A DNA stretch of 64,000 nucleotides, from positions 2,418,001-2,482,000 of the forward strand of contig NZ_LWLN01000001.1 in NCBI RefSeq assembly GCF_001953745.1, read 5' to 3'. How positions within the stretch are numbered: position 1 is the stretch's first letter; every line of letters starts with the position of its first letter. Below, one piece after another: positions 1-64,000 of this stretch. Origin of the DNA: Natrinema saccharevitans. Lineage in GTDB: Archaea > Halobacteriota > Halobacteria > Halobacteriales > Natrialbaceae. A program made the position numbers and the translations under genes. A model generated the notes under the pieces. The model saw only the letters and a list, made by a program, of their open reading frames with translations, was not told the DNA's origin and did not search any database.

Positions 1-2
1 TC

Positions 3-290
3 CTGCCGTTCATGGGGCTCTACGCTGTCTACCACGTCGTCCTGCTGGGCGGGCTGGCGCGCTGGCAGGAGTTCCGGGCCGACGCCTACGCCGCCCGACG
101 GGCGGGCCGCGAGGCGACGGTCGCGGCCCTCGAACGCCTCGCGGACGCGAACGACACGCGCCGCGAGGCGGGGCTGTTCTACAGTCTGGCGACCCATCAC
201 CCGCCGATCGGGGACCGAATCGAGGCGGTCAGTGACGGGATCGATGCGATCGACGACGCCCGCGGGGGCGAGACGGCATCGAGTGGCTGA
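3..290 (+). CDS. M48 family metalloprotease, C-terminal part (5' end outside window)
   Basis: The reading frame is open from the left edge and ends with TGA, so only the last 95 or so codons are present. An EFRADAYA segment matches the third zinc ligand motif of HtpX/Ste24-type proteases (ExxxD). It is followed by a helix rich in Ala/Arg/Leu and a HHPPIGDRI segment, the usual conserved end of the M48 catalytic domain. The HEXXH motif would lie upstream and is not visible. The Met at position 12 is internal and not the true start. M48 proteases are membrane-bound zinc endopeptidases that act on misfolded membrane proteins. A second, full-length M48 gene lies near 46-47 kb. Confidence 0.8.
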   Translation: MPFMGLYAVYHVVLLGGLARWQEFRADAYAARRAGREATVAALERLADANDTRREAGLFYSLATHHPPIGDRIEAVSDGIDAIDDARGGETASSG

Positions 291-364
291 GGGCAGGCCG
301 CACGGTCGCGTCGCCCCGTCGATCGGATGACAATCCTTACTTTCGAACCCGTCGTACGGCCGCC

Positions 365-886
365 GTGGACCGAATTCTCCTCAGCACGCTCGCTCATCGG
401 TCGCCCGAGGAGGTCTTTCCGTACGTCCGCTCCTTTACCGACTACCCGCGGTACACGGACCACCTGAAGGAGGTCCGCGTCGACGGGGACGGCGGCGTCG
501 GCTCCGTCTACGAACTCGAGTTGGCGTGGTGGAAGCTCAGCTACACGGCCCGCTCGCGGGTGACCGACATCTCGGCCCCGACGTCGCTCACGTGGCGGCT
601 CGTCAACCACCTCGACGCCCGCGGGGAGTGGCGCGTCGAACCCGAGCCGGAGTCGGCACCGCCGGACGCCGAGACGGCCAGCCGGATCTACTTCGAGGCC
701 GTCTACGATCCCTACTCGGCGAGCGCGGACGCCATCTCGCTGCCCGGGCTCGTCTCGCTGGACTGGGTCGTCCGGAAGGTCGAGCCGAAACTGCTCGAGG
801 AGGCACGAACGGTCGTCGAGCGGCTGGTCGCGGACATCGAGGGCCGACGGCGGGACGTCGAACTGACCGTCCACGAAATGCCCTGA
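365..886 (+). CDS. SRPBCC family protein (polyketide cyclase/COQ10-like)
   Basis: A 173-residue protein with a GTG start. It begins with a beta strand (VDRILLSTLAHRSPEEVFPYV), then the FTDYPRYTDHLKEVRVDG segment typical of START-like/SRPBCC lipid-binding folds, and ends with a long C-terminal helix (EEARTVVERLVADIEGRR). Members bind hydrophobic ligands, and COQ10-type members bind quinones. The substrate cannot be told from sequence. It appears monocistronic, between the M48 remnant and trkA. A T-rich stretch about 30 nt before the start (ACAATCCTTACTTTCG) could be the promoter of a leaderless transcript. Confidence 0.75.
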   Translation: MDRILLSTLAHRSPEEVFPYVRSFTDYPRYTDHLKEVRVDGDGGVGSVYELELAWWKLSYTARSRVTDISAPTSLTWRLVNHLDARGEWRVEPEPESAPPDAETASRIYFEAVYDPYSASADAISLPGLVSLDWVVRKVEPKLLEEARTVVERLVADIEGRRRDVELTVHEMP

Positions 887-1075
887 ACCGAACGAATCCG
901 GTGAGGGGTTCGGACCGCCGGCAGCGGCCAACCCGCCGACTTCGCCCGCTCGAGTCGCTCGTCGACCGCTGCCTCGCCGCGAGGTGCAGGCCGAACCGTC
1001 TTCCCGTTCGACGGCGACAGCCCCGACCATGAGCGCCAGCAGCACCGGCTCGAGTCCGCGGGGGGTGAGGCGTCG

Positions 1076-2413
1076 GTGCGCGTGATCGTCGTCGGCGCGG
1101 GCGAAGTGGGCTCGAACATCGCGGCGAGTCTCGAGTCGGACCACCACGTCGCGGTCGTCGATACGGACGGCGACCGGGTCGAGGAGCTCACCTACTCCCG
1201 GGACGTGTTGGCGATCCGTGGCGACGGGACCGCGATCGGGACGCTCCGGGAGGCGAACATCGCGGACGCGGACCTGGTCATCGCCAGCACCGACATCGAC
1301 GAGACGAACATCGTCGTCTGCGGGGCCGCCAAAGCGGTCGGCGATCCGTTCACGATCGCCCGCGTCAGGCAGACGACCCTGCTTCGGACCTGGGAGAGAT
1401 CGACGGGGGCTTTCGGCGTCGACTTCATGGTCTGTACGGACCTCCAGACCGCCGAGACGATCGTTCGGATCGCCGGACTGCCGGGCGCACACGACGTCGA
1501 GACGTTCGCGGACGGTCTCGTCCGGATGGCCGAGTTCGAGATCGGGCCGGAGAGTCCGATCGCCGGCGAGACCGTCTCGGCGGCCGACCGGTTCGAATCG
1601 CTGACGTTCGCGGCCCTGTTGCGCGAGGACGCGGTCGTCGTGCCGCGGGGCGAGACGGTGATCAGGGCCGGCGACGCGGCGGTCGTGATCGGCTCCGAAG
1701 CCAGCGTCCGGGCGTTCGCGAGCGCCCTGACGCCGGCACCGGCCCTCGAGGACGCCAACGAGGTCGTCATCGTCGGCGGGACGAAGATCGGCGTCCAGAC
1801 CGCCCGACTGCTCGAGGCCGAGGGGTTCGAATCCCGACTGATCGAACGCGACCACGAACGGGCGCGCGAACTGGCCGAGCGCCTGCCGGGGACGCTCGTG
1901 CTGGAGAGCGACGCGACGGACATCGACTTCCTCGTCCGGGAACACGTCGCCGAGTCGGACATCGTGATCGCCGCGCTGGAAAGCGACGAGAAGAACCTGC
2001 TCGTCTCCCTGCTGGCCAAGCGGATCGGCGTCGAGCGGACGATCGGCGTCGTCGAGTTCGGCGAGTACGTCGACCTCTTCGAGACGGTCGGGATCGATGT
2101 CGCGGTCAATCCCCGGCTGGTCACGGCCGAGGAGATCACCCGCTTTACGCGCAGACGGCGGACCGAAAACGTCGCCATGCTCGAATCCGACCGTGCGGAG
2201 GTCCTCGAGATCGAAATCGACGCCGACAGCGTGCTCTTCGAGCGTTCGATTCAGTCGGCAATGGCCGACCTCCCCGAGGGTGTCGTCGTCGGCGCGATCA
2301 GCCGCGCGGGCGAGTTGATCACGCCTCGGGGAGAGACGGTCGTCGAAGGCGGCGATCACGTGGTCCTGTTCGTCGACACCGCCGTACTGGACGCGGTCAC
2401 GGACGCGGTGTGA
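1076..2413 (+). CDS. trkA: Trk potassium uptake system NAD-binding protein TrkA (two RCK units)
   Basis: A 445-residue cytosolic gating subunit of Trk/Ktr potassium transporters. Residues 1-12 carry the first Rossmann motif (RVIVVGAGEVG). A second begins near residue 228 (NEVVIVGGTKIG). Each is followed by a RCK-C-type domain, giving the N-C-N-C order of full-length TrkA. The GTG start is chosen because it places the nucleotide-binding strand at residue 3, as in homologues, and no upstream in-frame ATG exists. No membrane subunit (TrkH) is adjacent, so it would act with a transporter encoded elsewhere. The 190 nt upstream hold no other convincing gene. Confidence 0.92.
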   Translation: MRVIVVGAGEVGSNIAASLESDHHVAVVDTDGDRVEELTYSRDVLAIRGDGTAIGTLREANIADADLVIASTDIDETNIVVCGAAKAVGDPFTIARVRQTTLLRTWERSTGAFGVDFMVCTDLQTAETIVRIAGLPGAHDVETFADGLVRMAEFEIGPESPIAGETVSAADRFESLTFAALLREDAVVVPRGETVIRAGDAAVVIGSEASVRAFASALTPAPALEDANEVVIVGGTKIGVQTARLLEAEGFESRLIERDHERARELAERLPGTLVLESDATDIDFLVREHVAESDIVIAALESDEKNLLVSLLAKRIGVERTIGVVEFGEYVDLFETVGIDVAVNPRLVTAEEITRFTRRRRTENVAMLESDRAEVLEIEIDADSVLFERSIQSAMADLPEGVVVGAISRAGELITPRGETVVEGGDHVVLFVDTAVLDAVTDAV

Positions 2414-2416
2414 TGG

Positions 2417-3487
2417 CTACAGGCGAGCAGTGACGCGCTCGGCGACCTCGAGGCCGTTGTGCAACGCCGCGTGGAGTCGGGACTCGCCGGCGACCCAGTC
2501 GCCGAGACAGTAGAGCCCGTCGGCCTCGGCCAACTGGAGTGGGTCGCGGGCGACGCCGTCCTCGGGGAGGGCGTATCGCCACCCCTGATGGTCGGTCCAG
2601 TCGGGCTCTCGCAGGCGCTCGTCGTCGAGCAGGTCGGCGGTCAGGGCCGCCAGTTCCGTCAGGTTCTCCGCGGGCGGCTCGTCGTAGCGGTCGACCGACC
2701 ACTCGTGGTTGGCCTGAACCACCAGCAGCGACTCGCCGTCGGGGACGTGGCCGGGCTTGCACTCCTCGCGAGCGATCCAGCCCACCTCGTGGGCCTTGTC
2801 CGCGTTGACCAGCGCGTAGTAGGGCGTCTCGAGTTCGAACGGGTAGTGGAGGATTCCGGTCCAGATCGTCCGGAAGGGGACGGCGTCGACGGCGTCGACG
2901 AGGCGGTCCCGAACGTCGCTCTCCCAGTCGGCCGAGCGCAACAGGTCGGCGGTCTGTGGTGCCGGCGGGTTCAACAGGAGGACGTCGAACGGCCCCCACC
3001 GCTGGCCGTCGGTATCCTCGAGGTGCCAGACCCCCGCCGGCTCGCCGTCCCCTCCGATACCGCCGTCGTCGTCCCGAATCACCCGTTCGACCCGCGTCTC
3101 CCGGTGGACCGTCGCGTCGGTGCGAGCGAACAACCGCTTCGCGATCTGGGTCAGCCCCCGCCGGTAGGTCCACTTGGACTCGTCGCGGTCCTCGCCCGGC
3201 GACACCTCGCCGTCGGCGTCGAAGGTCCAGACCGGCTCCGCGATATCGACCAGCCCGTCGGTGTCGAGGACTTCGGTCAGCAGGTCGACGACCCGCTCGT
3301 CGTCGGACTTGACGTAGTTCGCGCCGTAGTCGTAGACCGCGCCGTCGCGTCGTCTGGTCGCGGCCCGTCCGCAGACGCCGCGGGACTTCTCGAGTACCGT
3401 TACGTCGGCGTCCGGCACCGTTTCCTCGAGCCCGTAGGCCGCGGCCGCTGTGCCGGCACCTGCACCGACGATTCCGATCCGTTTCAT
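2417..3487 (-). CDS. NAD(P)/FAD-dependent oxidoreductase (renalase/amine oxidase-like)
   Basis: A 356-residue flavoprotein. The N-terminus has a dinucleotide-binding motif (IGIVGAGAGTAAAA, residues 4-17), then an acidic strand end (VTVLEKSRGVCGRAATRR) that is characteristic of renalase-like amine oxidases. The C-terminal FAD motif is also present (DGLYCLGDWVAGESRLHAALHNG, broken here only for reading), which positions the flavin pyrophosphate. The substrate is unknown; in haloarchaea such genes are annotated as FAD-dependent oxidoreductase or deoxyribodipyrimidine photolyase-like. It is convergent with trkA, whose stop is 3 nt away. Confidence 0.85.
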   Translation of the reverse strand: MKRIGIVGAGAGTAAAAYGLEETVPDADVTVLEKSRGVCGRAATRRRDGAVYDYGANYVKSDDERVVDLLTEVLDTDGLVDIAEPVWTFDADGEVSPGEDRDESKWTYRRGLTQIAKRLFARTDATVHRETRVERVIRDDDGGIGGDGEPAGVWHLEDTDGQRWGPFDVLLLNPPAPQTADLLRSADWESDVRDRLVDAVDAVPFRTIWTGILHYPFELETPYYALVNADKAHEVGWIAREECKPGHVPDGESLLVVQANHEWSVDRYDEPPAENLTELAALTADLLDDERLREPDWTDHQGWRYALPEDGVARDPLQLAEADGLYCLGDWVAGESRLHAALHNGLEVAERVTARL

Positions 3488-3687
3488 GCCCGTTCCTCGG
3501 TGGCGCTACCTCAAGTAGCCCTGCCCAAACAACGACAACCGGACCGATCGCCTGTCACCGTCGATCGCCGCCTGCCAGGGTCGGTTCGCCACGGCGAGTC
3601 CGTTCCGAGGGAGACCGCCAGTCGCGGGCAATCTCGGGATCGAACGGATCGAACGGCTTTTGCAACGTCGGGAGGTAGGAGCGGGCG

Positions 3688-4458
3688 ATGGACGTACTGA
3701 TCGTCGGCGCGGGGTCGATGGGGTCGTGGTTCGGGGACGCGATCGACGCCCGGATCGCGTTCGCCGACGTCGACGACGACGCCGCGGCGGCCGCGGCCGA
3801 GACGGTCGGGGGCGAGGTCGCCGACCTCGAGGGGAACCGGACCTACGAGGCGGTCTGTCTCGCGGTTCCGATGACGGCGGTCGCCGACGCGATCGCGGCT
3901 CAGGCCGCCCGGGCCGAGCGGGCGATCGTCGACGTTTCGGGCGTGATGACGCCCGCACTCGAGGCGATGGGACGGTACGCAGCCGATCTCGAGCGAGCGA
4001 GCCTGCACCCCCTCTTCGCTCCCGAACGCGCCCCCGGCTCGATCGCCGTCGTCCGCGAGCGGGCGGGGCCGGTCACCGACGAGTTGCTGGCCGAACTCGA
4101 GACGCGGGGCAACGACCTGGTCGAGACGACGGCGACGGAACACGACGAGGCCATGGAGACGGTCCAGGCGGCGACCCACGCCGCGGTACTGTCGTTCGCG
4201 CTCGCGGCGGAGTCGGTTCCCGACGGGTTCGAGACTCCCATCTACGAGGAGTTGGGGACGTTGGCCCGGCAGGTGACCGCGGGCACGCCGCGGGTCTACG
4301 CCGACATTCAGGCGACGTTCGACGGCGCGGACGCGGTCGCCGACGCCGCCGCCGCGGTCGCCGACGCCGACGCCGACGAACTCGCCGCGCTCTACCGGGA
4401 GGCGGCGGCGAACTGGCACGGAGAGCACGACACCCGGAACGAGTCCGAGAATGAGTGA
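3688..4458 (+). CDS. tyrA: prephenate dehydrogenase (TyrA-like)
   Basis: A 256-residue Rossmann enzyme that would convert prephenate (or arogenate) to the tyrosine precursor with NAD(P)+. Residues 4-12 form the nucleotide motif (LIVGAGSMG). The segment VDVSGVMTPALEAM and the conserved SLHPLFAPERAPG loop, which carries the HP pair near the active site, are family marks. The second half is the helical dimerisation domain. It is shorter than bacterial bifunctional TyrA and has no chorismate mutase part. It overlaps the next gene by 8 nt, so the two are probably co-translated. A low-complexity Ala/Asp tract (DADADE) lies near the C-terminus. Confidence 0.82.
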   Translation: MDVLIVGAGSMGSWFGDAIDARIAFADVDDDAAAAAAETVGGEVADLEGNRTYEAVCLAVPMTAVADAIAAQAARAERAIVDVSGVMTPALEAMGRYAADLERASLHPLFAPERAPGSIAVVRERAGPVTDELLAELETRGNDLVETTATEHDEAMETVQAATHAAVLSFALAAESVPDGFETPIYEELGTLARQVTAGTPRVYADIQATFDGADAVADAAAAVADADADELAALYREAAANWHGEHDTRNESENE

Positions 4459-6022
4459 CCAACGCGAAGCCGTCCGATCGAACGCGAAGTACCTGCGCAA
4501 CGTCCGACCGATCGACCCCGAGGAGATCTGCGAGTACGTGGCGGGCAATCCACATCCCGCGGTGGTCCGGCAACTCCTCCGGGAGGAGGCCGCCGACCTC
4601 GGGCTGGTCGAGCGCGACGACGGCACGTTCGTCCCGGTCGAGGACGACCCCGTCCGGCCCCGCCGCGGCCCGGTCGAGCAATTTCCCAGCGAGTACGAGC
4701 GCCGCCTCGAGGACCTGTTGGCAGACCGCTACGGACCGAACTGGTTCGAGGGGGTCTCGGGCGACCTGCTGCGGTCGACGATCCGGCGGTTCAAGGCGGA
4801 TTACCTCGAGGGCCGGTCGGTCGAGTACGACGACGACGTGGCGGCCGGCTACGCGATCTATCACCTGCCGGCCTACTACGCGGCGGTGCAGTACGCGCTC
4901 GACGACCTCGCCGACCGGGGGCTGCTGGGGCGGGACCTCCGCGTCCTCGACATTGGCGCGGGGGTCGGCGGCCCCGCACTCGGACTCTGTGACTACCTGC
5001 CCGAGGACGCCCTGGTCGACTATCGCGCGGTCGAACCCAGCGCCGCCGCGGACGTTCTAGAGGAACTGCTCGCGGAGACCGGCCGGAACGTTCACCCGAC
5101 GATCCACCGGACGACCGCCGAGGCGTTCGACCCCGCGGAAGCCGCCGACGGCGAGGGATCGGCCGGATTCGACCCGACCGCGCCCGACGACGGGTTCGAC
5201 CTCGTGCTGGCCTGTAACGTCCTGAGCGAACTCGAGGACCCCGTCGCAGTCGCGCGATCGGCCCTCGAGACGCTCGCGCCAGCGGGGACTCTCCTCGCGA
5301 TGGCCCCCGCGGATAAGAACACGAGCGTCGGTCTGCGCGAGGTCGAACGCGACCTCGAGGGCGAGCGGCTGTGGGATCGCGACGAGGTCCCAGTGGACAC
5401 GGACGACGAGGACGAGAACGACGACGACCCGGCGAAATACCGGCGCGGCGCGGTGACGGTCTACGGTCCCACCGTTCGCCTCTGGCCCGGCGAGACGCCG
5501 TCGGACCGCGGCTGGTCGTTCGACGTCCGCCCCGCCCTGGAGACGCCGTCGTTCCAGCGCCGACTCGACGAGGCGACGCCGGCCGACGACGCCGACCACG
5601 CCCCCGGCGAGTTCGAGAACGTCGACGTCCAGTTCTCCTACTCGCTGTTGCGCGTCGACGGTCGCCGGCGGATCGAGATGGCGTTAAACACCGGCAAGTG
5701 GGCGAAGATGGCCGAGATGGAACGCCACGTCACCGAGCGGATCGATCTGATGGCGGCGAAACTCAGCCGGTCGCTGTCGGACGAGGGGGCGACCGGTCGC
5801 GGCGGCGGGCGGTCGAACCCCCTGTTCAAGATCAGCGACGGCAGCGAGGACACCGACCACTACGCCGTCGTCACCAGAGAGACGGCCCTCAATCGGGACC
5901 TGCTCGAGGCCGACTACGGCGAGATCTGCTCGTTCGAGGGTGCCCTCGCGCTCTGGAACGACGACGAGGGTGCGTACAACCTGGTCGTCGACGAGGAGAC
6001 GATCGTCGACCGGGTTGCCTGA
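4451..6022 (+). CDS. Rsm22-family small-ribosomal-subunit methyltransferase-like protein
   Basis: A 523-residue protein with an N-terminal helical/winged region (RNVRPIDPEEICEYVAGNPHPAVVRQLLREEA) followed by a class I SAM-binding domain. Motif I is near residue 165 (VLDIGAGVGGPALGLCDYL), and an acidic loop and LVLACNVLSELEDP form the later motifs. The region before motif I (YLEGRSVEYDDDVAAGYAIYHLPAYYAAV) matches the Rsm22 family, whose mitochondrial member is needed for small-subunit ribosome assembly and which carries an Fe-S cluster. An acidic insertion (residues about 315-330) is haloarchaeal in style. The start ATG overlaps the TyrA-like gene. The biochemical activity of archaeal members is not established to my knowledge. 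Confidence 0.82.
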   Translation: MSDQREAVRSNAKYLRNVRPIDPEEICEYVAGNPHPAVVRQLLREEAADLGLVERDDGTFVPVEDDPVRPRRGPVEQFPSEYERRLEDLLADRYGPNWFEGVSGDLLRSTIRRFKADYLEGRSVEYDDDVAAGYAIYHLPAYYAAVQYALDDLADRGLLGRDLRVLDIGAGVGGPALGLCDYLPEDALVDYRAVEPSAAADVLEELLAETGRNVHPTIHRTTAEAFDPAEAADGEGSAGFDPTAPDDGFDLVLACNVLSELEDPVAVARSALETLAPAGTLLAMAPADKNTSVGLREVERDLEGERLWDRDEVPVDTDDEDENDDDPAKYRRGAVTVYGPTVRLWPGETPSDRGWSFDVRPALETPSFQRRLDEATPADDADHAPGEFENVDVQFSYSLLRVDGRRRIEMALNTGKWAKMAEMERHVTERIDLMAAKLSRSLSDEGATGRGGGRSNPLFKISDGSEDTDHYAVVTRETALNRDLLEADYGEICSFEGALALWNDDEGAYNLVVDEETIVDRVA

Positions 6023-6085
6023 TCGGTCACGATCGGCGATTGCAGAAGCGGTGGTCTTTTCGCGTCGCCGTCCGACGAGGCCGAT

Positions 6086-6892
6086 ATGAGCGACGACCTC
6101 GAGATCCTGTTGACGAACGACGACGGGATCGATAGCACCGGCATCAGGGCGTTGTACGATGCCCTCTCGGAACGCGCCAACGTAACCGTCGTCGCCCCGG
6201 CCGACGACCGCAGCGCCTGCGGTCGCTCACTCTCCCACGAGGTCGAGGTCGACGAGCGCGAGTTAGGGTATGCGGTCCACGGGACGCCAGCCGACTGCGT
6301 CGTCGCGGGGCTGGCCGAACTCGGTCCGTTCCCCGATCTGGTCGTCGCGGGCTGTAACAAGGGCGCGAACCTCGGCGAGTACGTCCTCGGCCGATCGGGG
6401 ACCATCAGCGCCGCCGTCGAGGCCGCGTTCTTCGACGTCCCGGCGATCGCCACCTCGATGTACGTCCCCGCCGACGGCACCTCGCTGGCCGACACCGACC
6501 TGACCGCTGCCGATTACGCCGAGGCGACCCGCGTGACGAGCTACCTGGTCGACCACGCCCTCGGAGCCGGCGTCTTCGATCACGCCGCGTACCTCAACGT
6601 CAACGTTCCGGTTGCCGACGGCGAGCCCGCCCCCCTCGAGATCACCCGCCCCTCGAAGCGCTACGAGATGGACGCCGAACGAAACGGCGCACACGTGACG
6701 CTCAAAGACCGCGTCTGGGAGAATATGAACCCCGAGTCGCTTCCGGACCCCGAGGGGACCGACCGCCGGGCCGTCGTCGAGGGCCGCATCAGCGTCTCGC
6801 CGCTGACGGCACCTCACTCGACGAACGCCCACGAGGCGCTCGACGCGCTCGCCGAGACGTACCTCGAGACCGTCGGTTCGACCGACCACTGA
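6086..6892 (+). CDS. surE: 5'/3'-nucleotidase SurE
   Basis: A 268-residue metal-dependent phosphatase for nucleoside monophosphates. The N-terminal metal-binding signature is intact (LLTNDDGIDSTGIRAL, residues 7-22; the two Asp bind the metal). The loop VVAPADDRSACGRSLS and the GCNKGANLGEYVLGRSGT segment match the SurE active site. The C-terminal region includes YLNVNVPV and the dimer-swap segment. A short T-rich element (GGTCTTTTCG) lies about 30 nt before the ATG and could be its promoter, so it is probably transcribed apart from the Rsm22 gene 63 nt upstream. Confidence 0.93.
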   Translation: MSDDLEILLTNDDGIDSTGIRALYDALSERANVTVVAPADDRSACGRSLSHEVEVDERELGYAVHGTPADCVVAGLAELGPFPDLVVAGCNKGANLGEYVLGRSGTISAAVEAAFFDVPAIATSMYVPADGTSLADTDLTAADYAEATRVTSYLVDHALGAGVFDHAAYLNVNVPVADGEPAPLEITRPSKRYEMDAERNGAHVTLKDRVWENMNPESLPDPEGTDRRAVVEGRISVSPLTAPHSTNAHEALDALAETYLETVGSTDH

Positions 6893-6951
6893 GAACGGTC
6901 CCGCGGTTTCGAATCCGCTTCCGACTCGAGGGCGCGGTGAAAGGGCGAACG

Positions 6952-7033
6952 ATAGTAGCCACTGAACGTCAATGCACACCCGATCGCACGACGGCTGTGC
7001 GATCGGTTCGTGAATCGTTTCAGTTGTTACTAT
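6952..7033. repeat. 82-bp imperfect inverted repeat (MITE-like hairpin)
   Basis: Ends ATAGTAGCCACTGAACG (6952-6968) and CGTTTCAGTTGTTACTAT (7016-7033) are near-complementary. Inside is a perfect 10-bp stem (CCGATCGCAC at 6980-6989, GTGCGATCGG at 6997-7006) with a 7-nt loop. The intermediate arms also pair with gaps, so the whole unit folds into one long hairpin. No coding capacity is present. It lies in the 377-bp gene-free stretch 6893-7269, the remainder of which shows only AT-rich sequence (7190-7220) before the next gene. The shape suggests a non-autonomous mobile repeat; its family is not identified. Confidence 0.7.
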
Positions 7034-7269
7034 ACTCCCCCTCAGCCGACTGGGGCGTGTCCGGGATCCGTTCGCGTTAGTCGGCGAGCCTGTCGGTCGC
7101 TGAAAGTGATAACTGACTTGCGGGTCGCAAGGCCGTCGCTATTCGCCGACGGTCACGTCACGATAGTCATACCGTAACCGACCGTACACACCAATGTCAC
7201 ATAAAAAACATAAAATCAAGGTAGGTGGGCGTTCAAGCTGTGGTAGTCCCAGCGGAGCGTGATCAACAC

Positions 7270-7662
7270 ATGGTATTCAATACACTCTGGACGCGGCTCT
7301 CCTCTCTCTGGAGCGGTTCGGCCGACGAGGCCCAATCGGACGAGTCCGCAGCGGCGACCGAGGAACCGGACGACGACCCCGACGACGAAACGTTGAGCTA
7401 CGCCGAAGAGATCGAGTACGGCGTCGACGAAGGAGAACTCCCCGACGAAGACAAAATCCTCAGACTGCTCGTCAAACGCGGCGGCCGCGTCGACCAATCG
7501 ACCGTCCGCGAGGAGACCGGGTGGACACAGGACCGCCTCGAGGACGTCATCGATCGGATGGAAGACGACGACCAGATCAGCGCGATCACCGTCGGTCGCA
7601 AGCGCGTGATCTGCCGGCGCGGGTTCGAACCCAAAGGGTATCGATCCCACCTCAACGAATAG
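7270..7662 (+). CDS. small winged-helix domain protein
   Basis: 130 residues. The N-terminal half is acidic and disordered-looking (many Asp/Glu/Ser), with a short hydrophobic start (MVFNTLWTRLSSLWSG). The C-terminal half is a compact winged helix: DEDKILRLLVKRGGRVDQ, the recognition-type helix VREETGWTQDRLEDVIDRM, then a two-strand wing (DQISAITVGRKRVICRRGF). The ATG at 7270 is preferred over 7225 because the longer form adds 15 residues from the promoter-like AT-rich zone. The architecture resembles haloarchaeal DNA-binding adaptors, but the target is unknown. The gene stands alone. Confidence 0.7.
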   Translation: MVFNTLWTRLSSLWSGSADEAQSDESAAATEEPDDDPDDETLSYAEEIEYGVDEGELPDEDKILRLLVKRGGRVDQSTVREETGWTQDRLEDVIDRMEDDDQISAITVGRKRVICRRGFEPKGYRSHLNE

Positions 7663-7847
7663 GCGTTACTCGCCGTGACCGTCCGACGACTCGAGCGAGT
7701 CGATGATACCGGTCCCCGAGCCATGATCGTGGCACTCGAGACGCGGGGCGATATCGTCCGCCGCGACCGCGTCGTCAGGTCGCCGTCGTCGGGCTATTTC
7801 TCGAGTAGAAAGGTTAATTCAGGAGTTCTAACAACCCCACGCTGGGG

Positions 7848-8039
7848 ATGGCACACAGAGACGACGTAACGCGGGCACTCGCAGCGTGTACCGCCTGTGA
7901 CTCCGTCTACGCCGCGCGACAGTGGCCGGACGGCGAAATCAAGATCATCGGGCAAGAGGGCTGTTCCTGCGGCTCGGCCGACTTCGAACTCGTCGACGAC
8001 TCGCTCGAGGAATCGGACGAGAACGTCGACACCGGGTAG
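7848..8039 (+). CDS. small zinc-ribbon protein (two CxxC-like motifs)
   Basis: A 63-residue protein with a C-x2-C pair (ACTACDSVY) and a C-x-C pair (GCSCGSADF) separated by about 20 residues containing two beta strands. The arrangement suggests a single zinc ribbon. The C-terminus is acidic. A candidate promoter (AGAAAGGTTAATTC, about 7808-7821) lies about 30 nt before the ATG, consistent with a leaderless mRNA. Function unknown; small CxxC proteins of this size are abundant in haloarchaea. It is close to the 3' end of the opposite-strand tRNA. Confidence 0.68.
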   Translation: MAHRDDVTRALAACTACDSVYAARQWPDGEIKIIGQEGCSCGSADFELVDDSLEESDENVDTG

Positions 8040-8097
8040 CGACAGCCGACCGGTGCCGGCGACTCGGCCACCGGGGCTCGAGTCGAGGCCTCCCTAA

Positions 8098-8117
8098 AAT
8101 TACAAAATAAATTATAT
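8098..8117 (-). terminator. T-rich tract after tRNA-Gln
   Basis: Immediately past the tRNA 3' end the minus strand runs into an A/T-only stretch (ATAATTTATTTTGTAATTTT read on the minus strand). T-rich tracts without a stem are the usual archaeal terminators. The local base composition is unlike the GC-rich surroundings. Confidence 0.45.
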
Positions 8118-8219
8118 AGTCCCGGGCAGATTCGAACTGCCGTCATGGGCTTGCTTCCGTGACGGAACGAACCGAACACGTCCAAAGGCCCATATGATTG
8201 GCCACTACACCACGGGACT
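8118..8219 (-). tRNA. tRNA-Gln (UUG) with a 30-nt intron
   Basis: On the minus strand the acceptor stem AGTCCCG pairs with CGGGACT at the 3' end. The T arm is GGCAG-TTCGAAT-CTGCC. The anticodon stem TGGGC/GCCCA encloses the loop CTTTGGA with anticodon TTG, hence glutamine. An intron of 30 nt (plus-strand 8152-8181) interrupts the loop between positions 37 and 38, the canonical archaeal site cut by the bulge-helix-bulge endonuclease. The mature length is 72 nt and CCA is not encoded. Haloarchaeal tRNA-Gln is known to contain an intron. No TATA element is visible directly upstream. Confidence 0.93.
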
Positions 8220-8249
8220 CCTCGTTTCACTCGTCGTCCCGTGTCGTTC

Positions 8250-8268
8250 GCAAATCCATCGGATTTGC
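8250..8268. repeat. short perfect hairpin between HNH gene and tRNA-Gln
   Basis: GCAAATCCATCGGATTTGC is an 8-bp perfect stem with a 3-nt loop (ATC). It sits in the 99-bp spacer between the HNH gene and the tRNA 5' end. It could end the HNH transcript, be a processing signal, or be part of a dispersed palindrome. Confidence 0.6.
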
Positions 8269-8272
8269 TCAC

Positions 8273-8284
8273 CACCACGGGACT
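8273..8284 (-). repeat. 12-bp extra copy of the tRNA-Gln 5' end
   Basis: The minus-strand sequence AGTCCCGTGGTG, the first 12 nt of tRNA-Gln (8208-8219), recurs 65 bp upstream at 8273-8284. The identity covers the whole 5' acceptor strand plus positions 8-12 and then stops. It is too short to be a tRNA gene and looks like the scar of an insertion or duplication at the tRNA 5' end. Confidence 0.6.
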
Positions 8285-8318
8285 TCACTCCCGCATACGA
8301 AACCGCCGCACAATAGTG

Positions 8319-9068
8319 TTACTTTTCGTCGGCGGACGAAACGGCTATTTGACCTTCCTCGGCGCGTCGATGACAGCTCCGACAGAGCGTCACCACGTTC
8401 TCCAGTACGTGTGCGTCCTCAGGGTCCTCGAACGACCGGACGGGCTCGAGGTGATGGACGTCCGGATTTCGCTCGAGTTCGTCTCTCCCGACGCCGCAGT
8501 GTTGGCACTCGTAGTCGTCTCGCTCGAGCGCCCGTCGTCGAACCCGCCACCACGACCGACCGTATTCGATCGGCCCGCCCTCCCACTGGTGGTGGGCCGG
8601 GCCGACGACGTTCGCCGACAGCCAGTCGCCGTAGCACGCGAGCGTACAGAAGAACCCCCGCTCTTGCTCGTCGATCCGCGCCGGTCGCACCTCGAGGTCG
8701 TCGCCACAGGACCGACAGGAGACCGTTACTCGCTCCCCTTTCACCGACGGGTTGTCCGGGAGCAGCCCCTCGGCGGCGTCGACGCAGTCCGAACAGTAGA
8801 CGCCCGGCTTGTCGGACGGATAGTACTCGACCGTCGACCCGCAGCGCTCGCAGTCGGTCCGTTCCGTCGCGTCGCGCCAGTTCCCGTTGTGTTCGCCGAC
8901 GTTCGGATCGCAGTCGTCGCAGTACTCGCGACGCGCTTTTGGATCGTAGAACTCGAGCCCGCAGCCGCTACACGTCCGGTTCGGAAGCGGATCGCCGTGT
9001 ACCTTCGTGTGGTGCTGGCGCATCCCTCGTTCGGTGGACGGCGATTTCCCACACGTCGGACACTCCAT
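8319..9068 (-). CDS. HNH endonuclease with multiple zinc-binding modules
   Basis: 249 residues. An N-terminal C2H2 finger (MECPTCGKSP ... HHTKVHG) is followed by treble-clef or ribbon modules with CSGC/CDDC, CERC/CSDC and CRSC/CTLAC pairs. The HNH nuclease core follows: ALERDDYECQHCG, the catalytic DVHHLEP, then LENVVTLCRSCHRRAE. The two CxxC pairs in the HNH core would hold the structural zinc. Such proteins nick or cleave DNA and are found as free-standing homing-type nucleases or defence components. The gene ends 99 bp before tRNA-Gln on the same strand. Its promoter is unusually structured. The gene begins at the only in-frame ATG near the TATA box. Confidence 0.85.
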   Translation of the reverse strand: MECPTCGKSPSTERGMRQHHTKVHGDPLPNRTCSGCGLEFYDPKARREYCDDCDPNVGEHNGNWRDATERTDCERCGSTVEYYPSDKPGVYCSDCVDAAEGLLPDNPSVKGERVTVSCRSCGDDLEVRPARIDEQERGFFCTLACYGDWLSANVVGPAHHQWEGGPIEYGRSWWRVRRRALERDDYECQHCGVGRDELERNPDVHHLEPVRSFEDPEDAHVLENVVTLCRSCHRRAEEGQIAVSSADEK

Positions 9069-9077
9069 GCGGAGCGT

Positions 9078-9107
9078 GGCCGCGGCTTCGTATATAAACC
9101 CGCGGCC
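9078..9107 (-). promoter_or_regulatory. HNH gene promoter: TATA box enclosed in an 8-bp inverted repeat
   Basis: The minus-strand box TTTATATA (plus 9091-9098) is centred about 27 nt from the ATG, as expected for a leaderless haloarchaeal transcript. It is flanked by GGCCGCGG (9078-9085) and CCGCGGCC (9100-9107), which are exact inverse complements. A protein bound to the inverted repeat would block TBP access, so this could be an operator. Confidence 0.55.
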
Positions 9108-9155
9108 AATCGTGGTTGACAGAAAAGGCGGTCGTAGTATCGGGTCCAGAAGCCG

Positions 9156-10301
9156 CTAGAGGTAGCCTTCCTCGGCCAGACGCTCGATCCCCTCCTCGAG
9201 TCGCTCCTCGCTCGCCGCATACGAGATCCGCGCGTAGCCGGGCGTGCCGAAGGCGCTGCCGGGGACGGTCGCGACGTGGGCGTCCTCGATCGCGCCCTCA
9301 CACCAGGCCTGGTCGTCGTCATCTACCGGCACCATCATGTAGAACGCGCCCTCGGGTTCGGCGACGTCGACGCCGTGGTCGTCGAGCAGGTCGACGACGA
9401 GGTCCCGGCGATCCTCGAAGGCGTCGACCATCTCGGCGACCGGTTCCTCGGTCTCGAGGGCCTCGAGGCCGGCGTGCTGGACGAAGTTCACGGCCGAGGA
9501 GACCGAGTGGCTGTGGAGTTTGCCGGCCTGGTCGATCAGGTCCTCGGGGCCGGCGAAGTAGCCCAGCCGCCAGCCGGTCATCGAGTAAGCCTTCGAGAAG
9601 CCGTTGACGGTGACGGTGCGGTCGGCCATTCCCTCGAGGGTGCCCAGACTCGTCGGCTCGACGCCGTAGGTAATCTCCTTGTAGATCTCGTCGGAGATGA
9701 CGGTGATATCGTGTTCGACGGCCAGATCGCGGACGCCCTCGAGCGCGGCGTCGGAGTAGACCGCGCCGGTGGGGTTCGAGGGGGAGTTGACGACGAGCAG
9801 TTCGGTCTCGTCGGAGACGGCGGCTTCGAGGTCCTCGAGCGCGGGCTCGAGCTGGAAGTCGGTCGCGGCGAGGTCGACGCGGGTCAGGTCGCCGCCGGCC
9901 ATCTTCACCATGGCCTCGTAGGAGACCCACGCGGGGTCTAACAGGACGACCTCGTCGCCGTCCTCGACGAGCGCCTGGACGATCTCGTACAGCGCCTGCT
10001 TCGCGCCGGGCGTGACGATGATCTCGTCGGTCGTATGCTCGAGGCCGTCGTCGGCCAGTTTGTCGGCGATCGCTTCGCGCAACTCGAGGATGCCGGCGGA
10101 GGTGGTGTAGCCGGTGTGGCCGGCGTCCATCGCCGCCTTGCCCGCCTCGACGATGTTCTCGGGCGTGGGGAAGTCGGGTTCGCCGACCGAGAGGTCGACG
10201 ACGTCTTCGCCCTCGTTCTCGAGTTCGGTCGCGAGCGCGGAGATGGCAAGCGTTGCGGACGGTTCGACTCGGGAGACGCGATCGGTGAATTCCATCGTCA
10301 T
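9156..10301 (-). CDS. PLP-dependent aminotransferase (aspartate aminotransferase family)
   Basis: A 381-residue class I/II fold-type I aminotransferase. The N-terminus has the SVGEPDFPTPENIVEAG segment that binds the alpha-carboxylate. The central NSPSNPTGAVYS motif and the SDEIYKEITYG segment contact the cofactor, and the Schiff-base lysine is in NGFSKAYSMTGWRLGYF. The C-terminal GTPGYARISYA arginine binds substrate carboxylate. The amino acid specificity is not clear. The start is set at 10301 because its ATG overlaps the ribH stop by 4 nt (ATGA), so both belong to one operon; an alternative ATG lies 6 nt downstream. Confidence 0.9.
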   Translation of the reverse strand: MTMEFTDRVSRVEPSATLAISALATELENEGEDVVDLSVGEPDFPTPENIVEAGKAAMDAGHTGYTTSAGILELREAIADKLADDGLEHTTDEIIVTPGAKQALYEIVQALVEDGDEVVLLDPAWVSYEAMVKMAGGDLTRVDLAATDFQLEPALEDLEAAVSDETELLVVNSPSNPTGAVYSDAALEGVRDLAVEHDITVISDEIYKEITYGVEPTSLGTLEGMADRTVTVNGFSKAYSMTGWRLGYFAGPEDLIDQAGKLHSHSVSSAVNFVQHAGLEALETEEPVAEMVDAFEDRRDLVVDLLDDHGVDVAEPEGAFYMMVPVDDDDQAWCEGAIEDAHVATVPGSAFGTPGYARISYAASEERLEEGIERLAEEGYL

Positions 10302-10720
10302 TGTTGGGAATCGGGATCCGGCAGTTCGTCGACGAGATCGAGTGCCCCCTCGACGGCTTTCGCCGCGTTCTCGACGCGTTCGCGGGCCTCCGCGGCGGAC
10401 ATGCCGGGGCCGGTCACGCCGAGGGTCACGGGCGTGTCACGCTCGAGACTCACGTCGGAGAGCCGCTGGGCGGTGGCGTCGGTGATCACCTGGTCGTGGT
10501 CCGTGTCGCCGGTGATGACGGTGCCGACGACGGCGACGGCGTCGACGGCGTCGCGGCGCGCGAGCCGGTCGGCTGCAAGCGGCGCGTCGTACGCGCCGGG
10601 GACCTGGACCGTCTCGTACACCTCTGCGCCGGCGGCGGTAGCCGCCTCGAGGGCCTCCTGCTCCATCTGCTCGGTGATCGGGCGGTTGAACTGCGCGACC
10701 ACCAGTCCGAGCGTGGACAT
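10298..10720 (-). CDS. ribH: 6,7-dimethyl-8-ribityllumazine synthase
   Basis: 140 residues, the usual size for archaeal lumazine synthases. It condenses 5-amino-6-ribitylaminouracil with dihydroxybutanone phosphate in the penultimate step of riboflavin synthesis. Family marks are VVAQFNRPITEQM, the VPGAYDAPLAADRLA segment, VVGTVITGDTDHDQVI with the catalytic His, and TLGVTGPGMSAAEA. First gene of a two-gene operon with the aminotransferase. The promoter probably lies within the 100 bp before the DUF4097 gene. Confidence 0.92.
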   Translation of the reverse strand: MSTLGLVVAQFNRPITEQMEQEALEAATAAGAEVYETVQVPGAYDAPLAADRLARRDAVDAVAVVGTVITGDTDHDQVITDATAQRLSDVSLERDTPVTLGVTGPGMSAAEARERVENAAKAVEGALDLVDELPDPDSQQ

Positions 10721-10820
10721 ACGCGAGCGGTAGGGAGGGCGGGTAAAAGAGGTACCGTTCTCCGGCGGTCGACGGGGCCGCCCGGCGGCGAACGGAGCGG
10801 CCGCGACGCGGCGGACGCGA

Positions 10821-11651
10821 CTACTCCTCGCGCTCGCGTCGTACCGTCACGCTCCCGTTCGTCGTCTCGAGGCGGATCCGCCGGTTGCCGTCGCCGAGCG
10901 TCACCGTCGGGTCGTCCTCGCCGTCGCCGCTCACGTCGTCGAACCCCTCGAACGAGACCTCGCCGTTGTCCACCGATGCGGTGACGGTCGCGTCGATCGT
11001 CGGCAGGACACGGACGGTGATCGAGCCGTTGGTGTTGTCGGCGGTCAGGTCCCCGCCGTCCGCCGCGAGGGTCGCGTCGATGCTTCCGTTAGTCGTCTCC
11101 GTTCGAACGTCGCCGCTGACCTCGGCCACCGTGATCGAGCCGTTGGTGTTCTCGGCGGTCAGATCGCCGTCGACCCCCGCGACGTCGATATCTCCGTTGG
11201 TCGTCTCCGCGAGCAACTCGCCGCTCGCGTCCCGGACGGTGACGTCGCCGTTGGTCGTCTCCCCGCGGATCGCGCCCACTCCCGCCGGTACCGTCGCCTC
11301 GAGGTCCAGTTTCGGGTCGGGACCGATCAGGAACGGGACGTCCTCGCTGTCGGTTTCGACCGTGAGCCGGCCGTCGCTCCGGTCGGTCTCGAGGGTCAGC
11401 GATTCGAGGGACGCCTCCGTCGGGGCGGCCTTGTGGCCGCGGACCTCGATCGCGGTCACGTCGGTACCCCCGTCGACGGTGACCGAGCCGTTACGAGCCG
11501 CGAGCGAGAACTCGCTCACCCCTTCGGTATCGAACGTTTCGGTGACGGTCTCCGTTTCCCCCCTCCCGGTCGCGAGACAGCCCGCCAGCGACGCGAGCGC
11601 GCCGAGGCTCCCCCCGGCGAGGACCCGGCGTCGTGAGACGTGACGTTGCAT
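10821..11651 (-). CDS. DUF4097-type beta-repeat lipoprotein with Tat/lipobox signal
   Basis: 276 residues. The N-terminus has a twin-arginine segment (SRRRVLAGGSLGALASLAGC) ending in a lipobox, so the protein is probably exported folded and lipid-anchored at Cys. The body is a right-handed beta-helix-like array of about seven units built around TTNGDV/NTNGSI (e.g. AETTNGDIDVAG, AENTNGSITVAE, ADNTNGSITVRV). This fits DUF4097/adhesin-like repeat proteins, which are often scaffolds or putative adhesins. The repeats are also visible as near-identical DNA segments. A TATATAT box about 30 nt upstream suits a leaderless transcript. Function unknown. Confidence 0.82.
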   Translation of the reverse strand: MQRHVSRRRVLAGGSLGALASLAGCLATGRGETETVTETFDTEGVSEFSLAARNGSVTVDGGTDVTAIEVRGHKAAPTEASLESLTLETDRSDGRLTVETDSEDVPFLIGPDPKLDLEATVPAGVGAIRGETTNGDVTVRDASGELLAETTNGDIDVAGVDGDLTAENTNGSITVAEVSGDVRTETTNGSIDATLAADGGDLTADNTNGSITVRVLPTIDATVTASVDNGEVSFEGFDDVSGDGEDDPTVTLGDGNRRIRLETTNGSVTVRREREE

Positions 11652-11764
11652 ACTCGTGTTCGTGCGTTGCCAGCTCCATATATACTCGCTTCGGGTTTCC
11701 GACCCGGGTGTCCTTCCCGAGAGTTTTTATAGGAGAACGGGCGCTTCGAGCGAGGGCGTTTGCG

Positions 11765-11775
11765 AATTCTTAAGC
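11765..11775 (+). promoter_or_regulatory. likely TATA box of purK
   Basis: AATTCTTAAGC lies 25-35 nt before the purK ATG at 11800, the spacing expected for a leaderless transcript. A second AT-rich element (GTTTTTATAG, about 11723-11732) lies further upstream and may serve a longer transcript. Confidence 0.5.
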
Positions 11776-11799
11776 GCGGGCGCGGACAACCGGCGCGCA

Positions 11800-12963
11800 A
11801 TGACGACGTTACGGACGCCGGGACCGACGATCGGCGTAGTCGGCGGGGGACAGCTCGGACGAATGCTCGCCGAGGCGGCCGCGCCGCTGGGCGTCGAGGT
11901 GCTCGTCCTCGATCCGACGCCGGACTGTCCGGCGTCGCCCGTGGCCCGCGACCAGATCGTCGCCGCGTTCGACGACGAGGCGGCGATCCACGACCTCGCG
12001 ACGCGGGCCGACGTCCTCACGTTCGAAATCGAACTGGCCGACCAGAACGTGCTGGACCGGGTGAGCGAGGAGACGGGAACGCCGGTCCACCCCGATCCCG
12101 CGACCCTCGAGACGATCCACGACAAGCTCGTCCAGAAGCGGGAACTCGAGGCCGCCGGCATTCCGGTCCCGCCGTTTCGCGCGGTCGAAGACGCCGACGA
12201 TATTCGGGCCGCGATCGACGACTACGGCGCACCGGTGATGCTCAAAGCACGGACCGGCGGCTACGACGGCCGGGGGAACGTCCCCGTCGAGTCGAAAGCC
12301 GACGCCGAGGACGCCCTCGAGTCGGTCGCCGGCCCCGCGATGGTCGAGTCGTTCGTCGACTTCGAGCGCGAGGTCTCGGTCATCGCGGTCAAAGGCGACG
12401 ACGAGGTCGCGACCTTCCCGATCGGGGAAAACATCCACGAGGACGAAATCCTGCGGGAGACCGTCGTTCCGGCGCGCTCGAGCGAGGCCGTCACCGAGCG
12501 CGCCCACGCGGTCGCGCGCGACGTACTTGACGTAATGGACGGGCGGGGCGTCTACGGGATCGAACTGTTCGAGACGATCGAGGGCGAGATACTCCTCAAC
12601 GAGATCGCGCCGCGCCCGCACAACTCCGGCCACTGGACGATCGAGGGCGCACAGACCTCGCAGTTCGAACAACACGTCCGGGCCGTGCTGGGCTGGCCGC
12701 TGGGCTCGACTACCCTGCGCTCGCCGACCGTGATGACGAATCTGCTCGGCGACGTGGGCGAGGAACGGCCCGCGCAACTGAGCGACATCGACGACATCCT
12801 CGAGACGCCCGCCGCCTCGCTGCACTGGTACGGCAAACGGGACGCGCGGCCGTTGCGAAAGCTGGGCCACGTGACGCTGTCGGCCGCCGACGAAGACGCC
12901 GCGGTCGAGGACCTGCTCGAGACCGCGCGCGAGTTAGAGAGCGCGGTCACGTTCCGCTCGTAG
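11800..12963 (+). CDS. purK: 5-(carboxyamino)imidazole ribonucleotide synthase
   Basis: 387 residues. It carboxylates AIR with ATP and bicarbonate in purine synthesis. The N-terminal biotin-carboxylase-like domain starts TIGVVGGGQLGRMLAEAAAP. The ATP-grasp core has ARTGGYDGRGNVPV, SFVDFEREVSVIAVKG and LLNEIAPRPHNSGHWTIEG, the last holding the Mg-binding Glu/Asn. The ATG at 11800 is chosen because the upstream frame extension covers promoter elements and lacks similarity. purE follows 64 nt downstream, the normal pairing, since PurE uses the PurK product. Confidence 0.95.
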   Translation: MTTLRTPGPTIGVVGGGQLGRMLAEAAAPLGVEVLVLDPTPDCPASPVARDQIVAAFDDEAAIHDLATRADVLTFEIELADQNVLDRVSEETGTPVHPDPATLETIHDKLVQKRELEAAGIPVPPFRAVEDADDIRAAIDDYGAPVMLKARTGGYDGRGNVPVESKADAEDALESVAGPAMVESFVDFEREVSVIAVKGDDEVATFPIGENIHEDEILRETVVPARSSEAVTERAHAVARDVLDVMDGRGVYGIELFETIEGEILLNEIAPRPHNSGHWTIEGAQTSQFEQHVRAVLGWPLGSTTLRSPTVMTNLLGDVGEERPAQLSDIDDILETPAASLHWYGKRDARPLRKLGHVTLSAADEDAAVEDLLETARELESAVTFRS

Positions 12964-13027
12964 CGTCCGTCGACCCCCTCGGTCCGTTTGCCATCGTTTC
13001 AAGTCCTTCCCCCGCCGACCGTCCTCC

Positions 13028-13666
13028 ATGAGCGACAGCGTCAGCGACCTGATCGACCGGCTCCACGACGAGGCCACACGGGACCGACCGCCCGCCGAAA
13101 CCCCGGACGTCGGGATCGTCATGGGCAGTGACTCCGACCTCGAGACGATGATGACCGGCGGGAAGCGCCGCGGGGCCTACGATGCCTTCGTCGAAGAACT
13201 CGGCTTCGCCGAGCAGACCGAGTTCGAGAACCCGCCCGCGGAACGGTTTACGTTCGAGACCTACGTCACCTCGGCCCACCGCACGCCGGACTTAATGACG
13301 GCTTACGCCGAGACGGCCGAGGAGCGCGGGCTCGAGGTGATCGTCGCCGGTGCCGGCGGGAAGTCGGCGGACCTGCCGAACATGACCGCCTCGATCGCCT
13401 ATCCGCTGCCGGTAATCGGCGTTCCGGTCCAGGAGAAGTCCGTCGACAGCGTCATCGGGATGCCGACGGGCGCGCCGCTGGTCGCGGTCGACGCCGGGAA
13501 GTCGTTCAACGCCGCGCTCTCGGCCGCCCAGATCCTCGCCCGCCAGCACGAGGCGGTGCGTGACCGCCTCGTCGACTATCACGAGGGTCTGCGGGCGGGC
13601 GTCGGCGACGTCTCGCAGGAGCTACACGATCGGGGAACGCCGGCGTTCCGGAACCGAGAGGAGTAA
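13028..13666 (+). CDS. purE: N5-carboxyaminoimidazole ribonucleotide mutase
   Basis: 212 residues. It moves the carboxyl group of N5-CAIR to give CAIR. The core motif VGIVMGSDSDLETM starts near residue 29. SAHRTPDLM and VIVAGAGGKSADLPNMTAS are the substrate loops with the catalytic His. It is longer than bacterial PurE (about 165 residues) because of a haloarchaeal N-terminal extension (about 28 residues) and an insertion (TGGKRRGAYDAF) after the SDSD motif. Downstream of purK and likely co-expressed, though a short spacer could hold its own promoter. Confidence 0.95.
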   Translation: MSDSVSDLIDRLHDEATRDRPPAETPDVGIVMGSDSDLETMMTGGKRRGAYDAFVEELGFAEQTEFENPPAERFTFETYVTSAHRTPDLMTAYAETAEERGLEVIVAGAGGKSADLPNMTASIAYPLPVIGVPVQEKSVDSVIGMPTGAPLVAVDAGKSFNAALSAAQILARQHEAVRDRLVDYHEGLRAGVGDVSQELHDRGTPAFRNREE

Positions 13667-13969
13667 CTGCCCGAAACACAGCAGTCGGTTCCGGCCCGGA
13701 CGTTCGCGCTCGACCGCCGTGACCGTTCGGTCAGCCGAATACGTTCGGATGGGAAATGTACGCACTGCTGTCGCCGTGTATCGGCAGATTTGGGACATCC
13801 GTAACGAATGCTTACCGATCCGTTCACTGTTCAAGGAGCTATATATAGTATCCAGTGATTATTCACGAAGGTCCGCGTTCGCTGAAGTCGCGTCTCGGCC
13901 CGTGTTTCCCCGAAAAACAAAGAATCAACCCTTATGTGCGTGCGGTTTGAAGCCCCGAACGTTACGGAG
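13667..13969 (+). promoter_or_regulatory. intergenic leader of the nuo operon
   Basis: A gene-free stretch of 303 bp between purE and nuoA. It contains an AT-rich palindromic run (GCTATATATAGTATCC near 13838-13853) and, closer to the gene, an A-rich stretch ending AACCCTTATGTG (about 13928-13938), which lies 32-42 nt before the nuoA ATG and is the better TATA candidate. No convincing ORF lies here; short frames reading through it lack coding character. Confidence 0.45.
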
Positions 13970-14377
13970 ATGAATGATTGGATCGCCATCGGGGCGCTGG
14001 CACTCGTCGGGGTACTGATACCGCTCGGGATGATGTCGGTATCGTCTCTCCTGCGACCCACCGTGCCCGAAACGAGCAAACGCGCCACCTACGAGAGTGG
14101 CGAGGTTCCGACCGGCGGCACGCGCATCCGGTTCAATATTCAGTACTACATGGTTGCGCTTCTGTTCGTCGTCTTCGATATCGAGACCGTCCTGTTGTTC
14201 CCGTGGGCGGTCGCCTACCAGGATGCCCTCGAGTCGCCGGAGATCTCGCTCGTCCGCGCGCTCGGGCCGATGCTGTTGTTCGTCGGTATCCTGCTGGTCG
14301 GACTCGCGTGGGCGTGGCGCACAGGAGCAGTACAGTGGGCCCGAACGGCCGACCAACTGGAGGCTGACAGACAATGA
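13970..14377 (+). CDS. nuoA: NADH-quinone oxidoreductase subunit A
   Basis: 135 residues with three membrane helices. The conserved loop RATYESGEVPTGGTRIRFNIQYY precedes helix 2, and FDIETVLLFPWAVAY includes the acidic pair seen in all NuoA. It anchors the Q module to the membrane arm. The start at 13970 (MNDWIAIGALALVG) matches homologues; the upstream Met at 13934 would add 12 residues lying in the promoter. The gene overlaps nuoB by 4 nt. Confidence 0.94.
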   Translation: MNDWIAIGALALVGVLIPLGMMSVSSLLRPTVPETSKRATYESGEVPTGGTRIRFNIQYYMVALLFVVFDIETVLLFPWAVAYQDALESPEISLVRALGPMLLFVGILLVGLAWAWRTGAVQWARTADQLEADRQ

Positions 14378-15081
14378 GCAGCGACCAACCACGCCAGTCG
14401 ATCTACGACAGCACCGCACCGTCGACGGACACCCGCGACTCGCGGATCGGCGAGGGTGCCGACGACCGCTTCAACTCCACGCTTCGGGAGGCCTTCGGCT
14501 CCACGCCCTTTATCCTCACGAAGTTCGACAAGTTCATGAACTGGGTGCGGGGCAACTCCATGTTCATGCTCCAGTTCGGGATCGCGTGTTGCAGCATCGA
14601 GATGATGCACACCTACGCGATCAAACACGACCTGGACCGCTTCGGAGCCGGCGTGCCGCGGGCCTCGCCCCGACAGGCCGACGTGATGATCGTTCCGGGG
14701 ACGATCGTCTCGAAGTTCGGCCCCCGAATGAAGCGGGTCTACGACCAGATGCCCGAACCCAAGTTCGTCGTCGGCATGGGCTCGTGTACCATCTCCGGCG
14801 GCCCCTTCCAGGAGGGGTACAACGTCGTCAAGGGAGCCGAGGAGATCATCCCCATCGATATCCACGTCCCCGGCTGCCCGCCCCGGCCGGAGGCGCTCGT
14901 CTACGGCATCGCGAAGCTCCAGGAACGGATCCGCAACGGCGAGTCCTCGCCCGTCGTGGTCAAGCCCTACGAACTCGAGGAGTTCGGCGACCTGCCACGG
15001 GACGAACTCGTCCAGAAGCTCGCCGACGACATCGACGAAGAAGATCTGGTCATGCGCTACAACTGGGCTGATTCGCCATGA
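14374..15081 (+). CDS. nuoB: NADH-quinone oxidoreductase subunit B
   Basis: 235 residues. It carries the N2 [4Fe-4S] cluster, the last electron carrier before quinone. Cluster ligands are C72 and C73 ([14 protein letters not shown]), C138 ([12 protein letters not shown]) and C168 ([11 protein letters not shown]). The N-terminal 50 residues are a haloarchaeal acidic/polar extension. It overlaps nuoA and nuoCD by 4 nt each (ATGA), supporting translational coupling. Confidence 0.96.
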
Positions 15082-16733
15082 GTACGGGACTCGAGCGCGA
15101 CCCGGCGACCGAAGTATCGGAAGACGACCTCGAGGCGCTGATCGGTGATCGCGCGCTCGCGCGCGACGATCATCTGAACGCGCCGGGGTTCGTCGTCCGG
15201 CCGGACGACGTCCAATCGGTCCTCTCGGACCTGCGCGACGAGGCCGGCTTCGACCACCTCGCGAACCTCACCGCACAGCAGTACGCCGACCGGTACGAGT
15301 CGATCTACCACCTCCGGAAGTACGCCGACCCGACCCAGGAGGTGTCGGTCGTCGTGCCGACGACCACCGACGACCCGGTCAGCCAGACCGCCGAACCGGT
15401 CTTTCGCACCGCCGACTGGCACGAGCGGGAGGCATTCGACCTCGTCGGGATCGACTACGAGGGCCACCCCGATCCGCGACGGATCCTCCTGCCCGAGACG
15501 TGGCAGGGCCATCCGCTCTCCCGGGACTACAACCAGGAGAAGCCGCAGTTGGTGACCCTGAGCGAACACGCCAACCCGGTCCAGCCGGACCACCACGACG
15601 ACGAGTCGGACACGATGTTTCTCAACATCGGTCCCCACCACCCGGCGACCCACGGCGTCCTCCACATCGAGACGGTCCTGGACGGCGAGACGGTCGTCGA
15701 CGTCGACCCCGACATCGGCTACCTGCACCGCTGTGAGGAGCAGATGTGCCAGCAGGGGACCTACCGACACCAGATCATGCCCTACCCCGACCGCTGGGAC
15801 TACGTCTCGGCCGGCCTCCTCAACGAGTGGGCCTACGCGCGCACGGCCGAGGACCTCGCGGACATCGAAGTCCCCGAGTACGCGCAGGTCATCCGGACGA
15901 TGGGCGCGGAGCTGTGCCGGATCGCCTCGCACATGCTCGCACTCGCGACCTTCGCGCTGGACGTCTACGGCGACTTCACCGCCATCTTCCAGTACGGCAT
16001 GCGCGACCGCGAGGTCGTCCAGGACATCTTAGAGGACCTGACCGGCCAGCGACTTATGTTCAACTACTTCCGGCTGGGCGGGGTCGCCTGGGACCTGCCC
16101 GAGCCCCGCGAGGAGTTCGTCGAGAAGACCCGCGACTTCCTCGACGGGCTGCCAGCCAAGGTCGACGAGTACCACGACCTGCTGACCGGCAACGAGATCT
16201 TCCAGATCCGGACCCACGACACCGGAATCCTGGAACCGGAAGTGGCCAAACAGTACGGCTGTACCGGCCCCGTCGCCCGCGGTTCCGGCATCGACTACGA
16301 CCTCCGTCGTGACGACCCCTACGGCTACTACGACAACCTCGAGTGGGATGTCGTCACCGAGGACGGCTGTGACAACTACTCTCGGGTCCTCGTGCGCATG
16401 CAGGAAGTCGAGGAGTCCGCGAAGATCATCGAGCAGTGTCTCGACCTGCTCGAGGACTGGCCCGAGGACGAACGCACCGTCCAGAGCAACGTGCCGCGGA
16501 CGCTGAAGCCGGACGCCGACACCGAGATCTATCGCGCCGTCGAAGGTGCGAAGGGCGAACTCGGGATCTACATCCGCTCGGACGGCACCGACAAGCCGGG
16601 TCGGTTCAAGATCCGGAGCCCGTGTTTCCACAACCTCTCGGCACTGCCCGAGATGTCCGAAGGCGAGTACATCCCGGACCTGATCGCCTCGCTTGGCAGC
16701 CTCGACATCGTTCTCGGGGAGGTGGACCGCTAG
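15078..16733 (+). CDS. nuoCD: NADH-quinone oxidoreductase subunit CD (fused)
   Basis: 551 residues, a natural fusion of NuoC (about 1-170; [18 protein letters not shown] and [15 protein letters not shown] mark its end) and NuoD (about 175-551; starts with [16 protein letters not shown]). NuoD forms the quinone site with NuoB; the GPHHPATHG histidine and the [10 protein letters not shown] segment are retained. The C-terminus ([16 protein letters not shown]) is the conserved NuoD end. A CD fusion is common in archaea and some bacteria. Stop and next start are 1 nt apart. Confidence 0.96.
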
Positions 16734-16734
16734 T

Positions 16735-17832
16735 ATGTCCGGCGCACAGACAGCGACCGCGACGCCGGCGCTGCCGCTGCAGGACACGGTCTTGCTCCCC
16801 GAGCGGATCGGCGAGCTGACCGGCCTCGACGGATTCGGGCTCGGCGGCGAGTTGCTCGCGGCCTTCCTCGCGGCCTTCCTCATCGGGAACCTGATGCTGG
16901 CGATGACCGGCGTCGCGGGGCCGTGGGCGAAGCGAAAGATCACCGCGGCTTTCACGGACCGGATCGCCGTCAACCGGCTCGGACCGGCCGGCCTCTTCAT
17001 CATCGTCGCGGACGCAGTCCGGCTCCTGTCGAAGGAGCTGGTGATCCCGGAGAACGCCGACCGCCCGGCCTACGACCTCGCGCCGATCGTCGTCGCGTCG
17101 TCGGCGCTTTTGGGCTTTGCCGTCATCCCGATGGGGAACGGGATCCACCTCGCGGACCCCGAAGTCGGGCTGGCGTACGTCTTCGCGGTCTCGGGGATCG
17201 CGAGTCTGGGTCTGGTGATGGCCGGCTACGCCTCGGCGAACAAGTACTCGATGCTCGGCGGCCTCCGCGCGGTGGCACAGAACATCGCCTACGAGATCCC
17301 GCTGGTCATCACCGGAATGTCGGTCGTGATTTTCTCGGGGTCGCTGCAGATGGGAACGATCGTCGCCGAGCAACACGACACGCTCGTGACGATCGCCGGG
17401 ATCGACATCCCGACGTGGTACGCGCTGATTAACCCCTTCGCGTTCGTCCTCTTTCTGGTGGCGAACTTCGCGGAGGTCGGTCGCAACCCCTTCGACACGC
17501 CGGAGGCACCGACCGAGATCGTCGCCGGCTATCAGACCGAGTACTCCTCGGTCTACTTCGTGTTGATCTACCTCGGGGAGTTCCTCCACATCTTCCTCGG
17601 CGGCGCGATCATCGCGACGATCTTCCTCGGCGGCCCGGCCGGCCCCGTCCTGCCGGGCATCGTCTGGTTCATCATCAAGATCTGGGCGGTGTTCTTCGCG
17701 ACCCAGTGGCTGCGCTCGGCGGTGCCACGCGTTCGAATCGACCAACTGATCGAGATCGGCTGGAAGGGCCTGCTCGTGTTGGCCTTCGCCAATCTCGTGC
17801 TGACCGCGGCGATCGTGGGGCTGATAGCATGA
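16735..17832 (+). CDS. nuoH: NADH-quinone oxidoreductase subunit H
   Basis: 365 residues with about eight membrane helices. It links the Q module to the antiporter subunits and forms part of the quinone tunnel. Conserved loops are RIAVNRLGPAGLF (residues about 76-88), LLSKELVIPENADR and FAEVGRNPFDTPEAPTEIVAGYQTEYS (quinone-proximal acidic loop). The ATG at 16735 is selected over the upstream frame start inside nuoCD. It overlaps nuoI by 4 nt. Confidence 0.95.
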   Translation: MSGAQTATATPALPLQDTVLLPERIGELTGLDGFGLGGELLAAFLAAFLIGNLMLAMTGVAGPWAKRKITAAFTDRIAVNRLGPAGLFIIVADAVRLLSKELVIPENADRPAYDLAPIVVASSALLGFAVIPMGNGIHLADPEVGLAYVFAVSGIASLGLVMAGYASANKYSMLGGLRAVAQNIAYEIPLVITGMSVVIFSGSLQMGTIVAEQHDTLVTIAGIDIPTWYALINPFAFVLFLVANFAEVGRNPFDTPEAPTEIVAGYQTEYSSVYFVLIYLGEFLHIFLGGAIIATIFLGGPAGPVLPGIVWFIIKIWAVFFATQWLRSAVPRVRIDQLIEIGWKGLLVLAFANLVLTAAIVGLIA

Positions 17833-18290
17833 TCGGGATACTCAAATCGATGGCAACGACGATGAAACACGCACTGGACGGCTCCACCTTCACCGTGGAG
17901 TATCCTGAGACCGCACCCGACGTCTCGCCCCGGTTCAGGGGCGTCCACAAGTTCAGTCAGGAGCGGTGTATCTGGTGTCGCCAGTGTGAGAACGTCTGTC
18001 CGAACGACACGATTCAGATCGTGATGGACGACCAGCGAAACGGCGAACAGTACAACCTCCACATCGGACAGTGTATTTACTGCCGATTGTGCGAGGAGGT
18101 CTGTCCCGTCGACGCCATCCTCCTGACGGAGAACTTCGAGTTCACCGCGGACACGAAACACGACTTCGTCTACAACAAAGAGCAGTTGAAAGCGGTACCG
18201 TGGTACAAGGACATCGACCCGCTCGCCTCCCGCGAACCCGATCGCGGCGCGTGGGTCGGTGAAGGCGAGGGGGAGGTCGACTACCAGTAA
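17829..18290 (+). CDS. nuoI: NADH-quinone oxidoreductase subunit I
   Basis: 153 residues with two [4Fe-4S] ferredoxin motifs: C47-C50-C53-C57 (CIWCRQCENVCP) and C82-C85-C88-C92 (CIYCRLCEEVCP). It passes electrons toward the NuoB cluster. The ATG at 17829 overlaps the nuoH stop; a longer upstream frame exists but runs within nuoH. Since nuoE, F and G are missing here and in haloarchaea generally, the electron donor to this subunit is not NADH through the usual dehydrogenase module. Confidence 0.95.
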   Translation: MIGILKSMATTMKHALDGSTFTVEYPETAPDVSPRFRGVHKFSQERCIWCRQCENVCPNDTIQIVMDDQRNGEQYNLHIGQCIYCRLCEEVCPVDAILLTENFEFTADTKHDFVYNKEQLKAVPWYKDIDPLASREPDRGAWVGEGEGEVDYQ

Positions 18291-18331
18291 CGGGTCCGCC
18301 CGTCCCGTAAACGGGCACTATCAACACAACC

Positions 18332-18604
18332 ATGAACTACGAGCTGATCGCGTTCGCGCTGTTTGCCGTCGTGACGCTTTCCAGCGCGGTGGGTGTCGTG
18401 CTCATGCAGGACCCGTGGCATTCGGCGCTCCTGCTGGGCGTGGCGCTGCTCAGCGTGGCGGTCCACTACGTGATGCTGGCGGCCGAGTTCGTCGCCATGA
18501 TGCAGGTCCTCGTCTACGTCGGCGGGGTCCTCGTCCTCATCACGTTCGCCGTCATGCTGACCCAGCGCGACGACGCCGATACGGACGAGGTGGTACAGGC
18601 ATGA
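18332..18604 (+). CDS. nuoJ: NADH-quinone oxidoreductase subunit J, N-terminal part
   Basis: 90 residues with three helices matching the first half of NuoJ (HSALLLGVALLSVAVHYVMLAAEFVAMMQVLVYVGGVLVLITFAVML). The conserved helix with the pi-bulge region and the following Tyr are present. NuoJ is split into two genes in haloarchaea, so this is not a frameshift. It overlaps the second half by 4 nt. Confidence 0.93.
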   Translation: MNYELIAFALFAVVTLSSAVGVVLMQDPWHSALLLGVALLSVAVHYVMLAAEFVAMMQVLVYVGGVLVLITFAVMLTQRDDADTDEVVQA

Positions 18605-18996
18605 CGACCGGCCCGAAACTCCGACTCGGCAAGACGCTAGTCCCGGGACTGCTCGCCGTCGGACTGTTCGCCGTGATGGCGTTGATCACCTTCAACGCCT
18701 CGTTCGGCGGTATGACCGGGTTCCCCGAGGGGATCTCGGTCACGGCCGAACTCGGCTACGCGCTCTTTGGCTACGACGAACTGCAAACGGTCGGCGGGAC
18801 CGAACCGTTCCTCGCCGCCGTCTTGCTCGTCGCCGTCGCGTTAGACGCCGCGCTCGACGCCTCGCTCGTCCTCGCGAAACGCGAGGACGGAGGCGAACCC
18901 GTTTCCGCCCTCTCGAGTACGGACGAGGCCTCGAGCGAGGGGCCGGAGACGGCCGTCGCCGACGGAGGCACGGAGACCGGAGGTGACGGTCGATGA
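18601..18996 (+). CDS. NADH-quinone oxidoreductase subunit J, C-terminal part
   Basis: 131 residues. Two hydrophobic helices (LVPGLLAVGLFAVMALITF and EPFLAAVLLVAVALDAALDAS) separated by a polar loop, then an acidic, flexible tail of about 40 residues. Position between nuoJ and nuoK, with 4-nt overlaps on both sides, identifies it as the second half of the split NuoJ. Sequence conservation alone would be weak. Confidence 0.85.
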   Translation: MTTGPKLRLGKTLVPGLLAVGLFAVMALITFNASFGGMTGFPEGISVTAELGYALFGYDELQTVGGTEPFLAAVLLVAVALDAALDASLVLAKREDGGEPVSALSSTDEASSEGPETAVADGGTETGGDGR

Positions 18997-19298
18997 CCGT
19001 CGACGTGCAGTACTACGTGCTGTTGTCGATGGCGGTGTTCTGTATCGGTCTCTTCGGCGTCCTGACGCGCCGTAACGCACTGTTGTTCCTGATGTCCGTC
19101 GAGTTGATGCTGAACGCGGCCAACATCAATCTGATCGCGTTCGCGTTCTATCACGGCAACCTCACCGGCCAACTGTTCGCGCTGTTTACGATGGCGCTTG
19201 CGGCCGCCGAGGTGGCCGTCGGACTCGGGATCATCCTGGTGCTGTACCGCAACTTCCGTGACGTCGACGTCACGGTACCGACGACGATGAGGTGGTAA
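18993..19298 (+). CDS. nuoK: NADH-quinone oxidoreductase subunit K
   Basis: 101 residues, three membrane helices, the normal NuoK size. The family signature SVELMLNAANINLIAFA contains the buried Glu needed for proton translocation. A second acidic residue lies in helix 3 (MALAAAEVAVGLGIILVLYRN). Homologous to MrpC of Na+/H+ antiporters. Confidence 0.95.
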   Translation: MTVDVQYYVLLSMAVFCIGLFGVLTRRNALLFLMSVELMLNAANINLIAFAFYHGNLTGQLFALFTMALAAAEVAVGLGIILVLYRNFRDVDVTVPTTMRW

Positions 19299-19299
19299 G

Positions 19300-21354
19300 A
19301 TGGCAATGGCATCAGATCCGTTCGGATTCGCACCGGCGATCGCAGTGTTCCCGCTCGTGGCGTTCGTGATCACGCTCCTGTTCGGTCGGCACTTGCCGAA
19401 GAAGGGCGCGCTGCCGGGCATCATCGCGACCGGTGGGTCGCTCGTCGTCTCGCTGGTGATGGCAGCGGCCGTCGCGGGCGGCGGCGAACATCACGCACAG
19501 CTGTACGAGTGGACGGCCGGCGCAGCGGCGAGCGCAACCGGCGCGGAGACGGTCGCCTTTACGTTCGGGATCCTGATCGATCCGCTCTCGGCGCTCATGC
19601 TGGTGATCGTCTCGCTGGTCGCCCTGCTCGTCCACGTGTTCAGCCTCGGCTACATGAACGCCGAAGGCGAGACCGGACTGCCGCGATACTACGCCGAACT
19701 CGGACTCTTTACCTTCAGCATGCTCGCGTTCGTCTTCGCGGACAACCTGCTGATGGCGTTTATGTTCTTCGAGCTCGTCGGCCTCTGTTCGTACCTGCTG
19801 ATCGGGTTCTGGTTCCGCACGGAATCGGCCCCCTCGGCCGCGAAGAAAGCGTTTCTGGTCACCCGCTTCGGTGACTACTTCTTCCTGATCGGGGTCGTCG
19901 CCATCGCGGCGACGTTCGGCACTGTCGGCTTCGCCGGCGAGGGCTCGTTCGTCACGGCCGCCGAGACGGCGATCGAGGACGGGACGACGCTGTTCGGCTT
20001 CGACGCCCAGACGTGGGTGACGATCACCGGACTGCTCGTGCTGGGCGGGGTGCTCGGCAAGTCCGCGCAGTTCCCCTTCCACACGTGGCTGCCCGACGCC
20101 ATGGAGGGGCCGACCACCGTCTCCGCGCTCATTCACGCGGCGACGATGGTCGCAGCCGGGGTCTATCTGGTCGCCCGGATGTTCGGCTACTACGCTCTCT
20201 CGCCGACCGCGCTCGCGATCATCGCCTTCGTCGGCGGCTTCACCGCCCTGTTCGCGGCGACGATGGCCGTCGTCAAAGACGACATCAAGCAGGTGCTTGC
20301 CTACTCAACGATCAGCCAGTACGGCTACATGATGCTCGGGCTGGGCGTCGGCGGCTACGTCGCCGGCGTCTTCCACCTGATGAACCACGCCTTCTTCAAG
20401 GCCCTCCTGTTCCTCGGTGCCGGTGCCGTCATCATCCTCATGCACCACGAACAGGACATGTGGAAGATGGGCGGTCTGAAGGACAAAGCGCCCGTCGTCT
20501 ACTACACCTTCCTTGCCGGCGCGCTCGCGCTCGCGGGGATCGTCCCCTTCTCCGGCTTCTGGTCGAAGGACGAGGTGCTGTTCGACGCGCTGGCGGTCGG
20601 CCTCTCCGAGCCGGTCATCCTCGCGGCCTACGCGATGGGGCTGGGGGCCGTGTTCTTCACCGGCTTCTACACGTTCCGGATGGTCTTCCTGACTTTCCAC
20701 GGTGAACCCCGGTCCGACACCGCCGAGGACCCCCACCCGGTCGGGTGGGCGGTCAAGCTCCCGCTGCTCGCGCTCGGAACCCTCGCCGCCGTCGCCGGCC
20801 TCGTGAACATGGCCCCGATCGCGAAGCTCGCGGGGATCGACATCACGTTCCTCGAGTTCTGGCTCGACGGCGAGTACGGCTCCGTCGAGGGACTGACCTA
20901 TCACGCGTACCACGAGACGGTCGCCGAGATGGCCTTCGAGGAGAGCTACATCGGCTCCGAGACGACGACGATGCTCCTGAGCGCGGGTCTCTCTCTCGGG
21001 CTCGCGCTCGCCGGCGCGGTCACGGCGCACACGCTGTACAACGTGCCCGACCCGGACCGCCACACGACGAAACTCGGCGGCGTCTACGGCGTCCTGAAGC
21101 GCAACTACTACCAGGATGAGTACCAGGTCTGGCTCGCGGAGGGCCTGACGCTGCCGCTGGCGCGGGCGGCCGACCGGTTCGACCAGACCGTCATCGACGG
21201 GGTGGTCAACGGCACGTCGACGATCAGCCTGTTCGGAAGCGACTGGGTGAAACGGATCCAGACGGGAATCGTGACTAACTACGCGGCGCTGTTGGTGGGC
21301 GGGTTCATCGCCTTACTGCTCGTCCTCGGCTATCTCGGAGGGTGGTTCGCATGA
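19300..21354 (+). CDS. nuoL: NADH-quinone oxidoreductase subunit L
   Basis: 684 residues, the largest antiporter-like subunit, with about 16 membrane helices. Conserved parts include FFELVGLCSYLLIGFWF, the KSAQFPFHTWLPDAMEGPTTVSALIHAATMV core and VKDDIKQVLAYSTISQYGYM with the broken-helix lysines. The C-terminus includes a lateral amphipathic helix and an additional terminal membrane helix (LLVGGFIALLLVLGYL). The ATG follows the nuoK stop by one base; a second Met two codons later is possible. Confidence 0.96.
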   Translation: MAMASDPFGFAPAIAVFPLVAFVITLLFGRHLPKKGALPGIIATGGSLVVSLVMAAAVAGGGEHHAQLYEWTAGAAASATGAETVAFTFGILIDPLSALMLVIVSLVALLVHVFSLGYMNAEGETGLPRYYAELGLFTFSMLAFVFADNLLMAFMFFELVGLCSYLLIGFWFRTESAPSAAKKAFLVTRFGDYFFLIGVVAIAATFGTVGFAGEGSFVTAAETAIEDGTTLFGFDAQTWVTITGLLVLGGVLGKSAQFPFHTWLPDAMEGPTTVSALIHAATMVAAGVYLVARMFGYYALSPTALAIIAFVGGFTALFAATMAVVKDDIKQVLAYSTISQYGYMMLGLGVGGYVAGVFHLMNHAFFKALLFLGAGAVIILMHHEQDMWKMGGLKDKAPVVYYTFLAGALALAGIVPFSGFWSKDEVLFDALAVGLSEPVILAAYAMGLGAVFFTGFYTFRMVFLTFHGEPRSDTAEDPHPVGWAVKLPLLALGTLAAVAGLVNMAPIAKLAGIDITFLEFWLDGEYGSVEGLTYHAYHETVAEMAFEESYIGSETTTMLLSAGLSLGLALAGAVTAHTLYNVPDPDRHTTKLGGVYGVLKRNYYQDEYQVWLAEGLTLPLARAADRFDQTVIDGVVNGTSTISLFGSDWVKRIQTGIVTNYAALLVGGFIALLLVLGYLGGWFA

Positions 21355-22874
21355 TGATCGAAGCACTGATCGCGGTCGCACTGATCGGCGCGCTCGTGAC
21401 CTTCGTCGCGCCGAATCGCATCGCCGGCAAGCTCGCCTTCGCCATCAGTCTCGTGCCGGCGGCCCTGTCGCTGTGGCTGTTCGCGGCCTTCGACGGCAGC
21501 GGCAACGCCCTCCGGAGCGGCGAACTGGCCTTCGAATCGCAGGCGGCGTGGCTCGAGATCGGCGACTACTCGATCTCGTGGTTCGTCGGCCTCGACGGGA
21601 TCAGCCTCCCGCTGGTGGTCCTGACGACGATCCTCTGTACGCTCGCGATCGTCAGCTCCTGGACCCCGATCGACGAGCGCCAGTCGCAGTTCTACGGGCT
21701 GATCCTCTTCATCGAAGCGATGCTGATCGGCGTCTTCTCGGCGCTGGATTTCTTCCTCTGGTTCGTCTTCTGGGAGGCGGTCCTGATCCCGATGTACCTG
21801 CTGATCGGGATCTGGGGCGGCCCGCGCCGGAAGTACGCCGCGATCAAGTTCTTCGTCTATACGAACGTGGCGTCGCTGGTGATGTTCGGCTCGTTCGTCG
21901 CCCTGGTCTTCGGGCTGGGCGACGTGACCTCCTTCGCGCTACCGGAGGTCGCGACCGCGATGCTGGAGGGCGGCCCCAACGGCCTCTTCGGGCTCAGCGG
22001 GACGACCCTCGCGTCGGTCGTGTTCATCGGGCTGTTCCTCGGCTTCGCGGTGAAGGTGCCGATCGTCCCGTTCCACACGTGGCTGCCCGACGCCCACGTC
22101 GAGGCCCCGACGCCGGCCTCGATCCTGCTGGCCGGCGTCCTGCTGAAGATGGGGACCTACGCCCTGCTGCGGTTCAACTTCACGATGTTTCCCGACCAGG
22201 TCGAGACCTACGCGGTGCCGATCGCGGCGATCGCCGTCATCAGCGTCATCTACGGCGCGATGCTGGCGCTTGCCCAGACCGACTTAAAGCGGATCGTCGC
22301 CTACTCGTCGGTCTCGTCGATGGGCTACGTCATCCTCGGGCTGGTCGCGTACACCCAGTTCGGGGTCGGCGGGGCGACCTTCCAGATGATCTCCCACGGC
22401 CTGATCTCCGGGCTGATGTTCATGGCCGTCGGCGTCATCTACAACGCGACCCACACGCGGATGGTCACCGACATGTCCGGGCTGGCAGACCGGATGCCGA
22501 TCGCCGTCGGCGTGCTGATCGCCGGCGCGTTCGGCTACATGGGGCTGCCGCTGATGAGCGGCTTCGCCGCCGAGTACTTCATCTTCTTCGGCTCCTTCGG
22601 CTCGGAGATGCTGTCGTACTCGGCGCTGTTCACATCGCTGGCGATGTTCGGCATCGTCATCGTCGCGGGCTATCTCCTGTTCGCGCTCCAGCGGACCGTC
22701 TTCGGTCCGTATCGACTCGAAACCGACTACGAGGTCGGCCGCGCACCGGCTCACGACGTCGCGTCGCTGATCGTGTTGCTCGGACTCGTCGTCCTGCTGG
22801 GCGTGGCCCCCGACCTGATCTTCGACATGATAACCGACGCAATCGATCCGATCGTTCAGGGAGGTGACCTCTGA
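21351..22874 (+). CDS. nuoM: NADH-quinone oxidoreductase subunit M
   Basis: 507 residues. Antiporter-like subunit with WEAVLIPMYLLIGIWGG (conserved Glu in helix 5), VKVPIVPFHTWLPDAHVEAPT and ALAQTDLKRIVAYSSVSSMGY. The start is set at 21351 (MMIEALIA), overlapping the nuoL stop by 4 nt; the upstream Met at 21342 would lengthen the overlap. Confidence 0.96.
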   Translation: MMIEALIAVALIGALVTFVAPNRIAGKLAFAISLVPAALSLWLFAAFDGSGNALRSGELAFESQAAWLEIGDYSISWFVGLDGISLPLVVLTTILCTLAIVSSWTPIDERQSQFYGLILFIEAMLIGVFSALDFFLWFVFWEAVLIPMYLLIGIWGGPRRKYAAIKFFVYTNVASLVMFGSFVALVFGLGDVTSFALPEVATAMLEGGPNGLFGLSGTTLASVVFIGLFLGFAVKVPIVPFHTWLPDAHVEAPTPASILLAGVLLKMGTYALLRFNFTMFPDQVETYAVPIAAIAVISVIYGAMLALAQTDLKRIVAYSSVSSMGYVILGLVAYTQFGVGGATFQMISHGLISGLMFMAVGVIYNATHTRMVTDMSGLADRMPIAVGVLIAGAFGYMGLPLMSGFAAEYFIFFGSFGSEMLSYSALFTSLAMFGIVIVAGYLLFALQRTVFGPYRLETDYEVGRAPAHDVASLIVLLGLVVLLGVAPDLIFDMITDAIDPIVQGGDL

Positions 22875-24400
22875 TGGCGGTCGTCGACCTGCCCCAGTGG
22901 CTGGCGCTGGCACCGGCGCTGATACTCGCCGTGACGGCGCTCGTCCTGTTCGCGTTCGATAGCATCAACCCCGGCTCGACGAACCGGACCGTCCTCTCCG
23001 GGACGACCGTGATCGGCGCGCTGGCCTCGCTGGCCGTCGCCGTCTGGTACGCCGCCGCCGGCGTCGGCGCGACGGGAATCGAGAACTACGGCGTCATCGA
23101 CATCATGGGCGGCCAGTTCGTCGTCGACCAGCTGGCGCTGTTCTTCATGATCGTCGTGGCGATCGTCACCGCCTTGGTCGCGGTCGCGAGCCACGACTAC
23201 CTACGGGACCACGCCTACCAGGCCGAGTACTACTCGCTAATCGTCCTCGCGGCGACCGGAATGTCGATGATGGCCGCCTCGAACAGCCTCGTGACGGCCT
23301 TTATCGCACTCGAGCTGACGAGCCTGCCGTCGTACGCGCTGGTCGCGATCCTCAAGGACAACCGCGGCAGCGTCGAGGCCGGCCTGAAGTACTTCCTGAT
23401 CGGCGCGCTGTCGTCGGCGATCTTCGTCTACGGCGTCAGCCTGGTCTACGGCGCAACCGGCTCCCTGCAACTCGAGTCGATCGCGGCGAACCTCGGCGCG
23501 GCCGGCGAACTGGGCGGGCTACTCGGTCTGGGCATCCTGATGCTGATCGGCGGCGTCGCGTTCAAGACCGCCAGCGTCCCGTTCCACTTCTGGGCCCCGG
23601 AGGCCTACGAGGGTGCGCCCGCGCCGGTCTCCGCGTTCCTCTCCTCGGCCTCGAAGGCTGCCGGCTTCGTGCTGGCGTTTCGCGTGTTCACGACCGCGTT
23701 CCCGCTCGAGGCGACGACGGCGGTCATCGGCGTCGACTGGACGTGGGCGTTCGTCATCCTGGCGATCGTCACGATGACGCTCGGCAACTTCGCGGCGGCG
23801 ACCCAGGAGAACGTCAAGCGGATGCTCGCCTACTCCTCGATCGGCCACGCCGGCTACGTGCTGATCGGGCTGGCGGCGCTTTCGACGCCGTCGGGCGACC
23901 TCGTCATGGGTGCGGCCATGATCCACCTGTTCGTCTACGGCTTCATGAACACGGGCGCGTTCCTGTTCGTGGGGCTGGCCGAACACTGGGGCGTCGGCCG
24001 CACCTTCGAGGACTACAACGGGCTCGCGACCCAGGCACCGGTCGCCTGCGCCGCGATGGCCGTCTTCATGTTCAGCCTCGCGGGTATCCCGCCCTTCGGC
24101 GGGTTCGGGAGCAAGTACCTCCTGTTCATTCACACGATCGAGGCGGCGGCCGAGAACACCGCGCTGCTCGCCGCCGCCGCGGCGCTCGTGATCAACAGCA
24201 CGCTCTCGCTGTACTACTACTCCCGGCTCGTCAAGGCGCTGTGGATCGAGGAGCCGCTCCGCGAGCGGGACGCGCTCGCGAAACCGACCGGCCTCTACGC
24301 GGCGATCGTCGCCGCCGCCGTCGTGACCGCGGTCATCCTCGCGGCCTTCGGTCCGATCACCGACGTCGCGACCGAGGCTGCCGCGACGGTCGTCGGCTGA
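22874..24400 (+). CDS. nuoN: NADH-quinone oxidoreductase subunit N
   Basis: 508 residues, the third antiporter-like subunit. Key parts are ALELTSLPSYALVAILKDN with the helix-5 Glu, FKTASVPFHFWAPEAYEGAPAP and ATQENVKRMLAYSSIGHAGYVLIG. It closes the operon; its start overlaps nuoM within a TGATGG. The transcript probably ends in the short spacer before the next gene. Confidence 0.96.
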   Translation: MAVVDLPQWLALAPALILAVTALVLFAFDSINPGSTNRTVLSGTTVIGALASLAVAVWYAAAGVGATGIENYGVIDIMGGQFVVDQLALFFMIVVAIVTALVAVASHDYLRDHAYQAEYYSLIVLAATGMSMMAASNSLVTAFIALELTSLPSYALVAILKDNRGSVEAGLKYFLIGALSSAIFVYGVSLVYGATGSLQLESIAANLGAAGELGGLLGLGILMLIGGVAFKTASVPFHFWAPEAYEGAPAPVSAFLSSASKAAGFVLAFRVFTTAFPLEATTAVIGVDWTWAFVILAIVTMTLGNFAAATQENVKRMLAYSSIGHAGYVLIGLAALSTPSGDLVMGAAMIHLFVYGFMNTGAFLFVGLAEHWGVGRTFEDYNGLATQAPVACAAMAVFMFSLAGIPPFGGFGSKYLLFIHTIEAAAENTALLAAAAALVINSTLSLYYYSRLVKALWIEEPLRERDALAKPTGLYAAIVAAAVVTAVILAAFGPITDVATEAAATVVG

Positions 24401-24446
24401 GCCGCACCCGGTAGCTTTTACCCGACGGGGTCGCAAGCCGCGACAA

Positions 24447-25943
24447 ATGGGTTTCCGGCTCGTGCTCGGCTGCGGCTCCGTCTGTCGGGGGGTCATCGAC
24501 CGCCTCTCCGAGCGCGACGGTCGACTGCTCGTCATCACCGACGACGAGGGAATCGTCGAGACGCTGCGTGACGAGAGCGTCCCGGCACGCAACGGCGATC
24601 CGAGCGATCCCGCGACCGTCGCGAGCGTCGATCGGCCGGACGTGATCTTCGTCGGTAGCGACCGCACCGACGTCAACCGGGCCGCACTCGAGGCAGCGCG
24701 CGATCGGTTCCCCGGGGCTGCGGTCGTGGCCTATCTGGGCGGCAACGCGACGGCCGCGGACCGCGAGCGCTTCGACGATCTCGCAGACACGGTCGTCGAC
24801 CCCGCGGGCGCACTGTCCGATCGGGTCCTCGCGGAGACGGCGAGCCGGTCGGCCGAGTCGGCGATCGAACTCCGGGACCGGCTCGCTGGGATCGACGGCC
24901 GACTCGCGGTGATCGCCCACGACAACCCCGATCCCGACGCGATCGCCAGCGCGACCGCGCTGGTCGACATCGCCGAGTCCGTCGGCGTTCCGGCCGACGC
25001 CTGCTACTTCGGCGACATCTCCCACCAGGAGAACCGCGCGATGGTCAACCTCCTCGAGTTGGATCTGCGGAACCTCGGGTCGGCGGAGTCGCTCGAGGAG
25101 TACGCCGCGTTCGCGCTGGTCGACCACTCCCGGCCGGGGGTCAACGACCAGCTCCCGACGGAGTTGCACGTCGACATCGTCATCGACCACCACCCGCCGC
25201 GCGGACCGGTTCCCGGCGATTTCGTCGACCTCCGTCAGGGCGCGGGCGCGACCAGTACCGTCCTGACCGAGTACGTCGAGCGGTTCGATCTCGAGTTCGA
25301 CCCGTCGACTGCGACGGCGCTTTTGTACGGCATCCGGGTCGATACGAACGACTTCACCCGCGAAGTCTCCCCCGCAGACTTCCGGGCCGCGTCGGTGCTG
25401 TCGCCCCACGCGGACGCGTCGGTCCTGCGCCAGATCGAACAGCCGTCGCTCGAGGGCGACACCCTCGACACGATCGCGCGGGCGATCAAGAACCGGGTCC
25501 AGCGCGACTCGGTCGTGGTGGCAAGCGTCGGCCGGATCGGCGATCGGGACGCGCTGCCCCAAGCCGCCGACCAACTGCTCGCGATGGAGGGCGTCGAGAC
25601 GACGCTCGTCTTCGGCTTCAACGACGAGATGGTCTACGTCTCGGCCCGGTCGCGGGCCGCCGACGTCGACCTCGGCGAGACGCTTCGGGACGCGTTCGAC
25701 CGGATCGGCAGCGCCGGCGGCCACGCCGACATGGCCGGCGCACAACTCGAGATCGGTATTCTGGGCAGCGCCGACGACGAAGCGGAGATCGAGTCGATCG
25801 TCAGCGTCGTCGAAGAGGTGATCGCGAACCGCTTCTTCGAGGCGATCGAGACGCGGCCGGGGGTCCCGGTCGGGGCCTACACCCAGACAAGCGAATGGCT
25901 GTTCACGAAGCGCGGCAAACCGGACGGCGGCGAGTCGGCGTGA
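24447..25943 (+). CDS. DHH family phosphoesterase with N-terminal RCK-like domain
   Basis: 498 residues. Residues 1-130 look like a TrkA-N/RCK Rossmann fold (FRLVLGCGSVCRGVIDRL, then LVITDDEGIVETL and VIFVGSDRTDVNRAAL). The DHH hydrolase follows: motif HDNPDPDAIAS from residue 158, DHSRPG, the DHH triad at 247-249, and a DHHA1 domain with SAGGHADMAGAQ. DHH/DHHA1 enzymes hydrolyse small nucleotides such as cyclic dinucleotides, pAp or oligonucleotides; the RCK part suggests nucleotide or ion sensing. A TATA element (GCTTTTACC, about 24414-24422) lies 28 nt before the ATG. Confidence 0.88.
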   Translation: MGFRLVLGCGSVCRGVIDRLSERDGRLLVITDDEGIVETLRDESVPARNGDPSDPATVASVDRPDVIFVGSDRTDVNRAALEAARDRFPGAAVVAYLGGNATAADRERFDDLADTVVDPAGALSDRVLAETASRSAESAIELRDRLAGIDGRLAVIAHDNPDPDAIASATALVDIAESVGVPADACYFGDISHQENRAMVNLLELDLRNLGSAESLEEYAAFALVDHSRPGVNDQLPTELHVDIVIDHHPPRGPVPGDFVDLRQGAGATSTVLTEYVERFDLEFDPSTATALLYGIRVDTNDFTREVSPADFRAASVLSPHADASVLRQIEQPSLEGDTLDTIARAIKNRVQRDSVVVASVGRIGDRDALPQAADQLLAMEGVETTLVFGFNDEMVYVSARSRAADVDLGETLRDAFDRIGSAGGHADMAGAQLEIGILGSADDEAEIESIVSVVEEVIANRFFEAIETRPGVPVGAYTQTSEWLFTKRGKPDGGESA

Positions 25944-26015
25944 GCGCGTGACGGGGGCGGCTGCGACGGGGCGTCAGTGACAGTACTTTTGCGCGCGGCC
26001 GCCGTCCGTTCGCGT

Positions 26016-26843
26016 ATGGAGGTCGTGTCGGACCGAACGAAGCCCAAGGTCAAAGACTACATGACGCGCGACGTCGCGACGGTGTCGCCGGACGAAACCG
26101 TCGGCGAGGTGTCGACCCGGATCGCGGAGAGCGAGGAACACAGCGGCTTTCCGGTCTGTGAGCGCCGCCGCGTCGAGGGCTTCATCAGCGCCCGCGACCT
26201 GTTGCTGGCCGACGACAGCGATCCGATCTTTACCGTGATGGCGACCGATCTGCTGGTTGCCCATCCCGACATGAAGGTGACCGACGCCGCCCGGGTCATC
26301 CTCCGGTCGGGCATTCAGAAGCTCCCCGTCGTCGACGACGCGGGCAATCTCGTCGGAATCATCTCCAACGCCGACGTGATCCGCAGCCAGATCGAGCGGG
26401 CGACCCCCGAGAAGGTCGGCAAACTCAAACGCACGCTCGAGCAGATCCACGAGATCGAGCTCACGGAGGAACGCCGGACCGTCGCCCTCGCCGACCTCAC
26501 CCCCACGCAGGGTCGGGTCTACGCCGACGAACTCGAAGGCCGCCGATACGAACTCGAGCGGGGGCTGGCCGAGCCGCTGGTAGTCATCGACAACGACGGC
26601 ACGCTCTTGCTGGCCGACGGCCACCACCGCGTGCTGGCGGCCGACCGACTGGGAATCGACGAGATGGACGCCTACGTCATCGTCATCGATCACGAGATCG
26701 ATCTGGGGATGGCACGGACGGCCGAGAAAGAGAACCTAGAGCGGATCGACGACATCGAGGCCGTCGACTACGCGCGACATCCGCTCGTCCAGACGACGAA
26801 GCGGCTCCAGTCCGACGGTAGCGGAACGGACGACGAGAAGTAG
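26016..26843 (+). CDS. CBS-pair protein with ParB-like nuclease/CTP-binding domain
   Basis: 275 residues. Two CBS motifs come first (DYMTRDVATVSPDETVGEV ... GFISARDLLL and VTDAARVILRSGIQKLPVV ... GIISNADVIRSQ). They are followed by a ParB/Srx-like domain (ALADLTPTQGRVYADELEG ... VIDNDGTLLLADGHHRVLAA, split here), whose DGHHR motif is the catalytic/nucleotide loop of that family. CBS pairs sense adenosyl ligands. The N-terminal ATG at 26016 is preferred because the longer frame covers the promoter (AGTACTTTTGCG). Similar proteins occur across haloarchaea; the role is not defined. Confidence 0.83.
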   Translation: MEVVSDRTKPKVKDYMTRDVATVSPDETVGEVSTRIAESEEHSGFPVCERRRVEGFISARDLLLADDSDPIFTVMATDLLVAHPDMKVTDAARVILRSGIQKLPVVDDAGNLVGIISNADVIRSQIERATPEKVGKLKRTLEQIHEIELTEERRTVALADLTPTQGRVYADELEGRRYELERGLAEPLVVIDNDGTLLLADGHHRVLAADRLGIDEMDAYVIVIDHEIDLGMARTAEKENLERIDDIEAVDYARHPLVQTTKRLQSDGSGTDDEK

Positions 26844-26851
26844 CGCGGAAC

Positions 26852-26904
26852 CTTCCCCTCGAGTTCGACCCGACGTAACTGGTTCACGTCGCCCGGATCC
26901 GCAC
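26852..26904 (-). pseudogene. remnant second copy of the gatB 3' end
   Basis: Read on the minus strand this stretch encodes ADPGDVNQLRRVELEGK, against ADPGDVNQLLRAELDG at the true GatB C-terminus: one deletion-free match with substitutions only at three or four positions. A 26-bp core is identical at the DNA level (26879-26904 versus 27147-27172). No stop codon follows in frame and nothing upstream continues GatB, so it is not expressed as part of a gene. It lies 216 bp past the gatB stop. Confidence 0.75.
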
Positions 26905-26927
26905 GCCTACCCGTCAGTTCGCCCGCC

Positions 26928-27097
26928 TTTTTCTCGTCGAGTTTTTCGCTCCGCTCGCAACCGCTCGAGAAAAATCCGTCCGACGAGAGTCGTACTCTCG
27001 CTGACCTTGCCTCGTTGCACTCGGCAAGAGATCAAAAAGCCGACCGCTCACTGACTCACGGGCACTGCCCGTTCGTCTCTCCGCGGCGCGATGCGCC
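26928..27097. repeat. cluster of five short hairpins downstream of gatB
   Basis: Perfect stems occur in succession: TTTTTCTCG (26928-26936) with CGAGAAAAA (26966-26974); CGAGAGT-CGT-ACTCTCG (26984-27000); CTTGCC (27006-27011) with GGCAAG (27023-27028); GGGC-ACT-GCCC (27060-27070); GGCGC-GAT-GCGCC (27085-27097). No ORF of coding character is present. It fills the space between the gatB stop and the gatB remnant. It may be a terminator region or a decayed palindromic insertion. Confidence 0.6.
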
Positions 27098-27119
27098 GTG
27101 CGTCGCTCGCGGCCGGTAA

Positions 27120-28616
27120 TTACCCGTCCAACTCCGCCCGCAGCAGCTGGTTCACGTCGCCCGGATCCGCACTCCCACCCGTCTTCTGCATCACCTGTCC
27201 GACCAGGAAGTTGATCGCGCCCTCGTCGCCGCTCTCGTAGTCGTCGACGGCGTCGGGATTCTCGTCGATCGCCTCGACGACGGCCCGCTCGACCTCGTCC
27301 TCGCCGGTCTTGCCCAGTCCTTCCGCCTCGACGATCTCGTCGGGCGCGTTCCCGTCGTCGAGCATCGATCGAAGGACGGTCTCGCGGGCGTTTTTGGCCG
27401 TGATCTCGTCCTCGGCGACGAGTTCGACCAGCCGCGTGATCTCCTCGAGGCGGCCCTCGATCTCGGTGATCTCGATGTCGCGGTAGTTGAGTTCGCCCAG
27501 CAGGTTGTCCGCGACCCACGTCGCGGCGAGGTCGGGATCGAACTCGCCGGCGACGTCCTCGTAGAAGTCCGCGACCTGTTTCGTGGAGGTGAGTTTGGAC
27601 GCCGCTTCCTCGCTCAGGCCGTACTCGTCCTGGAACCGCTCGCGGCGGGCCGAGGGGAGTTCGGGAATCTCGATTTCGTCTTTCCAGCCCGAGACCCGCA
27701 GCGGCGGCAGGTCGGACTCCTCGAAGTAGCGGTAGTCCTTCTCTTCTTCCTTCGAGCGCATCGAGACCGTGATGCCCCGACTCTCGTCCCAGTGGCGGGT
27801 CTCCTGCTCGACCGCGCGACCGCGCTGGATGGCGTTTTTCTGGCGGGTCTCCTCGTAGGCCAGGGCCTTCTCCGCGCCCTTGTGACTCGAGATGTTCTTG
27901 ACCTCGGTACGGTTGGCCGACTCGAGGACCGCCGTGTCGATCTCGTCGGTGTCGTCGCCGTCGATCTCCGCGGCGGGGATGATCGAGAGGTTGGCGTCGA
28001 TCCGCAGGCTACCGTCGCGGTCGGCGTCGAAGACGCCCAGGTACTCCAGTACTTCCTCGAGTTCCGCGAGGAACGCCCGGACCTCGCCGGGGCTGCGAAA
28101 GTCCGGCGCGGTGACGATCTCCATCAGCGGCGTTCCGGCGCGGTTGTAGTCGACGAGGGTGTACTCCGCGGAGTCGATGCCGCCACCGCCGCCGACGTGC
28201 TGGAGGCTGCCCGGGTCCTCCTCCAGGTGGGCGCGCTCGATCGCGACGGTCCGGCGCTGGCCCTCGACGGCGATCTCGAGTTCGCCCGCCTGACAGATCG
28301 GCTCGTCGTACTGGGTAATCTGGAAGTTCTTGGGGAGGTCGGGGTAGTAGTAGTTCTTCCGGTGGAACCGGGTCTCCTCGGGAATGTCGGCGTCGATCGC
28401 CTTTCCGATCTTGACCGCGGCTTCGACGGCGCCCTCGTTCAGCACCGGCAGCGACCCCGGCAGGCCGAGACAGACCGGGCAGACGTTCTCGTTGGGCTCG
28501 TCGGTCGGCTCGGTCGAACAGCCACAGAAGATCTTCGTGTCGGTCTCCAGCTGGACGTGGACCTCGAGCCCGATGACGGTCACGAGGTCGCCCTGCTGGA
28601 CGGTCTGGGCAGTCAT
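27120..28616 (-). CDS. gatB: aspartyl/glutamyl-tRNA amidotransferase subunit B
   Basis: 498 residues. GatB activates Asp-tRNA(Asn) or Glu-tRNA(Gln) for amidation with ATP. Marks are VIGLEVHVQLETDTKIFCGCS with the zinc-binding cysteines, NVCPVCLGLPGSLPVLN, the YYYPDLPKNFQITQYD kinase loop, and DYNRAGTPLMEIVTAPD. The C-terminal YqeY/tail domain binds tRNA. In archaea GatCAB usually makes Asn-tRNA while GatDE serves Gln-tRNA; gatA and gatC are not in the window. No partner gene is adjacent. Confidence 0.96.
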   Translation of the reverse strand: MTAQTVQQGDLVTVIGLEVHVQLETDTKIFCGCSTEPTDEPNENVCPVCLGLPGSLPVLNEGAVEAAVKIGKAIDADIPEETRFHRKNYYYPDLPKNFQITQYDEPICQAGELEIAVEGQRRTVAIERAHLEEDPGSLQHVGGGGGIDSAEYTLVDYNRAGTPLMEIVTAPDFRSPGEVRAFLAELEEVLEYLGVFDADRDGSLRIDANLSIIPAAEIDGDDTDEIDTAVLESANRTEVKNISSHKGAEKALAYEETRQKNAIQRGRAVEQETRHWDESRGITVSMRSKEEEKDYRYFEESDLPPLRVSGWKDEIEIPELPSARRERFQDEYGLSEEAASKLTSTKQVADFYEDVAGEFDPDLAATWVADNLLGELNYRDIEITEIEGRLEEITRLVELVAEDEITAKNARETVLRSMLDDGNAPDEIVEAEGLGKTGEDEVERAVVEAIDENPDAVDDYESGDEGAINFLVGQVMQKTGGSADPGDVNQLLRAELDG

Positions 28617-28675
28617 TAGGCCTCGATTCGGGCTGGTGGGGGTAAAGCGTAACGACTGGCGGACAGCGCCGGTCG

Positions 28676-29860
28676 CTATCCCGTCTCGTCAGTTGCGTCC
28701 TCGAGCAGGTCGATCACGTTCTCACGGCCGATCCGTAGCTTTTCGACGTCGTTTTCCGCCGCCATGCCCGAGACGACTCGCGACGTCTTCGAGGCCGACC
28801 ACTCGAGTTCCTCGGCGATCGCGGCCTGGCGCATCCGACCGCCGTTTCGCTCGAGAAGCGCGCGGACGCGATCCTCGTCCGTCGCGAGGTCGGCGGGCAC
28901 TGACGACGCGGCGGTCGATGATACCGAAGATGTCCCGCTCTCGGCTCGAGGCTCGTTCGCGGCGGGCTGTTTCGTGGTGTCGTCCGAACCGTCGTCCGGC
29001 GATCCGGTCGGTTCGGAGACCGAGTCACTCCCGAACCGGGGCCACGAGAGGGCTCGAGTGACCTCATCGCGGCCGAACGCGGCCACGACGACGCCGAGGA
29101 TCGCGAGGATAACGAGTGTTCCACCGAGCAGGAACGAAAGCCGAGGACTCCCTGCCGTTCCGTCGGTATCGCTCTCGGCCGCCGAGTCGGACCCGTCGAA
29201 GCGGACCGTCGGCTGTCGGTCGGCGAACTCCTTCGGTCCTCCCCAGACGACGGTCGTGCCGTCGACCTCGTCCGGCGGTGGCGAGGTTTCAACCGGCGCG
29301 TATCCAGTCGGTGGGACGATTCGAAGCCGGTCGTCCTCGCCGAGATAGAGGCCGCCCTCGAACACGTCTCCGACGATCATCCCGTTCCCGTCGACCGCGG
29401 CGAAGTTTGACCACCGGAACGAGTACGTGACCGTTCCCCACCGTCGGGGGACCTCCTGAATAGAGGTCTCGGCCCGGAACCCGGACGCGTTCATCGATCG
29501 ACCGGTCGACTCCGACGCGCTGGAAACGACGCCAGTCATGCGGCGCTCGAACTCCTCGACGTAGGAGTCCCGGTCGCTTCGGAACTGCCCCTGAAAGGCC
29601 TCGTAATTATCGACGTCCGAGTCGTTTTCGAGCCGCGTGCGAACCGTTACCGACCAGCGTGCAGCCCCGTTCTCGGCGATCGCGATTCGCGTCACCGTCG
29701 TATCTGCCTCGGGCGTCTCCGCGGCTCGGACCGAGGGGACGCCGTCGGTGGTCGTCTGGATCGAGTGGCCGACCGCCGACCCGGCCGCGATCGGGACGGC
29801 ACCGATCGTAAGCATCGCCGCGAAGACCACGACGGTGACTCGATCGAGTGAGTGACGCAC
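28676..29860 (-). CDS. membrane-anchored winged-helix regulator with extracytoplasmic sensor domain
   Basis: 394 residues. A signal-like segment (VTVVVFAAMLTIGAVPIAAG, residues 8-27) leads to an external domain (about 58-212) with RMTGVVSSASESTGR, FRWSNFAAVDGN and PPTGYAPV. A single membrane helix spans 241-262 (LSFLLGGTLVILAILGVVV). A low-complexity linker (about 275-325) joins it to a C-terminal winged helix (326-386: DRVRALLERNGGRMRQAAIAEELEWSASKTSRVV, split here). The topology is that of a one-component sensor that regulates from the membrane. The external domain resembles that of the PGF-CTERM protein at 31916-32668. Divergently transcribed from the acidic-repeat protein gene. Confidence 0.8.
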   Translation of the reverse strand: MRHSLDRVTVVVFAAMLTIGAVPIAAGSAVGHSIQTTTDGVPSVRAAETPEADTTVTRIAIAENGAARWSVTVRTRLENDSDVDNYEAFQGQFRSDRDSYVEEFERRMTGVVSSASESTGRSMNASGFRAETSIQEVPRRWGTVTYSFRWSNFAAVDGNGMIVGDVFEGGLYLGEDDRLRIVPPTGYAPVETSPPPDEVDGTTVVWGGPKEFADRQPTVRFDGSDSAAESDTDGTAGSPRLSFLLGGTLVILAILGVVVAAFGRDEVTRALSWPRFGSDSVSEPTGSPDDGSDDTTKQPAANEPRAESGTSSVSSTAASSVPADLATDEDRVRALLERNGGRMRQAAIAEELEWSASKTSRVVSGMAAENDVEKLRIGRENVIDLLEDATDETG

Positions 29861-29883
29861 GTTCAGTCACGCTTTCGAGAGTC

Positions 29884-29892
29884 GTTACATAA
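29884..29892 (-). promoter_or_regulatory. TATA box of the membrane regulator gene
   Basis: The minus strand reads GCTTATGTAAC across 29884-29894, with the AT core about 28 nt before the ATG at 29860. This spacing predicts a leaderless mRNA. Confidence 0.5.
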
Positions 29893-29910
29893 GCGTACTG
29901 TCCCAGCGCC

Positions 29911-29940
29911 GCAAACGAGTGCAAATCGGTGCAAACGGGC
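29911..29940. promoter_or_regulatory. three 10-bp phased direct repeats (candidate operator)
   Basis: GCAAACGAGT, GCAAATCGGT and GCAAACGGGC follow one another exactly 10 bp apart (29911, 29921, 29931), so every GCAAA faces the same side of the helix. The array lies about 20 bp upstream of the regulator's TATA box and about 60 bp upstream of the divergent gene's TATA box. This is the position expected for a shared binding site of the divergently encoded winged-helix protein. Binding is inferred and not shown. Confidence 0.5.
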
Positions 29941-29997
29941 GGGGGACGTGGTCTTCGTCAGTGCAACTCGGCGGGAATCGAGCCCAGTATCGGCCCG

Positions 29998-30006
29998 GTT
30001 TATGTG
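29998..30006 (+). promoter_or_regulatory. TATA box of the acidic-repeat protein gene
   Basis: GTTTATGTG lies 24-32 nt before the ATG at 30030. The 13-bp string GTTTATGTGGCCG recurs at 47397, also about 30 nt before a start codon, which supports the promoter reading. Confidence 0.6.
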
Positions 30007-30029
30007 GCCGATGGCCCGTGATACGATCG

Positions 30030-31919
30030 ATGAGAAATCGACGACTACTGATCGTCGCGATGGCCGTGGTACTCTGTACGAGTGTTCTCGGCCCGGCGGT
30101 CGTCGTGGGAACGGCGACCCAGACGGAATCGAGTCAAGACGAACCGAACGACACCTCCGTGACCGTCACGACCGGTGCGCAGCTGTCGACGGTCGTCACC
30201 GCGACCAGCGACGACGTGCGCAGTGACTTCGAGAACACCGCGTTCGACGAACGCATGAACCGGAGTAACGACACCGACCGCGCGACCGCGATCGCCGAGC
30301 GTGCGGCGGCTCTCGAGAACCGGTCGGCGACGCTCCGAGCCGAGTACGAGAGCGCGACCGAAGCGTACGAGGCCGGCGAGATCGACGAGTCGGCATACGC
30401 CCAGCGGCTCGCGTCGCTGAACACGCGGGCGCAAAACGTCGTCTCGAGCTACGATCGGTTCGAGGAACGCGTCGCATCGGTCGAGGAAGTCGACCGGCGT
30501 GCCGCCAACGTGACGAGCGACGAGATCGCCGACCAGCGGGCGACGGTCGCCGATCTCACGAGTTCGGGTACCGACGCGCTACTCCGACAGTTCACCGGCG
30601 AAGCGGGCGGGAACGCGGAGATCGAGACCGACGATGGCGTCTCGATCGAGGTCGAGACCGACGACGGCGAACGGAGTCGGGAATACGAGCGACCTCGGGA
30701 CGGGAACGGATCGCTGGCGATCTCCCAGACGGACGCGCTCGCCGCGGCCACCGACGCTCTCTCCGCGGCGGACGGAAACAGTAGTTGGACGCTCGCGGAA
30801 GCGGAAACCGACGAAGACGACGGCGTCTACGAGTTCGAGTTCGTCCTGACTGGAACCGAGGCCGGCGAGGCCGAGGCGAGCGTCGACGGCGAGACGGGTA
30901 CCGTCTTCGAACTCGAGGAGGAGATCGAAACTCGAGGCGACGACGAAGCAGACGATGCGGACGACGAAGCAGACGATGCGGACGACGAAGCAGACGAAGA
31001 CGAAGCAGACGAAGACGAAGCAGACGATGCGGACGACGAGGACGACGAGCGCCTCGTCGTTCTCGTCGCGTCCGGTTCACCCGGACCCGGCGAGGAGGTG
31101 ACGCTGCAGTTGCTCGCGAACGGCCAGCCGGCAGCGAACGTGTCGGTCACCGTCAACGACCAGTCAGTCGGCGAGGCCGATGGCGACGGGGAACTCACGA
31201 TCACCCTGCCGCGCGACGAGGCCGAGATCGAAGCCGAACGCGGAGACGCCGAGAGCGAACTCGAGTTCGAGTTCGCCGAAGAGTCCGACGACGAGAACGA
31301 CGACGAGAACGACGACTCACAGTTCGACGCCGACGCGACCGTCGACAACGGTACCGTCACCGTCTCTGCGACGTTCGACGAGAGCCCGGTCGCAGGCGCG
31401 ACCGTCGTCGCGAACGACGAGACGGTCGGGACGACGGGCGAGGACGGCACGATGTCGTTCGCTCTCGACGACGATACCGACGAACTCGAGATCGAGGTAC
31501 TCCGTGGCGAACTCGAGTCCGAACTCGAGTTCGACCTCGAGAGTGACGGGGATGACGAAGCGGACGACGAAGACGAGGACGAAGAAGATGACGAAGCGGA
31601 CGACGAGGACGAGGACGAAGAAGATGACGAAGCGGACGACGAAGACGAGGACGAAGAAGATGACGAAGCGGACGACGAAGACGAGGACGAAGAAGATGAC
31701 GAAGCGGACGACGAAGACGAGGACGAAGAAGATGACGAAGCGGACGACGAAGACGAGGACGAAGAAGATGACGAAGCGGACGACGAAGACGAGGACGAAG
31801 AAGATGACGAAGCGGACGACGAAGACGAGGACGAAGAAGATGACGAAGCGGACGACGAGGACGAGGACGAAGAAGATGACGACGAGGACGACGACGAAGA
31901 CGACGAACTTGATCGATGA
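30030..31919 (+). CDS. secreted acidic-repeat protein with PepSY-like and Ig-like domains
   Basis: 629 residues. A signal peptide (residues 1-30, RRLLIVAMAVVLCTSVLGPA) leads to a helical Ala/Glu/Arg-rich part (about 60-180) with several N-glycosylation sequons. A PepSY-like unit follows (ISQTDALAAATDAL ... YEFEFVLTG ... GETGTVFELE). Then come an Asp/Glu linker and two related beta domains (EVTLQLLANGQPAANVSV; GTVTVSATFDESPVAGATV), each of carboxypeptidase-regulatory/Ig type. Residues 510-617 are nine copies of a 12-residue acidic repeat, ending in DDELDR with no anchor. The start at 30030 puts the signal peptide first and fits the TATA box. Stop overlaps the next ATG by 4 nt. Confidence 0.78.
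   Translation: MRNRRLLIVAMAVVLCTSVLGPAVVVGTATQTESSQDEPNDTSVTVTTGAQLSTVVTATSDDVRSDFENTAFDERMNRSNDTDRATAIAERAAALENRSATLRAEYESATEAYEAGEIDESAYAQRLASLNTRAQNVVSSYDRFEERVASVEEVDRRAANVTSDEIADQRATVADLTSSGTDALLRQFTGEAGGNAEIETDDGVSIEVETDDGERSREYERPRDGNGSLAISQTDALAAATDALSAADGNSSWTLAEAETDEDDGVYEFEFVLTGTEAGEAEASVDGETGTVFELEEEIETRGDDEADDADDEADDADDEADEDEADEDEADDADDEDDERLVVLVASGSPGPGEEVTLQLLANGQPAANVSVTVNDQSVGEADGDGELTITLPRDEAEIEAERGDAESELEFEFAEESDDENDDENDDSQFDADATVDNGTVTVSATFDESPVAGATVVANDETVGTTGEDGTMSFALDDDTDELEIEVLRGELESELEFDLESDGDDEADDEDEDEEDDEADDEDEDEEDDEADDEDEDEEDDEADDEDEDEEDDEADDEDEDEEDDEADDEDEDEEDDEADDEDEDEEDDEADDEDEDEEDDEADDEDEDEEDDDEDDDEDDELDR
31557..31880 (+). repeat. nine tandem 36-bp repeats encoding an acidic 12-mer
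   Basis: The units start at 31557 and recur every 36 bp without interruption. Each encodes EADDEDEDEEDD. They are identical except that units 2 and 9 have a synonymous GAA to GAG change at codon 5. A weaker tandem (GACGACGAAGCAGACGATGCG, 21 bp in full) occurs near 30938-31040 in the same gene. This near-perfect identity indicates recent copying by slippage or recombination, so copy number is likely variable. Confidence 0.95.
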
Positions 31920-32668
31920 GGCGTGGAACTGACCGGGACCGACTGCTGCCGAACGGCACGTATCGAGCGGGACTCCTGTCAGTCGTCCTCGTCGGACTGC
32001 TCCTGACGGGGAGCGTCGCTGCGTCCCTCGACGGCGCGCACAGCACTGCTCGCTCGCAGGAAACCGACGCCGACTCAGCGTTCGAGGTCGCTCTCGATTC
32101 CGACGGCGACGCGACGGTGATCGTCCACGTCACGTTCGACCTGAGCGACGAGGCGGATCGGGCGGCCTTCGAATCGCTCGAGGCGAACGAGACGAAACGG
32201 AGTCAACTCGAAACCCGCACTGAACGGCGATTGCAGACGGTCGCGACGAGCGCGGCCAACGAGACCGGTCGCGAGATGGCGATCGAAGACACGCGCACGT
32301 CCTTCGAGACAGACGAAGGGACCGATCGCGGTATCGTTTCCGTCTCGGCGACCTGGACCGAATTCGCGGCTACCGACGACGATCGGCTGACTGTCACCGA
32401 GCCGTTCGCCAGTGGCTTCACGTCGGAGCGGCCCGTCGTGATGGCTCTCCCCGAGGGCTACTCGCTCTCGGCGTCCACGCCGGAGCCGAGCGAGCGAACG
32501 GACGGACGCATCGTCTGGGACGCGAACACGTCGCTCGAGGGATACGAGGCGGTCGTTACTCCCGCGGACGAATCGGCGGATGAGGGGACCGACGAACAGC
32601 CTGGATTCGGCCTCGGGGCAGCAGTTGCGGCGATCGCCGGGAGCGCGTGGCTGTACCGCCGCCGGTAA
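31916..32668 (+). CDS. PGF-CTERM-anchored surface protein sharing the regulator's sensor-like domain
   Basis: 250 residues. A hydrophobic N-terminus (AGLLSVVLVGLLLTGSVAA, about 18-36) acts as signal. The ectodomain (about 55-215) parallels that of the membrane regulator: a strand pair (VIVHVTFDLSDEADRAAFESL), ATSAANETGREM, the TWTEFAATDDD segment and ALPEGYSLSAS. The end is PGFGLGAAVAAIAGSAWLY followed by RRR, a PGF-CTERM signal (PGF at 229-231) processed by archaeosortase A, with replacement by a lipid anchor. The ATG overlaps the acidic-repeat gene stop, so the two are co-translated. Confidence 0.8.
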   Translation: MRRGTDRDRLLPNGTYRAGLLSVVLVGLLLTGSVAASLDGAHSTARSQETDADSAFEVALDSDGDATVIVHVTFDLSDEADRAAFESLEANETKRSQLETRTERRLQTVATSAANETGREMAIEDTRTSFETDEGTDRGIVSVSATWTEFAATDDDRLTVTEPFASGFTSERPVVMALPEGYSLSASTPEPSERTDGRIVWDANTSLEGYEAVVTPADESADEGTDEQPGFGLGAAVAAIAGSAWLYRRR

Positions 32669-32891
32669 GCGCAGCGATGCACGGCTCCGGTCGACGCCGG
32701 TTCTCGGGAGCCGATCGGATCCGCGCGGACCCGATCGCGACGCTGCCGGCTGCCGGCCGCCCGCCCGACTCGAGTTATCTGGCTAGCGAGCGTCCTCGAC
32801 GACGACTCCCCGGCGCTACTGCGACAGTAGAAACACGCGGTTTGAACGTGAGGGACGGAGTCCGTCGGTACCGCAACTCGAGGACGGGCCC

Positions 32892-33866
32892 TCAGAAGTC
32901 GAACGCACCGGCGACAAGCAGCGGGAAGACGAGCGTCGCCTCGGCCTCGATCTGGGTGTAGTTCTTCTCGGCCTCCTTGATTTTGCCCCACGAGACGGCC
33001 TCGTTCGGCGGCGCGCCCGACAGCGAGCCGTCGCCTTCCATACCGGTCGAGATGTAGACGACGTAGTCGGCGCCGCCGCGGAAGAGGTTCGTCATGATCG
33101 CGTGGTGTTTCGGCACGCCGCCGCCGACCGCGATGAGACCGGTGGTGTCGGCCAACAGGCCGTCCTCGATCAGGGAATCGTAGTCGTCCAGAATTTCGAT
33201 GCCGACCTCCGAGTCGTACCCCTGGCGGTAGTAGTACAGGAAGTTGCCGACCTCGGCGTCGGTCAGCGCCGGACAGTACACCGGGACGTCGTTGTCGGCG
33301 GCCTGTTTCAGCACCGAGTCCTCGTCCTCGAGCGTCTCGCCGAGTTCGCGGGCGAAGGCCGTCGGGGTCCGGATCTTCTCCTCCGCGAAGAAGTCGTCGA
33401 AGAAGTCATAGAGGTACTCCTCGAGCCAGACGTACCGGTCGGAGGGAACGAAGATGTTGCCGAGGCGGTTGATCCCGCGTTCGCGGAGTTCGACCTCGTC
33501 GGCATCCCATTCGCCCATCTTGAACGGCTTGGCCGTCTTGATGACGTCCTCGGTGAGCGATCCGGAGGTCGTGATCAACACGTCGACGTACCCCTCGCGG
33601 ACGAGCGCGGCGACGACCTCGCGCAGCCCCGAGGAGATGATGTTCGACGTACAGGTCAGATAGATCGTCGCGTCTTCGTCTCGCATTCGCTTTGCGATGT
33701 CGATCGCTTCCGCGAGCTGGGTCGCCTGAAAGCCGGTCGTCTCGTAGGACTCGAGCAGTTCACCGAAGTCGAACTCGCCGCGGAAGTCGTAGCCGCGAAC
33801 GTCGGCCGTCGACAGCTCCTCCTCGCTGCCGGGCACGACGTGATCGCGTGACTCGTCGTCGGTCAT
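32892..33866 (-). CDS. dys: deoxyhypusine synthase
   Basis: 324 residues. It transfers the aminobutyl group of spermidine (or acts on agmatine-derived routes in archaea) to a lysine of aIF5A, the first hypusine step. Conserved features are TCTSNIISSGLREVVAALV (NAD-binding), TTSGSLTEDVIK, the GGGVPKHHAIM loop and SGAPPNEAVSWGKI with the catalytic Lys295. The full family length is present. It follows the acyl-CoA synthetase gene by 120 bp on the same strand and probably has its own promoter. The 223 bp before it, downstream of the PGF-CTERM gene, hold nothing recognisable. Confidence 0.95.
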   Translation of the reverse strand: MTDDESRDHVVPGSEEELSTADVRGYDFRGEFDFGELLESYETTGFQATQLAEAIDIAKRMRDEDATIYLTCTSNIISSGLREVVAALVREGYVDVLITTSGSLTEDVIKTAKPFKMGEWDADEVELRERGINRLGNIFVPSDRYVWLEEYLYDFFDDFFAEEKIRTPTAFARELGETLEDEDSVLKQAADNDVPVYCPALTDAEVGNFLYYYRQGYDSEVGIEILDDYDSLIEDGLLADTTGLIAVGGGVPKHHAIMTNLFRGGADYVVYISTGMEGDGSLSGAPPNEAVSWGKIKEAEKNYTQIEAEATLVFPLLVAGAFDF

Positions 33867-33986
33867 ATCCCCAGATACTCGGACAGGGGTTTGAATGACT
33901 CGAGATCGATCTCGGAACGGGACCGCGTGTCACACGGAGAGTGCGGTCTCGTCGTGGCCGCCTCGAGCCGCGTCGCGTCGGTGGCG

Positions 33987-36017
33987 CTACCGCGCGTCCT
34001 CGAGTTCCTCGAGCGCACTTGGATTCTCGATGCTGCTCATGTCGCCTAAGTCCTCGCCGGTGTAGGTCGCCTGGATGGCCCGGCGGATGATCTTGCCCGA
34101 CTGCGTTTTGGGGAACTCGTCGACGAACAGGACCTCGCGCGGGCGGAACGGCTTGCCCAACTCCTCGCCGACTTGCGCGCGCAGTTCCTCGCGGAGGTCG
34201 TCCGCCTCCGTGACGCCGTCCTCGAGGACGACGTAGGCGACGACGGCGGTCCCGGTGGTGTCGTCGGGCGCGCCGATCGCGGCGGCCTGGTTGACGGCCT
34301 CGTGGTCGATGAGCGCGCCTTCGACCTCCGCGGGGCCGACCTTGCGGCCGGCCACGTTGAGTGCGTCGTCGGCCCGACCGTGGAGGAACCAGAAGCCGTC
34401 CGCGTCCTTCTGGGCCCAGTCGCCGTGGTCCCACATGTCCTCGAAGGTCGACCAGTACTCCTCGAGGTAGCGCTCGTCGCCGGACCACAGCGACTTGGTC
34501 ATCGACGGACAGGAGTCACGGGCGACGAGGTAGCCGCGTTCGTTGTCCTCTTTGACCGAATTCCCCTCGCGGTCGACGACGTCGATGTCCATCCCGAGGC
34601 CGGGGCCGCCGAGCGTACAGGGCTTGAGCGGTTCGGTCGGCAGCGGCATCAGGAAACAGCCACAGATCTCGGTGCCGCCGGAGATATTGACGATCGGGGC
34701 CTCGCCGTCGCCGACGTTCTCGTAGAACCAGTGCCAGGATTCGGGGTCCCAGGGCTCGCCCGTCGAGCCGAGGATCCGCAGCGAGGAGAGGTCGTGGCCG
34801 GAGAGCCACTCGTCCCCGTGTTTGCGCAGCGCGCGGATCGCGGTCGGCGAGATCCCGAACTGGGTGAGCTTGTGGCGGTCGATCATCTCCCAGAAGCGAT
34901 CCGGTTCGGGGTAGTCCGGCGCGCCCTCGTACATGAAGACGGTGCCGCCGAAGGTGTGGGTCCCGATCAGGCTCCAGGGCCCCATCATCCAGCCGATGTC
35001 GGAGACCCAGAAGAACCGATCGGCGGGCTCGAGATCCATCCCGAAGTGGACCTCCTTGGGACACTGGACCTGGACCCCCGCGTGGGTGTGGACGATCCCC
35101 TTGGGCTTGCCCGTGGTGCCCGACGAGTACAGCAGCATCGACTCCTGACTCGAGGGCAGCGACTTCGTCTCGTACTCGTCGTCGGCCGTCTCGACGGCGT
35201 CGGCCCACCACTCGTCGCGGTCGTCGTCCCAGGGGATCTCGCGTTCGCTCCGGTCGTCGCTCGAGCCGAGTCGATCGAAGACGATCGTGTGTTCGACGTG
35301 ACCGGCCTCGTCGATGGCCTCGTCGGCGGCGGACTTGAGGAAGACCGGGTCGCCGCGCCGATAGAAGCCGTCGCCGGTGAAGAGGACGGTCGGTTCCGAA
35401 TCCGCGAGTCGGGTCGCGGCCGCGTCGACGCCGAAGCCCGAGAAGATCGGCACCGCGATGGCGCCGACCTTGAAACAGCCATAGAGGATCGAGACGACCT
35501 CCGGCACCATCGGCATGTAGAGCCCGACCGTGTCGCCGGTGCCAATGCCGCGTTCCTCGAGCGCGTTCGCGACCTGATTCGCCCCTCGGTGGAGTTCGTG
35601 GTACGTGACCTCGCGGACCTCGCCGTGTTCGCCTTCCCAGATCGTGGCGACTTTGTTTCGGCGCTCCTCCTCGAGGGCGGCGTGGCGGTCCACGACGTTG
35701 TGGGCGACGTTGAGTTCGCCGCCGGGGTACCAGTCGGTGAACTGCGGACCCTCGCTGTCGTCCCGGATTTCGTCGTAGTCCTCGTAGAACTCGATCCCGA
35801 GGTAATCGACCAGTTCGTCCCAGAACCAGTCGACGCCGCTTTCGGGTTCGTCCTCGAGATCGGTCGTCGTTCGCTCGATGAGTTCCTCGTAGTCGTCGAT
35901 CCCGTACGTCTGCATGAACTCGTAGACGTTCGTCGACTCGAGGAACTCCCGGCTCGGTTCGTGGGCGATCTCGTCGATGTCCTCGAGGCTGGGGCTCGTG
36001 TTCCCGGACATTGTCAC
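33987..36017 (-). CDS. AMP-forming acetyl/acyl-CoA synthetase
   Basis: 676 residues. It adenylates a carboxylic acid and then makes the CoA thioester. The A3 phosphate loop is LLYSSGTTGKPKGIVHTHAG, and A5 is NISGGTEICGCF. The Asp-rich A7 and the hinge precede the C-terminal domain, where FPKTQSGKIIRRAIQ carries the catalytic lysine. The length and the N-terminal cap (YPGGELNVAHNVVDRHA) match acetyl- and acetoacetyl-CoA synthetase-type enzymes more than medium-chain ligases. The actual acid is not known. The start overlaps the upstream SDR stop by 4 nt (ATGA), so the two form an operon. Confidence 0.9.
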   Translation of the reverse strand: MTMSGNTSPSLEDIDEIAHEPSREFLESTNVYEFMQTYGIDDYEELIERTTTDLEDEPESGVDWFWDELVDYLGIEFYEDYDEIRDDSEGPQFTDWYPGGELNVAHNVVDRHAALEEERRNKVATIWEGEHGEVREVTYHELHRGANQVANALEERGIGTGDTVGLYMPMVPEVVSILYGCFKVGAIAVPIFSGFGVDAAATRLADSEPTVLFTGDGFYRRGDPVFLKSAADEAIDEAGHVEHTIVFDRLGSSDDRSEREIPWDDDRDEWWADAVETADDEYETKSLPSSQESMLLYSSGTTGKPKGIVHTHAGVQVQCPKEVHFGMDLEPADRFFWVSDIGWMMGPWSLIGTHTFGGTVFMYEGAPDYPEPDRFWEMIDRHKLTQFGISPTAIRALRKHGDEWLSGHDLSSLRILGSTGEPWDPESWHWFYENVGDGEAPIVNISGGTEICGCFLMPLPTEPLKPCTLGGPGLGMDIDVVDREGNSVKEDNERGYLVARDSCPSMTKSLWSGDERYLEEYWSTFEDMWDHGDWAQKDADGFWFLHGRADDALNVAGRKVGPAEVEGALIDHEAVNQAAAIGAPDDTTGTAVVAYVVLEDGVTEADDLREELRAQVGEELGKPFRPREVLFVDEFPKTQSGKIIRRAIQATYTGEDLGDMSSIENPSALEELEDAR

Positions 36018-36883
36018 TCGTAGGTTAGCGTCATGCCACCATCAAACAACAGGTCGCCGCCGTCGAGATGCCGGCCGAGATCCGAGAAGCCGAGCAGAAA
36101 GAGATTGGCGACGTCGATGGGTTCCATCATCTCCGTGACCCGGGACTGGCCGAGCATCACGTCCTCGATCACTTCGTCGACCGAGATGCCGCGCTGTTCG
36201 GCGGTGTCCTCGAGTTGGGCGGTCACCAGCGGCGTCTTCACGTAGCCGGTGCTGAGCGAGAACGCCCGGATCTTCCCGTCGCCCTCGGCGGCGATCGACT
36301 GGGTCAGTCCCCGCAGGCCGAACTTCGAGACGTTGTACGCGACCTTGTCGCTGGTGACGTAGTGGCCGTGGACCGACGCCATGTTGCCGACACAGCCCCG
36401 GCCGTCCGCGGTCTCCCGGAAGTGAGGGAGACACAGCTTCGAGAGATACAGCGGGGCCCGGAGCATGATCCGATGCATCGTGTCGTAGGTCTCCATCGGG
36501 AACTCGTCGATGGGGTCGATGTGTTGCATCCCGGCGACGTTCGCGAGGTACTTGAGATCGCCAACCTGCGCGGCCTCGTCGACGATCCGCTCGATGTCGT
36601 CGTCGACCGTGAGATCGCCGGGGATCGCCTCGATCTCGCCCTCGAGACCGAGGTCCTCGCCGCGAGCTATCGTCCCGGCGAGGCCGTCCTCGTCGACGTC
36701 GGTCGCCGCGACGGTGAGGCCGTTTCCGGCGGCGGCCAGCGCGGTCGCTCGGCCGATGCCGGAGGCGGCACCCGTCACGAGACAGACGTTGCGGTCGGTG
36801 AACGAATCGTCGGGGAACCGGTAGATCTCCTCGTCGGAGACCGTCGGTGGTGAAAGTTGATTCTGGGACATCGTCACACTCAC
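36014..36883 (-). CDS. short-chain dehydrogenase/reductase (3-hydroxybutyrate dehydrogenase-like)
   Basis: 289 residues. The NAD(P) motif is VTGAASGIGRATALA. The acidic TDVDED after strand 2 favours NAD. NVAGMQHIDPIDEF, then MASVHGHYVTSDKVAYNVSK supply the Ser-Tyr-Lys catalytic set (YxxxK). The ASVHG and GYVKTPLV segments resemble 3-hydroxybutyrate dehydrogenases, which oxidise 3-hydroxybutyrate to acetoacetate. A 25-residue N-terminal extension is atypical. First gene of the operon with the CoA ligase. An alternative Met lies four codons in. Confidence 0.85.
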   Translation of the reverse strand: MSVTMSQNQLSPPTVSDEEIYRFPDDSFTDRNVCLVTGAASGIGRATALAAAGNGLTVAATDVDEDGLAGTIARGEDLGLEGEIEAIPGDLTVDDDIERIVDEAAQVGDLKYLANVAGMQHIDPIDEFPMETYDTMHRIMLRAPLYLSKLCLPHFRETADGRGCVGNMASVHGHYVTSDKVAYNVSKFGLRGLTQSIAAEGDGKIRAFSLSTGYVKTPLVTAQLEDTAEQRGISVDEVIEDVMLGQSRVTEMMEPIDVANLFLLGFSDLGRHLDGGDLLFDGGMTLTYE

Positions 36884-37096
36884 ACCTGTTACTCAGTCTC
36901 ATTCTAAAACATCGCTGTTCACATGTCAACAACACGTTTCGGACGGTCGTGTCTCGGAAAGGCTCGCAATCGAATTATCGAACTACACTGCGGATGCGCA
37001 ACGCTAGATGGACAATATATTGGCGAACGTTCGTTTGATCATGATGTATTATAGCAACTATTAAGACCTTGTATGGGAGTCTATGTCTCCCTAGCG

Positions 37097-37813
37097 ATGA
37101 TCGATCTCGATCTCGATATGCGGCAGTATGATTGTCCGTTTATCGACACGACCGACGATGTAGACGTCGGGTTCTCGGCCGTCCAGTGGCAGCTCGACAC
37201 TGACGCCGCCAAACTCGAGACGCGGCTCATCGCCAAGGCGGGGTCGAGGGGGGCGCTCGACGACGGCCTCCGCGCGCTCAGAGCCCACCCGAACATGGCG
37301 AACTGCTATATCCTCTCGAAGCGGGACAACGTCGCCGAGATCGGGACGAAGATCGAGCAGACCAACGCGATGCGGACGATCCAGCGGAACGGCGGCTACA
37401 TCACCGGCCCCTTCCGAATCGAGAACGGACGGGAACGGTGGCACGTCGGCTTCGACGCGGACGACGACGAGGACCGGACCCTCGCCGAACTCGAGCGCCA
37501 CAACGACTTCAGCGTCGAGAACCGCGATCGGGTCGGCCCCTCGACGCTGTTCGATCTCCTCGAACACTCCGAGAGCGCGATGAGCCTGCTCGAGGGGTGT
37601 CGTTCACTGACCGAAACCGAACGTGAAACGTTCGAAGTCGCGTCCAGAGAGGGCTACTACGAGACGCCGCGGGAGACGACGCTCGAGGAACTCGCCGACC
37701 ACTTCGATATCTCGAAGACGGCCGTCTCGATGAACCTCCGCCGGAGCGAACGGAAGGTCCTCGAGGCGGCGATGGGTGCGATCGATCGAATGGACGACGA
37801 CGAGCGGCTCTAA
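37097..37813 (+). CDS. bat-type helix-turn-helix transcriptional regulator
   Basis: 238 residues from the chosen start. The N-terminal sensing part has a DMRQYDCPFIDTTDDVDVGF beginning common to haloarchaeal bat-like regulators. The C-terminal HTH_10 domain ends the protein: TERETFEVASREGYYETPRE, then LEELADHFDISKTAVSMNLRRSERKVL. The TATA element CTATTAAGACC (about 37055) sits 40 nt before the ATG at 37097, making this start better than 37073, which would fall at the transcription start. It is divergent from the SDR/ligase operon and next to the importer genes, so it may control either. Confidence 0.85.
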   Translation: MIDLDLDMRQYDCPFIDTTDDVDVGFSAVQWQLDTDAAKLETRLIAKAGSRGALDDGLRALRAHPNMANCYILSKRDNVAEIGTKIEQTNAMRTIQRNGGYITGPFRIENGRERWHVGFDADDDEDRTLAELERHNDFSVENRDRVGPSTLFDLLEHSESAMSLLEGCRSLTETERETFEVASREGYYETPRETTLEELADHFDISKTAVSMNLRRSERKVLEAAMGAIDRMDDDERL

Positions 37814-37955
37814 GACCGACAGTTCTGACTCGTCGCTTGCGATCCGTCGCGGACCGTCAGTCACTCTAGTGCTGCGGATCCGGTACCGCTTCGACCGTCG
37901 ACGGCACCGGAGAAAACGGGACGACCAATCGAACGGGGTCAGTACGGCGGCGCGA

Positions 37956-38726
37956 TCACTCGCCGCCGCCTTGCATCAGCATCTGGATCTCCTCGTCGGA
38001 CGAGAGCGCCTCGGGATCGCCGCTGTCGACGATCTCGCCGCGTTCGATCACGTACATTCGGTCGACAATCTCCGGGACGTGACTCGCGTTCGACTCGGCG
38101 ATGAGTACCGAGATGTCACGGTCGATGATCTCGCGGATGTAGGACTTGACGTTCTCGACGACCACCGGCGCGAGCCCCTCGAGCGGCTCGTCGAGGATGA
38201 GCAGGTCCGGCCGGAGCGCGAGCGCCCGGCCGATCGCCGTCATCTTCCCCTGACCGCCGCTCAGGTTCTGTACTTCGGCGTCGCGTCGCTCCTCGAGTTC
38301 GTCGAAGAGGTCGAAGACGTCCTCGACGACGGCGTCTTCGTCCTCGATTCCGCGGGCCTTCCCCGCGGTCCAGACCGGGAGCCGGAAGTTCTCCTCGACG
38401 GTCATCCCGGTAAAGAGGTCTCGGCTCTCCGGCTGATAGCCGATCCCCCGCTTGGGGATCCGCTCGGGCCGCATATCGAGCAGTTCCTCGCCGCGCAGTC
38501 GGATCGATCCGTTCGCGACCGGCGTGAGTCCCATGATCGATCGGAACGTCGAGGTCTTCCCGGCACCGTTGCGGCCGACGAGCGCGACGGCTTCGCCCTC
38601 GTTGACCTCGAGGTCGATCCCGTGGGTGACCTCGAACCCCTCGACGGTCGCCGTGAGGTTCGACACCTCGAGCAGCGGGTCGGACCCACCGGGTCCGGCG
38701 TCGGAGCCGGGGCCGAGCGTACTCAT
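37956..38726 (-). CDS. livF: branched-chain amino acid-type ABC transporter ATPase LivF
   Basis: 256 residues. Walker A is GRNGAGKTS, Walker B LLILDEPLEGLAP, and the signature is the variant LSGGQGKM followed by AIGRALALRPD. Features after the signature and the short length place it in the LivF group. It powers import together with LivG. The start overlaps the livG stop by 4 nt. An N-terminal Gly/Pro-rich tail of about 18 residues is extra. Last gene of a five-gene operon on this strand. Confidence 0.9.
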   Translation of the reverse strand: MSTLGPGSDAGPGGSDPLLEVSNLTATVEGFEVTHGIDLEVNEGEAVALVGRNGAGKTSTFRSIMGLTPVANGSIRLRGEELLDMRPERIPKRGIGYQPESRDLFTGMTVEENFRLPVWTAGKARGIEDEDAVVEDVFDLFDELEERRDAEVQNLSGGQGKMTAIGRALALRPDLLILDEPLEGLAPVVVENVKSYIREIIDRDISVLIAESNASHVPEIVDRMYVIERGEIVDSGDPEALSSDEEIQMLMQGGGE

Positions 38727-39496
38727 TCGTCCACCCCAAGCAGGACGCGCCGGAGTTCCGAGTCGGTCTCGAGCAGGGAGGGGTCGCCCTCCCGGAAGAC
38801 CGCGCCCTCGTGGAGGACCACGAGGCGGTCCGCGTACTCCTTGACGAGGTCCATATCGTGTTCGATCGTCACCGTAGTCACGCCGTCGGCCTCGCTGGCC
38901 TCGACGATCGTCTCGATGACGTACTCCTTCTCACGAGTCGCGACGCCGGCCGTCGGCTCGTCGAGCAGCAGGTACGTCGGATCGAGGCCGAACGACATCG
39001 CCACGTCCAGCAGTTTCCGGTCGCCGTGGGGGAGCGTCTCGGCCACCTCGTGTTGGACGTCCTCGAGGCGGAACTGCGCGAGGAGGTGGTCGATCTCGCG
39101 TTCGACCCCCTCGTGACCGTCGTCGACCGAGCGCATGCTCAACGTCTTCCCGTGGCGGGAGAGGACCGCGACGCGGAGGTTCTCCCGGACGGTCATCTCC
39201 TCGAAGACGTGGACGATCTGGAAGCTCCTGACGAGCCCCTGTTTGACTCGGTCTTCGGGAGCCATCTCGGTAATGTCCTCCTCGACGGGCGTGCCGTTTT
39301 CTTCGCCGTGGACGACGACCGACCCCTGATCGGGCTCGAGCAGCCCGGTCAACAGGTTGATCAGCGTCGTCTTGCCGGCCCCGTTGGGGCCGACGATGAA
39401 CACCATTTCGCCGGCGGTCTCGCCGAACGTCAGCGAGACGTCGTCGGTGGCGCGCAGTTCTCCGAACTCCTTGCGAAGGTCTCGTGCTTCGAGCAT
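38723..39496 (-). CDS. livG: branched-chain amino acid-type ABC transporter ATPase LivG
   Basis: 257 residues. Walker A is GPNGAGKTT; the signature is modified to LPHGDRKLLDVAMSF (the LSYGE of other LivG proteins) and Walker B is YLLLDEPTAGVA. The insert with GLVRSFQIVHVFEEMTVRENL is the Q-loop region typical for LivG. It partners LivF. Start 2 nt from the livM stop. Confidence 0.9.
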   Translation of the reverse strand: MLEARDLRKEFGELRATDDVSLTFGETAGEMVFIVGPNGAGKTTLINLLTGLLEPDQGSVVVHGEENGTPVEEDITEMAPEDRVKQGLVRSFQIVHVFEEMTVRENLRVAVLSRHGKTLSMRSVDDGHEGVEREIDHLLAQFRLEDVQHEVAETLPHGDRKLLDVAMSFGLDPTYLLLDEPTAGVATREKEYVIETIVEASEADGVTTVTIEHDMDLVKEYADRLVVLHEGAVFREGDPSLLETDSELRRVLLGVDE

Positions 39497-39497
39497 C

Positions 39498-40640
39498 TCA
39501 GTTCACCCCGAAAACGATGATTCGAACGGTAGTTACGGCGCGAGTCACGCCTCGCCGGATCGACGACCCGATCGCCGCAATGTCGTCCCGGAGCAGTCCG
39601 GGGTCGCGACGGCGTCGTGCCAGTCCGGTGCCGATCTTCGGGACCGACCCCAGAATTCCCTCGGGCAGGAAGAGGACGACTCCGATCAACACCAGTCCGG
39701 TCACGGCGTTGTAATACTCCACGTAGAACGGCGCCTGAATCAGCAGGTAGACGAGGACGACACCGCCGACGACGGGCCCGACGAGCGTTCCGAACCCGCC
39801 GAGGATCGCCATGAACAGGATCTCGCCGGAGACGAACGCGTAGAGGGTCGGATCCGGACTGACGTGTAACTGCAGGAGCGCGAACAGCCCGCCGGCGAGC
39901 CCGCCGTAGATCCCCGAGATCACGAACGCGATCCAGACGTACTTCTCGACGGGGATACCGACGAACCTGGCCCGCGTTCGGTCCTGTCCGATCGCATCCA
40001 GCGCCCGGCCGAACGGCGAGTTGACGAGCTTCCACATCACCAGCAGCGAGCCGACGAGGACGACGACCGTAAAGTAGTACAGGATCAGGTCGTACCCCGT
40101 CGACGTCCACTGAAGGCCGAACAGCGTCGGCGGATTCAGCCCGTCGGGGCGGACGCTGAGCCCGTCGCTGTAATTGAAGTAGCCGCTCTGCAGGACGAAC
40201 GCGTACAGGACCTGGTTGAACGCGAGCGTCAGCAGCGCGAAGTAGATGTCGAGGTAGCCGGAGACGAAGTACCCGATCAGCACCGCGATCGTGGTCGCCG
40301 CCAGGACGCCGCCGAGCAGCAACAGGAGGCCGCTCGAGACCTCGAAGTGCGACGCCAGCACCGCGGCACCGTAGGCGCCGACGCCGAAGAACGCCGCGTG
40401 GCCGAACGAAACCAGTTCGGTGTGGCGCAACAGCAGGTTCAAACCGACCGCGGCGAGGCCGAAGAGGATCCCGCGGTGGATCGCCTGGAACGAGAGGCCG
40501 GTGAGCCGCGTGATGTCGGGTACCGCAAAGAGGACGACGAGCCCGACGACAGCCAGCACCGACTGCGTCTTGGTGAGTTCCATCCCCTCCGACAGCCGGA
40601 CGCGGGTCTCGCCGTCCCGGTCGACGAGGAAGCGGCTCAT
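39498..40640 (-). CDS. livM: branched-chain amino acid-type ABC permease LivM
   Basis: 380 residues with about nine membrane helices. GLNLLLRHTELVSFGHAAFFGVGAYGAA is the characteristic LivM loop. LVNSPFGRALDAIGQDRTRARFVGI is the coupling segment that meets the ATPases, and GGFGTLVGPVVGGVVLVYL is the conserved late helix. A short cytoplasmic N-terminal tail is followed by helix 1. The start overlaps the livH stop by 4 nt (ATGA). Confidence 0.9.
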   Translation of the reverse strand: MSRFLVDRDGETRVRLSEGMELTKTQSVLAVVGLVVLFAVPDITRLTGLSFQAIHRGILFGLAAVGLNLLLRHTELVSFGHAAFFGVGAYGAAVLASHFEVSSGLLLLLGGVLAATTIAVLIGYFVSGYLDIYFALLTLAFNQVLYAFVLQSGYFNYSDGLSVRPDGLNPPTLFGLQWTSTGYDLILYYFTVVVLVGSLLVMWKLVNSPFGRALDAIGQDRTRARFVGIPVEKYVWIAFVISGIYGGLAGGLFALLQLHVSPDPTLYAFVSGEILFMAILGGFGTLVGPVVGGVVLVYLLIQAPFYVEYYNAVTGLVLIGVVLFLPEGILGSVPKIGTGLARRRRDPGLLRDDIAAIGSSIRRGVTRAVTTVRIIVFGVN

Positions 40641-41557
40641 TGTATCTCACCCCACGTTCCGTACAGGCCCTCGGGCCTGACCAGCAGGACGAGCACCATC
40701 AGCAAGAACGGGACAGCCAACTCGAGTTGCGGGAAGTACGGCGTCACGATCCGGCTGGAGACGCCGACCAGCAGCGCACCGACGAACGCGCCCCGCAGGC
40801 TGCCGAGCCCGCCGATGACGATCACGACGAACGACAGCACCAGCCACCTGAGACCCATACCGAGGGAGGCGCTGCCCGGGCCGATACTGACCATCGCGCC
40901 GCCGAACCCGGCGAAGAACGCACCGATCGCGAACACGAGCGTGAACATGCGGTCCGTGCTGACGCCGATCGCCGTCGACATCTCGCGATTGATTGCAGTT
41001 GCCCGCACGATACGGCCGGTCTTCGTCCGATCGAAGAACCAGACGAGCCAGCCAAACACCGCGACGCCGATCAGGATGACGAGGACGTTGTACGAGGGGT
41101 AGCTGAACCCGACGAGTTCGGTCGTCGGGATCTCGTTGATACCGCTGAAAACCCCCACGTCGACCGGCGACGGCCCCCAGACGAACTTCATCACGTCGGT
41201 GAGGACCAGCAGGAGTCCGTAGGTCAACAGGAGCTGGTAAACCTCGTCCCGGTCGTAGATCGGTCTGACGAACGTCGCCTCGAGCGCGCCGCCGACCGGT
41301 AACAACACGGCCGCGGCCGCGAGCGAGCCGGCGAGGACGACGAGAGCGAAGACGATCGCCGTCACGGGTCCGGTCGGTGCCGCGACCTGTCCGGCGAAGA
41401 AGCCGACGATACTGAAGGCACAGAACGCACCCAGCGCGTACAGTTCGCCGTGTGCGAGGTTGAGGATGCCAAGCACGCCGAAGATGATCGTCATCCCCGA
41501 CGCGATCATGAACAGCACCGAGCCGTAGTAGAGCCCGTTGAGTACGTGTTCGAGCAT
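40637..41557 (-). CDS. livH: branched-chain amino acid-type ABC permease LivH
   Basis: 306 residues with about eight membrane helices. The start (LEHVLNGLYYGSVLFMIASGMTIIFGVLGILNLAHGELYALGAF, split) is the LivH signature. GRIVRATAINREMSTAIGVS is the coupling segment. GGLGSLRGAFVGALLVGVSSRI is near the end. Forms the membrane pore with LivM. It follows the binding protein gene by 28 nt. Confidence 0.9.
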   Translation of the reverse strand: MLEHVLNGLYYGSVLFMIASGMTIIFGVLGILNLAHGELYALGAFCAFSIVGFFAGQVAAPTGPVTAIVFALVVLAGSLAAAAVLLPVGGALEATFVRPIYDRDEVYQLLLTYGLLLVLTDVMKFVWGPSPVDVGVFSGINEIPTTELVGFSYPSYNVLVILIGVAVFGWLVWFFDRTKTGRIVRATAINREMSTAIGVSTDRMFTLVFAIGAFFAGFGGAMVSIGPGSASLGMGLRWLVLSFVVIVIGGLGSLRGAFVGALLVGVSSRIVTPYFPQLELAVPFLLMVLVLLVRPEGLYGTWGEIQ

Positions 41558-41585
41558 AGTTACTGGAAGCGATTTCGCACGGCGG

Positions 41586-42914
41586 TTACCAGCTCCCGAT
41601 CCAGTCGGCGGAGATCTCGCCCGGCGGCGGCGACACGTTCTTCGCGGCGAAGACGTTCACGTTCGCGAGCGCCGCGGCGTCGTGTTCGTCCGACCAGGTC
41701 AGTTCGCCGAAGTGGGCGTTGGAGTAGCCCTGATGGTCCGCGCCGATGGTGTGGTACCCCGCCGGCGTGAAGAAGCCGTGATTCTCGAGGACCATGGCGA
41801 GTTCCTCCTGTTCCGGCCAGCGGCCGAGGAGACGGACGGCCTTCTCGGCGGCCGTGGCCCACGCCGTCACCGCGCCGTAGCCGCTCATGAAGTGGGCCGT
41901 CGGGACGACGCCGTACTCGCTTTGAACCTCGTCGACCAGGTCCGCGGCCGGGCTCCACCGGTCGGTCGAGGGCTCGCCCCAGTAGAAGTTCCGCGATCCC
42001 GAGTAGATCGGTCCCCGAACCAGGTCCTCGCTCAGGTCGTTGGCCGAGCCATAGAGGACCGGTCCGACCAGCACGTCGATGGCGTCGAACATGTCGTTGG
42101 CGTGGCCCTGCTCGAGCAGCAGCGTCGCGTCGCCGCCCCAGCAACTCGAGAAGACGACGTCGGGGGCCTCACTGTTGACCTCGGTGATGTGAGTTGACAT
42201 GTCACCTGTCCCCAGATCCGGAAAGCCACTGTATACCTCTTCGGCCCCGGTGAGCTGTTCGATTCCCGCCGAGAACAGCTCCATCTCGTCCTGTCCGAAC
42301 GCGTAGTTGGGGTTGATTCCGGCGTACGTGTCGATCGAGTCCGCGCCGAGGACTTCGACCGCCTGCTCGACCGCCGCGAGCGCCTCCATCACGTCGTGAT
42401 TCTGGAACCGGAACGAGTAGGTCACGTCCGGGAAGTCCTCCTCGTAGAGCGTCGTCACCGTCCCGTCGGTGGAGACGTTGATGACTTCCTGGGCTTCGAT
42501 CTCCGGAACCATCTCCGCGTGACCGCTGCTCGAGATCGGACCGAAGGTTACGTCTTTCCCGTCGTCGACGAACTGCTGATAGTTGGTGAGATACGCGTCG
42601 CTCTCCTCGACGACGTCGAGGTTCATCTGCCGCCCGGCGATCCCGTCGTTTTCGTTGATCCGTCTGACCGCGGTTTCGGCACCGTACCGGGCCTGAACGC
42701 CGAGTACCGACGGCGCGCCCTCGGTGAACGTCTGCAGTCCGGATTCGACCGGTTCGTCCGGAACGTCGGCGTCCGCCAGCGGATCGTCCTCGCCCTCGAG
42801 GAGTTCCGTACACCCGGCCAGTGCGACCGCAAGCGCCGAGCCGCCGACGGTTTTCAGAAGCGTTCGTCGATCGATTCCACCGGTCTCCATCGCGTCGGTT
42901 AGTCCAGTCGTCAT
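41586..42914 (-). CDS. ABC transporter substrate-binding lipoprotein (LivK-type)
   Basis: 442 residues. A Tat-like segment (DRRTLLKTVGGSALAVALAGC) ends in a lipobox, so the protein is lipid-anchored outside. The periplasmic-binding fold has the type I pattern (VLGVQARYGAETAVRRINEND; DVTFGPISSSGHAEMVPEIE; TYAGINPNYAFGQDEMELF). First gene of the livK-H-M-G-F operon. A second Met (ETGG) eight codons in is an alternative start. Substrates of this family range from amino acids to amides, urea and organic acids, so the name Liv describes architecture and not specificity. A shared repeat lies just upstream. Confidence 0.9.
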   Translation of the reverse strand: MTTGLTDAMETGGIDRRTLLKTVGGSALAVALAGCTELLEGEDDPLADADVPDEPVESGLQTFTEGAPSVLGVQARYGAETAVRRINENDGIAGRQMNLDVVEESDAYLTNYQQFVDDGKDVTFGPISSSGHAEMVPEIEAQEVINVSTDGTVTTLYEEDFPDVTYSFRFQNHDVMEALAAVEQAVEVLGADSIDTYAGINPNYAFGQDEMELFSAGIEQLTGAEEVYSGFPDLGTGDMSTHITEVNSEAPDVVFSSCWGGDATLLLEQGHANDMFDAIDVLVGPVLYGSANDLSEDLVRGPIYSGSRNFYWGEPSTDRWSPAADLVDEVQSEYGVVPTAHFMSGYGAVTAWATAAEKAVRLLGRWPEQEELAMVLENHGFFTPAGYHTIGADHQGYSNAHFGELTWSDEHDAAALANVNVFAAKNVSPPPGEISADWIGSW

Positions 42915-42916
42915 CG

Positions 42917-42943
42917 ATAGTATTCACCGTTCAGTGGCTGTCT
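42917..42943. repeat. short relative of the 82-bp MITE-like repeat
   Basis: ATAGTATTCACCGTTCAGTG (42917-42936) continues with GCTGTC. The 12-bp string CGTTCAGTGGCT (42928-42939) is the exact inverse complement of AGCCACTGAACG in the hairpin repeat at 6957-6968, and the ATAGTA end is shared too. It abuts the substrate-binding protein start. Confidence 0.45.
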
Positions 42944-43110
42944 CGCCATACCTATGAGAAACACTACCAATCCAAATAGGCGAACGTGTACATGTTAACA
43001 GCGGGCTCGCTACCGGGTGCGTGGCCGGTTGACGGACCTGTCCTCGAGGTTCGCATCGAGCGACGCGAGCCGGCGAGCGTTTTTTGCCGTTCTACGGTGT
43101 TCGACGTAGC

Positions 43111-46100
43111 ATGAGTACGCGAGCGGGTGCTGACGGGGACGCCTTCTGGGGCGACGCCGACGACGGCGTCGCGCTCGAGCGCTATCGGACGCTCGTGAAC
43201 ACGATCGACGACGCGATCTACCAGCTCGACGCCGACGGTCGCTTCGTCGCGGTCAACGACGTGATCGTCGAGGCGACCGGCTACGCCCGCGAGGACCTCC
43301 TCGGTGAACACGTCTCGCTCGTCTTCGCCGACGCCGACGTGGCCCGTATCGAACGCGAGGTCGCGGCCCGGATCGACGCGGACGACGACGTGATCGCGAC
43401 GTTCGAACTGGCCGTTCGAACCGCCGACGGCGACGCGATCCCCTTCGAACTCCGCGTCAACCCGCTGCTCGAGGACGGCGAGTTCCGGGGGACGCTCGGC
43501 GTCGCCCGCGACCGCTCCGAGAAGCGCCGTCGACAGGACACGCTCGCGTCGGCGATCGCGTCCTACGAGTCGATCACGAGTATCATCGACGGGGCCGACA
43601 TCGGCGTCGTCGTCCTCGGCGACGGGGGCGAGGTCGAGTGGGCCGACGAGAGCGTCGAGGAGTACTTCGGCGTCGATCGCGCGACCCTCATCGGGCGGGA
43701 CGGCCGATCGGTCGTCGACGATCTCGCGTCCAGCGTCGAGGACCCCGAATCGTTCGCGACGACGGTCCGTTCGTCGTACCACGACGGCTGTTACGTCGAC
43801 GGGTTCGAGTGTCGGGTCACCGGCGACGGCGACCGGGAGGAGCGCTGGCTTTCCTACCGGAGTAAGCCGATCGAATCGGGGGCGTTCGCCGGCGGACGGG
43901 TCGAGTTCTACTACGACGTCACCGACCAGAAGGAGTCGGAGGGCGCGCTCCGGGAGCGCGAAGCGGCGTTCCGGTCGCTGGTCGACGCCGTCGAGGAGTA
44001 CGCCATCTTCCGACTCGATACGGACGGGCGCGTCGTCAGCTGGAACGAGGGCGCGCGCCAGATCAAGGGCTACGAGCGCGCGACGATCCTGAGCGAACAC
44101 TTCTCGCGGTTCTACACCGACGCGGACCGGGCCGCGGGCGTTCCCGAGCGGAACCTCGAGCGGGCCCTCGAGAACGGCTCCGTCGAAGACGAGGGGTGGC
44201 GCGTTCGCGCGGACGGCACGCGGTTCTGGGCGACCGCCACGATCACGTCGGTCCGGGACGACGACGGCACCCATCGGGGCTATCTGAAGGTGACCCGCGA
44301 CATGACGGACCGCCGGGAGCGCGAACGCGAACTCGAGAGCGAACTCCAGCGCATCCTCGGGCGAATCTCAGACGCCTTCTACGCGGTCGACGACGAGTTC
44401 CGGTTCACCCACGTCAACGATCGCGCGGCGGAACTGCTGCAACGCTCCGAGGAGGAACTGCTCGGGGAGTGCCTCTGGGACGTGTTCCCCGACCTCCGCG
44501 AGATCGACGAGGTCTGGGACGCCTTCCACGCGGCGCTGGAGACCCAGGAACCGACCAGCTACGAACTCTACTACGAAACGCTCGATTTCCGCGTCGAGGC
44601 GAACCTCTACCCCTCAGAGACGGGTATCTCGGTTTACTTCCGGGACATCACCGAGCGCCGGGAACGGAAACGCGAACTCGAGCGGACCGAGCGGCGCTTC
44701 GAGGCCATCTTCGAGGACCCGAACATCCTCGTGGGGCTGCTCGAGCCCGACGGGACGGTGATCGACGTCAACGGGACGGCCATGGAGTACGTCGACGCGG
44801 ACCTGACGGACGTGATCGGCGAACAGTTCTGTGAGACGCCGTGGTGGGGCGGGGAGTCCGCGGACGTTCGACCGGACGTCAGGGAGTGGACCGAACGGGC
44901 CGCCGACGGCGAGTACGTCACCTTCGAGGCCGATCTCGCCCGACCGGACGGGGAGCGATACACCCTCAAGGGCGTCTTCCGGCCGGTCACGGACGACGAC
45001 GGCGACGTCGTCTCGATCGTCGTCTCGGACCGTGACATCACGGAGCGCAAGAAACGCGAGCGCGAACTCGAGGAGTCCGAACAGCGCTATCGCACCCTGG
45101 CCGAGAACTTCCCGAACGGCGTCGTCACGCTGTTCGACCACGATCTCGAGTACACGCTGGCGGCGGGCCAGGGCTTCGAGAAGATTCAGGTCGATCCGGC
45201 CGACATCGAGGGCAACCACTACAGGGGCGCCTGGGGCGAGACGACCGGCGACGCGCTCGAGCCGGCGCTCCGTGGCGCGCTCGCGGGCGAGCAGCGGACG
45301 GTCGAGCTCGAGTACGCCGGTCGCGAGTGGGTCGTCTACACGGTCCCGATCACCGACACCCGCGGCGACGTCTTCGCCGGCGTGACGATGGCCCACGACA
45401 TCACCGAGCGCAAGGAGTACCAGCGCAGACTCGAGGAGACCGTCGATCGCCTCGAGGAGTCGAACAAACGCCTCGAGCAGTTCGCCTACGCCGCCTCCCA
45501 CGACTTACAGGAACCTCTGCGGATGGTCTCGAGCTACCTCCAGCTGATCGAGGGCCGCTACGCCGACGCGCTCGATTCGGACGGCCGGGAGTTCCTCGAG
45601 TACGCCGTCGACGGTGCCGAACGGATGCGCGACATGATCGACGGGCTGCTGGCGTACTCGCGGGTCGAAACCCAGGGCGACCCGCTCGAGCCCGTCGCCC
45701 TCGAGACCGTCTTCGACGACGTCCTCGAGGACCTACAGTTACGGCTCGAGGAGACCGACGCGACGGTCGAGGTCGGGGAGCTGCCACGGGTCGAAGGCGA
45801 CGCCAGCCAGTTGCGACAGGTGTTCCAGAACCTCTTGGGTAACGCCCTCGAGTACAGCGGCGACGACCCGCCGCGGATCGAGATCTCGGCCGAACGACGC
45901 GGCGAGCAGCAGGTAATTTCGGTCCGCGACGAGGGGATCGGAATCGACCCCGACGCGCAGGACCGCATCTTCGAAGTCTTCGAGCGACTCCACAGCCGCG
46001 AGGCCCACTCCGGTACCGGGATCGGGCTCGCGCTCTGTCAGCGCATCGCCGAACGCCACGGCGGCGAGATCCGCGTCGACTCCGAACCGGGCGAGGGGTC

Positions 46101-46140
46101 GACGTTCTCGGTCGTACTGCCCGCGGCGGACACCGAGTGA
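43111..46140 (+). CDS. multi-PAS domain sensor histidine kinase
   Basis: 1009 residues, no membrane helices, so cytosolic. About six PAS units are seen in tandem, each ending in a PAC-like motif (ARDRSEKRRRQ, YDVTDQKESEGA, KVTRDMTDRRERE, YFRDITERRERKR, SDRDITERKKRER, AHDITERKEYQRR). They are followed by a HisKA dimer region with the phosphoacceptor His797 (AASHDLQEPLRMVSSYLQ). The ATPase domain has the N box (LLGNALEYS, about 905), G1 (RDEGIGIDP, about 940) and G2 (HSGTGIGLAL, about 968). The start is placed at 43111 because the longer frame overlaps a T-rich promoter. No response regulator is adjacent. Confidence 0.93.
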   Translation: MSTRAGADGDAFWGDADDGVALERYRTLVNTIDDAIYQLDADGRFVAVNDVIVEATGYAREDLLGEHVSLVFADADVARIEREVAARIDADDDVIATFELAVRTADGDAIPFELRVNPLLEDGEFRGTLGVARDRSEKRRRQDTLASAIASYESITSIIDGADIGVVVLGDGGEVEWADESVEEYFGVDRATLIGRDGRSVVDDLASSVEDPESFATTVRSSYHDGCYVDGFECRVTGDGDREERWLSYRSKPIESGAFAGGRVEFYYDVTDQKESEGALREREAAFRSLVDAVEEYAIFRLDTDGRVVSWNEGARQIKGYERATILSEHFSRFYTDADRAAGVPERNLERALENGSVEDEGWRVRADGTRFWATATITSVRDDDGTHRGYLKVTRDMTDRRERERELESELQRILGRISDAFYAVDDEFRFTHVNDRAAELLQRSEEELLGECLWDVFPDLREIDEVWDAFHAALETQEPTSYELYYETLDFRVEANLYPSETGISVYFRDITERRERKRELERTERRFEAIFEDPNILVGLLEPDGTVIDVNGTAMEYVDADLTDVIGEQFCETPWWGGESADVRPDVREWTERAADGEYVTFEADLARPDGERYTLKGVFRPVTDDDGDVVSIVVSDRDITERKKRERELEESEQRYRTLAENFPNGVVTLFDHDLEYTLAAGQGFEKIQVDPADIEGNHYRGAWGETTGDALEPALRGALAGEQRTVELEYAGREWVVYTVPITDTRGDVFAGVTMAHDITERKEYQRRLEETVDRLEESNKRLEQFAYAASHDLQEPLRMVSSYLQLIEGRYADALDSDGREFLEYAVDGAERMRDMIDGLLAYSRVETQGDPLEPVALETVFDDVLEDLQLRLEETDATVEVGELPRVEGDASQLRQVFQNLLGNALEYSGDDPPRIEISAERRGEQQVISVRDEGIGIDPDAQDRIFEVFERLHSREAHSGTGIGLALCQRIAERHGGEIRVDSEPGEGSTFSVVLPAADTE

Positions 46141-46143
46141 GTC

Positions 46144-47277
46144 TCACGCGTCCTCGTGCCGACGCCGCTCGAGCGCCCGTAGCTCCTCGACCCGGGCCTC
46201 GGTCGACGGATGCGTCGCGGGCCGCCACCGGAGCAGCCGACGGACGGCCGCGGCCGTCGGGCGAACGAGCCGCACGTGGAGCCACACTAGCCCCCGGTTC
46301 AGCCCGCGCGGTTCCGCCGGCCCCTCGAGCGAGACCGGCGGCAGATACCGTTCGACCCAGTGGGCCTCGCCGTCGTCATCGTCTTCCGCGACGGGCAACG
46401 GTCGCGACACGATCCCCAGCGTCGCGCTCGCGTGCAGTCGGGCGTCCCGTTCGGGGCGCGGATCCGCGAGCGTCTCGAGGGCGCTCGCCAGCGCGGCCGG
46501 ATCGCCGGTGAGCCGACTCGCGCCGCGGTCGGCGGCGTACTCGCGGGCCTTCGCGAACAGGCCGAGCGCGATCGCGTTCACGCCGAGCAGCCCCCGCGCG
46601 ACCGCGCTCACGACGAGGCACGCGACCCCGATCGCGAGGATCGGCACCGCGAGGACGAAGATACCGACCCCGGTGAAGAGGCCGAGCAACACCGCGTTCT
46701 CGAGGACGCGACGGAGCAACCGCTCGCGATCGAGCAATCGATCGCCGATCGCGACGGTCGCGGCGACGGCCGTGACGACCGGGAGGTCCCGGTTCGCGAC
46801 GTGTGCGACCTCGTGGGCGAGGGCCGCGTCGAGTTCGTCGTCATCGAGTTCCGCGAGCAGCCCCCTCGTCACCACGATCGTCGGCGAGCGGCGGCTCCCG
46901 ACGGTCAGACAGGTCGGTTCGGCGCGCTCGGCGACGGCCACCGAGGGCACCGGAACGGCCGCCTGCGTCGCCAGCCGTCGGACGCGTCCGGCGACGTTTC
47001 TCGGGCCGTCCCCCTCGGGCACCGTCACCTCGAGCCCGGCGACGGCGGATCGCGAGCCGTATCCCGCCTGCAGGGCGACGAGACCGACCGCTCCGAGGAG
47101 GACCGCTCCGACGACGGCCGGAACGCCGACGACGGCCGGGCGGGACCAGCCGCTCGCCGCCGCCACGCGGAGCCCGCTCCAGGCGAGAACCGAGAGGACG
47201 CCGACGTTGACGCCGACCACCAGCGCGAGGGCACCGACGATCCGGAACTGGAGCCGTCGATCCGGCGAGAGTGCCAT
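46144..47277 (-). CDS. M48 family metalloprotease (HtpX-like)
   Basis: 377 residues. Two N-terminal membrane helices (IVGALALVVGVNVGVLSVLAW; VVGVPAVVGAVLLGAVGLVAL, split for length) precede the catalytic domain. The zinc motif is HEVAH at 155-159, with DDELDAALAHEVAHVANRD around it. Two further helices follow, then REYAADRGASRLTGDPAALASAL with the third ligand, and the end has HPSTEARVEEL. These integral-membrane zinc proteases clear damaged membrane proteins. The start at 47277 (MALSPDRRL) is preferred over the longer frame. It converges on the histidine kinase gene, with only 3 nt between the stops. Confidence 0.9.
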   Translation of the reverse strand: MALSPDRRLQFRIVGALALVVGVNVGVLSVLAWSGLRVAAASGWSRPAVVGVPAVVGAVLLGAVGLVALQAGYGSRSAVAGLEVTVPEGDGPRNVAGRVRRLATQAAVPVPSVAVAERAEPTCLTVGSRRSPTIVVTRGLLAELDDDELDAALAHEVAHVANRDLPVVTAVAATVAIGDRLLDRERLLRRVLENAVLLGLFTGVGIFVLAVPILAIGVACLVVSAVARGLLGVNAIALGLFAKAREYAADRGASRLTGDPAALASALETLADPRPERDARLHASATLGIVSRPLPVAEDDDDGEAHWVERYLPPVSLEGPAEPRGLNRGLVWLHVRLVRPTAAAVRRLLRWRPATHPSTEARVEELRALERRRHEDA

Positions 47278-47427
47278 ACTGTCAGTTCGATACCGTGTTT
47301 TCAACAGTGTTGCGGTCGTCGTCGTCGGACCGAGGGGCGACCGGCCGCTTCTGGAGCCGACCCACATATAAGATTCTCTATGTGAGTCTGACGTACGTTT
47401 ATGTGGCCGGCCGGACCCCTAGTTGAT

Positions 47428-47733
47428 ATGTCGAACGATCGCGTCGAGCAGCTCGAATCGACGGTCGCGGAACTCGAGTCGACGGTAGAGGGCCTGACGG
47501 ACGAACTCATCGAGGCCAAGGAGCGGATTCGGGTCCTCGAGGCCGAACTCGACGCCGAGACGCCGACACGGGTCCCCGACCGCCGGGGCGACGAGGCGGG
47601 AGCGGCGACGAACGAGACGCCGGAGGCCGAGCCCGGCGAAGTCGCCGAGGCGGCGGCCGACGCCGAGGGCGACGGGGAGACGACCGAGGAGGAAGCGGAA
47701 GACTCAGGTAGCGACGACATCATCGTCGCGTAA
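47428..47733 (+). CDS. small coiled-coil protein upstream of smc
   Basis: 101 residues. Residues 3-40 are a continuous heptad helix (RVEQLESTVAELESTVEGL, EAKERIRVLEAEL), and the rest is an acidic tail ending DDIIVA. A TATA box (GTTTATGTG, 47397-47405) is 23-31 nt before the ATG, suggesting a leaderless start. The conserved place beside smc/scpA suggests a link to chromosome organisation; no direct evidence exists in sequence. The short C-terminal motif is a candidate binding peptide. Confidence 0.7.
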   Translation: MSNDRVEQLESTVAELESTVEGLTDELIEAKERIRVLEAELDAETPTRVPDRRGDEAGAATNETPEAEPGEVAEAAADAEGDGETTEEEAEDSGSDDIIVA

Positions 47734-47807
47734 CTGCAACAGCGGCCGCGGTCGGGGGACACGGCGGCCTCCGGCGGCCGCGTGCGTGAGGAGGGCTCGG
47801 ACAAAGA

Positions 47808-50800
47808 ATGTACATCAAGTCGATCGTTCTCGATAATTTCAAGAGCTTCGGCCGAAAGACGAAGATCCCGTTCTACGAGGACTTCACGGTCGTGACCGGG
47901 CCCAACGGCTCCGGCAAGTCCAACATCATCGATGCCGTGTTGTTCGCGCTCGGGTTGGCCCGAACGCGGGGGATCCGTGCGGAGAAGTTGACCGATCTCA
48001 TCTACAACCCCGGTCACGAAGACGGTGACGGCGGCTCCAGCGGCCCTCGGGAGGCGACCGTCGAGGTCGTCCTCGACAACGCCGACGGGACGCTGACCCG
48101 CTCGCAGGTCGTCAACGCCGCGGGCAGCGAGGATGTCGGCGACGTCGACGAGATCCGCATCCGTCGCCGGGTCAAAGAGACCGAGGACAACTACTACTCC
48201 TACTACTATCTCAACGACCGCTCGGTCAACCTCTCGGACATCCAGGACCTGCTGGCTCAGGCCGGAATTACTCCCGAGGGGTACAACGTCGTCATGCAGG
48301 GCGACGTCACCGAGATCATCAACATGACCCCCTACGCCCGCCGGGAGATCATCGACGAGATCGCGGGCGTCGCCGAGTTCGACGCGAAGAAAGAAGACGC
48401 CTTCGAGGAACTCGAGACGGTCCAAGAACGGATCGACGAGGCCGAACTCCGCATCGAGGAGAAACGCGACCGGCTCGAGCAACTCGCCGACGAGCGCCGC
48501 GAGGCGATGCGGTATCGTCGCCTGCGCCGCGAGAAAGAGGAGTACGAGGGCTACAAGAAAGCCAGCGAGCTCGAAGAGAAACGCGACGAACTCGAGTCGG
48601 TCGAGGGCAAGATCGACGACCGCGAGGACGAACTCCGGGAACGACAGCGCGAACTCGACGAACGCGAGGGGAAAGTCGTCCGGCTTCAGGAGGACCTCGA
48701 GGACATCAACGACGAGATCGAGCGCAAAGGCGAGGACGAACAGCTCCGGATCAAAAGCGAGATCGAGGAACTCAAAGGCGACATCTCGCGGCTCGAGGAC
48801 AAGATCGAGTCCAGCGAGGCCGAGATCGAGGCCGCCGAGGCCGACCGCCGCGAGGCCTTCGTGGAGATCGACCGCAAGCAAGAGCAGATCGACGACCTCG
48901 AGGGCGAGATCCGGGAACACAAACTCGAGAAGGCCTCGATCAAGACCGAAATTCAGGAGCGCGAGGCCGAGCGCGACGACCTCGAGGCCGAGATCGAGGC
49001 CGTCGACACCGAGTTCGACGAACTCAAGGCCGATCTCGCCGACCGCAAGGACGATCTCGAGGCGGCCAAAACCGAGAAGAACGACCGCCAGCGCGAGCAG
49101 GACCGCCTGCTCGACGAGGCCCGGCGGCGCTCGACCACCATCGAGGAGACCGAGGAGACGATCGAGGAAAAGCGGGAGTCACTTCCCGAGATCGAGAACC
49201 AGCGGGCCGACTTAGAGCGGGAACTCGAGAAGGCCGAGCAGAACCGGGCGAACATCGCCGACGTCGTCGACGATCTGAAAGGCGAGAAGCGCCGGCTTCA
49301 GGAAGCCCTCGACGACCTCGACGACGAGATTCAGGCCAAACAACAGGAGTACGCCGAACTCGAGGCAAAGGCCGGCGAGAGCGGCGACTCCTCGTTCGGC
49401 CGCGCGGTGACGACGATCCTGAACGCGGGGATCGGCGGCGTCCACGGCGCGGTCGCCCAGCTCGGCACGGTGCCCGGCGAGTACGCGGTCGCCTGCGAGA
49501 CCGCCGCCGGCGGGCGGCTGGCGAACGTGGTCGTCGACGACGACGTCGTCGGCCAGCAGTGTATCGAACACCTCAAATCGCGCAACGCCGGTCGGGCGAC
49601 GTTCCTGCCGCTGACGGACATGAGCCAGCGCCGGCTGCCCAACGCCCCCAGCGATCCCGGCGTCGTGGACTTCGCGTACAACCTCGTCGACTTCGACGAG
49701 GAGTACGCCGGCGTCTTCTCCTACGTCCTCGGCGACACGCTGGTCGTCGAGGACATCGAGACCGCCCGCTCCTATATGGGCGACTACCGGATGGTCACCG
49801 TCGACGGCGACGTAGTCGAGAAAAGCGGCGCGATGACCGGCGGCTCCGGCGGCGGCTCCCGGTACTCCTTCACCGGCGGCGGCGAGGGCCAACTCGAGCG
49901 CGTCGCCAAACGGATCACCGAGCTCCAGGAGGAACGCGAGGAACTGCGCGAGGAACTGCGCGGCGTCGAGGAGCGACTCGACGACGCCCGCGACCGCAAG
50001 ACCGACGCCGCCGACGAGGTGCGCTCGATCGAGGCCGAACTCGAGGGCCTCGACGAGAAACGCGAGCGGATCGAGGCCGAGATCGACGACCTCGAGGCCG
50101 AACTCGAAGAGTTACGCGAGGAGCGGGAGTCGGTCGACGAGCGGATGAACGAGATCTCGGCGACGATCGACGAAAAGACGGCCGCGATCGAGGAGATCGA
50201 GGCCGAGATCGACGACCTCGAGGCCGAACTCGCGGACTCGAAGATTCCCGAACTGACCGATCGGATCGAGGTTCTCGAGGCCGAGATCGACGAGCGCGAG
50301 GACCGAATCGCCGAGATCGACAGCGAGATCAACGAACTCGCCCTCGAGAAGGAGTACGCCGAGGACGCCATCGAGGACCGCCACGACGACATCGAGGCCG
50401 CCCAGAACCGCAAGGCCGACCACGAGGAGCGGATCGAGGAGTACGAGATCGACATCGAGGGCAAGCGCGAGGACCTCGAGGCCAAACGCGCGGCCGTCGC
50501 GGAACTCGAGGAGGAGCTGACGGAGCTGAAAGCCGAACGCAGCGATCGCAAGGAGGAACTTGCCGAGGCCCGGACCGAACGGGACAGGCAGCAGGATCGG
50601 GTCAACACCGTCGAGAGCAAGCTCGAGGACGCCCGCGAGCGGGCCGACGGCCTCGAGTGGGAGATCGAGTCGCTGGAATCGGCGGTCGGCGACTACGACC
50701 CCGAGGACGTGCCCGACCACGAGACCGTCCTCGAGACCATCGATCTCCTGCAGTCCGACATGGGCGCGATGGAGCCGGTCAACATGCTCGCGATCGAGGA

Positions 50801-51398
50801 GTACGACGAGGTGCGGTCGGCTCTCGACGACCTCGAGGAGGGCAGGGAGACGCTGGTCGAGGAGGCCGACGGTATCCGCGACCGGATCGAACAGTACGAG
50901 ACCCAGAAGAAACGGACGTTCATGGACGCCTACGAGGCGATCGCCGGCCACTTCACCGAGATCTTCGAGCAGCTCTCGGAGGGGACCGGGAGCCTCCATC
51001 TCGAGGACGAAGACGACCCCTTCGACGGCGGGCTGACGATGAAGGCCCAGCCGGGGGACAAGCCCATTCAGCGACTGGACGCGATGTCCGGCGGCGAGAA
51101 GTCCCTGACCGCACTCGCGTTCATCTTCGCGATCCAGCGGCACAACCCGGCCCCGTTCTACGCGTTAGACGAGATCGACGCCTTCCTCGACGCGGTCAAC
51201 GCCGAGCGGGTCGGCGAGATGGTCGAGGAACTGGCCGGCGAGGCGCAGTTCGTCGTCGTTTCCCACCGCTCGGCCATGCTCGATCGCTCCGAGCGGGCCA
51301 TCGGCGTGACGATGCAACGGGACAACGTCAGCGCGGTGACCGGGATCGATCTCAGCGACGGCGGCGACGGCGGTGAGGAGGTGCCCGCGAGTGACTAG
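47808..51398 (+). CDS. smc: chromosome segregation protein SMC
   Basis: 1196 residues, the full size of the family. Walker A is GPNGSGKS at 31-38. The long coiled coil (about 165-520) leads to the hinge (about 523-685; GGVHGAVAQLGTVPGEYAVA, then a Gly-rich GGSGGGSRYSFTGGG). A second coiled coil returns to the signature SGGEK at 1094-1098 and Walker B YALDEIDAFLDAVN near 1116. The ATPase heads form with DNA loops. It is followed by scpA with an 8-nt overlap and preceded by the small coiled-coil gene. Confidence 0.97.
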   Translation: MYIKSIVLDNFKSFGRKTKIPFYEDFTVVTGPNGSGKSNIIDAVLFALGLARTRGIRAEKLTDLIYNPGHEDGDGGSSGPREATVEVVLDNADGTLTRSQVVNAAGSEDVGDVDEIRIRRRVKETEDNYYSYYYLNDRSVNLSDIQDLLAQAGITPEGYNVVMQGDVTEIINMTPYARREIIDEIAGVAEFDAKKEDAFEELETVQERIDEAELRIEEKRDRLEQLADERREAMRYRRLRREKEEYEGYKKASELEEKRDELESVEGKIDDREDELRERQRELDEREGKVVRLQEDLEDINDEIERKGEDEQLRIKSEIEELKGDISRLEDKIESSEAEIEAAEADRREAFVEIDRKQEQIDDLEGEIREHKLEKASIKTEIQEREAERDDLEAEIEAVDTEFDELKADLADRKDDLEAAKTEKNDRQREQDRLLDEARRRSTTIEETEETIEEKRESLPEIENQRADLERELEKAEQNRANIADVVDDLKGEKRRLQEALDDLDDEIQAKQQEYAELEAKAGESGDSSFGRAVTTILNAGIGGVHGAVAQLGTVPGEYAVACETAAGGRLANVVVDDDVVGQQCIEHLKSRNAGRATFLPLTDMSQRRLPNAPSDPGVVDFAYNLVDFDEEYAGVFSYVLGDTLVVEDIETARSYMGDYRMVTVDGDVVEKSGAMTGGSGGGSRYSFTGGGEGQLERVAKRITELQEEREELREELRGVEERLDDARDRKTDAADEVRSIEAELEGLDEKRERIEAEIDDLEAELEELREERESVDERMNEISATIDEKTAAIEEIEAEIDDLEAELADSKIPELTDRIEVLEAEIDEREDRIAEIDSEINELALEKEYAEDAIEDRHDDIEAAQNRKADHEERIEEYEIDIEGKREDLEAKRAAVAELEEELTELKAERSDRKEELAEARTERDRQQDRVNTVESKLEDARERADGLEWEIESLESAVGDYDPEDVPDHETVLETIDLLQSDMGAMEPVNMLAIEEYDEVRSALDDLEEGRETLVEEADGIRDRIEQYETQKKRTFMDAYEAIAGHFTEIFEQLSEGTGSLHLEDEDDPFDGGLTMKAQPGDKPIQRLDAMSGGEKSLTALAFIFAIQRHNPAPFYALDEIDAFLDAVNAERVGEMVEELAGEAQFVVVSHRSAMLDRSERAIGVTMQRDNVSAVTGIDLSDGGDGGEEVPASD

Positions 51399-52488
51399 GG
51401 AGTCGCGAAGCGACTCCGGAGAGCCGAGCGGAGCGCGGCGCGACGCGCCGGGGAAAAGCGACGACGCCGATCGCGACGAGTTCTACACCGACGGCGGCGA
51501 CGAGATCCCACTCGACATCGCGGGCCACGAGGACCGCGAGCGGCCAGGAAACGCGGACTCGAGTGGCGACGACGAGACGGACACCGGGAGCTACGCGCCC
51601 GAGACCAGTGACTCCGTCCTCGAGTTCTCCGAGGACGAGGTGGACGCGGAGGTCACCGGTGCCGCCGATGGGACGGACGACGAGGAGGTCGAACCCGTCG
51701 AACTGCTGGTCCAACTCGCCGAGGAGGGCGAGATCGACCCCTGGGACATCGACGTCGTCCGGGTCACCGACAAGTTCCTCGAGGCGATCGAGGACGCCGA
51801 CCTCCGGACGTCGGGCCGGGCGCTGTTCTACGCGAGCGTCCTCCTGCGGCTGAAAAGCGACGAACTGTTCGCGACCGACGAACCCGAGGAAGAGGAGTTG
51901 CCGCCCTGGGAGGCACCGTTCGCCGACGACCCCGCGATGGACGCCGAGGGCGAGGCGGGCCACCCGACGGGGTTCGACCCCGTCGAGAGCCTCGAGGCGG
52001 AGATGGAACGACGCCTCGAGCGCAAACACGCCCGCGGGAAGCCCGAGACGCTGGACGAACTGGTCCGGGAGCTCCGGACCGCCGAGCGAGACACCTGGTG
52101 GAAGGAGTCACGCAGTTACGACACGAGCGACTCGCCGTCGGGGTACGATCGGGGGATGCAGGAGCTGGACTACCGCTCGGGCGACGATTTCCGGGTCGAC
52201 GACGAGCCGACCAGCGACGACGTCACCCACACCACCCACGAGGAGGACATCGAGGCGGTCATCGACGACGTCGAGGGCGAACTCGAGACCCACTACGAGA
52301 ACGGGCGCGAGGAGGTGCTGTTCGCCGAGATCGATTCGGTCGGCGGCTCGCGCGTGATGAGCTATCTGGCGCTGCTCTTTCTGGCTCATCGCGGTCGGGT
52401 GACCCTCGAGCAGGACGACCTGTTCGACGACCTCTGGGTCAAGGAGGCCGCGGTGGAAGCGGACGCGAGCGAGGCGATCGCCGACTGA
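51391..52488 (+). CDS. scpA: segregation and condensation protein A
   Basis: 365 residues from a GTG that overlaps the smc stop by 8 nt. The kleisin subunit bridges SMC heads. The core starts at about residue 100 (EEVEPVELLVQLAEEGEIDPW, split, then DIDVVRVTDKFLEAIEDADL) and the C-terminal winged helix (MSYLALLFLAHRGRVTLEQDDLFDDLWV) is intact. The N-terminal 100 residues are acidic and flexible, with the IPLDIAGHEDRE stretch common in haloarchaeal ScpA. Codons 4-20 coincide with a palindromic DNA element. The start is uncertain; the frame is also open upstream to an ATG at 51373. Confidence 0.88.
   Translation: MTRESRSDSGEPSGARRDAPGKSDDADRDEFYTDGGDEIPLDIAGHEDRERPGNADSSGDDETDTGSYAPETSDSVLEFSEDEVDAEVTGAADGTDDEEVEPVELLVQLAEEGEIDPWDIDVVRVTDKFLEAIEDADLRTSGRALFYASVLLRLKSDELFATDEPEEEELPPWEAPFADDPAMDAEGEAGHPTGFDPVESLEAEMERRLERKHARGKPETLDELVRELRTAERDTWWKESRSYDTSDSPSGYDRGMQELDYRSGDDFRVDDEPTSDDVTHTTHEEDIEAVIDDVEGELETHYENGREEVLFAEIDSVGGSRVMSYLALLFLAHRGRVTLEQDDLFDDLWVKEAAVEADASEAIAD
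51399..51450. repeat. palindromic element inside the scpA 5' end
   Basis: Two perfect hairpins lie just after the smc stop: GGAGTCGC-GAA-GCGACTCC (51399-51417) and CGGCGC-GAC-GCGCCG (51436-51450). They are read through in frame as part of ScpA. Confidence 0.55.
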
Positions 52489-52575
52489 GCGTCGGTCGGA
52501 TCGAGACGGTGTCGAAGACGCCGAAATCGTCGTCGCCCACAAGCGTTTAGCCCGCGCCGCCGAAACCCAGGGTCG

Positions 52576-53193
52576 ATGTCGACGAGGCCGGACGACGTGT
52601 TCTTTCGCCTGCGCGTCGAGACGTTCGCGCTGCTCCGGAAACTGCTGCCGGTCGCCTCGCTCGCGGGGGCGCTGGTCGGCCCGCTGTACCGGCTCGAGGC
52701 GTCGATCGCGATGTGGGTGTCGCCGGTACTGTTGCTGGGCGTGTTGGCCGGGATCCACCTCGTGAACGGCCTGCCGCTGTATCCGGCTCACATCTTCGGG
52801 ATCGAGTACCGGTACGAGGACGAGTCGCTCCCGGACGGGCGACGCGACTGCGTTCGGTGTGGTGCGCTCGCGGAGACGGGGACCCACCGCCGGTACGCGC
52901 GGCAGGTCGTCGTCCTCGGGATTCCGCTGTACACCCTCGAGTGGGGAGCTAACGACTTCTGTGACGGCTGTTCCCCGGTGACCGGGGTCGCGGGTTCGAC
53001 TACGGACAGAGCAGCGAGTCCGGCGTCGGCCGCGAACGGGTCGTCCAACACCGACGGCCCACGGAACCGGCAGGGATCGGCCGCCGAACACACCGACGAG
53101 GGCGACGACGGCCCCGAGCGGGCGCGACGGGTCGAACCGAACGACGAGACCACCGCGCTGGAACTCGGCCGCGCCTTCGATCGGTCGCGGTAG
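52576..53193 (+). CDS. membrane protein with zinc-ribbon motif
   Basis: 205 residues. Two hydrophobic segments (LPVASLAGALVGPLYRL; WVSPVLLLGVLAGIHLV) form a hairpin near the N-terminus. A split zinc ribbon follows (CVRCGALAETGTHRR and ANDFCDGCSPV, two CxxC pairs about 40 residues apart) and then a long polar, Ser/Asp-rich tail. A candidate TATA (AAGCGTTTAGC, about 52541) lies about 30 nt before the ATG. Function unknown. The gene is separated from the MATE gene by a 190-bp spacer with no recognisable gene. Confidence 0.68.
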   Translation: MSTRPDDVFFRLRVETFALLRKLLPVASLAGALVGPLYRLEASIAMWVSPVLLLGVLAGIHLVNGLPLYPAHIFGIEYRYEDESLPDGRRDCVRCGALAETGTHRRYARQVVVLGIPLYTLEWGANDFCDGCSPVTGVAGSTTDRAASPASAANGSSNTDGPRNRQGSAAEHTDEGDDGPERARRVEPNDETTALELGRAFDRSR

Positions 53194-53384
53194 TTCCCGA
53201 CTGGCGAGTCGACGCGCGTTCCGGTCGCCTCGAGGACCGCGTCCCGATCCGCCGCGGCGCTCTCGAGGACCGCCGCGAGCGTGACCTCGCCGTCCGCGTG
53301 ATCGGTATCGGAAGCGCCGGTGTCAGTGGCCGTCGGTATCACATCTCAGGAGAGCCCAAGTGGAGCCGCCGCGAGGGGTCGAGT

Positions 53385-54821
53385 ATGGCACTCGAGGGGC
53401 CGACCGACGGGACGCTCACGGAAGGGCCCCTCGTCCGGCCGATGGTCCGGCTTGCGTGGCCGCTGGTCGTCATCCAACTCCTGCAGGTCGCCTACAACGT
53501 CGGCGACACCTTCTGGCTGGGCGCGCTCTCCCCGGCGGCGGTCGGGGCGGTGAGCCTCGCTTTTCCCCTCCTCTTTCTGTTGATCGCGGTCGGCAGCGGG
53601 TTCACGACCGCCGGCGCGATCCTGGTCGCCCAGCACACCGGCGCGGAGAGCGACGAGACGGGTCTGATCGCCGGCCAGACGCTCTCGTTCGTCGCGCTGG
53701 TCGCCGTCGGCCTGAGCGCGCTCGGCTTTTTCGCGACCGGGCCGATGCTCGCGGTGCTGCCCGCCGACGCCGAGACGCGGGCCGTGATCCTGCCGCTGGC
53801 CGCCGACTATCTGCGGGTGTTCTTCCTCGGCCTTCCGTTCCTCTTTGGCTTCTTCGTCTTCGTCGCGCTCATGCGGGGCCACGGCAGCACCCGCGTCCCG
53901 ATGCGGGTCATGCTCGTCAGCGTCGTTCTCAACCTCGCGCTCGATCCCCTGCTGATCTTCGGCGTCGGCCCGCTGCCCCGCCTCGAGGTGGTCGGTGCGG
54001 CGGTCGCGACGCTCGTCTCGCGGGGCCTCGCGACGGGGATCGGCTGCTACCTGCTGTACTACACCCCCGTGGGACCCGACGTCGAGTTGTCCCATCTCCG
54101 GCCGCGCCGGAAGTACGTCGCGCAGATCACGCGACTGGGCGTGCCGACGGCCCTCGAGCAGTCGATGACCGCGCTGGCGCTGGTCGCGATGACGGCGGTC
54201 GTCGTGACCTTCCCGCCGGCGGTCGTCGCGGCCTACGGGCTGGGCAACCGGCTGATCTCGCTTGCCTTCCTGCCGGCGCTGGGGCTCGGACAGGCGACTG
54301 ACACGATCGTCGGGCAGAACCTCGGCGCGGGCGAACCGGATCGCGCGGCGCGGGCGGTCCGGCTCGCGGCGGGCGTGATCGCGGCAGTCATGCTCGCGGC
54401 GAGCGTCCTCGCGGTGGCCTTCCCGCGGCCGTTCGTCTCGGTGTTCGTCACGGCCGACGCGGCGGGGGCGGCCGCGACGATCGACTACGGCGTGGCCTAC
54501 CTGCGGATCGCCGCGGTCGGCTTCGCGTTCATGGGCGTGTTGCAGGTCGTTCAGGGGGCGTTCCGCGGAGCGGGCAACACGAAGACGGCGCTCGCCTTCG
54601 CGGTGATCGGGCTGTGGCTGGTGCGCGTTCCGGTCACCTGCTATCTGGTCTTCGTCGCCGAGTGGGGGCCGACCGGCGTCTGGACCGGGATCCTCGTCGG
54701 CGACGTCGTCGGCGCGCTCGCGGCCGTCGCGTGGTTCGCTCGCGGCACCTGGAAAACGGCGCTCGTCGATCGCGAGGAGAAAGCGGAACGGTCGGCCGAC
54801 TCGGAATCGACCGCCGAGTGA
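53385..54821 (+). CDS. MATE family efflux transporter
   Basis: 478 residues with 12 predicted membrane helices in two halves. The N-terminus has LVRPMVRLAWPLVVIQLLQ and the FWLGALSPAAVGAVSLA loop. The ALEQSMTALALVAMTAVVV helix and the second half's GLGNRLISLAFLPALGLGQAT mirror the first half. MATE exporters expel cationic drugs and metabolites in exchange for H+ or Na+. The start at 53385 drops a 29-residue upstream extension. The stop codon lies in a 79-bp tandem duplication, so the C-terminal codons and stop exist twice, though only the first copy is in frame. Confidence 0.9.
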   Translation: MALEGPTDGTLTEGPLVRPMVRLAWPLVVIQLLQVAYNVGDTFWLGALSPAAVGAVSLAFPLLFLLIAVGSGFTTAGAILVAQHTGAESDETGLIAGQTLSFVALVAVGLSALGFFATGPMLAVLPADAETRAVILPLAADYLRVFFLGLPFLFGFFVFVALMRGHGSTRVPMRVMLVSVVLNLALDPLLIFGVGPLPRLEVVGAAVATLVSRGLATGIGCYLLYYTPVGPDVELSHLRPRRKYVAQITRLGVPTALEQSMTALALVAMTAVVVTFPPAVVAAYGLGNRLISLAFLPALGLGQATDTIVGQNLGAGEPDRAARAVRLAAGVIAAVMLAASVLAVAFPRPFVSVFVTADAAGAAATIDYGVAYLRIAAVGFAFMGVLQVVQGAFRGAGNTKTALAFAVIGLWLVRVPVTCYLVFVAEWGPTGVWTGILVGDVVGALAAVAWFARGTWKTALVDREEKAERSADSESTAE

Positions 54822-54951
54822 ACCGGGGCTCGAGCAGCGTTACTCGCCGGCCAGCGCCCACCGGTCGTCCCCGGCCGACTCGGAATCGACCGCCGAGTGA
54901 ACCGGGGCTCGAGCAGCGTTACTCGCCGGCCAGCGCCCACCGGTCGTCCCC
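54794..54951. repeat. exact 79-bp tandem duplication across convergent gene ends
   Basis: The unit from GGCCGACTCGG to GTCGTCCCC at 54794-54872 is repeated without change at 54873-54951. It carries the last 10 codons and stop of the MATE gene (in copy 1) and the last codons and stop of the phosphoribosyltransferase gene (in copy 2). Because 79 is not a multiple of three, the spare copies are out of frame or past the stops, and both proteins are kept intact. Confidence 0.97.
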
Positions 54952-55617
54952 GACCGACTCGAGGACCTCGCGGCGCTCCATCTCGGCGAGGACCTCGGGC
55001 AGGCGGTCGGGCTGGGCGATCTCCATCTCGATGCGTTCGATGCCGTGGTGGTCGGTCAGGGCGCGGCGGATCGCCTCGTCCGTGAACGTCTCGCGGTCGC
55101 TGGCCTCCATGGCGCCGGCGATCAGATCGACCATGTCCTCGATGAAGTTCCACGGGTAGACGACCCAGGTCCACTCCTCCAGGCGCTCGCCGACGTAGTC
55201 CGGCTGGAACTCGCTGGTGCCGAGCAACTGCAGCGTCGCGGTGCGGACCTCGCCGGCGTCGCGGTCGTCGACGTACTCGTAGGCGCGACTGATCGAGCCG
55301 CCGGTGTCGGCGATGTCGTCGATGATCAGCACGTCCTTGTCCTTGACGCTGCCTTCGGGCATCGGATAGCGGACGCTCGGCTCGTCGGACTTCTCGGCGG
55401 CACCGACGTAGTGTTCCATCTTCAGGCTCGTCAGGTCGTCGAGTCCGAGGAAGTCACAGAGACACCGGCCCGCGAACCAGCCGCCGCGAGCCAGTGCGAC
55501 GACCACGTCGGGCTCGAACTCGTCGTCGCGCACGTCGTCGGCGACGTCCCGACACAGCCCGTAGATGTACTCCCAGTTGGTTATCGTACAGTCGAAGTCG
55601 TCCGGTAAGTCGGACAT
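54919..55617 (-). CDS. phosphoribosyltransferase with C-terminal extension
   Basis: 232 residues. The PRPP-binding loop is VLIIDDIADTGGSISRAYEYV (split; the acidic pair and TGGS are seen near residue 103-113). VVVALARGGWFAGRCLCDFL is the N-terminal beta-strand and helix of the type I fold. Family members act on purine bases; xanthine/hypoxanthine/guanine phosphoribosyltransferase is likely. The last 60 residues (DEAIRRALTDHHGIERIE ... EMERREVLESVGDDRWALAGE) look like a small winged helix, which is not usual in bacterial enzymes. Start at 55617 (MSDLPDDFD) instead of the longer frame. Convergent with the MATE gene. Confidence 0.85.
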   Translation of the reverse strand: MSDLPDDFDCTITNWEYIYGLCRDVADDVRDDEFEPDVVVALARGGWFAGRCLCDFLGLDDLTSLKMEHYVGAAEKSDEPSVRYPMPEGSVKDKDVLIIDDIADTGGSISRAYEYVDDRDAGEVRTATLQLLGTSEFQPDYVGERLEEWTWVVYPWNFIEDMVDLIAGAMEASDRETFTDEAIRRALTDHHGIERIEMEIAQPDRLPEVLAEMERREVLESVGDDRWALAGE

Positions 55618-55813
55618 CTGATGGCCACCTACGCGGTGTCTCGCGCCCGCGCCCCTTAAGTCGGCTGAAACCGGTTTCGCGTCCAGATCGCGGAGCCGCG
55701 GCCCCGTGACCGGGGACCGCGTGAGCATCGTCCGAATCGAGGAACGCGATGGAATCGGCCCTCAGCGAGCGGGCTGCGACGGACGACCGCGCCGAGCAGT
55801 CGGGAGCGGGAGA

Positions 55814-55841
55814 GGTTTATAACCTAGTAGTACAACCTAGT
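55814..55841 (+). promoter_or_regulatory. thiC promoter with TATA and doubled AACCTAG motif
   Basis: GGTTTATAACC (55814-55824) contains the TATA box about 29 nt before the ATG. AACCTAGT at 55821-55828 recurs at 55834-55841, 13 bp apart, overlapping the expected transcription start region. Such a paired motif at a thiamine gene suggests an operator for a thiamine-responsive repressor of the ThiR type. No THI-box riboswitch is seen in the 6 nt between the repeat and the start. Confidence 0.6.
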
Positions 55842-55846
55842 TATCG

Positions 55847-57292
55847 ATGCCGCAAACACAGATGCAGGCCGCCCGTAACGGGACGGTCACGCCCGAGATG
55901 GAGCGGGTCGCCGAGCGTGAGAACCGCGCTCCGGAGTACGTCCGCGAGCAAGTCGCCGCGGGACAGGCCGTCGTCCCGGCAAACCGACACCACGATGCCC
56001 TCGATCCGATGATCATCGGACGGGAGTTCGCGACGAAGGTCAACGCCAACATCGGCAACAGCGAGACGACGAGCGACCGCGAGACGGAACTCGAGAAGCT
56101 CCACACCGCGGTCCACTACGGCGCGGACACGGTGATGGATCTGGGCACCGGAAGCGATCTCGACGAGATCCGCGAGGCGCACGTCGAGCACTCGCCCGTG
56201 CCGATCGGGACGGTACCGCTGTACGAGGCGGTCAAGCGAGCGGGCAGCCCCGAGGCCATGACGAAGGACCTGCTGCTCGAGATCATCGAGAAACAGGCCG
56301 AACAGGGCGTCGACTACATGACGATCCACGCGGGGATCCTCGCCGAACACCTGCCGTTGACCGACGGCCGGACGACGGGAATCGTCTCGCGGGGCGGTTC
56401 GATCGTGGCAACGTGGATGGAGGAGAACGGCGAGCAGAACCCGCTGTATCAGATCTTCCCCGAGATCTGCGAGATTTTCGCCGAACACGACGTCACGTTC
56501 AGCCTCGGCGACAGCCTCCGACCGGGTTCGCTGGCCGACGCCTGCGACGAGGCTCAGTACGCCGAACTCGACACGCTGGGCGAGCTGACCCGCGTCGGCT
56601 GGGATCACGGCGTGCAGGTGATGGTCGAAGGGCCAGGCCACGTCCCGATGCACAAGGTAGCGGAGACCGTCGAGCGCCAGCAGGAGGTCTGTAACGGCGC
56701 GCCCTTTTACGTCCTCGGCCCGCTGGTCACCGACGTCGCGCCGGGCTACGATCACATCACGAGCGCCATCGGTGCCGCCATGGCCGCGCGAGCGGGGGCG
56801 GCGATGCTGTGTTACGTCACCCCCAAGGAACACCTCGGCCTCCCCGAGGAGAGTGACGTCCGCGACGGCCTCGCGGCCTACCGGATCGCCGCCCACGCCG
56901 CCGACGTGGGCAACGAGCGGCCGGGCGCGCGCGACTGGGACGACGCGCTCTCGGAGGCGCGCTACGCGTTCGAGTGGCGCGAGCAGTTCGACCTCGCGCT
57001 CGACCCCGACCGCGCTCGCTCCTTTCACGACCAGACCCTGCCCGGTGACAACTACAAGGAAGCTCGCTTTTGCTCGATGTGCGGCGCGGAGTTCTGTTCG
57101 ATGCGAATCGACCAGGATGCGCGCGAGGACGGCGAGATGGCGGCCATCGAGGCCGAGGACGGCACCGACCTCGAGGCGTCGCCGGCCGCCGAGGTCAACC
57201 GTCCGCCCGTGGGGACCCATCGATCGGGCGACCTGCCGCCGACGGCCGATCACGGGGGCGACGAGCCGCTCGAGGAGCCGGGCGACGACTGA
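55847..57292 (+). CDS. thiC: phosphomethylpyrimidine synthase
   Basis: 481 residues. This radical-SAM enzyme converts AIR to the HMP-P pyrimidine of thiamine. The C-terminal cluster motif CSMCGAEFC (C409, C412, C417) binds the [4Fe-4S] cluster. Conserved blocks are [53 protein letters not shown] and [13 protein letters not shown]. The last 45 residues after the cluster are acidic and variable. It shares the substrate AIR with PurK at 11.8 kb. It has its own promoter and appears monocistronic. Confidence 0.96.
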
Positions 57293-57366
57293 CCGATCGA
57301 GTCCCGTTACAGTCACGGAGAATCGACAGTGTGCTTATCCGACGGACTGTGGTCGGTTCGGTATCG

Positions 57367-58701
57367 ATGGCACCCCGACGGCGGACCCTACTGGCGGCGG
57401 TATCGACTGCGACAGCGTCGGCGGTGGCCGGCTGTGCCGGCTTCCTCGCCGACGAGACGGACGACGACAGGGACGATCCGACGGCCGCGACCGACGTCGC
57501 GACGGCGCTCGTGGAGGACCTCGGGAACGAGCGGTTCGAGCGGGCAAGCGAGCGGTTCCGGTCGAACCAGCGCTCGAGATACGGCGATCCCGGTCGCCTC
57601 GAGCGGCTCTGGCTGGCGCTGACGACGACCAGTGGTTCGTTCGAGGAGATCCTCGAGACGTCGGTGACGGAGGAACAGCAGCTGCGAGCGGTCGAGGTGA
57701 CGGCGGCGTTCGAGCGCGGCGACCACGACTGTACCGTCGTCGTCGACGGCGAGACGCAGGTGCGAAATTGCGGACTCAGCGACGAGTACGAGCGGCCGTC
57801 GTACGTCGATCCGGACGCGATAACGACGCAGTCGGTGACTCTCTCGGTGCCCGACTGCTCGCTGCCGGGAACGGTGACGACGCCCGCGGAGGGCGACGAC
57901 GTCCCGGGGGTCGTCCTCGTCCACGACGACGGTCCGATGACGGCTGATACCCCCCGCGGCGGTACCAAGACGTTCGCCGATCTGGCCGAGGGGCTCGCGA
58001 CGGACGGGGTCGCGACGCTGCGATACGACAAGCGCGTCCCGGCCTGTGAGGTCGCGCCCGAGGAGTACACCCTCGATCGCGTCACCGTCGACGACGCCGC
58101 GGTCGCGATCGACCGACTCCGGAACGTCGACGGCGTCGACCCGAATCGGATCGTCGTCGTCGGCCACGGACTCGGCGGCCGGGCCGCCCCGCGAATCGCA
58201 AATCGAGACGGGGGCCTGGCCGGCGTCGTCGGGCTCGCAGCGCCGGCGCGGCCCTATCCCGATTTCACGTTCGCCCAACTCGAACACAAGGTTTCGGTCG
58301 GGACTCACGAGTGGGCGGACCTGACGGCCACCTACGAGACCTGGCGCGACGAGATCGACCGGGTCCGATCCGGCGAGTACGAACCCGCCGAACGACTCCT
58401 CGGCAAACCCGGTGCGTTCTGGGACAGCGTCGGCGGCTACGATCACCTCGAGACCGCGGCCGAGACCGACGTCCCGGTCCTGCTGTGTCAGGGCGAGCGC
58501 GACTTTCAGGTGTCCGCGTCCGACGACCTCGAACGGTGGGACGGGGGGTTCGCGGGCGCGACCACCGTCGAGACCTACGCGGACTGCAATCACCTGTTCA
58601 TGCCCGGCGAGGGCGAGTCGGTGGCGGTCGCCTACGCCGTCCGGAACAACGTCGACGAAGCGGTTGTCGACGACATCGCGGCGTGGGTGCGCGGTCTGTA
58701 G
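57367..58701 (+). CDS. alpha/beta hydrolase-fold lipoprotein with N-terminal DUF3887-like domain, nucleophile missing
   Basis: 444 residues. The N-terminus is RRRTLLAAVSTATASAVAGC, a Tat-type signal with a lipobox, so the protein is exported and lipid-anchored. Residues about 45-150 resemble DUF3887 (VEDLGNERFERASERF). The rest is an alpha/beta hydrolase: VVLVHDDGPMTADTPRGG, then VVVGHGLGGRAAPRIAN, an acidic LLCQGERDFQV and a final His in YADCNHLFM. The elbow reads GHGLGG in place of GHSLGG, with Gly268 (GGA at 58168-58170) at the nucleophile site. Asp and His are kept. It may be a non-catalytic binding protein. ATG at 57367 chosen by the signal peptide. Confidence 0.82.
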   Translation: MAPRRRTLLAAVSTATASAVAGCAGFLADETDDDRDDPTAATDVATALVEDLGNERFERASERFRSNQRSRYGDPGRLERLWLALTTTSGSFEEILETSVTEEQQLRAVEVTAAFERGDHDCTVVVDGETQVRNCGLSDEYERPSYVDPDAITTQSVTLSVPDCSLPGTVTTPAEGDDVPGVVLVHDDGPMTADTPRGGTKTFADLAEGLATDGVATLRYDKRVPACEVAPEEYTLDRVTVDDAAVAIDRLRNVDGVDPNRIVVVGHGLGGRAAPRIANRDGGLAGVVGLAAPARPYPDFTFAQLEHKVSVGTHEWADLTATYETWRDEIDRVRSGEYEPAERLLGKPGAFWDSVGGYDHLETAAETDVPVLLCQGERDFQVSASDDLERWDGGFAGATTVETYADCNHLFMPGEGESVAVAYAVRNNVDEAVVDDIAAWVRGL

Positions 58702-58749
58702 CCGCCGCGGGTCCGAGGATTCATACGCCGCTCGCCCGATCCACGTCGT

Positions 58750-59649
58750 ATGGAGACGACGCGAGTCTTGCAGGTCGATGCTTTCACCGACGAACCGCAC
58801 GCGGGGAACCCGGCCGGCGTCGTCCCCGACGCCGACGGGCTCTCGGCCGACCAGATGGGGGCGATCGCCGCGGAGATGGCCGTCAGCGAGACCGCCTTCC
58901 TGCGCTCGAGCGAGACCGCCGACCGTCGAATCCGGTACTTCACGCCGACACAGGAGGTCGATCTCTGCGGCCACGCGACTATCGGAACGTTTGCACACCT
59001 CTACGACGAGGGGCTCGAGCCCGGCACGACGACCCTCGAGACGAACGTCGGGACTCTCGATATCGACCTCGACGAGGACGGCACGGTCTGGATGCGACAG
59101 GACGCGCCGACGATCCGCGAGGTCGGCGTGGGATACGAACGGGTAGCCGACGCGCTCGGCGTCGATCGGGCCGCGCTCGAGGGGGCGAGCGCCGACATCC
59201 CGCTCGCGGTCGCCTCGACCGGGCTCGCGTTCCTGATCGTCCCGATCACGTACCTCTCGGACGTCGGGGACGCGGAACCCGACATGGCCGCGATCGAGGC
59301 GTTGACCGACGAGGTCGACGCGACCGGCGTCTATCTCTTTACCTTCGACGCGCTCGAGCCCGAATCGACGCTGCACGGCCGCATGTTCGCGCCGGGGGCC
59401 GGCGTCCCGGAGGACCCGGTCACGGGCACCGCCAGCGGGGCCGTCGCCGCCTACCTCGATCGGTTCGGTGCGTTCGACGACGACCTCCCCGACGAACTTC
59501 GCCTCGAGCAGGGTCACTACGTCGACCGGCCCGGCACGGTCCGCGTGCGGCTCGCGGACGACGTGCAGGTGGGGGGCCGGGGCGTGACCGTCCTCGACGG
59601 CTCGATCGCCGTTCCCGACGCGGAGGAAGACGACATCCTCGAGGCCTGA
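58750..59649 (+). CDS. PhzF family isomerase-like protein
   Basis: 299 residues, the normal size. The N-terminus has LQVDAFTDEPHAGNPAGVV and the pseudo-symmetric second half contains RMFAPGAGVPEDPVTGTASGA. Both are PhzF signatures, and the catalytic Glu equivalent in the first block and CGHATIGTFA are kept. PhzF proper acts in phenazine synthesis, but most members are isomerases of unknown substrate, and no phenazine gene is near. The stop is directly adjacent to the opposite-strand gene's stop within TGATCA. Confidence 0.9.
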   Translation: METTRVLQVDAFTDEPHAGNPAGVVPDADGLSADQMGAIAAEMAVSETAFLRSSETADRRIRYFTPTQEVDLCGHATIGTFAHLYDEGLEPGTTTLETNVGTLDIDLDEDGTVWMRQDAPTIREVGVGYERVADALGVDRAALEGASADIPLAVASTGLAFLIVPITYLSDVGDAEPDMAAIEALTDEVDATGVYLFTFDALEPESTLHGRMFAPGAGVPEDPVTGTASGAVAAYLDRFGAFDDDLPDELRLEQGHYVDRPGTVRVRLADDVQVGGRGVTVLDGSIAVPDAEEDDILEA

Positions 59650-60285
59650 TCAGGCCAGCGGATCGTCCGCGTCGTCGCCGGGTCCGTCCGCTGGCTCGTC
59701 GTCGTCGAACTCCGTCGCGGACCGGTCGTTCGCAGGGCCATCGTCCGTGGACTCCGTTCCCGAGCCGTCGGACGGGCTCGACGGCGGCGGGTTCGTCTCA
59801 ACGGCCGCCGACTCCAGTTCCGAGGGCCGGTCCGTCTCGCCCTCGAGGCGGTCGGTCTCGTCGAACGTCGCCGTGTGGTCCCCCTCCGCCTCGAGGGCCC
59901 GAACGGCGCGTTTCGTCTCGGCGAGGTCGTCCTCGAGGTCCGAGAGGCGGTCGTCGAGCCCGTCCCGTACCTCGCTTGCGATCTTCGTCGTCTCGAGTTG
60001 CCGGCCGGCGGCCCGACCCGCAGCACGGGGCAGGGTCACGAACAGCGCGTAGGTCTTGCCGAGTTGCCAGACGACGATCCCCGCGGCCGCGAACAGCAGG
60101 GTGATGACCGGGTCGGACTGCGCGACGGCGGATTCGAAGTTTCGCGGGTCGGTAAACAGCGTCGTCACGGCGTTGCTGAACCCGACGACGAGCCCGACGC
60201 CGACGAGTGCCAGTCCAAGCACCAGCGAGCCGACACTGATCCCCCGGTACACGATCGTCCACTTGAACGAGTTTCGAAGCCCCAT
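59650..60285 (-). CDS. membrane protein with coiled coil and acidic tail
   Basis: 211 residues. The N-terminus has a membrane helix (GSLVLGLALVGVGLVVGFS) and a second hydrophobic segment (DPVITLLFAAAGIVVWQLGK). A coiled-coil stretch (VRDGLDDRLSDLEDDLAETK, then RAVRALEAEGD) follows, and the last 85 residues are Asp/Glu/Ser rich. The promoter would be the ATACAACTT run read on the minus strand near 60310. Function unknown. No family recognised. Confidence 0.65.
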   Translation of the reverse strand: MGLRNSFKWTIVYRGISVGSLVLGLALVGVGLVVGFSNAVTTLFTDPRNFESAVAQSDPVITLLFAAAGIVVWQLGKTYALFVTLPRAAGRAAGRQLETTKIASEVRDGLDDRLSDLEDDLAETKRAVRALEAEGDHTATFDETDRLEGETDRPSELESAAVETNPPPSSPSDGSGTESTDDGPANDRSATEFDDDEPADGPGDDADDPLA

Positions 60286-60470
60286 ATCGGGGACAGTTAC
60301 CGAAGTTGTATAACCGCTGTGGCAGGACTGTCCCGAGCGTCGACTGTATCCGCAGTCGGGCCGCCAATCGCGTGTCTCCCCGTCTCTCGTGACTCCTGAC
60401 CGCCGCTCGAGCGACCGTCCCGGAAATTACCTCGCGGGCGAGTTCCGATCCGGAGCGACTGTTCGCAACC

Positions 60471-60480
60471 TTCTTTATCG
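60471..60480 (+). promoter_or_regulatory. TATA box of ppsA
   Basis: TTCTTTATCG is 25-34 nt before the ATG at 60505, the usual haloarchaeal spacing for a leaderless or very short-leader mRNA. Confidence 0.55.
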
Positions 60481-60504
60481 GTTCCGGCGAGTGACTCACT
60501 AGAG

Positions 60505-62847
60505 ATGGCTGTACTCTGGCTGGACGAGATCAGTGCCGGCGACCTCGAGAAGGTCGGCGGTAAAGGTGCTTCCCTGGGCGAGCTGACGGGTGCGGGGCTG
60601 CCCGTTCCGCCGGGATTCGTCGTAACTGCCGGGACCTATCGATCGTTCATCGAAGAGGCCGAAATCGACGAGGAACTGTTCGCAGCCGTCGACGTCGACG
60701 TCGACGACTCCAGTGCGCTGGCCGAGGCCGCCGACCGCGCACAGGAACTCATTCTCGAGACCCCCTTCCCCGACGAGCTTCGCGAGGAGATCCTCGCGAG
60801 CTACGCGGAGGTCGGCGACGGCGAGGCCTTCGTCGCCGTCCGGTCTTCGGCGACGGCCGAAGACCTGCCCGACGCCTCCTTCGCCGGCCAGCAGGAGACG
60901 TTCCTCAACGTTACCGAGGAGGCCCTGCTCGATCGGGTCCGGGAGTGTTGGGCCTCGCTCTTTACCCAGCGAGCGATCTACTACCGCCAGGAGCAGGGCT
61001 TCGACCACTCGGCGGTCAACATCGCCGTCGTCGTCCAGCAGATGGTCGACGCCGAGAAGTCCGGCGTGATGTTCACGAGCCACCCCTCGACTGGCGACCC
61101 GACGATGATCATCGAGGCCGCGTGGGGGCTCGGCGAGGCCGTCGTCTCCGGCGCCGTCTCGCCGGACAACTACGTCGTCGACCGCGAGGACCGCGACGTC
61201 GACGTCACCGTCGCCGAAAAGAAGGTCAAACACGAGAAAGACGAGGCGACCGGCGAGACCGTCGAGCGCGAGGTGCCCCAGGACAAACGCAACGAGCGAG
61301 TGCTTTCCGACGACGAGATCGACGCGCTGATGGACTTAGGCGAGCGCGTCGAGGACCACTACGGCGAGCCCCAGGACGTCGAGTGGGCCATCGTCGGCGG
61401 CGACGTCTACATGCTTCAGTCCCGGCCGATCACGACCATCGACGAGAGCGGCAGCGACGCCGCCGACGCGACCGGCAGCGTCGACGCCGCGGCCGGACTG
61501 ACCGACGGCAGCGGGAGCGTCGGGAGCGCGGAGGCTGCAGGCGGCGACTCGGGCACGAGTCCCGACGACTCGGGCGAGGTGCTGGTCGACGGGCTCGGCT
61601 CGAGTCCGGGCACGGTCAGCGGACCCGCGAAGATCGTCACCAAGCTCGACGACCTGGCGAAGGTCGGCGAGGGCGATATCATCGTCACCGAGATGACGAT
61701 GCCCGACATGGTACCCGCGATGAAGCGGGCCTCGGGGATCATCACCGACGAGGGCGGCATGACCAGCCACGCCGCCATCGTTTCGCGCGAACTGGGCGTG
61801 CCCGCCATCGTCGGCACGACCAACGCCACGACCGTCCTCGAGGACGGCCAGGTCGTCACCCTCGACGGCGACAAGGGCTCGGTCCTCGAGGGCTCGACGG
61901 TCGAACCCGACGAGGAGACCGAACCGGTCGAGGAGGTCCGCCCGCAGTCGCCGGTCAAGCCGATGACCGCGACCGAGGTGAAGGTCAACGTCTCGATCCC
62001 GGAAGCGGCCGAACGCGCGGCCGCGACGGGTGCCGACGGCGTCGGCCTCCTCCGGACGGAACACATGATCCTCTCGCTGAACCAGACCCCCGAGAAGTTC
62101 ATCGCGGAAAACGGCACGGACGCCTACACGAAGGAACTCGTCGACGGGATCCGCGGCGTCGCAGACGAGTTCTACCCTCGTCCCGTCCGCGTGCGAACGC
62201 TGGACGCCCCCACCGACGAGTTCCGCCAGCTCGAGGGCGGGGCCGACGAGCCCGACGAACACAACCCGATGCTTGGGTATCGAGGCATCCGGCGCTCGCT
62301 CGATCGACCCGACGTCTTCGCCCACGAACTCGAGGCGTTCCGGCGGCTCTACGAGATGGGCTACGACAACGTCGAGATCATGCTGCCGCTGGTCAACGAC
62401 GCCGAAGACGTCTATCGGGCCAAAGCGTGCATGAAAGAGGCCGGCATCGACCCCGAGAAGCGCAAGTGGGGGGCGATGATCGAGACGCCGGCGGCCGCGC
62501 TGTCGGTCGAGGAACTGGCCGAGGCCGGCATCGACTTCGCCTCCTTCGGGACGAACGACCTCACTCAGTACACGCTGGCGGTCGACCGCAACAACGAGAA
62601 CGTCGCCGACCGATTCGACGAACTCCACCCTGCAGTGTTGCGCCTGATCGGCGACGTCATCGAGACCTGCCGCGAACACGGCGTCGACACGAGCATCTGC
62701 GGGCAGGCCGGCTCCAAGCCCGAGATGGTCAAGTTCCTCGCCAACGAGGGAATCACGTCGATCTCCGCGAACATCGACGCCGTCCGCGACGTCCAACACG
62801 AGGTCAAACGCGTCGAACAGAAACTCCTGCTCGATTCGGTCCGCTAA
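60505..62847 (+). CDS. ppsA: phosphoenolpyruvate synthase
   Basis: 780 residues. It makes PEP from pyruvate and ATP in gluconeogenesis. The N-terminal ATP-grasp domain has KVGGKGASLGELTGAGLPVP and SSATAEDLPDASFAGQQETFLN. The swivelling domain has the phosphohistidine loop GGMTSHAAIVSREL with His422. The PEP-binding barrel ends in STSICGQAGSKPEMVKFL-like sequence with Cys732. An acidic/Ser/Gly linker (about 313-355) between the ATP-grasp and swivelling domains is longer than in E. coli. It stands alone. Confidence 0.96.
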   Translation: MAVLWLDEISAGDLEKVGGKGASLGELTGAGLPVPPGFVVTAGTYRSFIEEAEIDEELFAAVDVDVDDSSALAEAADRAQELILETPFPDELREEILASYAEVGDGEAFVAVRSSATAEDLPDASFAGQQETFLNVTEEALLDRVRECWASLFTQRAIYYRQEQGFDHSAVNIAVVVQQMVDAEKSGVMFTSHPSTGDPTMIIEAAWGLGEAVVSGAVSPDNYVVDREDRDVDVTVAEKKVKHEKDEATGETVEREVPQDKRNERVLSDDEIDALMDLGERVEDHYGEPQDVEWAIVGGDVYMLQSRPITTIDESGSDAADATGSVDAAAGLTDGSGSVGSAEAAGGDSGTSPDDSGEVLVDGLGSSPGTVSGPAKIVTKLDDLAKVGEGDIIVTEMTMPDMVPAMKRASGIITDEGGMTSHAAIVSRELGVPAIVGTTNATTVLEDGQVVTLDGDKGSVLEGSTVEPDEETEPVEEVRPQSPVKPMTATEVKVNVSIPEAAERAAATGADGVGLLRTEHMILSLNQTPEKFIAENGTDAYTKELVDGIRGVADEFYPRPVRVRTLDAPTDEFRQLEGGADEPDEHNPMLGYRGIRRSLDRPDVFAHELEAFRRLYEMGYDNVEIMLPLVNDAEDVYRAKACMKEAGIDPEKRKWGAMIETPAAALSVEELAEAGIDFASFGTNDLTQYTLAVDRNNENVADRFDELHPAVLRLIGDVIETCREHGVDTSICGQAGSKPEMVKFLANEGITSISANIDAVRDVQHEVKRVEQKLLLDSVR

Positions 62848-62940
62848 CGGCCGCGGGCTTCCGAGTATCGCTGATCATCTGCCGTTCGCGCCGCGAGCAG
62901 CCGCTCTAGCGACGCCACCAGCAGCCACCGACGGCCGTCG

Positions 62941-63150
62941 TCACCACGAGTACGCCTGCCCCGCGACGACGAAAAACCCGAGGCCGACGCCGAGGGCTGC
63001 GACCGCGATCGCGGTCCCTAGAAGCCGAACCAGATCCGTCAGCAGCGTCGGGTACTCCGGCTGGGGCTCGAGGTTCGCGACGAGGACCGAGACGAACGCG
63101 CCGACTCCGAGGCCACACAGGCCGGCGATCGCCGGGCCGAGCCAGCTCAT
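62941..63150 (-). CDS. small two-helix membrane protein
   Basis: 69 residues with two hydrophobic segments (LGPAIAGLCGLGVGAFVSVLV, split at the end, and VRLLGTAIAVAALGVGLGFFVV). The codon pattern and hydrophobicity support it, but no family is recognised. It lies between ppsA and the next gene, from which it is divergent. Confidence 0.55.
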   Translation of the reverse strand: MSWLGPAIAGLCGLGVGAFVSVLVANLEPQPEYPTLLTDLVRLLGTAIAVAALGVGLGFFVVAGQAYSW

Positions 63151-63228
63151 AGGCTCGGTGGGGCGGCCGGCGACCTATAGCCTGTGGCCGGGGAAAGGCC
63201 CATGCCGACGGCCGCCCTCCGTTCGGCT

Positions 63229-63855
63229 ATGAGCGATCGCTCGGACGAGGTGACCGAGAGCCGGGATCCCGCCGCCACCGACGACCTCCTCGAGGAGACG
63301 GACCGACTGCTCTCGGAGTCGGACGCGGATGTCGGCGGCGCGCGGGCGGCGGGCGACGCCGCCGGGAACGAGCCGTCGGCCCCGATCGACGATCCGTTGA
63401 GCGACTCGTCGTTCGGTTCCGGCACCGAAGTCGACCGCGATGCCGAGCCAGCGGCCGACGACGGCGACGACTCGCGGTCGTGGCTCGCCCCCGTCACGTC
63501 GCGGCTCTCGCTGGGTCGGTATTTCTCGCCGAAGGAATACCTCGCGCTCGTCGCGCTGCTGGGGACCGGCCTGCTGGGCGGTGCGACCGTGCTGCCCGTC
63601 GCCGGCCGCCTGATCGGGATGTTCGCCGTCGCCTTCTTCGTCGGTCTCGTCGCGTCGAAGCGGCGCTACCTCGAGGTGGGGATCGCCGGTGTTTCGGTCG
63701 GTGGCGTCGCCGCGGTGCTGAACAACGCCGTTCTCGCGGCGGTCGGCTCGGGCCAGTCGCTGGTCGCCGTCGGCGCGACAGTCGGGCTGCTTGCGGCCGT
63801 CGTCGGCTACTACTTCGGTCGCGACCTGCGCGACGGGCTCGCGCGGGACGTCTAA
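63229..63855 (+). CDS. membrane protein with disordered acidic N-terminus
   Basis: 208 residues. The first 95 are acidic and Ala/Ser/Asp rich without structure. Three or four hydrophobic helices follow (YLALVALLGTGLLGGATVL; LIGMFAVAFFVGLVAS; VGIAGVSVGGVAAVLNNAVL; VGATVGLLAAVVGYYFG). The end is RDLRDGLARDV. Start at 63229 is chosen for the MSDRSDEV beginning. The stop codon overlaps that of the opposite-strand gene. Function unknown; haloarchaeal membrane proteins of this plan are common. Confidence 0.7.
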   Translation: MSDRSDEVTESRDPAATDDLLEETDRLLSESDADVGGARAAGDAAGNEPSAPIDDPLSDSSFGSGTEVDRDAEPAADDGDDSRSWLAPVTSRLSLGRYFSPKEYLALVALLGTGLLGGATVLPVAGRLIGMFAVAFFVGLVASKRRYLEVGIAGVSVGGVAAVLNNAVLAAVGSGQSLVAVGATVGLLAAVVGYYFGRDLRDGLARDV

Positions 63856-63998
63856 CCGTTGGTCGTCAGCTCCCAGCCGCGTTCGGTCCGCCGGACCACG
63901 CCGTTGTCGGCCATCACCTCGAGGAGTTCGGCGACGACCTCCCGCGGAGCGTCGATGGCGTCGCTGAGTTCGCCGACCGACTTGGGTTCGGTCCGGAT
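63852..63998 (-). CDS. winged-helix protein, C-terminal part (5' end outside window)
   Basis: The minus strand is open from the right edge to a TAG at 63852-63854 and encodes 48 residues, beginning IRTEPKSVGELSDAI and continuing APREVVAELLEVMADNGVVRR, then TERGWELTTNG. The helix-turn-helix followed by a short wing is a typical MarR/ArsR-like end. Its stop overlaps the stop of the gene on the other strand. Confidence 0.7.
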   Translation of the reverse strand: MRTEPKSVGELSDAIDAPREVVAELLEVMADNGVVRRTERGWELTTNG

Positions 63999-64000
63999 GC

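Follow-up and report, generated by a model that had tools for sequence, protein, structure and literature searches.

To our knowledge, little has been established about signalling from the archaeal cell surface to the genes where no two-component kinase takes part. The closest described systems are the bacterial co-component pairs ToxR/ToxS and VtrA/VtrC, in which a membrane-tethered winged-helix factor is encoded in a compact locus beside a gene for a membrane or surface ectodomain partner (PMC9214523). The DNA-binding domain of these regulators is N-terminal and cytoplasmic, followed by a transmembrane segment and a C-terminal periplasmic domain, and the lipocalin-like partner, whose ectodomain forms an obligate heterodimer with that of the regulator, is encoded in the same operon by an adjacent or overlapping gene. 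The transmembrane transcription regulators (TTRs), as defined in a general census, combine a DNA-binding domain and at least one transmembrane helix in one protein, are most commonly single-pass, and include the archaeal ArnR and ArnR1 (PMC10269533). In haloarchaea, GvpE already exemplifies a regulator that activates a divergent promoter through repeated elements adjoining the BRE, the UAS of the gas-vesicle promoters (PMC4390858).

The locus described here occupies positions 28676-32668 of a 64,000-nt stretch of Natrinema saccharevitans DNA, referred to as the window (NZ_LWLN01000001.1, 2,418,001-2,482,000; GCF_001953745.1), and consists of a regulator gene on the minus strand (28676-29860) opposite a plus-strand operon of two genes (30030-31919, then 31916-32668) that share an ATGA overlap. 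Like the TTRs, ArnR and ArnR1 among them, the regulator has a transmembrane helix and a DNA-binding domain in one protein, and like the co-component regulators it is a membrane-tethered winged-helix protein encoded in a compact locus beside candidate partners of its ectodomain. Unlike ToxR and VtrA, or ArnR with its N-terminal HTH (PMC13286277), it has an exported N terminus and a C-terminal winged helix. Furthermore, its partner genes are adjacent but mostly divergent, one partner bears the sensor's own domain, and a third protein, acidic and DUF7096-like, is the commoner partner. The best reading, drawn by analogy, is that the cassette would work like the co-component systems with reversed topology and unrelated parts, and it points to an undescribed archaeal means of cell-surface sensing.

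The available part of the TTR census does not describe this cassette, and a literature search returned no mention of DUF7345, DUF7343, DUF7096 or DUF4897 and no prior description of the cassette. Two candidate identities were rejected: DdfA of the Haloferax DdfA/RdfA pair is an unrelated HalOD1 protein (PMC10869688), and CsmR is a distinct 13-kDa winged-helix protein (PMC13286277). In Pfam, DUF7345, DUF7343 and DUF7096 have no assigned function, unlike PGF-CTERM, and in RefSeq the three proteins carry the names DUF4897, DUF4198 and PGF-CTERM. The cassette offers a role for families that public annotation files under unrelated names and, as a compact and widespread module with a predicted operator, makes sensor, partner and target testable in one locus.

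Domain make-up of the three proteins

The three ORFs and their coordinates were verified as correct, and their domain make-up was computed. The 394-residue regulator begins with a sequence resembling a signal peptide, followed by a DUF7345 ectodomain (residues 58-187, 29300-29689; E 7e-33, 114 bits against a cut-off of 27.5), a single hydrophobic transmembrane segment (residues 237-269, 29054-29152) and a DUF7343 winged-helix DNA-binding domain (residues 325-385, 28706-28888; E 2e-27, 95.4 bits against 27.6), with both domains above their curated cut-offs. The charge rule is uninformative on topology, as the average is acidic on both sides of the membrane segment. The AlphaFold model of the ectodomain (residues 49-224) has a mean pLDDT of 94.3, and its top structural matches, to FMO, ribophorin I, the M1 aminopeptidase N-domain and LppM, are all weak. 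No function was drawn from the Foldseek matches to FMO proteins (E to 3e-7, yet TM ~0.3 and rmsd ~14), from VIA (Z 9.5 with rmsd 6) or from LppM (Z 7.9).

The first gene of the operon encodes a secreted acidic protein of 629 residues with a signal peptide and no C-terminal anchor. Its conserved part (30159-30929) is modelled as a DUF7096-like helical bundle (pLDDT ~80-90) and a PepSY-like alpha/beta domain (~90), followed by two Ig-like modules of carboxypeptidase-regulatory/Fn3-like type (31050-31544) that are missing from some relatives (L072). The polyacidic tail (residues 508-629, 31551-31916) is 122 residues long, 91% D/E, and encoded by a minisatellite, a 36-bp tandem repeat of 9.9 copies with 97% match; among relatives its composition, that is its charge, is conserved while sequence and length vary. 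DUF7096 (PF23379) was absent from the hmmscan of the full protein, and a genome search placed it at 30150-30521 with 33.7 bits against 27. The relatives match DUF7096 in 6/7 cases (best E 2e-13) and PepSY in 2/7 (best 3e-5), as well as Fn3_arc, DUF4198 and bMG3-like families. Comparison of the fold with the PDB gave no match at E < 0.001, and the PepSY reading rests on Pfam matches in the relatives. No direct homology was found between the acidic protein and DUF7345.

The second operon gene encodes a 250-residue surface protein with a signal peptide, a DUF7345 domain (residues 57-189, 32084-32482; E 4e-24) and a marginally scoring PGF-CTERM anchoring signal (32597-32665; Pfam 19.3 bits against 18.8, TIGR04126 19.0 against 24.5). 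The same genome carries an archaeosortase A (ArtA) gene (323.9 bits against 75), so that both marks of a PGF-CTERM surface protein are present, the motif marginally.

The initial annotation had proposed a divergent three-gene arrangement with a winged-helix regulator bearing an external domain and one membrane helix, and each of these is borne out, with ORFs, domains and the shared ectodomain all far beyond chance. The ectodomains of the regulator and the surface protein, which it had called similar, belong to one family, DUF7345 (profile-profile hhalign probability 99.8, E 1e-27). For the middle gene, secretion and the acidic tail stand, the tail length of 108 residues was slightly low, and the PepSY and Ig-like features, though supported in relatives, score weakly in the protein encoded here. 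The PGF-CTERM assignment holds by Pfam, just over the cut-off, and falls below it in TIGR04126.

Linkage and co-inheritance

Linkage was computed for 60 standalone DUF7345 loci drawn from 391 Halobacteria genomes, where a DUF7096-like gene is adjacent in 55 and a DUF7345-DUF7343 regulator lies within 5 kb in 48, counts that overstate the number of independent cases because many loci are related. Within the source genus the surface protein is found in 6/29 genomes, and all six have the divergent DUF7345 regulator and the acidic DUF7096-like gene beside it. The same three parts occur in two arrangements, divergent in most loci and co-directional in others, and linkage persists with different flanks, across families and on a Halobaculum plasmid. 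A lack of co-occurrence in other genomes and unrelated ectodomains were among the outcomes that the initial annotation had named as refuting its idea. Neither was seen, the cassette being kept across many Halobacteria families with changing flanks and the two ectodomains belonging to one family, and its interpretation is in part supported.

Among 53 regulators of the window's class (class ii, the classes i to iii being set by score gaps), the acidic gene is kept by ~49 and the surface gene as well by ~41. The surface gene is missing for ~10 of the 53, eight regulators retaining the acidic gene without it; no acidic gene was found beside the class-ii regulator in G217, G255 and G382, and L205 and L206 are lone regulators. 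Neither partner is therefore strictly needed, and the commoner, core partner is the acidic DUF7096-like protein rather than the DUF7345/PGF-CTERM protein. Three distinct types of locus, the near-universal class i among them, place a DUF7096-family gene next to a DUF7345 regulator. Protein distances computed for the three proteins correlate at 0.90 (regulator and surface), 0.87 (regulator and acidic) and 0.90 (acidic and surface), with 0/1000 permutations as high. The standalone DUF7345 split once from the regulator DUF7345 (tree support 100/100). The cassette appears to have been transferred between families as one unit, since both halves of the tree place G108 (f1) and G396 (f3) within the f4 cassettes.

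A candidate operator in the divergent promoter region

The 169 bp between the regulator and the operon (29861-30029) contain a TATA-like element for each direction, CTTATG for the regulator (29888-29893, minus strand; CTTATAC in relatives) and TTTATG for the operon (29999-30004, plus strand). Adjoining the regulator's TATA/BRE is a first candidate array (29910-29935, plus strand) of three 10-bp-phased half-sites, CGCAAA, TGCAAA and TGCAAA, separated by CGAG and TCGG. A second candidate array (29962-29977, plus strand), upstream of the operon's TATA box, comprises TGCAAC and a degenerate CGGGAA 10 bp on; its counterpart in L088 is a perfect pair. The initial annotation had overlooked this likely operator.

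With one mismatch per half-site, a TGCAAA direct-repeat pair with a period of exactly 10 bp is present in 23/39 class-ii intergenic regions (shuffle mean 0.17, maximum 1) and missing in 16, mostly of family f4. Two of the three repeat matches in the source genome fall at this locus, and the first array is the sole perfect YGCAA triple there, with no second triple array elsewhere in that genome to indicate a wider regulon. The tested class i and class iii loci have no TGCAAA repeats, save weak matches in L151 and L152. Motif matches in G010 and G020 sit away from recognisable DUF7345 genes. The phased repeats are likely an operator, and the regulator is their presumed binder. The arrangement resembles that of GvpE in its divergent promoter pair, short repeats adjoining BRE/TATA and local target; GvpE itself, however, resembles a leucine-zipper protein, and its UAS consists of two 8-nt elements 4 nt apart rather than 10-bp-phased TGCAAA (PMC4390858).

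Proposed roles of the surface proteins

On balance, we favour a conserved, self-contained, membrane-tethered haloarchaeal signalling cassette in which the outside proteins belong to the sensor and the regulator acts on local phased repeats. We infer, as the initial annotation did, that the surface pair modulates the regulator or competes for its signal. The single-pass regulator would hold DUF7345 outside the membrane and the DUF7343 winged helix inside, and the outside proteins would most likely contribute to sensing. The acidic protein may bind something, or present it, to the DUF7345 domains, with the surface DUF7345 copy as co-receptor or decoy. A change in the ectodomain would then pass through the single transmembrane helix to the winged helix, which would bind the phased TGCAAA repeats that precede the TATA box in each direction, thereby setting expression of the regulator's own gene and the operon. 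Repeat binding, protein contact and the direction of control are the steps of this scheme that go beyond what was computed.

It is doubtful, although not implausible, that the surface proteins are the regulator's output alone, the regulator sensing an outside cue itself and controlling a local operon whose products form an acidic surface coat for protection or adhesion, with the shared DUF7345 reflecting a common ligand. A local operator with a unique site suits a single-target regulator, coat proteins are brought to mind by the acidic tail, the Ig-like modules and the surface anchor, and lone class-ii regulators do occur. Against this, the presence of DUF7096 beside DUF7345 regulators in three locus types is more readily explained by a working partnership than by a target picked arbitrarily, and the sensor's own domain recurs in the surface protein. 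Co-inheritance would be expected as well if the operon were a mere target, which was counted against the favoured sensor cassette. We regard as improbable a cation buffer or ion sensor, in which Ca/Mg would be bound by the tail, and either its ion occupancy or the charge of the cell surface would be read out by the regulator. An acidic tail of changing sequence was seen in every class-ii relative initially examined, but acidity is general among haloarchaeal proteins, the tails are weaker or missing in class-iii partners, and DUF7345 has no evident metal site and no cysteine in any of 41 ectodomains. The earlier suggestion of an ion or peptide signal is likewise unsupported, the tail keeping its charge alone. 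That the genes are neighbours by coincidence, or because an ancestral stretch of chromosome was inherited in common, has a negligible probability and is refuted by the synteny counts, given linkage across flanks, both arrangements, families and the Halobaculum plasmid.

The signalling cassette may further represent an archaeal co-component-like class, a possibility we rate at slightly less than even, in which a single duplication gave a surface-anchored partner the regulator's sensor domain, the polyacidic DUF7096 protein either mediates the signal or itself constitutes it, and the complete switch spreads between lineages as a unit with its phased-repeat operator.

Three genes and their products

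The three genes that the initial annotation had recognised proved real and correctly placed: a regulator of 394 aa (28676-29860, reverse strand), an acidic middle gene (30030-31919, forward strand) and a surface gene (31916-32668, forward strand) whose start overlaps the stop of the middle gene as ATGA. The regulator has a signal-peptide-like start, followed by a DUF7345 domain (residues 58-187), one transmembrane segment at 237-269 and, at 325-385, a DUF7343 winged helix. The surface protein carries DUF7345 at residues 57-189 and a marginal PGF-CTERM, and archaeosortase A is encoded in the genome. Because both DUF7345 domains belong to the same family, the claim of similar ectodomains in these two proteins was correct. 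Six such domains are found in the Natrinema saccharevitans genome, five in regulator-length proteins and one in the surface protein; among the genome's other DUF7345-DUF7343 regulators, two, at G000:C1:1444119 (L076) and 3063142 (L077), have no recognised DUF7096-like or DUF7345 neighbour. The high-confidence model of the regulator ectodomain (pLDDT 94.3, pTM 0.88) is ordered as strands, two long helices, then strands, and its closest solved folds (FMO, ribophorin I, the M1 aminopeptidase N-domain and LppM) are all weak matches, so that no function was drawn for DUF7345.

The middle protein (start at 30030) carries a signal peptide, lacks an anchor and is modeled (mean pLDDT 77) as a long-helix bundle with a C-terminal alpha/beta domain. 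Its C-terminal tail comprises 122 residues, 91% of them D or E, encoded by a 36-bp tandem repeat. The N-terminal part of its relatives matched DUF7096 in 6 of 7 cases and PepSY in 2 of 7, and the Ig-like modules are variable among relatives and missing at one locus (L072). The relative in genome G051 is 71% identical across most of its length, with a different total length. Acidic tails are present in the class-ii relatives first examined (those sharing the arrangement of the window's locus), with differing repeat units; the charge of the tail is conserved, its length and sequence are not.

No mention of DUF7345, DUF7343, DUF7096 or DUF4897 was found in the literature searched, which excluded most subscription papers and supplementary files; RefSeq names the three proteins of Halobaculum roseum DUF4897, DUF4198 and PGF-CTERM.

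Linkage and the cassette core

Three classes of locus are distinguished. In class i, a strong DUF7096 gene stands near a DUF7345 regulator and diverges from it (14 of 15 genomes checked). Class ii consists of a divergent regulator, an acidic DUF7096-like gene and a DUF7345 surface gene, in that order, and class iii of the same three parts, all co-oriented. The class-i pair of N. saccharevitans (G000:C1:134817-136218, L074), of a type near-universal in the genomes checked, has a pilin-like ORF directly past its DUF7096 gene. From 391 Halobacteria genomes, 60 further high-scoring standalone DUF7345 loci were taken; these loci are related to each other, so that the counts do not represent independent cases. 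A DUF7096-like gene adjoins the DUF7345 gene in 55 of the 60, and 48 have a DUF7345-DUF7343 regulator no more than 5 kb away (32 divergent, 14 co-directional, 2 convergent). At locus L090 (G119:C1:1075000-1090000) there is a second, orphan DUF7096-like and DUF7345 pair with no regulator close by.

Class-ii regulators are set apart by score: 53 proteins reach at least 230 bits, and the next one scores 186. By hand counts from two tables, about 49 of the 53 keep the acidic gene, and a comparison of positions places the surface gene next to about 41; thus, the core of the cassette is the regulator and the acidic gene, with the DUF7345 surface gene as a frequent third part. Ten class-ii regulators lacking an adjacent surface gene were inspected, and a divergent acidic DUF7096-like gene is still found at eight of them. 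Neither gene is adjacent to the regulators of G217 and G255 in the regions examined, and in G382 a surface gene sits on a different contig from the regulator. Genome G045, where the regulator is distant from the acidic and surface genes, is a natural case of separated partners. There, the acidic and surface genes adjoin a broken regulator remnant (L079, G045:C1:4664000-4681000), and the intact class-ii regulator stands alone at 0.27 Mb, adjoined only by a short DUF7096-like remnant (L207, G045:C1:263000-276000). At three loci missing the surface gene (L198, L199 and L204), a second acidic protein of small size, which at L198 and L204 is DUF7096-like, adjoins the regulator as if taking the place of the missing gene.

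A candidate operator

Within the 169-bp intergenic region, two divergent TATA-like boxes flank candidate operator arrays at 29910-29935 (CGCAAA-CGAG-TGCAAA-TCGG-TGCAAA) and 29962-29977 (TGCAAC and a degenerate copy). Since the period is 10 bp, the half-sites share one helix face. With one mismatch allowed per half, 23 of the 39 class-ii intergenic regions, bounded by script-guessed start codons, contain TGCAAA pairs with a spacing of exactly 10 bp; shuffled regions gave a mean of 0.17 with a pair (maximum 1), and at any other spacing the number is 0-4. The 3.98-Mb genome holds three pairs with at most one mismatch, two of them at the window's locus, and the perfect triple array is unique. Such repeats lie near the regulator or acidic gene at about 6 of the 10 class-ii regulators without a surface gene; the pair was not found at the class i and iii loci tested, weak matches in L151 and L152 excepted. 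Read most simply, the class-ii regulator would bind this predicted operator and control both directions. In haloarchaea, GvpE is a precedent for divergent promoters being controlled via short repeats beside the BRE (PMC4390858). Bacterial co-component systems (PMC9214523) are alike in logic only, as the haloarchaeal topology is reversed and the parts are different.

Inheritance and variation of the surface copy

A tree of 132 DUF7345 domains places standalone proteins and regulators on opposite sides of one branch (100/100), and therefore a surface copy that arose once, before classes ii and iii split, is the simplest reading. Across 42 class-ii loci, the protein distances for the three genes are correlated at 0.87-0.90, with none of 1000 permutations as high, a correlation that by itself cannot tell partners from a regulator and its target. 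In both halves of the tree, the cassettes of G108 (family f1) and G396 (family f3) nest inside those of family f4, and a Halobaculum roseum plasmid carries one cassette; both features would fit transfer of the cassette as a unit.

The sequence QEVPRRWG (alignment A4 of regulator ectodomains; window 29189-29716) shows strong conservation among the ectodomains of class-ii regulators, is missing from the surface copies, and is a candidate partner-contact site. In many f4 relatives (L148, L149, L153, L157, L158, L163, L164, L166, L167, L169-L171 and L174), the surface protein ends in LPTPL or PTPL and a transmembrane segment rather than PGF-CTERM; this ending may be a different sorting signal or simply a membrane anchor. 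One in-frame stop interrupts the surface DUF7345 matches of G358, G380, G107, G081, G129, G125 and G122, and the ORF at L127 is truncated, which may reflect decay or a match overrunning the true start.
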